From Planctomycetia bacterium (GTDB lineage Bacteria; Planctomycetota; UBA1135; GCA-002686595): a stretch of DNA of 32,252 nucleotides. Within the stretch, counting starts at the first letter, position 1, and each line of letters starts with the position of its first letter. Made by a program: the position numbers and the translations under genes. The stretch lies in contig SXXH01000143.1 of NCBI GenBank assembly GCA_005789645.1, forward strand, positions 1 through 32,252, written 5' to 3'. A model generated the notes under the pieces. It had not been told where the DNA came from. It made no database searches and worked only from the letters and a program-made list of their open reading frames with translations. Below are positions 1 through 32,252 of the stretch, in pieces.

Positions 1-39
1 AGCGGCTGGATGCGCCCTTGTGCTTGTACGCGCGCTGCC
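1..39. repeat. 39-bp exact direct repeat, copy 1 (copy 2 at 400-438)
   Basis: Bases 1-39 are identical to 400-438 and lie in the same reading frame (both encode RLDAPLCLYARC). The match ends at base 40 (c against g at 439). On the left it is cut by the window edge, so it may be longer. At 400-438 the segment fits the ATPase domain just after Walker A. At 1-39 it sits where kinase C-lobe sequence is expected. Confidence 0.9.
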
Positions 40-2777
40 CCCCGCCCTCGCGGCTGGCGCCGCAGCTGTCGCCCTTCTTCGACCGCCTGGTCGCCGATGG
101 CCTCGCGCGCGAGGCATCGCGCCGCCCATCGGCGGCGGAAGTGGCGCGACGACTCGTGGAAGGCGAGGCGGGTGCATGGTGGCGCGCCACCGTCGATCTC
201 GCCAGCGCGGCCGGCCGCGGCGCCGCTGCCGAGGCCGAGGGCGGCGAGAAGGCGCCGCTGGTCGGGCGCGAAGCCGCGCTGGAGCGACTCGAGGAAGCCT
301 GGAGCGCGAGCGCCGGCGGCCTGCGCGCGCTCTTCGTCTCCGGCGAGTCGGGCATGGGCAAGACGCGCCTCGTGTCGGAGTTCGTCGCGCGCCTGCGGGA
401 GCGGCTGGATGCGCCCTTGTGCTTGTACGCGCGCTGCCGCGACGCCGAGGACTCGCGCGCCGCGCAGCCCTTGGTGCGCTTGCTCGAGCGCTGGTTGCGC
501 CTGCCGAGCGGCGCGCGCCCGACCGAACGCGAACGCGAGGAGCTCGAGCGGCTGCTGCCGCCGCGCGCCACCTCGGCGCTGATGGGGCTCTTGGGAGGCG
601 AGGACGCGGAGGCGGGCGAGATGTCGCCTTCGGTGGCGCTGGCCCAGTGGCTGTCCGCCCTCGCCCGCCAAGTGCCACTGGTCGTGCACCTCGACGACGC
701 CCACCGCGCGGGCCGCGACACCTGGGAGGCGCTCGAAGCGTGGGCACGCGATGGTGGCGCCGTGCGTGCGCTGTTCTTGGCGTGCGCGCGCGGCCAAGCC
801 AAGGAGCCCGGCGGCTGGCAGCGGCTCTCGACGCTCGTGCCCTGCGACGAGCTCGAACTGGCTCCGCTGTCGGAGGACGACGTGCTGTACTTGGTGAAGC
901 GGCTCTTCCACCACGGCGCGCCGCGGTTGCGCCTGGCGAGCGTCCTGTGGAGGAGGAGCCGCGGCAACCCCGGACTGGTGGTGGAGCTGCTGCGCGGCCT
1001 GGTGGCGCGCGGCGAGGCGCGACCGCACCCCGACGGCGGCGGACTGGAGCTCGGCGTCGATCCCGACGCCCTGCCGTTGCCGCGCTCGATCAAGCAGGCG
1101 ATCGAAGAGAGCTACAAGGCCCTGCCCACCCTCGATCGCGCCTGGCTGCGGCGCCTCGCGGTCGTCGGCGGCCGAATCGAGCCCGACTTCCTGCTCGCGT
1201 GCTTCAAGGGCACCAGCCGCGCGGAGCTCGACGAGCTGCTCGGCCGCTTCGTCAAGCTCGGCTGGCTCGTGGTGGCGGGCGCGCGCTACCGCTTCGCGCG
1301 TCCGGCGCTGCGCGAAGCGCTGTACCGCTCGCTCTCGAAGGAGCAGCGCGAACGACTGCACGGCGCCGCCGCCGACGCGCTCTTCGACGAACGATCCTCT
1401 CTGGAAGGTGCCTACCAGCGCGCGTTTCACCTGCGCAGCGCCGGTCGCCACGCCGAGCTCCTGGCGGAGCTGCCGCCGCTGATGGATGCGTTGGTGCGCC
1501 ATGGCCAACCACAACGCGTCGCGCCGTTGGCGGGCTTCGGCCTCGAGGCGCTCGATCAGGCGGGCGCGAGCACCGTGGCCGATCGCCTCAAGATCCGCCT
1601 CTTGGAAGCCGCGGCGGACGCCACCGATCGCCTGGGTTCGCGCGATGACCAACGCGAGCTGCTCGAGCGCTTGTCGAACCTCGAGATCGACGCGGCGCGC
1701 GATCCCGAATCGGCGGGGCGCGTCTACTTGCTGCACGGACGCTACGCGGTGGCGACGGGCCAGTACGGCTTGGCGCGCGGCCTGTACAAGAACGCGATCG
1801 AGCTGTTGGAGCGCGCCGAAGCGCCGCTCGAATCGAGCGAAGCCTCGCGCCGCTTGTCGGCGGTGCAGAGCCATGTCGGTCGACTGGTCGAGGCGCGCGG
1901 CCTGGCCGAAGACGCGCTGCGCTTGGCGACGAACGACGCGCAGCGCGGCCTCGCCTTGCTGCAACTGGCGACCGTCGGCGTGCTCGAGGACCAGCTCGAG
2001 CAGGCGTCGGAGCAGACTGAGCAGGCGCTCAAGCTCCTGCGTGGCGATGGACGCTGGCACCTGCCCGGCGCCGTGGCGGGCGCGCACCTCGTGCGCTCGC
2101 GCATCCAAAAGGGCGCGGGCGACATCGCTCGCGCGCTCGCGGCCGCGCGCCGCGCGCTCGACCTCGCGCGCGCCGCCGGCGAAAGTCGCCTGGAATGCGA
2201 GGCGCTGGCGCGGTTGGGAGGGTTGCTGCTCGACATCGACCGATCCGACGAAGCGCAGGCGATGCTGCGCGAGGCGCTCTTGCGCGCCAAGGAGATCGAG
2301 GATCCGCGCGGCAAGGTGCTGGCGACCTTGTTCCTCGGGATCCTGCTGTGGGAGGCCGACGATCCCGCGGCGCAACGCACGCTGGAGGACGCCGCGCAGC
2401 TCTCCTCCGACCTCGGGTTGGCGCGCATCGAGCAGCTGGCCGACGCCTTGCGCGCTCGCATCGAACACGCCGCCGGCCGCCTCGACGCGGCACTCGACTT
2501 GTCGGCGCGCGCGGTGGCCTCGCTGGAGCGGCATGGAGCCGAGTGGAACGATCGCGTGGTGGTCGTGGCCACGCGCGCCATGTGCTTGCGCACCTGCGGG
2601 CTGAAGAAGGAAGCCGACGCGCTCGAGCAATCGCTGCGCCGCCAATTGGAGCGCGAGAACAAGGCCCTCACCTCGCCCGCCATGCGCCTGCGCCACCGGC
2701 GGCGCGGCGAAGCCCTCATCTCCGCCGCGGTCTCGCCCGAGGGACCGGTCTATCCACGCGTGCGCCTCGACGACTAG
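1..2777 (+). CDS. Kinase-tail/AAA16 ATPase/TPR regulator (5' partial)
   Basis: The frame is open from the first full codon, so the gene starts outside the window. The TTG at 18 is only the first start-like codon and would cut a domain. Residues below count from that TTG. Residues 10-50 look like the last helices of a Ser/Thr kinase C-lobe (GLAREASRRPSAAEVARRL). Next comes a STAND/AAA16-type ATPase with Walker A GESGMGKT (109-116) and Walker B LVVHLDDAH (221-229). From about residue 520 to 880 the chain is alanine/leucine-rich helical repeats of TPR type. Kinase-AAA-TPR fusions of the PknK/MalT-like kind are known signalling proteins: the kinase phosphorylates targets while the ATPase and TPR part senses or binds a partner. 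No DNA-binding domain is visible at the C-terminus. It converges on the next gene with a 12-bp gap. The first 39 bases repeat bases 400-438 exactly and in frame, so the extreme N-terminus may be an assembly artefact. Confidence 0.85.
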   Translation, partial: RLDAPLCLYARCPPPSRLAPQLSPFFDRLVADGLAREASRRPSAAEVARRLVEGEAGAWWRATVDLASAAGRGAAAEAEGGEKAPLVGREAALERLEEAWSASAGGLRALFVSGESGMGKTRLVSEFVARLRERLDAPLCLYARCRDAEDSRAAQPLVRLLERWLRLPSGARPTEREREELERLLPPRATSALMGLLGGEDAEAGEMSPSVALAQWLSALARQVPLVVHLDDAHRAGRDTWEALEAWARDGGAVRALFLACARGQAKEPGGWQRLSTLVPCDELELAPLSEDDVLYLVKRLFHHGAPRLRLASVLWRRSRGNPGLVVELLRGLVARGEARPHPDGGGLELGVDPDALPLPRSIKQAIEESYKALPTLDRAWLRRLAVVGGRIEPDFLLACFKGTSRAELDELLGRFVKLGWLVVAGARYRFARPALREALYRSLSKEQRERLHGAAADALFDERSSLEGAYQRAFHLRSAGRHAELLAELPPLMDALVRHGQPQRVAPLAGFGLEALDQAGASTVADRLKIRLLEAAADATDRLGSRDDQRELLERLSNLEIDAARDPESAGRVYLLHGRYAVATGQYGLARGLYKNAIELLERAEAPLESSEASRRLSAVQSHVGRLVEARGLAEDALRLATNDAQRGLALLQLATVGVLEDQLEQASEQTEQALKLLRGDGRWHLPGAVAGAHLVRSRIQKGAGDIARALAAARRALDLARAAGESRLECEALARLGGLLLDIDRSDEAQAMLREALLRAKEIEDPRGKVLATLFLGILLWEADDPAAQRTLEDAAQLSSDLGLARIEQLADALRARIEHAAGRLDAALDLSARAVASLERHGAEWNDRVVVVATRAMCLRTCGLKKEADALEQSLRRQLERENKALTSPAMRLRHRRRGEALISAAVSPEGPVYPRVRLDD

Positions 2778-2789
2778 CGGCAGGGACGC

Positions 2790-3641
2790 TCAGCGCCGAC
2801 GCTCGCCGCGCAAGCCCTCGAGGATCCAGCCAAGCCGGTGCAGCCACCACGAGCGACGCGAACGCGAGCGCACGAGGTGCAGCATGCGTCGACGCTCGCC
2901 GAGCCGCGGTTCGTAGCCGCGGAGCACCCTCAACCAATCCGAGCGTGACAACGAGATCCCGTCGCGCGCCTCGCGACGAGCGACGAAGCGCGCCAGGCGG
3001 GCTAGATTCCTCGCGCGCAAGCCCTCCTCCATCGACTCGTGGAAGCGCGATCCGTCGAGGTCGAGCACGAAAAGGCTCGCGCGCTCGGGCGCGCCCTGCA
3101 CCAACAAGTTGTTCGGCTGGAGGTCCGCGTGCTCGAAGCCGAGATCGTGCAGGCGCCGCACCAAGGCTCCCGTGGCGCGCAGCAGCACGGGCGGCAAGCG
3201 CCGGCGCGTCGCGCGCGCCGACTCCATGATGCTCCCGAGGTCCCGCGCGTCTGCGATGCGGCGCACGACGAGTTCCAGGCGCCAACCGCATGGGTCGAGC
3301 CGCTGCGCGCGCGCCGCGACCACGGGGGCCGTCGGCACGCCGGCGTGGGCAAGGCGCTCGGCCAACGCGGCCTCGACGAATGGGCGCGACGGGTCGAGGT
3401 AGCGCTCCCCCGTGGCGAAGCGCAGCAGACCTCCATGGCTCGAGCGTCGCACCAGCAGGCTCGATCCAAGTTCCAAGAGCGGTGCGCGACCGGCGAGGGC
3501 GCTGCGCGGCAGCTTGGGCCGCGAAGCCGGCGTCCAGCCCAGTCCCGCCAAGGTGTCCCTGTCCTGCGGCCTGCAAGCCAGGACATCGCGACCTTCACGC
3601 ACGAGCTCCCAACCGGCGGGCAAGTCCGGCAAGCGCGTCAC
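2790..3641 (-). CDS. LPS core / Kdo kinase-like protein (WaaP/KdkA family)
   Basis: A 283-residue protein with the small-kinase fold used to phosphorylate lipopolysaccharide sugars. The catalytic loop HADLQPNN is at 171-178 (Asp173, Asn178) and the metal-binding DLDGSRF at 194-200 replaces DFG, as in the Kdo kinase/WaaP/RIO-like group. KdkA-type enzymes phosphorylate Kdo on lipid A at the inner membrane face with ATP. The substrate here is inferred from family only. The basic C-terminus (RSRSRRSWW, LRGERRR) could bind membrane. I chose GTG at 3641 because a GGGAG sits 8 nt upstream; TTG at 3647 is too close to it. It stands alone, convergent with the ATPase gene and downstream of kptA on the same strand. 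A different sugar or a protein substrate is possible. Confidence 0.75.
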   Translation of the reverse strand: MTRLPDLPAGWELVREGRDVLACRPQDRDTLAGLGWTPASRPKLPRSALAGRAPLLELGSSLLVRRSSHGGLLRFATGERYLDPSRPFVEAALAERLAHAGVPTAPVVAARAQRLDPCGWRLELVVRRIADARDLGSIMESARATRRRLPPVLLRATGALVRRLHDLGFEHADLQPNNLLVQGAPERASLFVLDLDGSRFHESMEEGLRARNLARLARFVARREARDGISLSRSDWLRVLRGYEPRLGERRRMLHLVRSRSRRSWWLHRLGWILEGLRGERRR

Positions 3642-3690
3642 GACCAACGCTCCCGATCGAGTACGCCCCCCACGACGGAGCCGGTGCGTT

Positions 3691-3756
3691 GCATGGAGAC
3701 CCCGCCCGCGCGGCGCGCCATGACTGGCGCAGGCGACGCGTACGGGGTCTGCATGC
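3691..3756. terminator. Inverted repeat between kptA and the LPS-kinase gene
   Basis: The arms gcatggagacccc (3691-3703) and ggggtctgcatgc (3744-3756) pair at 12 of 13 positions across a 40-nt loop that is itself GC-rich. It follows the kptA stop (minus strand) by about 30 nt and precedes the next gene. No T-tract follows, so it could be a non-canonical terminator, an RNA 3'-end stabiliser or an operator. Confidence 0.4.
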
Positions 3757-3784
3757 GGTCGATGTCCGCCAAGCGGGCGCCGAG

Positions 3785-5623
3785 TCAGTCGATGCCCAGG
3801 CCGAAGTCTTCGTTCGACTCAACGGGCTTTGGTGCCGGCTTGGAGGTCGGCTTGGGAGACAGCGGCGGCACTGAAGCGGCGGGACGACGCGCCGGGCGCT
3901 CGTCGTCGTCGAGTCCGCGGCCGAATCCACCTTCATCGCGAGCAGGACGATCATCGCGAGCAGGACGATCATCGCGGGCAGGGCGATCATCGCGGGCAGG
4001 GCGTTCATCGCGACGCGCGGGACGATCACGCCAACCAGCCTCGTCGCGCCGGACCGGACGCTCGTCGTCCCTGCGCACGGGGCGCGGTTCATCGCGGCGC
4101 GAACGATCGTCACGCGGGCGATCGTCACGCGGGCGATCGTCGCGCGGGCGGTAGTCGTCGCGCGGGCGGTAGTCGTCGCGCGGACGATCATCGCGCGCAC
4201 GGTACTCGTCACGCGGACGATCATCGCGGGACCGGAAATCATCGCGCGGGCGATCGTCACGCGGGCGATCGTCATAGCGACGGGGCTCGTCGTCGCGGTG
4301 CCGGGCGGACTCGCGCTCGTCAGGACGACGATAGTCGTCGCGAGCACGGTCATCGCCAGCGCGGTAGTCGTCGCGCGGGCGATCGTCATAGCGACGGGGC
4401 TCGTCGTCGCGGTGGCGGACGGACTCGCGCACGTCAGGACGACGATAGTCGTCGCGAGCGCGGTCATCCCGACCGCGGTATTCGTCACGCGGGCGGTCGT
4501 CGCGCTCGCTACGAGCGGGCTCCTCGCGGCGCTGCTGACCTTCGTCGCGGGCACGATCGAAGCGCGGCCTGTCGTCGCGGCCACGGCCGTCGTCGCGAGC
4601 TCGGCGCGGTTCGTCACGGCGCGGTTCGTCACGGCGCGGTTCGTCACGGCGCGGTTCGTCACGGCGCGGTTCGTCACGGCGCGGCGCATCACGGCGAGCA
4701 GCCGGACGCTGGTCGGCGTGTTCGCGTTCGCGCGGCGCCTCGCGCACATCATCGCCGGCTTCGGACCAACGCGCTTGCGTGTTCGCTTCGGCTCCGCCTT
4801 GCGAGGCTTCGGCTGCCTCGCGACGACGGCGACCGCCACGACGGCCGCGGCGACGGCGACGTGCGCCGGCATCATCGCGCTCGTCCGGTGCACCCACTCC
4901 GTCGCGAGCTTCGTCGCCGGACGCGGAGTCTTCGGAGTCTTCGCCCGCAGCGTGCACGGCGGCCGGCGCATGACCGCGTTGATCGTCGCGGTGTTCATTG
5001 CGACGCTCGTCGCGGCGCGCCGGGCGACGGTCTTCACGACCAGCTGGACGGCGTTCGACGTCGATCCCGTCTGCATGGATCTCACCCACCGACAAGTAGT
5101 CGGTAGGAATCGGATCCGACAGCCACAACGAGTAACGATCCCAGAAGTGGATGCCACCCTCGTGCGCCTCGCGCGCGTTGACCGTCACGACCGCGTACTC
5201 GCGTCCGAGGCGCTTGCCCATGTCGATGGCATCCTCGATGGTCGTGGCGAGGTGCAAGAAGCGACGGCGACCGCTGCGCAGGCCGTGGCGCGCGGCGCGA
5301 TCGGCGTCCATGCGCGAAACGCCGACATAGACATGCTCGGGCGGTTCGCTGGGCTCGCCCGGTTCGATCTCGATCGAGTGCCCATAGAGCGCGCGCACGC
5401 GGTCGCCCTGGATTTCGTAGCGCTTGCGATCGCCCGAGTCGACGGCGGCGTGCACATCCGCCTCCTCTACATCCTCGCCCAGCTTCTCGTTCAGCGCGTG
5501 GACCACGTCGGACAGCGCGGCCCAGCCTTGCTTGTCGACCTCGAGGCCGAACTCCTCGGGCTGGTGCCGCAGCATGTAGGCGAGGGAGCGGGTGATGCGT
5601 TCGATCAGATCAGGGGATGTCAT
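3785..5623 (-). CDS. kptA: RNA 2'-phosphotransferase KptA/Tpt1 with giant Arg/Asp-rich tail
   Basis: A 612-residue protein; ordinary KptA is about 180-220. Residues 1-185 are the KptA/Tpt1 domain, which moves a 2'-phosphate from RNA to NAD+: winged-helix part with LRH (Arg19, His20), the RVRALYGHS motif (75-83, Arg77), and the ADP-ribosyltransferase half with RRRFLHL (119-125) and the final WLSDPIPTDYLSV (167-179). The usual YHGT motif reads YVGV (99-102), so the NAD-contacting His is replaced by Val. Residues 186-612 are low-complexity Arg, Asp, Glu and Pro, first basic (RRRRRGRRGGRRRR) then repeats such as RDDRPRDDYR. They end in SNEDFGLGID. The tail resembles the disordered RNA-binding arms of RNase E-type proteins. 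ATG at 5623 starts the conserved domain; a longer in-frame start at 5737 adds only unconserved residues. Domain call firm, activity uncertain. Confidence 0.88.
   Translation of the reverse strand: MTSPDLIERITRSLAYMLRHQPEEFGLEVDKQGWAALSDVVHALNEKLGEDVEEADVHAAVDSGDRKRYEIQGDRVRALYGHSIEIEPGEPSEPPEHVYVGVSRMDADRAARHGLRSGRRRFLHLATTIEDAIDMGKRLGREYAVVTVNAREAHEGGIHFWDRYSLWLSDPIPTDYLSVGEIHADGIDVERRPAGREDRRPARRDERRNEHRDDQRGHAPAAVHAAGEDSEDSASGDEARDGVGAPDERDDAGARRRRRGRRGGRRRREAAEASQGGAEANTQARWSEAGDDVREAPREREHADQRPAARRDAPRRDEPRRDEPRRDEPRRDEPRRDEPRRARDDGRGRDDRPRFDRARDEGQQRREEPARSERDDRPRDEYRGRDDRARDDYRRPDVRESVRHRDDEPRRYDDRPRDDYRAGDDRARDDYRRPDERESARHRDDEPRRYDDRPRDDRPRDDFRSRDDRPRDEYRARDDRPRDDYRPRDDYRPRDDRPRDDRPRDDRSRRDEPRPVRRDDERPVRRDEAGWRDRPARRDERPARDDRPARDDRPARDDRPARDEGGFGRGLDDDERPARRPAASVPPLSPKPTSKPAPKPVESNEDFGLGID
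3940..4015. repeat. 15-bp tandem repeats in the kptA tail (distal)
   Basis: About five imperfect copies of a 15-bp unit (gcgagcaggacgatcat type, drifting to gcgggcagggcgatcat) encode RPARDD repeats near the end of the KptA tail on the minus strand. Confidence 0.7.
4267..4494. repeat. 114-bp direct tandem duplication in the kptA tail
   Basis: 4267-4380 and 4381-4494 match along their full length with scattered differences. The unit is 38 codons, keeps the frame, and encodes two copies of a block containing ESARHRDDEPRRYDDRPRDD. This points to recent growth of the tail by in-frame duplication. Confidence 0.85.
4606..4680. repeat. Five perfect 15-bp tandem copies in the kptA tail
   Basis: The unit gcggttcgtcacggc occurs five times without a mismatch, followed by a degenerate sixth copy (gcggcgcatcacggc, 4681-4695). 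On the minus strand it encodes DEPRR repeats. A multiple of three, so copy-number change would keep the frame. Confidence 0.93.
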
Positions 5624-5973
5624 GGAATCGCGGTGGGTGCGTCGCCCCTCGTTCGAGGGCGCGCTCTTTGTGGAAACGTCGGGGAGGGTCGGGTCGCGGG
5701 GAGCGCGCCCTCGTTGCATCGCGCACAGCCGGGCCACAGTCGCCTCGGGCGTGCCGCGGGTGTCCGAATTCTAGCCACCCGGCGCGCCTCGGTTCCATGG
5801 TGGGGACCCGTCTCTGGCGCGAGTCCCCTCGCCTACCCTGTCCAACTGTCGCCACGGCCAAGTGTCCGAGGATCCGAAGGCCGCGCTGGCCCTCGAGGGT
5901 GACGGCCACGCGGACAGCCGCGGGTGGCGGACTGGATGCGGCGAGCGGAGCGCCGCCAACGGCCCAGACGGGC
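5624..5973. other. 350-bp gap between the rhodanese gene and kptA
   Basis: No convincing gene. It should hold the kptA leader and promoter (TAGAAT at 5768-5773, minus) and the 3' end of the rhodanese transcript. I see no tRNA or clear terminator hairpin with a T-tract. Confidence 0.6.
5768..5773 (-). promoter_or_regulatory. TAGAAT -10-like element upstream of kptA
   Basis: On the minus strand ggctagaattcgg contains TAGAAT, one base from TATAAT, about 145 nt before the kptA ATG. No -35 of the TTGACA type is seen at the usual distance. It belongs to the recurrent (G)(C/T)TAnnnT(C) set described in the findings. Confidence 0.35.
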
Positions 5974-6297
5974 TCAGTAACGCGGGAAGGCCGGATCCAC
6001 CTCGCGCGACCAGCGATCCAAGCCGCCCACGAGGTTGTAGACCTGATCGAAGCCCAGCCGCTCGAGGGCCTGCGCCACCGAGGCGCTGCGCACCCCGTGG
6101 TGGCAGATGCACACGATCGGCAGTTCCGGGTCGAGCTCCGCGACTCGCAGGGACAACTCGGAAAGCGGCAGGAGCACCGAACCGGGTAGCGTCCCCAGCG
6201 CGTGCTCGTCGGGCTCGCGCACATCGAGCAGCACCAGCGACTCGCCGGCGACCAGGCGCTCGCGCAGTTCCATCGGCCTCAACGCGGCAAGCGCCAT
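5974..6297 (-). CDS. Single-domain rhodanese-like sulfurtransferase
   Basis: A 107-residue stand-alone rhodanese domain. LLDVREPDEHALGTLPGS (23-40) is the typical first motif, and the active-site loop CHHGVRS has Cys65 and Arg70. The downstream YNLVGGLDRW (87-96) is also classic. Such proteins carry persulfide sulfur on the Cys, in the cytosol, for sulfur transfer or detoxification. The acceptor is unknown. ATG 6297 was chosen because a strong aaggggggg ribosome site lies just upstream and because earlier codons run into the preceding gene. The start is 10 nt after the stop of the phosphodiesterase gene, so the two are probably co-transcribed; the functional link is unclear. Confidence 0.9.
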   Translation of the reverse strand: MALAALRPMELRERLVAGESLVLLDVREPDEHALGTLPGSVLLPLSELSLRVAELDPELPIVCICHHGVRSASVAQALERLGFDQVYNLVGGLDRWSREVDPAFPRY

Positions 6298-6307
6298 GTC
6301 CCCCCCT

Positions 6308-8683
6308 TCAGCGCGCGACGGAGAGCGCCGGGCGGTCGCATTGGGCGGGAATCGGCACACCGAGCAGCGACAGCACCGTGGGCGCGAGGTGCAGCAAGTC
6401 CGGTCCTTCGGGCGGCAGCGCGACCTGCCTGTTGGCGTAGAAGATGCCGCGCACGAGTTCGGCGTCGACCGACACATGGTCGCCCGACCACGGACTCAAG
6501 TTGTCTTCGAAGATGGACGCAGGGACGATCTTGCCATCGACTTCCTGCAGGCGGATGCTGCCGGTGGTGGTCGCCCAAGACGCCCGCCAGCCGCCGGCGA
6601 AGCCGACACACAACTCCGCCTCGTCGTCGAGATGCTCCCCGCTGTGGACGTCGGCGAGGCGCACGACGCTCTTCACCGCCTTGCCGCCCTCGTCCTCCAT
6701 GGCGAGCAGGCGCGCGCTGATCTCCTCCAGCAGCGCGGGCGCGTCTTCGGGAGCGACGATGCCCAGGCGTTCGCGGCCTTGCAGGTTCAGGTAGATCGTG
6801 CCGAGGCCGATGGCGTAGGCCTTGGTGCGCGTCCAATCGACGTAATCGCCGATGCTGTCGCCATCCGCTGCCGCGACGCCCTCGCGCAGGACGAGATAGC
6901 CCTCGCGCGCCAGCCAGTTGTTGATGTGCACCTGGCGACGGAAGGACTGGAAGCCGTGGTCGGCGACGACGAACAAGATGTCCTCGGGCGCGAGCTTGGC
7001 GGCGACCTTGCCGACGAGCGCGTCCATCTGCTCGTACGAACGCTCGATCGCCTCCCCCATGGCGATGTCCTTGCCGAAGAACAGGGTGCGCGAGGCCGCC
7101 AGCTCGGGATCGTGGTTGGGATGGCCCTCGTCGTCGAGGTGGTAGAGCATGTGCTGCACGCGATCGGGCGTGCTTTCGATGCCCACCACGAGGCGCGCGC
7201 CGCGCTCCAACGCGCCGAGGATCAGCTTCTCGCGCAGGTTGGCGGTGAACTCGATGTCCTGCAGGAAGGTCAGCGTGTCGATGCGCCGGTCCTTCAAGGG
7301 CATCGTGATGCAGGCCCAGCCCACGGTCTCGAAGGGTTCGCCGATCTGTTCGCACAGGTCCGCGCCGAAGGAGTGCGGACGCGACACGGCCTGCCAGCGC
7401 GGCGCATCGGCCGGATCGAGGTGCAGCATGTCGATGTACAACTCGAAGGGCTTGTCCTGCTGCACCTTGGCGCGCGTCACCGCGCGCACCTTGATCAGCG
7501 GATCGACCTCGAAGACCAAGCGGTACCAATCGGACCACTGGCCCAGCGCGAGGCGCTGCTCCTGGCCGCCGATGGCGACCTTCCACGCGTCGCCGTCCTG
7601 CTGCACCTCGAGCGGCAAGGACACGCGACCGGCTTCGCTCGAGGTGTGCGCGAGCAGCTCGGGCAGCAACTGGTCCTCCAGCTCCGCGCGGCGCGCGCGC
7701 AGCTCGTCGACGCGCGCGTCCGACAGTCCGGGACGACCGAGCTTCTCGGCGATCTCGACCAGCTCGGCGCGCGCCTCGGCGATGCGCTTGTGGTCGAGCG
7801 GACCGTACACGAAGCTCTTGGCTCTACCTTCGCGGAAGTCGATGCGGAACACCTTGCCGCCGGTCGAGGTGGCCTGGCCTTCCGGCGCGCGGCGGAACAC
7901 GTTCTGCGCGTCGGTGTAGACGAACCAATCGCCGTACTGGCCGCGCGCATCGGGCACGCCGAGGCCCGCGAGGAGCTCGAGGTTCTCCACGTCGGGACGA
8001 TCCCAACTCATCGCCGCGTCGATGACGACGCTCTTGACCCCGGCGCGGGCGGCCTCCTCCCAGAACTCGCTGGTCTTGACCGGATTCGTCACGACGCCCT
8101 CGATCTCCGCGGGCAGCCAGCGCCCGGCGAGCACCGCGCCCGTGGCGCCGAGGGCGCCAAGCAGCGCGGCGAAGAGCAGCGCGGCCTTGGGACGCAACTT
8201 CAAGAGCAGCGAGAACAACGCGCCGAACACCACGAGCGCGCCGAGGAACACAAAGGTCGCGCGCAGCCAAGCCGGCGTGCCGCCAAGCCAGCCGAGCAAC
8301 CCGCCTTGCACCGCGCTGGCGAAGGGACGCGCTTCGGAGCCCTTGAAGCCGAGGTCGGGCGCGGGCAAGCCGTTCGACCAGCCGCGCTTGACGAAGCCGG
8401 GGATCCCGGTCTTGGCCGGGTTGGCGCCCGAGTTGGCGCTGGCCCAGGCCACGGGCGATTCCGCCGGCACGGTCGAGAAGAGCGGCGCGAAGGTGCCCTG
8501 AGCGCGCAGCTTGGACAGGTGCGGCAGGCGCCCGGCGTCCATCAGGGTCCGCGCGCGCTCGGCGTCCGCGCCGTCGAAGCCCAACACCACGACCCGGCCT
8601 TGCTTGGCTTGGGCCGCGGCGTGCAGCGGGAGGCAAGCCAGGCAGGCGGTGGCGAGGATCAGGAAGGCCCGTAGGAAGATCAT
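6308..8683 (-). CDS. Membrane phosphodiesterase/nucleotide pyrophosphatase-like (alkaline phosphatase superfamily)
   Basis: A 791-residue protein with a signal peptide (1-25, ending LHAAAQA). The catalytic domain begins with metal-binding GFDGAD (35-40) and the block TVPAESPVAW (71-80), whose Ser76 sits at the nucleophile position of type I phosphodiesterases. The second metal site is seen in ADHGFQS and later in GDH. Two hydrophobic segments (about 143-161 and 167-187) interrupt the domain and would anchor it in the inner membrane with catalysis outside. The family hydrolyses phosphate mono- or diesters with two zinc ions; the substrate cannot be told. The total is much longer than simple enzymes of the family, with an insert around 200-480. 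It is the first gene of a unit with the rhodanese and is divergent from the gene at 8754. Confidence 0.85.
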   Translation of the reverse strand: MIFLRAFLILATACLACLPLHAAAQAKQGRVVVLGFDGADAERARTLMDAGRLPHLSKLRAQGTFAPLFSTVPAESPVAWASANSGANPAKTGIPGFVKRGWSNGLPAPDLGFKGSEARPFASAVQGGLLGWLGGTPAWLRATFVFLGALVVFGALFSLLLKLRPKAALLFAALLGALGATGAVLAGRWLPAEIEGVVTNPVKTSEFWEEAARAGVKSVVIDAAMSWDRPDVENLELLAGLGVPDARGQYGDWFVYTDAQNVFRRAPEGQATSTGGKVFRIDFREGRAKSFVYGPLDHKRIAEARAELVEIAEKLGRPGLSDARVDELRARRAELEDQLLPELLAHTSSEAGRVSLPLEVQQDGDAWKVAIGGQEQRLALGQWSDWYRLVFEVDPLIKVRAVTRAKVQQDKPFELYIDMLHLDPADAPRWQAVSRPHSFGADLCEQIGEPFETVGWACITMPLKDRRIDTLTFLQDIEFTANLREKLILGALERGARLVVGIESTPDRVQHMLYHLDDEGHPNHDPELAASRTLFFGKDIAMGEAIERSYEQMDALVGKVAAKLAPEDILFVVADHGFQSFRRQVHINNWLAREGYLVLREGVAAADGDSIGDYVDWTRTKAYAIGLGTIYLNLQGRERLGIVAPEDAPALLEEISARLLAMEDEGGKAVKSVVRLADVHSGEHLDDEAELCVGFAGGWRASWATTTGSIRLQEVDGKIVPASIFEDNLSPWSGDHVSVDAELVRGIFYANRQVALPPEGPDLLHLAPTVLSLLGVPIPAQCDRPALSVAR

Positions 8684-8698
8684 GGCTGGCGCGAGGGT

Positions 8699-8704
8699 TA
8701 GGAT
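8699..8704 (+). promoter_or_regulatory. TAGGAT -10-like element
   Basis: ggttaggatctgcgg lies 49 nt before the ATG at 8754 in the 70-bp divergent gap. It fits the recurrent (G)(C/T)TAnnnT(C) pattern. The opposite strand reads atcctaaccc, so one site could overlap the promoter of the divergent phosphodiesterase gene. Confidence 0.3.
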
Positions 8705-8753
8705 CTGCGGCGTCGGCGCGCTCCGGTCTCCGCCGGGACCGCGCTTGCGAGGG

Positions 8754-9782
8754 ATGAAAGCCTACAGGTCGCATCTGAGTGGCGCCACGCGCGCCGCGCT
8801 GCTCTCGGCGCTCGTCGTGGCGGGCGCCTTGGTGGTGGCATGGTCGTGGCGGAGTCGCGCGACTCCGCGCGAGGCCATCGAGGCGTCGTCGAGCGCGATG
8901 CCTGCGCAGGTGCGTTCCTCTCCGAGCCTGCTGGAGGCTCCTCGTGGCGTCGAGCGCGTCGAGGCCGGCGCCATCCCCGCGCGCGAGCGCTTCGAGGGTC
9001 GCGGACGATTGCGCGGCGAGATCGTGCTCGGAACACGCGTGGAGATGCCGCGCGAGTGGACGCTGGTGCTCGAGCCGCATCCTTGGAACCTGGGGCGCGA
9101 CCGGGCGCGCACCACGCGCGTCGAGCATGCCGCCGGCGAGCGCGAGTTCGAGGTGCCCGACCTGCCGCTGGCGGCGTGGCAAGTGCGCGTCGAGGCGCGC
9201 GGGTTGAACTCGACGCGCGCCGACGTCCTGCTCGTGCGCGGCTCGCCCGACGCCCATGTGGTGCTGCGGCTCGATCCTCCCGGACTGATCGACGGCGAGC
9301 TGGTCGATGCCGCGGGTGAACCCGCCGAAGGCGTGCTCGTCGTGCTGGAGGCGCACGGCGAACGCCGCGAGGCGCGCAGCGACCAACGCGGAGCGTGGCG
9401 CTTCGACGAAGTGGTCGATGGCATGCACCGCATCTGGACCGGCCCGCCCGAGGCGCCGCTCCTGCAGCCCTTGGAAGTCGACTTCGCCGCGCCCAGCCTG
9501 CGCGCGCCGCGGCGCCAACTCCCCGTTTGCGGCGCGCTCGAACTCGAGGTGCGCGAGCCGGGCGGCGCGCCGGCGGTGGATGCGCGCATCACGGGCTTCG
9601 GCGACCCGCAAGGCGCCTTGCGCGGCCGCACCGACGCCTCGGGGCGCTTGGTCGAGCGCTGGTTGTGGCCCGGCGAGTGGCGCTTGCAGGTGCTGTCGGC
9701 CGATGGGCGAGCCACGGACTTCGTGGTCGAGGTGGCCGCGCGCTCGACCACCAACCGCGTGGTCGAGCTGCCGACGCGCTGA
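8754..9782 (+). CDS. Membrane-anchored protein with carboxypeptidase-regulatory-like beta domains
   Basis: 342 residues. A single hydrophobic segment (13-31) after a short basic start predicts an N-terminal anchor with the rest outside. Three beta-sandwich-like segments follow (about 86-165, 178-250, 259-340). The second has the GELVDAAGEPAEGVLVVLEA signature typical of carboxypeptidase regulatory-like (transthyretin-fold) domains. The third has a similar DARITGF...TDASGRLVERW pattern. No catalytic motif is visible, so a structural or binding role on the cell surface is the best guess. ATG 8754 is used because upstream in-frame codons precede the likely promoter. Likely transcribed alone. Confidence 0.75.
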   Translation: MKAYRSHLSGATRAALLSALVVAGALVVAWSWRSRATPREAIEASSSAMPAQVRSSPSLLEAPRGVERVEAGAIPARERFEGRGRLRGEIVLGTRVEMPREWTLVLEPHPWNLGRDRARTTRVEHAAGEREFEVPDLPLAAWQVRVEARGLNSTRADVLLVRGSPDAHVVLRLDPPGLIDGELVDAAGEPAEGVLVVLEAHGERREARSDQRGAWRFDEVVDGMHRIWTGPPEAPLLQPLEVDFAAPSLRAPRRQLPVCGALELEVREPGGAPAVDARITGFGDPQGALRGRTDASGRLVERWLWPGEWRLQVLSADGRATDFVVEVAARSTTNRVVELPTR

Positions 9783-9829
9783 GCGCGGCCATCGTCAAGT
9801 AAAGTTGACAAAGGCCGCGCCGGCGCGAG

Positions 9830-11047
9830 TCAGGCGCCGCGCGAAGCCGACAACGCGGCCTCGAAGTCGCGCGCGAGGTCCTCGTGCTCCTCGATGCCGG
9901 TCGAGACGCGCACGAAGCCGGGTGCGATGCCGGCGGCGACGCGCTCGCGCTCGTCGAGCCGCGCGTGGCTCGTGTTGAACGGCAGCGACACGAGCGTCTC
10001 GACGCCGCCGAGGCTCGAGGCCTCGAGCGCGAGCCGCAGGGCGCGCACGAAGCGCAGCGCGCGCGCGTCGCCGCCCGCCAGCACCATCGACCACATGCCG
10101 CCGGAGCCGCGCGGCAGGAGGCGCGCGGCGAGCTCGCGTCGAGGATGCGACTCCAACCCGGGGTGCAGCACGCGCAGCACGTCCGGGTGCGCTTGCATGC
10201 GGCGCGCCAAGCGCAGCGAGCCCTCGCAATGGCGCGCCATGCGCAGGTGCAGGGTCTTCACGCCGCGATCGAGCAGCCAAGCGCCTTGGGGATCCATGCA
10301 GCCGCCCGCGAGCTGCAGCTTGCGGAAGCACTGCTTGACGAGGTCCGCGCCGCCGCAGACCACGCCCCCCACGAGGTCGGAGTGGCCGGCGAGGTACTTC
10401 GTGGCCGAGTGCACCACCAAGTCGGCGCCGAGCGCCAACGGCCGCTGCAGGAGCGGCGACACGAAGGTGGCGTCGACCACGAGCCGCGCGCCGCGCGCGT
10501 GGGCGTGTGCGGCGAGCCGCGGCAGGTCGGCCACCGCCATGGTCGGGTTGGACAGGCTTTCGGCCCACACCAGCCGCACCGGTCCCGCGTCGAGCGCGCG
10601 CAGCAGGGCCGCTTCGTCTTCCTGGTCGACGAAGTCCGTGCGCACGCCCAGCGGACCGAGCAGGTTCTTGAACAGGTCCCACGTGGAGCCGTAGACCGAA
10701 CGCGGCGCGACGATGCGATCGCCGGCGCCCACGCAAGCGAGCGTCGCCGCGTGGATCGCCGCCATGCCCGAGGCGAAGAGCAAGGCGCGTTCGGCGCCCT
10801 CGAGCGCGGCGAGCTTCTCCTGCACCGCGTCGAGCGTGGGGTTCCTCAGCCGCGAGTAGATCCAAGCCTCGTCCGCACGTCCCTCGACCATCGCGGCGTA
10901 GGCGTCGTCGAACAACTGGAAGGTCGAGGAACGCACCAGCGGCAGCACGGCGGCGCGCTGCGCCTCGTCGGGCCGCCAACCACCATGCACGCACAAGGTG
11001 GCGGGATCGAGTTCGCCGTGGCCACGCCGCGCTTCGTCGTTCGTCAT
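9830..11047 (-). CDS. Cys/Met metabolism PLP enzyme (cystathionine gamma-synthase/lyase or methionine gamma-lyase type)
   Basis: 405 residues, the normal family length. Landmarks: YSRLRNPT (64-71), SGMAAI (93-98), VDATFVSPLLQRPL (191-204) and the PLP lysine in HSATKYLAGHSD (Lys217). Members do gamma-replacement or gamma/beta-elimination on homoserine esters, cystathionine, methionine or homocysteine in the cytosol. The exact reaction cannot be read from sequence alone. ATG at 11047 is supported because the promoter-like TACCAT lies just 7 nt before it; the longer frame to 11116 would run through that element into the divergent gene. It is divergent from the FabZ-like gene, with 67 bp between starts. 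Confidence 0.93.
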   Translation of the reverse strand: MTNDEARRGHGELDPATLCVHGGWRPDEAQRAAVLPLVRSSTFQLFDDAYAAMVEGRADEAWIYSRLRNPTLDAVQEKLAALEGAERALLFASGMAAIHAATLACVGAGDRIVAPRSVYGSTWDLFKNLLGPLGVRTDFVDQEDEAALLRALDAGPVRLVWAESLSNPTMAVADLPRLAAHAHARGARLVVDATFVSPLLQRPLALGADLVVHSATKYLAGHSDLVGGVVCGGADLVKQCFRKLQLAGGCMDPQGAWLLDRGVKTLHLRMARHCEGSLRLARRMQAHPDVLRVLHPGLESHPRRELAARLLPRGSGGMWSMVLAGGDARALRFVRALRLALEASSLGGVETLVSLPFNTSHARLDERERVAAGIAPGFVRVSTGIEEHEDLARDFEAALSASRGA

Positions 11048-11054
11048 GGCGCGG

Positions 11055-11060
11055 ATGGTA
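11055..11060 (-). promoter_or_regulatory. TACCAT -10-like element, predicted leaderless start
   Basis: The minus strand reads ggctaccatccgcgcc directly before ATG 11047, with 7 nt between TACCAT and the ATG. Transcription would start at or next to the ATG. No Shine-Dalgarno sequence is present. Confidence 0.4.
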
Positions 11061-11100
11061 GCCGCCGGAACGGTGCTGGTCGCCGCGGGGCTTCGCCTCC

Positions 11101-11106
11101 TAGACT
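11101..11106 (+). promoter_or_regulatory. TAGACT -10-like element, predicted leaderless start
   Basis: The plus strand reads cctagactctggcgcc directly before ATG 11115, with 8 nt between TAGACT and the ATG. No room or sequence for a Shine-Dalgarno site. It faces away from the TACCAT element 40 bp to the left. Confidence 0.4.
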
Positions 11107-11114
11107 CTGGCGCC

Positions 11115-11591
11115 ATGCCCTCCGAGCCGCTGATCTCCCCTGCGTCCTGCGACCTTTCCCGGCCCTACGCCACCAAGGCGGCGATCTACGCGCGCCTCAA
11201 GCAAGCCGGACGGCTCGCCTTGCTCGACGGCATCGCCTGCCACGACGCGCAGGGCGCGCCCTCGGTGGCTTGGAAGGAGATCCGGGCCGACGACTGGTGG
11301 GCCGACGACCACATCCCCGGGCGCCCGTTGTTCCCCGGCGTCTTGATGTGCGAGTCGGCCGCGCAACTGTGCAGTTGGGACTACATGGAGCGCACGCCGG
11401 GCTTCGACGGCTTCCTCGGCTTCGCCGGCATGGACGGCACGCGCTTTCGAGGAGCGGTCGAGCCCGCTGGCACGATGCTCTACGCCTGCAAGCCGTTGAA
11501 GGTGCGCTCGCGCATGTTCATCTACTCCGCGCAGGGTTACTACGGCGGCGAGCTGGTCTTCGAGACCGAGATCATCGGCACCGTCCTGTGA
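11115..11591 (+). CDS. FabZ-like (3R)-hydroxyacyl-ACP dehydratase family hotdog protein
   Basis: 158 residues. The active-site helix region DDHIPGRPLFPGVLMCESAAQ keeps His66 and Glu80, exactly 14 residues apart as in FabZ/FabA, together with the PGVL turn. FabZ-type enzymes dehydrate beta-hydroxyacyl-ACP in fatty-acid elongation in the cytosol. The N-terminal 40 residues (with KAAIYARLKQ) are longer than in standard FabZ, and no other fatty-acid genes are near, so it may serve a special lipid or polyketide pathway. ATG 11115 is set by the promoter-like TAGACT 8 nt upstream and by the start of family similarity. Convergent with the lipoprotein gene that follows. Confidence 0.82.
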   Translation: MPSEPLISPASCDLSRPYATKAAIYARLKQAGRLALLDGIACHDAQGAPSVAWKEIRADDWWADDHIPGRPLFPGVLMCESAAQLCSWDYMERTPGFDGFLGFAGMDGTRFRGAVEPAGTMLYACKPLKVRSRMFIYSAQGYYGGELVFETEIIGTVL

Positions 11592-11597
11592 AGGCGC

Positions 11598-11612
11598 GCG
11601 TCCACGCGACGC
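11598..11612. terminator. Small hairpin between convergent genes
   Basis: gcgtc (11598-11602) and gacgc (11608-11612) pair across a 5-nt loop in the 21-bp gap between two convergent stops. No T-tract; weak candidate for a bidirectional terminator. Confidence 0.25.
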
Positions 11613-14234
11613 TCAGTAGCCGAAGCGCGCCTCGAGTCCGTTGCTGAAGGCGTGGCCCTGCCCGACGGTCGAGTCGAAGACCATGGCCTGGAAGTACAGG
11701 CTGGTGCCGACCAGCGTCGGATCGTTGGGCACGGCGAAGCGCACCTGCCCCATGCCGGTGTCGTCGAGCAGGAAGCGCCGCGTCGATTGCACGGGATCGC
11801 ACAGCACCGTGCCGCCGCCAAAGCTCGCGGAGCCGCCGAAGATCGACGTGAAGAGGATCCCCGAGCGCACGCCGAGGTTGGGCGAGACGACATCGAAGAC
11901 CACGGTGGTGCCGAGCAACGGCAAGGTCTGCGTGTCGAGCGAGAGGATGTTGGCGCCGCCCAGTCCCTGCCCGTACGCCACGAAGGCCGCCGCTGCGGAG
12001 GGAGGTCCGATGCGCCAGTCCCAGATGCCGCGGCCGTAGGTGCCGAAGCGCGCCACCGTGCCGTCCTCGACCACCTCCACCGACCAGAACAGGGTGATGG
12101 GCACGCCGGGCTCGGCCAGGTTCTGCCACGAGCCGAGGCTCGGATGCCAGCGGTACGGACCCGCTTCGGTGGCGGCGTAGACGGAACCATCGCTTCCGTA
12201 CGCCAAGTCGTAGATCAAGGTCGGCGGCAGGCCGGTGCCGATGGGGTTCCAGGTCGACCCGCCATCCGTGGTGCGCCGCGCGGCTGCCGTCGAGTAGCCC
12301 GAGCCGCCCACGACCGCCTCGTCGGGGTTCGTCGGGTGCACAGCCAGCGCGTTGCCGTAGAAGTAGTGCGGCGCGGGACCGCTCGAACTCGCCAAGGTCC
12401 AGGTGACGCCGCGGTCGAGCGAACGGTAGACGCGTCCGGCGTTGTTGACGCAGTACGCGCGCTGGGGATTCGAGGGCGCGAAGGCGAGCTGCGACACGTA
12501 GCTCGCGCCACCGTCGAGCAGGTTGCTGGTCGTCCACTGCGTCGCGGGCCAGTTGTTGCCGGTCGTGCGGCGATGGCGCCAGAGAGTGTTGCCGCAGAAG
12601 AAGAAGGCCGTCGCGTCGGTCGGGTCCGCGTGGATCGGCGGCAGCCAGGCGTTCGTGGCGCCGCTCGGGAAGTTGACATAGGGCGAGAGGAGTTGCGGAT
12701 TGGCCTCGCCCTGCTGCACGAGCACGAAGCCCGGGTACACGCTGTAGAGCAGGTTGTGCGTGCCGTCCGAGGAAGTCAGGTGCCCGTAGTCGCCGGAGAT
12801 GAGTTGCGCGAAGTTGGTCGATGGCCCGTTGCCGGTCGGAGGCGCGAGGAAGCCGCGCTGGTAGCCCTGGTCCTGCGCGCCGGCGACGATGAGCGTCGGA
12901 CTCGTGCGCGAAGTGTGCGTCGAGTAGTACTGCGACACGCCCAAGCCCGACAACGACAAGTTCTGCACGGTGGACAGTTGCGTGCGGCTCTCGTACAAGC
13001 CGCCGTCGGTGGCGATGTACCAGATCTCGCCCGCTCCGTCGGGCAGCGCGAAGATGCCCGGGATGTCGGCGTGCAGGCGCTGCGCGGGATTGCCGTAGTA
13101 GTCGCCCCAGGCGTTGACCTTGGCGAAGTTCGCGCCACCGTTGGTCGAGCGCCATGTCTCGACGCCGCCGTAGGCCACGAGTTGCGAGTTGGTGATCGAG
13201 GCGCACAACGTGCCTTCCCACACATCGGTGGGAGTGTGCACGTGGCTCCACGTCGCGCCTGCGTTGGTCGACGAGTACAGGCGCCACGCGGCGCCGATCC
13301 GCTGGATCGCGTAGAGTCGCGGCGCACCCGCTTCGCTGCCCGCGAGCCAGCCTTGCGAGGCGGTCGCGTCGAGCGTGCCGACCACCACTGGATTCGCGCC
13401 ACCGGTGGTCGACTTGAGCACCTGCCCGCGGTGCAGGATGTAGACATCCGTCGCGGCGGCGGCGCCGACGCGCGGCACCCAGATGCCGCCCTGGTGGTTG
13501 GCGTTGCCAGTCCAGCGATTGGCGAAGGTGCGCCCGCCATCGGTCGAGGCGAACAGCCCCGGACGCGCGCCGCCGCCCGGGTTGTATTGGCCGTAGACGA
13601 GCAAGGTCGGCGGCGTGGTGGCGAGCTTGGCGACGCCGCGGCACGAGCTCAAGGTCGGCAAGCCCGCGGGTTGAGCCCACGAGCCGCCGCGGTCGCGCGT
13701 GACCGAGACCTTGCCGCCATCCGTGGCGGCGAGCACGATCTCCTCTCCTCCGGCGGCCTCGGGCGGCAGCACCTCGATCCAATGCGCGCCGCCGGCGATG
13801 TTGTCGCCGATCGGCGTCCAGCCCGTGCCGTTCTCGTTGCCCAGCCACACGCCGCCCAGCGCCGAACCAGCGTAGATGCGGCCCGGCACCGAGGGCGAGC
13901 GCTGCACGCAGTGCATGCGCCCCGCTTGGTTCTTCGATCCGACCTCGCTCCAGCGCGACGGGATCAGCGCCGCGGATTGCGCGAAGGCGCGGCGACGTGC
14001 TTCCTCGCGTTGCTGGTTCTGGCGCTCGATGGCGCGCCAATCGACGCCCTCGGCCGCCTTGTGCAGCGACTCGATCCAGCGCTTGCGCGAGGTCTTGTGC
14101 TCGCGCTCGGCGCCCTCGTCGAGGCGATGCTCCGTCGGACGCGGGATGGCGCGCGGAACTTCGTCGACGGGCGGCGGCTGCACGCAGGCGACGACCAGCA
14201 GGGCGACGAGGGACGAACGAAGGAGCGAGCGCAT
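11613..14234 (-). CDS. BNR/sortilin-type beta-propeller lipoprotein with C-terminal beta domain
   Basis: 873 residues. A lipoprotein signal peptide ends at lipobox VVAC (Cys17), so Lgt should lipidate it. A charged helical stretch follows (about 35-85). Then come many BNR/Asp-box-like repeats (TDGGKV, STDGGRTF, STNAGATW, STNGGANF, SLDRGVTW, TTDGGSTW) spread over about 100-740, as in sialidase, VPS10 or photosystem-assembly propellers. The final 120 residues start near AYGQGLGGANIL and include FGGGTVLCDP and QAMVFDS; this Gly-rich beta domain resembles repeats I recall on planctomycete surface proteins. No enzyme signature is visible; a binding or structural surface role is likely. ATG 14234 gives the signal peptide and has ggagg upstream. 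Frames extending to 15002 overlap pus10. Confidence 0.85.
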   Translation of the reverse strand: MRSLLRSSLVALLVVACVQPPPVDEVPRAIPRPTEHRLDEGAEREHKTSRKRWIESLHKAAEGVDWRAIERQNQQREEARRRAFAQSAALIPSRWSEVGSKNQAGRMHCVQRSPSVPGRIYAGSALGGVWLGNENGTGWTPIGDNIAGGAHWIEVLPPEAAGGEEIVLAATDGGKVSVTRDRGGSWAQPAGLPTLSSCRGVAKLATTPPTLLVYGQYNPGGGARPGLFASTDGGRTFANRWTGNANHQGGIWVPRVGAAAATDVYILHRGQVLKSTTGGANPVVVGTLDATASQGWLAGSEAGAPRLYAIQRIGAAWRLYSSTNAGATWSHVHTPTDVWEGTLCASITNSQLVAYGGVETWRSTNGGANFAKVNAWGDYYGNPAQRLHADIPGIFALPDGAGEIWYIATDGGLYESRTQLSTVQNLSLSGLGVSQYYSTHTSRTSPTLIVAGAQDQGYQRGFLAPPTGNGPSTNFAQLISGDYGHLTSSDGTHNLLYSVYPGFVLVQQGEANPQLLSPYVNFPSGATNAWLPPIHADPTDATAFFFCGNTLWRHRRTTGNNWPATQWTTSNLLDGGASYVSQLAFAPSNPQRAYCVNNAGRVYRSLDRGVTWTLASSSGPAPHYFYGNALAVHPTNPDEAVVGGSGYSTAAARRTTDGGSTWNPIGTGLPPTLIYDLAYGSDGSVYAATEAGPYRWHPSLGSWQNLAEPGVPITLFWSVEVVEDGTVARFGTYGRGIWDWRIGPPSAAAAFVAYGQGLGGANILSLDTQTLPLLGTTVVFDVVSPNLGVRSGILFTSIFGGSASFGGGTVLCDPVQSTRRFLLDDTGMGQVRFAVPNDPTLVGTSLYFQAMVFDSTVGQGHAFSNGLEARFGY

Positions 14235-14244
14235 GGCGCCTCCA

Positions 14245-14250
14245 AGGATA
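14245..14250 (-). promoter_or_regulatory. TATCCT -10-like element before the BNR lipoprotein
   Basis: The minus strand reads gtgtatccttggaggcgcc before ATG 14234. TATCCT ends 10 nt before the ATG, and the ggagg in between is a good ribosome site. If both are used the leader would be only a few nt, so either the element or the ribosome site may be fortuitous. Confidence 0.3.
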
Positions 14251-14272
14251 CACGCGCCGGATACCCGCGCCC

Positions 14273-15340
14273 TCACAAGCCTGCGCCGAAGGCCTCCTCG
14301 CGCGGCCCCGCCAGCGTGGAGGGCGCGTCGAAGTCGAGGATCTCGAGCACATCGAGTTCCGCGCAGCGACAGGGCACGCCGAGCAGCTCCGCCAAGGAGG
14401 GCCGAGTAGCGCCACCCTCGCCGTTGACCGCCTCCTTCACGTACGTGCCGTGCTCGGTGCGCATGACGACGTGCAGGACGAGATCGGCGCGCCGCTCGAC
14501 GGACGTGATCTCGATCCAGCGCTCGCGCGCCTTGTCGGCGCGGCGGTGCGCGACGCGCGCGGGCGTCTGCTGCACGATCGTGCGGCGCGGCCCGACCAGC
14601 GCGGCGAGACGCTCGTCGTCGACGGGTTGCTCGAGCTCCACGAGCACGCCGTACTCCTTCTTGTGCGGAGTCTCCTTGAGGAAGCGCACGCGCGACTTGT
14701 CGGCGTGGTGCAGTCCACGCACCTCGAGGCGTCCCGCGTTGCGGCGGTTGATCTCCGCCTCCACCTCGGCGAGATCCACGTCCAGCACCTTGGGATTGAC
14801 GAGCTCGAGCACGAAGGGCCGGCCCTCGCCCAACATGCGCACATCGACATCCTCGCGTCCCGCGCCGTGGAACTTCTGCTTGCGCGTCTTGTAGAACCCG
14901 CCCGCGACCCAGGCCACGAGCTCCTGCACCGAATCGCGCGTCAACTTGCCGAATCCCTCGCAACGCTCGCACTTCCTGCGACGACGCGGGTGGCCCTTGC
15001 ACTCGGGACAGAAGAACACCGTCTGCGGCAGATCACGCACGAGCTTGCGGTAGCGGCCCTCGAGGTACAGCTTGACCTGTGGGCGCATCGGCTCCTCGCC
15101 ACCGCGCGGGACTCGACGACGCACGGCGCCGCGTGAATCGTCGCCGTCGGCGACGACTCGGCCCTCGAGTTCGTCCACCTGCGGGGCGTCGGACTCCTTG
15201 CCGCCCGACTCCTCGTCGTCCGGTCCTCCGGTCTCCTCGGGGCCAACCACGTCGGGTCCAACCACCTCGTCGCCCGCGTCCTCCGCGCCGATCCCGGTCG
15301 CCTCGAAGGGGTCGTCTAGTCCTCGCGAGTCTGCGTGCAT
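14273..15340 (-). CDS. pus10: Pus10-type tRNA pseudouridine synthase (54/55)
   Basis: 355 residues. LEGRYRKLVRDLPQT (93-107) is followed by two CxxC pairs (Cys111/114, Cys124/127). The catalytic block HGAGREDVDVRMLGEGRPF (158-176) carries the Asp nucleophile (Asp164 or Asp166). RRTIVQQTPARVAHRRADK (252-270) and HGTYVKE with RPSLAELLG and LDVLEI close the domain. This order is that of archaeal and eukaryotic Pus10, which makes pseudouridine 54/55 in the tRNA T-loop. The N-terminal THUMP region of archaeal Pus10 is missing; instead residues 1-85 are acidic and probably disordered. The protein ends in AFGAGL. ATG 15340 has ggaagga upstream. An internal ATG at 15088 with gaggag before it would give just the catalytic part. 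The substrate uridine here is not established, since most bacteria use TruB for position 55. Confidence 0.9.
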   Translation of the reverse strand: MHADSRGLDDPFEATGIGAEDAGDEVVGPDVVGPEETGGPDDEESGGKESDAPQVDELEGRVVADGDDSRGAVRRRVPRGGEEPMRPQVKLYLEGRYRKLVRDLPQTVFFCPECKGHPRRRRKCERCEGFGKLTRDSVQELVAWVAGGFYKTRKQKFHGAGREDVDVRMLGEGRPFVLELVNPKVLDVDLAEVEAEINRRNAGRLEVRGLHHADKSRVRFLKETPHKKEYGVLVELEQPVDDERLAALVGPRRTIVQQTPARVAHRRADKARERWIEITSVERRADLVLHVVMRTEHGTYVKEAVNGEGGATRPSLAELLGVPCRCAELDVLEILDFDAPSTLAGPREEAFGAGL

Positions 15341-15451
15341 GGCGTTCCTTCCGCGCCGCCAGCGGAGGCCGCGCCCAACGACTCGAACGTTGCGTCCCTC
15401 CACGCTGGACGGGACGGCGCCGGCGCGGCCCTGGCCGCGTGCGGGGCGCAG

Positions 15452-15457
15452 AGGATA
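15452..15457 (-). promoter_or_regulatory. TATCCT -10-like element upstream of pus10
   Basis: The minus strand reads ccgctatcctctgcg, about 110 nt before the pus10 ATG. The core gctatcctct is identical to that at 17448-17457 before the FAD enzyme gene. Confidence 0.35.
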
Positions 15458-15507
15458 GCGGCCGACGACGCCGCGCGCACGCGCGAGCTTCACAGCCCTC
15501 GGCTGGC

Positions 15508-15513
15508 TAACAT
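15508..15513 (+). promoter_or_regulatory. TAACAT -10-like element, predicted leaderless lgt
   Basis: The plus strand reads tggctaacatccccgc directly before ATG 15520, with 6 nt between TAACAT and the ATG. No Shine-Dalgarno sequence. Nearly the same string (ggctaccatcc) precedes the PLP enzyme gene. Confidence 0.42.
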
Positions 15514-15519
15514 CCCCGC

Positions 15520-16383
15520 ATGCATCCGATCCTGTTCGAGATCGCCGGCTTCAAGGTGCGCGCCTTCGGCGCCATGGTCGCGCTGGGCTTCCTGCTGGGC
15601 TCGTGGATCCTCGGGCGGCTGGCGGCGCGCTTCGGCCAGGACCCGCACGGCGATCCGCAGCGCTACGCCTCGATCACGACCTGGATCGTGTTCGGCGTGA
15701 TCCTCGGCGCGCGCGCCATGTACGTGGTGGTCGAGACGCTGCAAGGCAGCCAGGTCGGCCAAGGCTTCCTCGAGGATCCCCTGTCGATCTTCTACGTGTG
15801 GCAGGGCGGACTCGTGATGTACGGCGGAATGTTGGGCGCGATCGGCCTCGGCATGTGGCGCGCGCGGCAGTTGGGCGTCGCGCCGGTGCATGCGCTCGAC
15901 TTGGGCTTGGTCGCGGGCTTCTGCGGACAGGCCGTGGGCCGCGTGGGTTGCCTCCTGGTGGGCGACGACCATGGCAAGCTCGTGCCCGAGGCGTGGAGCT
16001 GGTTGCCCTTCCCCGCCACGCTGCGCGTGCCCGATCCGCTGCCGCCCGAGAGCCTGTTCGGCCTGCAGAACGCGGGCCAGCTGTTGTGGGCCACGCAGCC
16101 CTTGATGAGCATCAAGGCGCTGATCGTGGCCTTCATCGGCTGGCAGGTGCTCAAGCGGCGCCGATACGCCGGCCAGGTCTCGCTGGTCGTGCTGCTCTCC
16201 TACAGCGTGCTGCGCTTCGGCGTCGAGATGCTGCGCGGCGATGCGGTGCGCGGACTGTGGTTCGACGGCACGATCTCGACCTCGCAGCTAGTCTCGCTGG
16301 TGGTCGGCGCCTTCGCGCTCGTGATGCTGTGGCGTTGCCGCGACAGGCGCGATCCGCTGCCCGACGCGCGGCGCGCGGGTTGA
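15520..16383 (+). CDS. lgt: Prolipoprotein diacylglyceryl transferase
   Basis: 287 residues with about seven hydrophobic segments. Lgt moves the diacylglyceryl group of phosphatidylglycerol onto the lipobox Cys in the inner membrane. Seen here: HPIL at the N-terminus, the GGLVMYGGMLG loop (96-106) and the signature GQAVGRVGCLLVG (136-148) with Arg141 matching the essential E. coli Arg143. The E. coli loop has His where this protein has Tyr101, a variant of a functionally important position. It is the first of a short plus-strand series with the RNase HII-like gene starting 8 nt after its stop. Two predicted substrates are encoded in this window (11613-14234 and 19292-21691). Confidence 0.95.
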   Translation: MHPILFEIAGFKVRAFGAMVALGFLLGSWILGRLAARFGQDPHGDPQRYASITTWIVFGVILGARAMYVVVETLQGSQVGQGFLEDPLSIFYVWQGGLVMYGGMLGAIGLGMWRARQLGVAPVHALDLGLVAGFCGQAVGRVGCLLVGDDHGKLVPEAWSWLPFPATLRVPDPLPPESLFGLQNAGQLLWATQPLMSIKALIVAFIGWQVLKRRRYAGQVSLVVLLSYSVLRFGVEMLRGDAVRGLWFDGTISTSQLVSLVVGAFALVMLWRCRDRRDPLPDARRAG

Positions 16384-16391
16384 GTCGCAGG

Positions 16392-17441
16392 ATGGCCGCG
16401 CGCCGCAAGGCCGACGATTCCGGCTTGTTCGCGCCTGCGCCGCGCGAGGGCTTGCGCGCGCGCGTGGTGGCGGGGATCGACGAGGCCGGGCTCGGGCCGC
16501 TGCTCGGGCCGTACACGCTGGGCTGGTGCGCCTTCCGCGCCGACGATCCCGCGCGCCTCGTCGACTTGTGGCGCGAACTCGCCCCGGCGGTGTCGCGCGA
16601 GCCCACCGCGCTCGACGCGTTGGCGGTGGCCGACTCGAAGGAGGTCTGGTCGCGCACCTCGCGCGGGGCGCTGCGGCTCGAACGCGTGGTGCGCTGCTTC
16701 GAAGCGCTGCGCGGCCTACCGGCACCCGAGGACGCGCGCGCATGGTTCGCGCGCGCGGCTGGCGAGCTGTGGAACGAGGAGCTGGAGCGCGAGCCTTGGT
16801 GGTCGTCGGCGCCCTGCAGCCTCGCCCAAGGCGAGCTGGACGAGACGGAGCTCCTGTGGCGCGACGACATGGCGCGCTTGCTCGCGGCGCGAGCGGGCTC
16901 GGCCGGCATCGAGCTGGTCGCGCTGGGTTCGCGCGCCACGACGCCGGCGGAGCTCAACCGCTCGTTCGAGCGCACCGGCTCGAAGGGCGCCACGGTCTGG
17001 GAGGAGGTCGCGGCGGCCTTGCGCATCCTCTGGCGCGACCATGGCGCCGCGGGCCTCTCGGTCGTGGTCGACCGCCAAGGCGGTCGCGCGCACTACGGGC
17101 GCCTGCTGGCCGCCAGCCTGCCGGGAACGCGGGTGCTGATGCTCGGCGAAGCACCGGGCGATTCGCGCTACGAACTCGACGACGACGAGGGGCGGCGCGC
17201 CGAGGTGCGCTTCGTCGAGCGCGCCGAAGCGCTGTCCTTGCCGGTGGCGCTGGCTTCGTGCCGGGCCAAGTACGCCCGCGAGCTCTCGATGCAGGGCTTC
17301 AACCGCCACTTCGGCGCCGTGGCTCCGGAGGTCCTCCCCACCGCGGGCTACGTCGAGGACGGCCGCCGCTGGCTCTGCGAGATGCACGATCGGCTCGAGT
17401 CGCTGGGCATCCCACGCGAGCGTCTGGTGCGCTCGCGCTGA
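16392..17441 (+). CDS. Diverged ribonuclease HII-like protein
   Basis: 349 residues; typical RNase HII is about 200. VVAGIDEAGLGPLLGP (25-40) is the family's first active-site strand with Asp30 and Glu31, followed by DSK (81-83). VVVDRQGG (224-231, Asp227) fits the third carboxylate. LALASCRAK-like sequence ALASCRAKYARELSM (286-300) fits the ASIIAKVTRD region; the fourth carboxylate aligns with Glu279 rather than Asp. Compared with RNase HII there are inserts of about 100 residues between DSK and Asp227 and about 30 after it. RNase HII cuts RNA in RNA-DNA duplexes. With these changes, substrate and activity are open, and a planctomycete-specific subfamily is likely. ATG 16392 follows lgt by 8 nt, so probably one operon. 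Confidence 0.72.
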   Translation: MAARRKADDSGLFAPAPREGLRARVVAGIDEAGLGPLLGPYTLGWCAFRADDPARLVDLWRELAPAVSREPTALDALAVADSKEVWSRTSRGALRLERVVRCFEALRGLPAPEDARAWFARAAGELWNEELEREPWWSSAPCSLAQGELDETELLWRDDMARLLAARAGSAGIELVALGSRATTPAELNRSFERTGSKGATVWEEVAAALRILWRDHGAAGLSVVVDRQGGRAHYGRLLAASLPGTRVLMLGEAPGDSRYELDDDEGRRAEVRFVERAEALSLPVALASCRAKYARELSMQGFNRHFGAVAPEVLPTAGYVEDGRRWLCEMHDRLESLGIPRERLVRSR

Positions 17442-17449
17442 AGCGCGGC

Positions 17450-17455
17450 TATCCT
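17450..17455 (+). promoter_or_regulatory. TATCCT -10-like element
   Basis: cggctatcctcttcggc lies just after the RNase HII-like stop and 35 nt before GTG 17491, suggesting that the FAD enzyme gene also has its own promoter. Confidence 0.35.
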
Positions 17456-17490
17456 CTTCGGCGCCTCGTTCGAGGCATGGAGCCACCAGC

Positions 17491-18819
17491 GTGAAGATCG
17501 CCATCCTCGGCGCCGGCGTGTCCGGCCTGTCGCTCGCCCGCTTCCTCGTCGAGGGCGGCGTGCCAGCCGACGACCTGACCCTCTACGAAGCCTCGCCCGT
17601 GGCCGGCGGTCTGTGCCGCTCGAAGACGGTCGATGGCTACACCTACGATGTCTCCGGCGGGCACATCCTGTACTCGAAGGACAAGCCCGCGCTGGATTGG
17701 ATCCTCCAGCAAGGTGGCGGGCTCGAGCGCTTCACCAGCGTCGAGCGCCACACGCGCATCCGCTACGGCCAGCGCTGGGTGAACTACCCCTTCGAGAACG
17801 GCCTCGGCGACCTGCCGCCCGAGGCGAACTTCGAGTGCCTGCGCGGCTACGTCAACGCCTGGCACGATCGCGCCTCGCGCGGCACGAGCGCTCCGAAGGA
17901 GTTCGGCGCATGGGTGCGTTGGCGCTTCGGCGCGGGCATCGCCGAGCACTTCATGGACCCCTACAACGAGAAGGTCTGGAAGCGCGCGATGCACGAGCTG
18001 ACTTCGGACTGGGTCGCGGGCCGCGTGCCCGACGCGCCCGTCGAGGACGTGTTGCGCTCGTCGGTGGGCATCCGCACCGAGGGCTACACGCACCAGTCGG
18101 TGTTCCACTATCCACTGCAAGGCGGCTTCCAGGCGATCACCGACGCGTTGCACGCGCAGCTCGCCGCGCGCGTCAAGCTCGGTCGCCGGGTCGAGTGCGT
18201 CGAACAGTCGGGTTCGTCGTGGAGCGTGGACGGCGAGCTCCACGACTGCGTGGTCTCGACCCTGTCCTTGACGGACATGCCCGCGATCGTGCGGGGGATG
18301 CCCGACGATGTGGCGCGCGCTTGCCGCGAGCTCGAGTACAACGGCATCGTCTGCATCCTCGTGGCGCTCGACCGCCCAGAGCACCCCCCGTTGTCGTGGA
18401 TCTACCTGCCGCACGCTTCCCAAGGACCCGCCAACCGCGTGACGTACATGTCGAACTACTCGCCGCACCTCGCGCCGGCGGGCAAGAGCTCCTTCTTGTG
18501 CGAAGTGACCGTGCGCGGCGGAGCCCCCTATCCCGGAGCGCAGCTCGAGCACGAGGTGGTCGAAGGCCTGGTGCAGGCCGGAATCGCGCGGCGCGACGAA
18601 GTGCTGTTCACGGACCGCAGCGAGATCCGCCAAGCCTACGTCGTGTTCGACCACGGCTACGCCGCGCGGCGTCAAGCCGCCTTGTCATGGCTCGAAGGAC
18701 ACGGAATCACCCAGCTGGGTCGCTTCGGCCGGTTCGAGTACGACAACTCCGACCAGTGCGTGATCAAGAGCCGCGCCCTGGCGCAGAAGCTCCTCCAGCG
18801 CCGCCAGAGCGGCGACTGA
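17491..18819 (+). CDS. FAD-dependent amine oxidase/protoporphyrinogen oxidase-like enzyme
   Basis: 442 residues. An N-terminal Rossmann fold binds FAD: GAGVSG (7-12), Glu33 at the end of the second strand, then the GG-rich PVAGGLCRS (36-44). SGGHILYS (55-62) and the C-terminal GRFGRFEYDNSDQCV are typical of amine-oxidase-superfamily proteins that include UDP-galactopyranose mutase-like and phytoene desaturase-like members. Related genes often sit near polysaccharide biosynthesis genes, but none are adjacent, so the substrate is unknown. Cytosolic, with no signal peptide. The start is a GTG, chosen because it directly begins the dinucleotide-binding strand (MKIAILGAG). Confidence 0.85.
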   Translation: MKIAILGAGVSGLSLARFLVEGGVPADDLTLYEASPVAGGLCRSKTVDGYTYDVSGGHILYSKDKPALDWILQQGGGLERFTSVERHTRIRYGQRWVNYPFENGLGDLPPEANFECLRGYVNAWHDRASRGTSAPKEFGAWVRWRFGAGIAEHFMDPYNEKVWKRAMHELTSDWVAGRVPDAPVEDVLRSSVGIRTEGYTHQSVFHYPLQGGFQAITDALHAQLAARVKLGRRVECVEQSGSSWSVDGELHDCVVSTLSLTDMPAIVRGMPDDVARACRELEYNGIVCILVALDRPEHPPLSWIYLPHASQGPANRVTYMSNYSPHLAPAGKSSFLCEVTVRGGAPYPGAQLEHEVVEGLVQAGIARRDEVLFTDRSEIRQAYVVFDHGYAARRQAALSWLEGHGITQLGRFGRFEYDNSDQCVIKSRALAQKLLQRRQSGD

Positions 18820-19088
18820 CCTGGCCCGACGCCCTGCGGAGGGGTGTTCCAAGCTGCGGCCGATGGCAAGCCCGGGCCGATCGCGGGTACGCGCCGGGTG
18901 CATCCTCGCGGCGCGCGAAGAGCGTCCGGTTTTCTGGCCGCGGTGGAAGGGCGCGGGCGGCGAACTGCCTGTCTGCACCTACCCCGCAAGTCCTTCGTGG
19001 AAACGGCTTCCGAGCGTCCCTACATGGGCTGGCGCGCGCCCGCAGAATCAGTTGCAACCACCTTTTACAGTGAACAAATTTCCGGCTT

Positions 19089-19111
19089 AAGCATGTGCGA
19101 CTTACATGCTT
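19089..19111. promoter_or_regulatory. Inverted repeat AAGCATGT-N7-ACATGCTT (possible operator)
   Basis: A perfect 8-bp dyad with a 7-nt spacer, centred about 60 bp upstream of the TATCGT element at 19158-19163. The position and symmetry fit a dimeric regulator's binding site; it could equally form a short hairpin. Confidence 0.45.
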
Positions 19112-19157
19112 GTTGATTTCAAATAAATTGCACTTTCCTTAATTCAAAGCCATCGGC

Positions 19158-19163
19158 TATCGT
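19158..19163 (+). promoter_or_regulatory. TATCGT -10-like element
   Basis: catcggctatcgttgtg at the downstream edge of the AT-rich patch matches the recurrent GGCTAnnnT pattern. It would give a leader of about 120 nt for the gene at 19292. A TTGCAC lies at 19128-19133, but 24 nt away is too far for a standard -35. Confidence 0.35.
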
Positions 19164-19224
19164 TGTGTGAATCTGGATCGAGGTGGGCGCGCACTCGCAG
19201 CCCTCCCGCCTACGAACCCAGGTT

Positions 19225-19246
19225 CCCGGCAACCGCAACGGCCGGG
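19225..19246 (+). other. Leader hairpin before the propeller lipoprotein
   Basis: cccggc (19225-19230) and gccggg (19241-19246) pair around the loop aaccgcaacg. It does not match a riboswitch class I know. It may only be a structured leader. Confidence 0.3.
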
Positions 19247-19291
19247 CGAGGGGGGTCGCTGCCTCGCTCAACGACTAGGGACCTGACTTCC

Positions 19292-21691
19292 ATGACCACC
19301 GCCGCTTTTCGATTCTCCCTGCACGCCCAAGCACTTCTAATCGCCGCCTGCGTCGCCTCGTGCGGGAAGGGCGGCAGTGGTTCGTCGACCGTTCCCGAGC
19401 TCGAACTCGCCTACGCCAACGACGACTTGGTGCTCGCGACCGGCGCGCCTCTCGCGCCCATGGCGCCCGAGATCGATGCGGCCGATTGGTCGTGGACGGT
19501 CGAGCCGGCGCTGCCCGCGGGCCTCGTCCTCGATCCGGGCACCGGCGTCGTGTCGGGTCAGCCGACCGCGGCGTCCCCGCGCGCTTGGTACACGGTGCGC
19601 GCCTCCTCGCTCCACGGCATCGCCGAGCGCGCGCTGCGCGTGGCGGTGGCCGACCCCATCCGCTTCGCCTATGTCAGCTCGGACGCCGACGACACGATCA
19701 GCGCCTTCACCTACGACGCGCTCGACGGCGGCCTCGCGCGCCGCGACTTCTCGGCGACCTCGGTGGGCGAAGCGGCGCCCGGGCAACTTTTAGTCCACCC
19801 CTTGGGCAACTGGGCCTTCTCGCCCAATGAGGCCAGCGGCAACATCACGACTTGGAGCCTGGACGTCGAGTCGGGGCGCCTGACCAAGGTGGATGTCGAC
19901 GAGCTGGGCGCCGGCCCGCACGCCGTGGCCATCCATCCCGGCGGCAGACTCCTGTACGCGGTCGATCTCGAGCAGGACCTGCTCGTGGGCTTCGCCTTCG
20001 ATCCCGTTCTCGGAGTGCTCGAGCGCCTCGAAGCCACCGTGCCGACGGGCACGCGTCCGACCTCGCTGGCCTTCGACGCCAGTGGACGCTTCCTGTTCGT
20101 CGCCACTTCCGGCGCGCCCGGCAACGGCGCCGGCAGCAGCGTGCAGACCTACGCGGTGGGTTCGCGCGGCGGGCTGGTCCCGCGCGGCCAGCCCTTCAAG
20201 CTCTACGGTGGTCGTCCGAGCACGCTCGTCGCCGACCCCAATCGCCAAGTGCTCTATGCCACGCTCGACGCTTTCGACGCCCTCGTCGTGCTTGGCTACG
20301 ACGACACGGGTACGCTCAACGGCATCCAACTCAGGCCGGCCGGCGATGGCGTGTGCTCGCTGGCGGTGCATCCCTTCGAGCCGCGCCTCTACACGGTGGC
20401 TCGCGGCGAGGGCAGCTTGCGTTGCTTCAGCATCGACGAAGCGACGCTGCAGGTGGCGGAGGTCTCGAGCCAGCCCGCCGGCCTAGAGCCTGTGCAAGTC
20501 GTGGTGGACACGCTGGGCGAGCGACTGTTGACGATCTCGCGCGGTTCGCGCGAATTGGCGAGTTGGATGCTCGGCGACGGCTCGCAACCGCCGGCCAAGG
20601 ACACCTCCTTCGCGCTGCGCGGCACGCCCAACAAGATCGGCTGCGCCGTGGGCGATCGCCCGTCCGTCTGGCTGCCCTGCTTCGTGCACGTGGTGGCCAC
20701 CGAGTCGGAACAGGTCTCTTCGTACACCATCGACGGCTCGGACGGCAGCGTGGACCACTCGGGCGCGGTCGAGTTGCCTGGCCGCACGCCGTCCTCCATC
20801 GTGCTCGACGCGCGCTTGCGCCACGCCTTCGTCGTCAACGCCGCCGATGGCGCGATCTCGCGCTACGCCGTCGATCCGACGAGCGGCGCGCTGACGCCGC
20901 GCGCCGGCGACGTGTCGGTCCTCGGCCGCATCCGCCACATCGCCGTCGAGCTGTCGGGACGCTTCCTCTACGGCGTCGCCGAAGAAGGCGTCGAAGGCAA
21001 CGGCAAGCTGCACGCATGGGCGATCGACCAGGTCACCGGCGAGCTCGCGCACCTTGGCGCCAGCGCGACCGGCGCGCACCCGCGCCAGGTGGCCGTCGAT
21101 CCGACCGGCGAGTTCATCTACGTGCTGGTCGCCGGAGCGGGCCAATCGTCCCCGACGATGAACATCTACCGCGCCGACGCGCGCACGGGACTCGCCTTCG
21201 CCGGCGCTTCCATGCAGCTCGCCGACATGCCGTCGCAGATCGCCTTCCATCCCTCGGCGCGCTGGATGCAACTGCCGATGCCCGGCCTGGGCCTCGTCTC
21301 GCGCTTCGAGATCGTGCGCGCCTCGGGAGCGCTCGTGCCGCGCACCGACGCCTCGCCGGCCTTCGGTCCCGAGCCCTGCGCGGTGGCCTTCTCGGCCGAC
21401 GGCAAGTGGGGCTACATCGCCTACAAGGGCGGCGCCGGCCTCGGCATGGTCACGCGCAACCGCGTTGGTCTCGAAGGCGAGTTGGAGCCGGGCAGCTGGG
21501 CCGCCACCGCCGGCGCCAACCCCGTGGCCCTCTCGTTGGCGCCGGGCAACGACTTGCTCTACGCGCTCAACGCCGGCGGCGACGACATGACGCCCTACCA
21601 GATCCAAGGCGACGGCACGCTCGCCAACCAGACGAACGTGCTCGTCGGCCTGCAGCCCAGCGGCTTGTCGGTGACCGGCATCACGCGCTGA
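19292..21691 (+). CDS. Lactonase/YVTN-type beta-propeller lipoprotein with Ig-like domain
   Basis: 799 residues. The signal peptide ends at lipobox VASC (Cys24) followed by the flexible GKGGSGSS linker. Residues about 50-125 resemble a putative-Ig (He_PIG) domain (LPAGLVLDPGTGVVSGQP). The rest is repeated seven-bladed-propeller sequence of 6-phosphogluconolactonase/YVTN type (FAYVSSDADDTISAF, GPHAVAIHPGGRLLYAVD, TSLAFDASGRFLFVA, HPRQVAVDPTGEFIYVL), enough for two propellers. Despite the lactonase name such secreted proteins usually have no proven enzyme activity; surface binding is an inference. ATG 19292 gives the signal peptide; upstream in-frame codons cross the promoter-like patch. Followed by ggt 75 bp downstream on the same strand. 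Confidence 0.87.
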   Translation: MTTAAFRFSLHAQALLIAACVASCGKGGSGSSTVPELELAYANDDLVLATGAPLAPMAPEIDAADWSWTVEPALPAGLVLDPGTGVVSGQPTAASPRAWYTVRASSLHGIAERALRVAVADPIRFAYVSSDADDTISAFTYDALDGGLARRDFSATSVGEAAPGQLLVHPLGNWAFSPNEASGNITTWSLDVESGRLTKVDVDELGAGPHAVAIHPGGRLLYAVDLEQDLLVGFAFDPVLGVLERLEATVPTGTRPTSLAFDASGRFLFVATSGAPGNGAGSSVQTYAVGSRGGLVPRGQPFKLYGGRPSTLVADPNRQVLYATLDAFDALVVLGYDDTGTLNGIQLRPAGDGVCSLAVHPFEPRLYTVARGEGSLRCFSIDEATLQVAEVSSQPAGLEPVQVVVDTLGERLLTISRGSRELASWMLGDGSQPPAKDTSFALRGTPNKIGCAVGDRPSVWLPCFVHVVATESEQVSSYTIDGSDGSVDHSGAVELPGRTPSSIVLDARLRHAFVVNAADGAISRYAVDPTSGALTPRAGDVSVLGRIRHIAVELSGRFLYGVAEEGVEGNGKLHAWAIDQVTGELAHLGASATGAHPRQVAVDPTGEFIYVLVAGAGQSSPTMNIYRADARTGLAFAGASMQLADMPSQIAFHPSARWMQLPMPGLGLVSRFEIVRASGALVPRTDASPAFGPEPCAVAFSADGKWGYIAYKGGAGLGMVTRNRVGLEGELEPGSWAATAGANPVALSLAPGNDLLYALNAGGDDMTPYQIQGDGTLANQTNVLVGLQPSGLSVTGITR

Positions 21692-21766
21692 CCGCCGACG
21701 GTTCGCCGCCCGCCTCTGGCGCCAAGACCGCGCGGCGGTCATCCTCGCCCCTCTCGGAGGACGAAG

Positions 21767-23446
21767 ATGATCGCCGCGTTGCTTTGCGCCAGCCTGATTG
21801 CCACTCCCGCCGGCGACCGCGTCACCGGTTCGAGCTTCCAGACGCGCAGCGTCGCCTACGGCGCGCGTGGCATGGTCGCCACGAGCATCCCGCAGGCGAC
21901 GCTGGCCGGGCTGGACATCCTGCGCGCCGGCGGCAGCGCGGCCGACGCCGCCATCGCGGCCAACGCCGTCTTGTGCGTGGCCGAGCCCACTGGTTGCGGC
22001 GTGGGCGGCGACCTCTTCGCCATGGTGTGGAATCCAAGGGAGAAGCGCGTCGAGGGCCTCGAGAGCAGCGGCGCCGCGCCGCGCGAGCTTCCCCTCGAGG
22101 AGTTCGAGCAGCGCGGACTCGCGCGCATCCCCTCCTTCGGACCGCTGCCCATCTCCACGCCGGGCTGCGTCGAGGGCTGGATCGCGCTGCACGCGCGCCA
22201 TGGCAAGCTGCCGCTGGAGAAGGTCCTCGAGCCCGCCATCGAGGCCGCGACGCAGGGCGTGCCGGTGGCAGACCTCGTCGCGCACTACTGGGAACGCAGC
22301 GTGGCGCGCTTGTCGGGCGAGGCGAACTTCGCGGCCGAGATGACGATCGCGGGCCGCGCGCCGAAGAAGGGCGAGCTGTGGCGCAACCCAGGCCTCGCCA
22401 AGGTGCTCGCGCGCGTGGCGCACGCGGGGCGCGCGGGCTTCTACGAAGGCGCGACCGCGAACGCCATCGTCGAGTCGACGCGCGCGGCGGGCGGCTTCCT
22501 CTCGCTCGCCGACCTCGCCGCCCACCGCGCCAGCTGGACCACGCCGGTGTCGCTCGACTACCGCGGCGTGCGCGTGTGGGAACTGCCGCCCCCGGGCCAG
22601 GGCGTCGCCGCGCTGCAGATCCTCGGCATGCTCGAACGCTTCGATGTGCGCGCCATGGGACGCGCCAGCGAGGACTACATCCACCACTTCGTCGAAGCGA
22701 AGAAGCTCGCCTTCGAGGATCGCGCGCGCTGGTACGCCGATCCCACCTTCGTCGAAGTGCCGGTGGCGGGACTGGTCTCCGATGACTACTGCGCGGAACG
22801 CGCCGAGCTGATCGGCGCACGGAGCGCCAAGCGCGTCGCGGCCGGCAACCCGGCGCTGGAGCAAGGCGACACCATCTGCCTCGCCGTGGCCGACGAGTCG
22901 GGGATGATGGTCAGCCTGGTTCAGAGCAACTACCGCGGCATGGGCAGCGGCGTGTCCGTCGCGGACCATGGCTTCGTGCTGCAAAATCGCGGCGAGATGT
23001 TCGACTTGGCGCGCGGGCGCGCCAACACCTACGCGCCGGGCAAGCGTCCGTTCCACACGATCATCCCCTGCATGCTGACGCGCGGCGAGGAACCGTGGGT
23101 CGCGTTCGCCTTGATGGGCGGCGCGATGCAGCCGCAGGGCCACGCGCAGGTCGTCGTCAACCTGGTCGACTTCGACCTGGACTTGCAGGAAGCCGGCGAC
23201 GCGCCGCGCATCCACCCCGAGGGTTCGAGCGAGCCCACCGGCGAGCGCATGGTCGATGGCGGCCGGGTGCAGCTCGAGTCCGGGCACGACTGGGAGGTCG
23301 TGCGCGCGCTGCTGCGGCGCGGGCACGTGGTCGGCTGGAACGACGGCGAGTACGGCGGCTACCAGGCCGTCATGCGCGCCACCGAGCGCGGCGTGTGGAT
23401 CGGCGCCAGCGAATCGCGCAAGGATGGCTTGGCGCTGGGCTGGTGA
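21767..23446 (+). CDS. ggt: Gamma-glutamyltransferase family protein (Ntn hydrolase)
   Basis: 559 residues, normal length. A short signal-like hydrophobic N-terminus (MIAALLCASLIATPAGD) suggests export. The precursor should cut itself before Thr369 in QGDTICLAVAD, making Thr the nucleophile of the small subunit. SLVQSNYRGMGSGV (383-396), LQNRGEMF (405-412) and the APGKRPFHTIIP block (423-434) are classic for the family. It hydrolyses or transfers gamma-glutamyl groups of glutathione-like substrates, or as a relative acts on other amides; the usual TTHLS context is GDTICL, so the substrate could differ. A good ribosome site ggagga lies 6 nt before the ATG. Convergent with the kinase gene. Confidence 0.92.
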   Translation: MIAALLCASLIATPAGDRVTGSSFQTRSVAYGARGMVATSIPQATLAGLDILRAGGSAADAAIAANAVLCVAEPTGCGVGGDLFAMVWNPREKRVEGLESSGAAPRELPLEEFEQRGLARIPSFGPLPISTPGCVEGWIALHARHGKLPLEKVLEPAIEAATQGVPVADLVAHYWERSVARLSGEANFAAEMTIAGRAPKKGELWRNPGLAKVLARVAHAGRAGFYEGATANAIVESTRAAGGFLSLADLAAHRASWTTPVSLDYRGVRVWELPPPGQGVAALQILGMLERFDVRAMGRASEDYIHHFVEAKKLAFEDRARWYADPTFVEVPVAGLVSDDYCAERAELIGARSAKRVAAGNPALEQGDTICLAVADESGMMVSLVQSNYRGMGSGVSVADHGFVLQNRGEMFDLARGRANTYAPGKRPFHTIIPCMLTRGEEPWVAFALMGGAMQPQGHAQVVVNLVDFDLDLQEAGDAPRIHPEGSSEPTGERMVDGGRVQLESGHDWEVVRALLRRGHVVGWNDGEYGGYQAVMRATERGVWIGASESRKDGLALGW

Positions 23447-23462
23447 GGCGCGGGCGCGCGCC
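23447..23462. terminator. GC hairpin after ggt
   Basis: ggcgcg (23447-23452) and cgcgcc (23457-23462) pair across a 4-nt loop immediately after the ggt stop in the 75-bp convergent gap. No T-tract, so intrinsic termination is uncertain. Confidence 0.3.
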
Positions 23463-23521
23463 GAGGCCGCCCTTCGCGCACCTACCCTCTCTCCCCTGTC
23501 GACCCAGCCTCGCGTCGCGTA

Positions 23522-26020
23522 CTAGTCCCGCGCCAAGTCGCTCTGCACGCGCGCCAAGTCCTGGCGCACCTCTTCGATGCGCGCGCCTTCGCCGACGACC
23601 CAGATCCAATCGGCGGGCTTCGGCTCGCTGGCGCGACGATCCAGTGCGAGTTCGAGTTCGCGGATCCTCTCGAGCGCGCCCGCGTGTTGTCCGCCATGCG
23701 CGAGGAGGGCGCAGCGCACCCAGAGCAGATCCGCCGCCAGTCGCGTGGCGGAGCCATCCTCCGCGAGCAGGCGCCAGCCAGCGCAGTGCGCTTCGGCCGC
23801 GAGCAACGCGCCTTTGGCTTCGCCAGTCGCGAGCAGCGCGTTGGCCAGGGCTCCCTGCGCCTCGAGGGCCAAGGGGTGCCGCGCGGATTGCTCGCCGAAC
23901 GCCACCAACGCGCTGCGCGCGGTGGTCGCGGATTCCTCGTGCCGCTTGGCGCTCGCTTGCACATGCGCCAATTCGACATCGAGGCTCGCGACCAGCAAGC
24001 GGTGGCGACCCGACTGCTCGGCGTTGGCGCGCAACTGCAGTAGCCGCGACAAGGCCGCGTCGTCCGTGGATCTAGGGACCGAGCGCCATGCCGCGCGTTC
24101 GCGACGCCACGCGGAGTGCATGTAGCTCCAATCGAGTTCTCCCTTCGAGCGACGCAGTTCCCACACGGCGTCGTCGAAATGCCGCGCGGCCTCCTCGCCG
24201 TGCTCCGGCGCCCCGCACGCGGCGTCCAACTCGCCGAGCAGGAGCCGCGTCTGGATCACCGTCGCTGCGCGTGGGCCCAGGTTGCGCTGCAGGCGCAGGC
24301 AGCGGTCCAGCAACATGGAACGCAATCCGGGCATGGAAGCCAGCGCCTCTTCGGCCTCGCGCGGGCGGCCCAGGCCGATCGAGCTCGCCGCCAGCAAGGC
24401 GACATCGCGCGCGCGACGGAAGTCGTCGAGCGCGAGGACGCGCGTGCTCGCATGCGACTCGCGCAGGACGAGTTGGCGATCCTCGGCGCGGAACAAGCCC
24501 TCCAAGGCGCGCGCCCGCGCGTCGAGGACGAGCGACCGCATGCCCACGTCTTGGTGCTCGCTCGGCACCCGCCCATCGGCCGCTTGCAGACGGCGCAACA
24601 CGCCGTCGAAGTCGCCGACGGCCAACAACAGGCGCGCGGAGTCGAAGTGCAGGCCGAAGGCCTCCATTGGATCCGCGGTGTGCGCGGCGCGCTGGGCGAT
24701 CGTCTCGGCCAACGCGTGGCTGACTTCGTCGTTGGAGCGCTCGATGTTCCCGTAGGTCTTGGACAACTGCAACGCGTCGTCGACGCTCTTCGTAGTGCTC
24801 TCGCGCGAAGCAGCCGCGTCCCGATACAGCCCCGCGGCGAGCCCGAAGACGGCGACCAGCCCGCAGGCGATCGCCACGGTTGCCTTCTGGCGTCGCACGA
24901 CGCGCGACAGGCGCCCGAGAGGGCCCCGCACGCGCGCGGCCGGCGGCTCGCCCGCGAGGAAGCGATCCAGGTCGTCGACCACCGCGGCCATGCTCGAGTA
25001 GCGGCGGTCGCGCCGCTTGGCCATCATCTTCATCACGATGGCGGCGAGGCCCTCCTGCAACGCGGGGGCGACGAGCCGCGGATCGGGCGCGTCGTCGAGC
25101 AGGATGCGCTCGAGCAATTCGCTCTGCGTCTCGCCCTGGTGCGGCCGCTCGAGCGTGAGCGTCTCGTACAGCGACACGCCCAGCGAGTAGATGTCCGTGC
25201 GCAAGTCGACGCCCAGGCGCGAACTGGCGGCCTGCTCCGGACTCATGTAGTACGGCGTGCCCGAGAGGCGCCCCGATCGCGAGAGCGTCAAGTCGTCCTG
25301 GATCTTCGCCAACCCGAAGTCCGCGACCTTGGGTTGGCCTTCCGGCGTGAGCAGGATGTTGCCCGGCTTGATGTCGCGGTGGACCACGCCCGCTTCGTGC
25401 GCGCACCACAAGGCGGCCGCGATCTGGCGGAACAAGCGCGCGCAGCGCGACCAATGTTCCTTGCCAGGCGCGCCGCGCTCGCGCAGCTCGGCGATCATGT
25501 CGGCCAGCGACAAGCCACCCGGCACGAGCTCCATCGCGATCCAATGCAGTCCCTGGTGCTCGCCCACCTCGTGGATGGCCACGATGTGCTCGTGCGAGAT
25601 GCGTCCGCAGGCGCGCGCCTCCTTCTCGAATCTCTCCAACGACTGGTCGACGAAGGACAGGTGCGGGTAGAGGATCTTGAGCGCGACCATGCGGCGTGGC
25701 AGGCGTTGCTGCGCTTCCCAGATGCAACCCATGCCGCCGCGTCCGATCTCGCGCACGAGCCGGAACGGGCCGATCTCGGAACCGGCCGCTATGAGGCCGG
25801 CCTGCGGCTGCAGCACGCCGCGCAAGGAGATGTAGTCCTCGAGGATCTGCTCGAGGTGCGCGCGCACGTCGGGCGCATACCCGGCCAGGAACGCGCCGAG
25901 CGCAGGCGCCTCGCCCGCGCGCGATTGGTCCAGATAGACATGGAAGGCTCGCTCGGCCTGGACGCGCGGCGAGGGCTGGACCGAACCGGACTCGGCATGC
26001 AGGGGGAAGGGTTGCGCCAT
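23522..26020 (-). CDS. Membrane Ser/Thr protein kinase with helical-repeat C-terminal region
   Basis: 832 residues. An N-terminal module (about 24-67, ERAFHVYLDQSR to EQILEDYISLR) is shared with the next kinase. The kinase domain (about 84-357) has all key motifs: IGRGGMG, VALK (Lys115), HRDIKPGN (Asp216), DFGLAK (Asp234) and GTPYYMSPEQ. One transmembrane helix (379-397) follows a basic RRQK stop-transfer side. The 430-residue remainder is helical and TPR-like, probably outside the cytoplasm as a sensor. It phosphorylates Ser/Thr of unknown targets; the sigma factor encoded upstream is the natural candidate. ATG 26020 was chosen over TTG 26059, which lies inside an inverted repeat. It is the third gene of the sigma-kinase-kinase series, 112 bp after the previous one. 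Confidence 0.93.
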   Translation of the reverse strand: MAQPFPLHAESGSVQPSPRVQAERAFHVYLDQSRAGEAPALGAFLAGYAPDVRAHLEQILEDYISLRGVLQPQAGLIAAGSEIGPFRLVREIGRGGMGCIWEAQQRLPRRMVALKILYPHLSFVDQSLERFEKEARACGRISHEHIVAIHEVGEHQGLHWIAMELVPGGLSLADMIAELRERGAPGKEHWSRCARLFRQIAAALWCAHEAGVVHRDIKPGNILLTPEGQPKVADFGLAKIQDDLTLSRSGRLSGTPYYMSPEQAASSRLGVDLRTDIYSLGVSLYETLTLERPHQGETQSELLERILLDDAPDPRLVAPALQEGLAAIVMKMMAKRRDRRYSSMAAVVDDLDRFLAGEPPAARVRGPLGRLSRVVRRQKATVAIACGLVAVFGLAAGLYRDAAASRESTTKSVDDALQLSKTYGNIERSNDEVSHALAETIAQRAAHTADPMEAFGLHFDSARLLLAVGDFDGVLRRLQAADGRVPSEHQDVGMRSLVLDARARALEGLFRAEDRQLVLRESHASTRVLALDDFRRARDVALLAASSIGLGRPREAEEALASMPGLRSMLLDRCLRLQRNLGPRAATVIQTRLLLGELDAACGAPEHGEEAARHFDDAVWELRRSKGELDWSYMHSAWRRERAAWRSVPRSTDDAALSRLLQLRANAEQSGRHRLLVASLDVELAHVQASAKRHEESATTARSALVAFGEQSARHPLALEAQGALANALLATGEAKGALLAAEAHCAGWRLLAEDGSATRLAADLLWVRCALLAHGGQHAGALERIRELELALDRRASEPKPADWIWVVGEGARIEEVRQDLARVQSDLARD

Positions 26021-26042
26021 GGAAGGAGGCGGATCGGCCCCA

Positions 26043-26061
26043 CCTTGTCCAGTCGACAAGG
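26043..26061. promoter_or_regulatory. Inverted repeat CCTTGTC-N5-GACAAGG upstream of the second kinase gene
   Basis: A perfect 7-bp dyad with a 5-nt spacer lies about 22 nt before ATG 26020 on the minus strand, in the 112-bp gap between the kinase genes. It could be an operator, an mRNA hairpin that tunes translation, or a processing site. Confidence 0.42.
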
Positions 26062-26132
26062 GTACTTCAAGCAGGCGAACTCGGCTGGACTGGCGCGGGG
26101 TGCTTCGCGCAGGCCGTGGATCGCGTCAAGCC

Positions 26133-29100
26133 TCAGCGCAAGGGCGCGGCCTCGGCGGTGACGAGGCCCAGGGCTTGCCAAGAACGCCACTGTGGGCCGC
26201 CGCAGGACTGCAGACGGCGCTCCAGGCCGCGGATTTCCGCTCCCAGGCGCCGACCCTCGCGCGCCGGATGGAGCCGCAGGCACAGCAGGTCGTAGACCAC
26301 GGGCAAGTGGGAGCAGTCGACCTCCGACCCATCCACGGGCAAGGCGAGGGCGGCCGCCGAGCGCGCGGCGGCCGCCTCGTCGCCCAGCAGCAACGCGCGG
26401 CCCAAGGCGACCTGGCGCCTGGTCTCGACGAGGTGGCCGTCGGGCCGATGCTCCGGCGATTCCGGCCGCGGACCGCGACCCTCCGCGAGGGCGTCGAGGG
26501 CGTCGAGCTGCGCCGCGAAGTCGTCGCGCCGGCCCAGCAAGAGCTGCGCCGAGGCGATGTCGAGGGTGGCGGCGATGCGCAAGCGGCAGCGCACGCCCGC
26601 CTCGAGCGGCGCCTCGGCGACGAGTTGCAGCGTGCGCCTCGCGCGCCGCAACGCTTCCTCCGCCAAGCCCGACTCCAGCAAGCAGCCCGTGAACTCGTTG
26701 CGCAGATCGAAGGACTCGAGGTTGGGCAGTCCACCCGCCGCGTCGTAGGCGTCGACGAGCACGCGGCGCTCCGCCAGCAAGGCGCTCGAATCCACGCCTA
26801 GTTGGAGCAGCACGCCGAGGCGCGCGCGCTCGGCCACGACCACGCGCGAGTGCAACGGCCCGTAGCGCGCGCGGAAGGCGGCGCACAGCGCCTGCGACTC
26901 GGCGAGCAACGAAGGCGAAGCAGGCGACGATCCCCGCTCCGCCATGTTCACGCGCACGAGCACCTCGCCTGTGCGGGCCTTGAGCGTGTCGAGATGCTCG
27001 GCGCCCAGGTGCCGCTCCATGCGCGAGACGAGCGCCTCGTAGCGCGCCAACACCTCGGGCAGCGTGGGCCACTTGGGCACGGGCGAAGCCGCCCACGCGT
27101 CCAAGGCCGCAACCGTGGCGCGGAAGCGGGCCCCCAACGCCAAGGGATGGTCGGGGCCGTGCAGAAACTCGAGTTCGTCCGCCAGCTTGCCGGCATGCGC
27201 GAAGTGCTCGGCGGCGGATGTCGCGCGGCGCCGCGCCTCGCAGAGGAGGTGCAGCAAGCGCAGCTCGGAGGTCGCCAGCAACGGCGCATGCCGAGCCTCG
27301 TGCAGGAGTTGCTCGGCCAACGCCTCGCCTTCGGCCGCGAGGTCGAGATGGCACAGGGCGCGCAGCAGCTGCAAGCCCGCGTCGAGGGCGTTCGGATCGC
27401 CCGAACGCGACAGCGCGGCGCGACGCGCGCGCATGCCCTCCAGCAAGCCACCCGCGGGCGCGAGATCGGCGTGCTGACGCTCGAGCTCGGTCGCGCCGGC
27501 GCGATCCTCGCAGCGCAGCAGCAGCGAATACGACTCGCAAGCCAAGCGCCAGGTGCGCGGATGCGGATCCGCTCCGGCGGGCGAGCGGTCGACGCGCTTG
27601 GAGAGTCCGAGCAGCTCGGCGAGCAGCGGCCGCAGCGCATCGTGGTCGTCGAGTTCGGCCAAGGTGCGCGCCAGCGCTTCGCCGGCCTCGAGCCGCAAGG
27701 CATGGTCCGAGCCCGCGAGTTCCATGGCGAGCCGCAGCGATCCGGCCGCGTCGCGCAGGCTTCCGGCGATGCGCCACGAGCGTCCAGCCGCGACGCACAA
27801 GCGCGCCGCCCGCGAGCGATCGTCCCTGCGCTGCGCCTCGGCGGCGGCGAGCAGCGCGCGCGCCAGTTCCTCCGGACCCTTGGGTTCGACTTCCGCGGCG
27901 CGCGGATCCTGCAAGTCGACCAGCGAACGCAGCAGGACCTTGGCCTCCGCCGCGCGGCGGGCCGCGCCCTCGGCGCGGCTCGCGAGCAGCGCGAGCAGCA
28001 CGCTCGAGCAGGCGAGCAAGGCCGCCACGCTGGCGGCGGTCGCATGCCGTCGCGACCAGCGCGCGACGCGTTCGAGGCGACTGGGCGGGCGCGCCAGCAC
28101 CGGCACGCCATCGAGGAAGCGCTGCAAGTCCTCGGCCGCCTCGCGCGCGCAGGAGTAGCGCGCCTCCGGACGCAGGGCCCCGAGCTTGCGCACGACCAGC
28201 GCCAAGTCGCGCGGCAGCGAGGGGCGCCTGCGGCGCGGATCGGGCAAGTCGTCCGCGAGGATGCGACGCGCGAGTTCGCGCTCGTCGCCAGCCACGTGCG
28301 GACGCTCGAGCGTCAGGGCCTCGTGCAGCGTGGCACCCAGCGAATACAAGTCGCTGCGCGCGTCGAGCACGCCCGCGCCGCGCACCTGCTCGGGACTGGC
28401 GTACAGCGGGGTGCCGACCTGTTCCGCCGCGCGCGTGATCGACAACGGGCGCAAGATCGACGACGGGCCCGTGCTCGACAGCGCTTGTTCCTCGCGCGCC
28501 AGGCCGAAGTCGGCGAGCTTGGGCCGAAGCCCCGTCGCCAGCAGGATGTTCCCCGGCTTCACGTCCCTGTGCAGCACCCCCTTCTCGTGGGCGGACTGCA
28601 GCGCGCGCGCCATGTCGCGCCCGAGCGCGGCCATGCGGCGCGCATGGTCCGGCGGCGGGGCGCGACGACGCAGGTCGGCGATGTGGTCGGCGAGCGTCAA
28701 GCCGCCCTCGCAGAGCTCCATCGCGATCCAGCGCAGATCCTCGTGCACACCCACCTGGAATATGCGCACGATGTGCTCGGAGGCGAGTCCCGCAGTCACG
28801 CTGGCCTCGCGCTCGAAGCGCGCGATCGCGGAAGGCAGCAACGACAGGTGCGGGTACAGGAGCTTGAGCGCCACGCGCCGGCGCGGGAACTCCTGCCGCG
28901 CCTCCCACACGACTCCCATGCCACCGCGGCCTACTTCGCGCACGAGCTCGAAGGGCCCCACGCGGGCGCCCGCCGCGAGCCCGAAGGCATGCTCGCCGTA
29001 GTCGCGCCGCAGGCGATGGTAGTCGTCGAGGACGAGGCGCAGTTCGTGGCGCACGCTGGCGTCGAAGCCCGCCAACCATGCGTCCGCGTCGAAGTCGTCG

Positions 29101-29228
29101 GTCCTGCGCCGCTCGAGGTAGTCGGCGAAGGCGTCGTGCGCGGCGACGCGCGCGCGCGCGCGGGCTGCCGCGCTGTCCTCTTGCCGCGCGTCGGCGTCCA
29201 ATCCGTCCTCTTCGCCACTCGCGAACAT
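26133..29228 (-). CDS. Membrane Ser/Thr protein kinase with long helical-repeat C-terminal region
   Basis: 1031 residues. The same N-terminal module as its neighbour (33-74, DAFADYLERR to LVLDDYHRLR), then kinase domain 94-372 with VGRGGMG, VALK (Lys122), Glu141, HRDVKPGN (Asp222), DFGLAR (Asp240) and GTPLYASPEQ. The activation segment carries an insert of about 20 residues (SSTGPSSILRPLSITRAAEQ) rich in Ser/Thr that could be autophosphorylated. One transmembrane helix (398-417), then about 610 residues of alanine/leucine-rich helical repeats as a likely sensor. All catalytic residues are kept, so it should be active. ATG 29228 is 63 bp after the sigma factor stop, which supports an operon. 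The two kinases are clear paralogues that have diverged in their C-terminal regions. Confidence 0.94.
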   Translation of the reverse strand: MFASGEEDGLDADARQEDSAAARARARVAAHDAFADYLERRRTDDFDADAWLAGFDASVRHELRLVLDDYHRLRRDYGEHAFGLAAGARVGPFELVREVGRGGMGVVWEARQEFPRRRVALKLLYPHLSLLPSAIARFEREASVTAGLASEHIVRIFQVGVHEDLRWIAMELCEGGLTLADHIADLRRRAPPPDHARRMAALGRDMARALQSAHEKGVLHRDVKPGNILLATGLRPKLADFGLAREEQALSSTGPSSILRPLSITRAAEQVGTPLYASPEQVRGAGVLDARSDLYSLGATLHEALTLERPHVAGDERELARRILADDLPDPRRRRPSLPRDLALVVRKLGALRPEARYSCAREAAEDLQRFLDGVPVLARPPSRLERVARWSRRHATAASVAALLACSSVLLALLASRAEGAARRAAEAKVLLRSLVDLQDPRAAEVEPKGPEELARALLAAAEAQRRDDRSRAARLCVAAGRSWRIAGSLRDAAGSLRLAMELAGSDHALRLEAGEALARTLAELDDHDALRPLLAELLGLSKRVDRSPAGADPHPRTWRLACESYSLLLRCEDRAGATELERQHADLAPAGGLLEGMRARRAALSRSGDPNALDAGLQLLRALCHLDLAAEGEALAEQLLHEARHAPLLATSELRLLHLLCEARRRATSAAEHFAHAGKLADELEFLHGPDHPLALGARFRATVAALDAWAASPVPKWPTLPEVLARYEALVSRMERHLGAEHLDTLKARTGEVLVRVNMAERGSSPASPSLLAESQALCAAFRARYGPLHSRVVVAERARLGVLLQLGVDSSALLAERRVLVDAYDAAGGLPNLESFDLRNEFTGCLLESGLAEEALRRARRTLQLVAEAPLEAGVRCRLRIAATLDIASAQLLLGRRDDFAAQLDALDALAEGRGPRPESPEHRPDGHLVETRRQVALGRALLLGDEAAAARSAAALALPVDGSEVDCSHLPVVYDLLCLRLHPAREGRRLGAEIRGLERRLQSCGGPQWRSWQALGLVTAEAAPLR

Positions 29229-29291
29229 GCGTCACCGCAGCAGGGCCGGCATCCAGCGCGGGCGCGTCCCGACCGGAACGCGAGGCTGGAT

Positions 29292-30041
29292 TCAGTCGTC
29301 CTCGCGCCCTCCTTGGCGGGGAGGAGTGCGCGACTGTATGCGCTCGATGGCGCGCGACAGCGCCTTGCGCGCCGTGTCGGGCGACAGGCCGGTGGCTTCG
29401 GCCATCTCCTGCTGGCTCGCCCCGCGCAGGTGCAGGCGCACGAGCTGCTGGTCGCGCTCCGGCAGCTTCAATAAGCGGCAGATCATCTCTTCCGTCTCCT
29501 CGCGCCGACCGAGGTTCGACGAGGGCGGACGCTCGTCGGCGGGCAAGGGCAGGTCCTCCACCGACAACGGATGGCGATCGCGCTCGTCGCGACGCTGCGC
29601 CTGCATGCGACGCGCCTTGTCGGCGGCCTTCCAGCGCAAGCGCTGCGCCAAGAGCGCCACGAACTGCGCACGCGTCTCGAAATTCAGGTCCGCGATCGAA
29701 GTCCAGACCTCGCCGAAGACCGACTGCACCAGATCGCCCGTCTCCAGGAAGCGCCGCAGGCCGTCGGACAGCAGCCTGCGGCCCTTCTTGTGGGCGTCGT
29801 CGAGGAAGTAGGCCAGGAACTCGTCGGCGGCGCGCTGGTCGAGGCGCGCCGCGGCGTGGACTTCAGCCAGCACGGCGTCCTCGACCATGATGCCGCCGCG
29901 GATGCGCGACAGGATCAGCGCCTGGGCCGCGGCCGTGGAGACGACACGCTCGGAAGCCGGACCGAGCTGTTCGCGGGCGAACAGCAGGGCGGCTTCCAAA
30001 TGGTGATTCGAGGGCGAGGACATCGTTGGCAGCAGGCGCAT
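29292..30041 (-). CDS. ECF-type RNA polymerase sigma factor
   Basis: 249 residues, somewhat long for an ECF factor. Region sigma-2 spans about 85-150 (TGDLVQSVFGEVW, then AQRLRWKAADKARR, the core- and -10-binding helices). Region sigma-4 is at about 184-237, with the helix-turn-helix GASQQEMAEATGLSPDTARKALSRAIERI. The first 65 residues are an extra N-terminal extension without clear family. In planctomycetes groups of ECF factors are encoded next to Ser/Thr kinases and are thought to be controlled by phosphorylation rather than by a membrane anti-sigma. No anti-sigma gene is seen here, which fits. ATG 30041 and ATG 30023 are both possible starts; neither has a strong ribosome site. Confidence 0.9.
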   Translation of the reverse strand: MRLLPTMSSPSNHHLEAALLFAREQLGPASERVVSTAAAQALILSRIRGGIMVEDAVLAEVHAAARLDQRAADEFLAYFLDDAHKKGRRLLSDGLRRFLETGDLVQSVFGEVWTSIADLNFETRAQFVALLAQRLRWKAADKARRMQAQRRDERDRHPLSVEDLPLPADERPPSSNLGRREETEEMICRLLKLPERDQQLVRLHLRGASQQEMAEATGLSPDTARKALSRAIERIQSRTPPRQGGREDD

Positions 30042-30117
30042 GCAAGAGGCGTCCGCGACCTAGAGCGCAACTCCGGGGCGCGACGGACAACCTCCGCTGT
30101 TTCCAGGCGGCTCTTGG

Positions 30118-30123
30118 ATGCTA
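30118..30123 (-). promoter_or_regulatory. TAGCAT -10-like element upstream of the sigma gene
   Basis: The minus strand reads cgttagcatccaag about 77 nt before ATG 30041, close to the lgt element (ggctaacatcc). It may drive the sigma-kinase-kinase series, and the leader would be about 70 nt. Confidence 0.38.
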
Positions 30124-30221
30124 ACGAGTTCGATGTGCTGGACTTGCGTACCGAGCCCGAATCACGGCCGGTCCCCACCCCCCGACGGTGGCGAGGCACA
30201 TGGAGAGCGGCGGCGCCGCGG

Positions 30222-32252
30222 TCAGTCGCGGTCCGACAAGATGCGCAAGCAGCGCTCGCGCAGCGGATCACCCGTCGGCAGCACCTCCAAGGCCCGCCGA
30301 GCCGCAGCCTTGGCCTCCGCGGGCCGGCGAAGCAAGACTTGGGCCTGCGCCTCCAGCTCCAACGCCGGTCCGAGCAACGGACCACCGGAGGCGAGCAAGG
30401 GCGCCAGCAACTCGCGCGCCCGCTCGGCCCGAGGCGGAGCGGCGAGTTCCAGCCGAGCAGCCTCCAGCCGGAAGGCGGGCTTGGCGCCGGGCAGGCCCAG
30501 CGCCGCTTCCCACGCCGCGCGCGCCTCGACCACGCGCCCGAGGCGCGCGCGGGCCAGCGCGAGGTTGCGTTGGTACTCGGCCTCGCCGCGGCGAAGTGCC
30601 GCCGCGCGCTCGAAGCGCGCCAGAGCCTCGGCGTGGTCGCCGCGTTCCTGGAGAAGGACGCCCAGCGCGTTGTGTCCGTCGGCCAGCCCGGGGTCCAGCT
30701 CGACCGAGCGGGCCGCGCTCGCCAGGGCGCCGTGCTTGTCGCCCGTGCGCGCGAGGATGGCGGCCAAGTTGGCGTGATGGCGCGCGAACCAGGGCTGGGC
30801 GTCGCGCGCGGCGAGCAGATGGGCGCGCGCCGCCTCCAACTCGCCCGCGCGCGCCAAGAGCAACCCGAGGTTCTGGTGCGCCCGCGCGTGGCCTGGTCGC
30901 AAGGCAAGGGCTTGCTCGTAGCGCGCGCGCGCCTCCGTCAAATTTCCTTGACGCTCCGCCACGAGTCCCAGGTTGGTGGCGGCCAGCGCGCTCCGTGGAT
31001 TGACGACGAGCGTGCGCTCGAACAGCGCGCGCGTGTCGCGCCAGCAAGAGGCCTGCGAGGCGGAGGCGGTCGCCAAGGACGCCACGAGCACCCAGCCGGG
31101 AAGCAAGGTGCGCGCGCCGAGGCGCCGGCAAGCCCAAGCCACGCCGAGCGCGGGTCCGAGCAGCGCCAACGAGGCGTAGCGGTCGGCGGTGGTCGAAATC
31201 GCCTGGTGCGCGAAGGGCACCAGCCCCAGCGTGGGCGCGAGGGCGCACGGCAGGACGAGCAGCGCCGAGGCGAGCGGCCGGAAGCCATCGCCCGCCCCAC
31301 CACCAACGTCGTCGGACCGCGGGGTTCGCCGCAGGAGGCGCGCCAGCGCGAAGCACGCCGCGACGAAGAGCAAGGCGCCGAACCATGGTGTCCACGCACC
31401 CGGCCAGGCCGCGAGCACGTTCTCCGGGCGACGCCCATGGTCGGGCGACAAGCCCATCGGCAGCAGCATGCAGCGCGCTTGGTGGCCGAGCGCGTCGCAC
31501 GCGACCAGCACGCGTCCAAGCGCCGACGGCGTCGACTGCAACAACGCGTCGGACTGCGCGAGCTTGGAGGCGACCAGCGCCGCGACGCACAGCGCGAACG
31601 CCGGCAAGTGGCGTTGCACGATCGACCAGCGCGCGACGACCGTGCGCGAGCCCGCGGCGGGGAAGCCCGACTCGAGCAGCAGTGCGAGGGCCGGCGCCAC
31701 CGCGGCAGAAGGCTTGCACAAGAGCGCGCCGACCAGCGCGAGGTGCGCGTGCACCAACGCGCCACGCCCACCCGCGCGGGCCGCGCAGCCGCGCTCGAGG
31801 TAGGCGATGGCGAGAAGGTTCGCCGCGGCGCCGCGCAACTCGGAAGCCCACGCGACCACCTCGACCTGCAAGGGGTGCAGCGACCACAACGCGGCGCCCA
31901 GCAAGGCCGGCGCGCCGCCGAAGCCCAGGCGCTGCAGCAAGCGCACGAGCAGGGCCGCGGCCCCCGCGTGCGCGAGGAGCGGCAGCAGGTGGTAGAGCCA
32001 AGCCTCGGGTCCCTCGCCCACGAAAGCCGCCACCCACCACAGGCTGCAGGCGAGCGGCACGTACAAGCCGAGGTACGGCCCGCTCCAGTACGCCAGCAAG
32101 CCTTCGAGCGTCGGTGGCTGCAGGCGCGGGTTCTCGACGATGTTCCAGGGATCGTCGAAGTGCAGGAACTCGAAGCCGACGACGCGCGCGTGCAGCGCCA
32201 GCACCAACGCCGCCGCGGCCAGCATCCACCAAGGCGAGCCGGGCGAGGTCGC
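30222..32252 (-). CDS. TMTC/GT-C-like membrane glycosyltransferase with TPR domain (start may be outside)
   Basis: The frame is open to the right window edge. ATG 32225 is a possible start (667 residues), but the codons before it (TSPGSPWW) also read well as a membrane-entry side, so the true start may lie outside. Counting from ATG 32225, the first loop after transmembrane segment 1 has HFDDPWNI (22-29) with the Asp-Asp pair typical of GT-C glycosyltransferases. SLHPLQVEVVAWASELRGA is like the second conserved loop of TMTC-type O-mannosyltransferases. About nine further hydrophobic segments follow, then from about 400 to the end a row of TPRs (NLGLVAERQGNLTEARARYEQAL type). Family members transfer sugars from lipid carriers to exported proteins. 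Acceptor and sugar unknown. It lies 180 bp upstream of the sigma gene on the same strand. Confidence 0.83.
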   Translation of the reverse strand, partial: ATSPGSPWWMLAAAALVLALHARVVGFEFLHFDDPWNIVENPRLQPPTLEGLLAYWSGPYLGLYVPLACSLWWVAAFVGEGPEAWLYHLLPLLAHAGAAALLVRLLQRLGFGGAPALLGAALWSLHPLQVEVVAWASELRGAAANLLAIAYLERGCAARAGGRGALVHAHLALVGALLCKPSAAVAPALALLLESGFPAAGSRTVVARWSIVQRHLPAFALCVAALVASKLAQSDALLQSTPSALGRVLVACDALGHQARCMLLPMGLSPDHGRRPENVLAAWPGAWTPWFGALLFVAACFALARLLRRTPRSDDVGGGAGDGFRPLASALLVLPCALAPTLGLVPFAHQAISTTADRYASLALLGPALGVAWACRRLGARTLLPGWVLVASLATASASQASCWRDTRALFERTLVVNPRSALAATNLGLVAERQGNLTEARARYEQALALRPGHARAHQNLGLLLARAGELEAARAHLLAARDAQPWFARHHANLAAILARTGDKHGALASAARSVELDPGLADGHNALGVLLQERGDHAEALARFERAAALRRGEAEYQRNLALARARLGRVVEARAAWEAALGLPGAKPAFRLEAARLELAAPPRAERARELLAPLLASGGPLLGPALELEAQAQVLLRRPAEAKAAARRALEVLPTGDPLRERCLRILSDRD

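Follow-up and report, generated by a model that had tools for sequence, protein, structure and literature searches.

A planctomycete family of KptA-like proteins with an altered NAD site and a C-terminal motif shared with DEAD-box helicases and Pus10

What KptA does in bacteria is an old question, and it was raised again by a Planctomycetia contig (SXXH01000143.1; the window, meaning the whole stretch of 32,252 nucleotides that was analysed), in which a KptA-fold domain is followed by a long disordered tail (Table 1). We think it probable that this protein belongs to a KptA-derived subfamily that has been recruited as a docked part of an assembly that processes RNA. The open reading frame, the PF01885 match and the homologues all agreed with the initial annotation that a KptA-fold domain carries a long translated RD/RE tail, which is unusual for KptA, and the tail, given there as about 430 residues, measured 427 (residues 186-612). 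What that annotation overlooked were two FGxG(L/I) motifs in the tail (567-571 and 607-611) and the loss of the NAD-binding HGT from the domain.

Table 1 Features of the window discussed in the text
Feature	Position	Strand	Basis or remark
CDS, KptA-like protein with disordered tail, 612 aa, stop included	3785..5623	-	ATG at 5623, stop 3785-3787
KptA/Tpt1-fold domain, residues 1-185	5069..5623	-	PF01885, AlphaFold2, Foldseek
Arg19-His20 of Arg-His-Arg-Arg tetrad (CthTpt1 R18, H19)	5564..5569	-	invariant 40/40
Arg68 of tetrad	5420..5422	-	invariant 40/40
Val100-Gly101-Val102 replacing NAD-binding HGT (CthTpt1 101-103)	5318..5326	-	His 0/40, Thr 0/40
Arg120 of tetrad (CthTpt1 R121)	5264..5266	-	invariant 40/40
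Predicted disordered polyampholyte RD/RE tail, residues 186-612	3788..5068	-	composition, tandem repeats, present in all complete family members
Internal docking-type motif FGRGL, residues 567-571	3911..3925	-	pair seen in 44/52 complete homologues
C-terminal motif FGLGI-D, residues 607-612	3788..3805	-	C-terminal FGxG in 50/52 complete homologues
WaaP/KdkA-like kinase gene, directly downstream of kptA, operon-like	2790..3647	-	PF06293 E 1.5e-23
Pus10-type tRNA pseudouridine synthase ending EEAFGAGL-stop	14273..15493	-	PF21238 E 7e-60; TIGR01213
C-terminal FGAGL and stop codon of Pus10	14273..14290	-	whole-genome pattern search

The PF01885 profile covered residues 9-162 of the window protein (E 2e-24), the AlphaFold2 model of residues 1-190 had a mean pLDDT of 95.5, and the best PDB matches found by Foldseek were the Clostridium thermocellum Tpt1 structures 6ede/6e3a (E 6e-18, TM 0.86-0.87); by these three analyses both the winged-helix RNA lobe and the ART-type NAD lobe are present. 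The domain thus shares fold and phosphate-binding Arg-His-Arg-Arg tetrad with the Tpt1/KptA enzymes (CthTpt1 6E3A/6EDE, TkoKptA, RslTpt1), and the tetrad is invariant in all 40 family members that were compared. But the window protein has no HGT, and neither its His nor its Thr occurs in any of the 40, while most outgroup planctomycete KptA proteins retain it. In CthTpt1 (PMC6333775), the adenosine site is lined by Phe107, Ser110 and Ile111, the 2'-OH of the NAD adenosine is held by His101 and Thr103 of the HGT, and the phosphates lie in a cage of Arg121, Arg139 and Arg140. At these positions the family has V/I/L/A for His101, V/L/I/M for Thr103, D/E for Phe107 (39/40), R for Ser110 (36/40) and A for Ile111 (35/40); Gly120 has become R in 40/40, Arg140 is lost, and an arginine matching R139 is present in 39/40. 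The adenosine pocket of the window protein would accordingly be made of the conserved Asp/Glu106, Arg109, Ala110 and Arg119. Because the new residues at the NAD site are themselves conserved, the alignment indicates that this site was replaced by another conserved residue set with the fold retained, and that it did not simply decay.

One alternative is that the domain is still a normal RNA 2'-phosphotransferase, NAD-dependent and able to do without the HGT, to which a docking tail has been added. The invariant tetrad and the R139 equivalent would suit such an enzyme, CthTpt1 in its closed product complex gives the best structural match, and His and Thr are just two of many NAD contacts (PMC6333775). 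Loss of the HGT might also weaken the use of NAD without ending it. We nevertheless regard this as unlikely, since both residues are missing throughout the family and the conserved changes at Phe107, Ser110 and Ile111 stand in the pocket instead, and since the H99A-T101A form of Runella RslTpt1 made only 4% product and was lethal in yeast tpt1-null cells (PMC6333775). For the same two reasons, the family-wide absence of the HGT and the 4% product of RslTpt1 H99A-T101A, the name RNA 2'-phosphotransferase given in the initial annotation holds for the fold and is doubtful as a label of activity. The sequence FYDR (160-163) was also considered as a family-specific signature, and it was weakened by its occurrence in an archaeal canonical KptA.

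The PF01885 profile was searched in 61 relatives: nearly every genome of the GTDB family to which the window belongs had a match, compared with 1 of 24 genomes from the order's other families. When named GTDB species were scanned, 70 planctomycete loci of this type were obtained, among them those of the cultured strains Poly30 (CP036434), Pla163 (CP036290) and Pla86 (CP036296), of which we take Pla163 to be Rohdeia mirabilis and Poly30 to be Saltatorellus ferox (both taxa were confirmed to exist). With the start site in relatives placed at the Met nearest to the domain, the complete relatives are 288-588 aa long, compared with 612 aa for the window protein and about 180-200 aa for canonical KptA. 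In all 52 complete family proteins the tail is 103 residues or longer (median 195), and whole-tail length varies fourfold, from about 100 to 430 residues. None of the 52 ends near residue 185, whereas planctomycete KptA outside the family does: in a phylum-wide sample of 294 genomes, the canonical proteins of other planctomycetes stop 1-6 residues past the domain and mostly keep the HGT. The homologue search for C-terminal extensions that had been proposed with the initial annotation therefore found tails family-wide and compact KptA elsewhere in planctomycetes, and the accompanying statement that known KptA proteins are compact holds for the latter and not for the window's family. Within Planctomycetota as sampled, the tailed subfamily appears to be restricted to one GTDB family.

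In a FastTree phylogeny the family was monophyletic (support 0.82), its sister group was formed by Gemmatimonadota/Latescibacterota proteins that also lack the His (support 0.999), and the next branch out consisted of planctomycete KptA-Nudix fusions (support 0.88). The three KptA loci without the NAD-binding His that were inspected in Gemmatimonadota and Latescibacterota each have a short basic C-terminal extension with (S/T)(F/Y)GRKxR. In nine loci of other planctomycete families, a Nudix-like region, its Nudix box recognised by eye, stands C-terminal to the KptA domain. Like the window protein, these fusions and that of Bodo saltans mimivirus (PMC9503650) are KptA relatives with a C-terminal addition, and the planctomycete ones, which branch near the window clade, have also lost the HGT in the alignment; the fusions differ in that the addition is Nudix-like and, in the planctomycete ones, the fourth tetrad Arg is missing.

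The long tail with two FGxG motifs is the other difference from canonical KptA. Termination in FGx(G/A)-hydrophobic was seen in 50 of the 52 complete proteins; of the other two, one is read across masked bases and one breaks off within the RD repeats. Two FGxG(L/I/V)-type motifs, with the second at the C-terminus, were present in 44/52, and in those 44 the spacing of the pair was mostly 40-54 residues whatever the tail length. In many members a few residues follow the motif (FGLGID, FGAGVDR, FGAGVDSRRDES). Across these proteins the C-terminal two-motif cassette is conserved while the RD/RE region before it varies.

The same tip was then found on other RNA enzymes. A search of the window's own draft genome for F-G-x-G-hydrophobic-stop returned one real open reading frame, the window Pus10, which passes the curated equivalog TIGR01213 (266.3 bits, cut-off 200). 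When nine genomes including the window's were searched for readable ORFs of at least 300 aa ending exactly in FGxG(L/I/V/M/F), all 19 that were obtained were KptA (7), Pus10 (6) or DEAD-box helicase (6), and the chance rate of the terminal motif calculated from Pla163 composition is 6.8e-5 per protein. Across the family, counting ORFs from contigs that may carry frameshifts, 21 of 30 Pus10 proteins have the strict motif and 29 of 30 a relaxed one (FGSNL, FGAFL and FGEDI are the relaxed versions, on about a third), and 16 of 22 DeaD-like helicases end in the motif, with 6 of 22 lacking it. RhlE-type helicases carry the terminal motif in four genomes, including some whose DeaD-like helicase lacks it. 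Eight DEAD-box helicases have the double motif at a spacing of 42-64, the first copy being sometimes relaxed, and when the Pla163 KptA tail was used as a query, the best matches outside KptA were DEAD-box helicase ORFs in three genomes. Thus, as far as the sequences tell, the C-terminal motif of the KptA proteins also occurs on DEAD-box helicases of the same genomes, in several of them as the same spaced pair, and singly on Pus10. The tail is therefore less of a KptA peculiarity than had been supposed, its C-terminal cassette being common to helicases and its motif also on Pus10; the RNA-enzyme context that had been proposed for it is borne out.

According to the literature, Pus10 does not occur in Bacteria (PMC5682645); homologues were found in 60 of the 61 relatives and are nearly universal in this planctomycete order. 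Among 20 Pus10 proteins from the order's other families the motif was seen once, in a genome of the sister family (G037), where Pus10 ends EFGAGLPSA. The KptA of this genome, which is canonical, bears the HGT and has no tail, ends PMFGLGAAE, which means that the motif is also on a second, phylogenetically distinct KptA. The idea that FGxG tips are widespread was rejected, as pattern counts were no higher than in a reversed-pattern control and the real long-ORF matches were the three RNA-enzyme groups only, and a partial survey of the Pla163 proteome (800 kb) gave no clear motif excess outside KptA. At about 2.93 Mb in Pla163 there is a DNA polymerase III alpha-like ORF with an RD-type repeat insertion resembling the KptA tail, and like the other tail-like matches it does not have the terminal FGxG tip. 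In the RNase E proteins of 11 family genomes, the N-terminal part is a very long, charged and disordered extension, and about 6 of the 11 have an FG-like motif close to the N-terminus, which we treat as a lead only. PADLOC returned nothing for KptA or Pus10.

A short hydrophobic sequence at the extreme C-terminus, where most members have it, might act as a C-terminal degron or protease tag and not as a docking motif. This is improbable in view of the internal copy that the 44 KptA proteins and several helicases have at a constrained distance from the terminal one, the further residues that stand beyond the motif in many members, and the restriction of the motif to RNA enzymes. It is very unlikely that the motif sends its carriers to a compartment, be it the membrane, a shell or the nucleoid edge, and not to a hub of RNA enzymes: C-terminal peptides can serve as cargo signals and several unrelated enzymes share this one, but in the nine genomes no non-RNA enzyme of at least 300 aa with the exact tip was found.

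Composition analysis of the 427-residue window tail gave 124 R, 87 D, 39 E, 45 P and no Cys, with a fraction of charged residues (FCR) of 0.59 and a net charge of about 0. The initial annotation described its beginning as polybasic; one short R cluster (ARRRRRGRRGGRRRRE, about residues 271-290) does exist and is the only one, but the absolute NCPR is no higher than 0.07 in every 61-residue block. The DNA under the tail is made of tandem repeats of 15, 18, 33 and 114 bp, so the exact repeat copy number could be sensitive to assembly. These repeats, with the fourfold length range among relatives, would also fit a generic low-complexity RNA-binding arm that grows by repeat slippage and in which the FG motifs are incidental. 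Such an origin has little left in its favour and is largely refuted, as the pair keeps a constrained spacing in different genera and on unrelated proteins while its codons vary synonymously. The same variation at the motif positions, together with a frame that is open and ends in the same motif in 50/52 complete homologues, indicates that the tail is translated coding sequence, and the antisense open frames over it are high-GC shadows. A sequencing or assembly artefact, or an untranslated tail, is practically out of the question even though the DNA is repetitive, the draft of the window genome has 330 contigs at 72% completeness and the contigs of several relatives stop within the RD repeats, because the finished genomes CP036290, CP036296 and CP036434 and nearly all complete homologues share the architecture, which leaves at most the exact repeat count open to error.

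Short linear motifs that end disordered tails commonly dock enzymes to a hub, and SSB-Ct is the textbook case. E. coli SSB likewise has a flexible tail with a conserved docking element in its last residues, but there the tip of one protein serves many partners, whereas here many proteins have one tip, which means that the hub would be the receptor. A second likeness is with the C-terminal scaffold of RNase E (the REER repeats and AEPV-rich region of P. aeruginosa; the BR-bodies of Caulobacter), which has in common with the window tail the Arg/acidic repeats followed by an Ala/Pro/Glu-rich stretch, the short conserved motifs and the company of DEAD-box helicases. The window tail has the mixed-charge disordered segment with short linear motifs that marks degradosome and BR-body proteins, and the comparison with degradosome-type RD/RE tails made in the initial annotation was apt, because a KptA tail, searched in three genomes, had a DEAD-box helicase tail among its best non-self matches. 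The RNase E scaffold gathers many different motifs on one protein; here the tails are on KptA and helicases and share one end motif, which is also on Pus10.

From these likenesses we infer a partner for the motif, condensation by the tail and an activity of the domain as follows. The FGxG-hydrophobic tip would be a short linear motif that binds one common putative hub. The RD/RE segment would be a flexible, RNA-touching and possibly condensate-forming spacer, comparable to the REER repeats of Pseudomonas RNase E, which, like further Arg-rich motifs there, bind RNA and are required for the formation of foci in P. aeruginosa (PMC11964227). The KptA domain may read 2'-phosphorylated (or otherwise phosphorylated) RNA ends or junctions, or alternatively may act on such RNA with a cosubstrate other than NAD, and the helicase would remodel and Pus10 modify the same RNAs. 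In this way the putative hub would gather the KptA-like reader (or altered enzyme), the helicases and Pus10 in a degradosome-like assembly. Counting against it are the 6 of 22 DeaD-like helicases that do not end in the motif and the relaxed tips of about a third of the Pus10 proteins, and RNase E, the usual scaffold, has its FG-like motif in only about 6 of 11 genomes. The wider proposal is that the family builds an RNA-processing body by a single C-terminal docking code, in which KptA-derived 2'-phosphate readers, DEAD-box helicases and Pus10 would plug into one putative hub by their FGxG-hydrophobic tips, which in many cases form a bivalent cassette behind a mixed-charge spacer; in this form we find the arguments for and against it about evenly balanced.

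A five-residue motif now ties KptA to helicases and a pseudouridine synthase, and a KptA branch with a rebuilt NAD site is defined. The pattern suggests an organisation like that of the degradosome, with the shared motif on the clients and not on one scaffold. Since the motif was found in culturable strains (Rohdeia mirabilis Pla163 and Saltatorellus ferox Poly30), peptide pull-downs could expose the KptA pathway.

The gene neighbourhood was analysed in the same loci. ArkI and KptA together make the 2'-phosphate at tRNA U47 reversible (PMC9095486), and the substrate of the window protein might by analogy be a tRNA 2'-phosphate, with a kinase as the partner of KptA. However, no ArkI was found adjoining kptA, and a pairing of KptA with an ArkI-like RNA kinase was dropped because both profile and fold place the neighbouring kinase with RfaP/WaaP (best match WaaP/RfaP, 6DFL). 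This WaaP/KdkA-like gene, which probably encodes a lipopolysaccharide-directed kinase, gives no support to an RNA operon. In 30/30 of the family's long loci it follows kptA on the same strand; the gap is usually no more than about 160 bp, and in Pla163 the two genes overlap by 4 nt. The Pus10 gene lies about 9-25 kb from kptA in many genomes.
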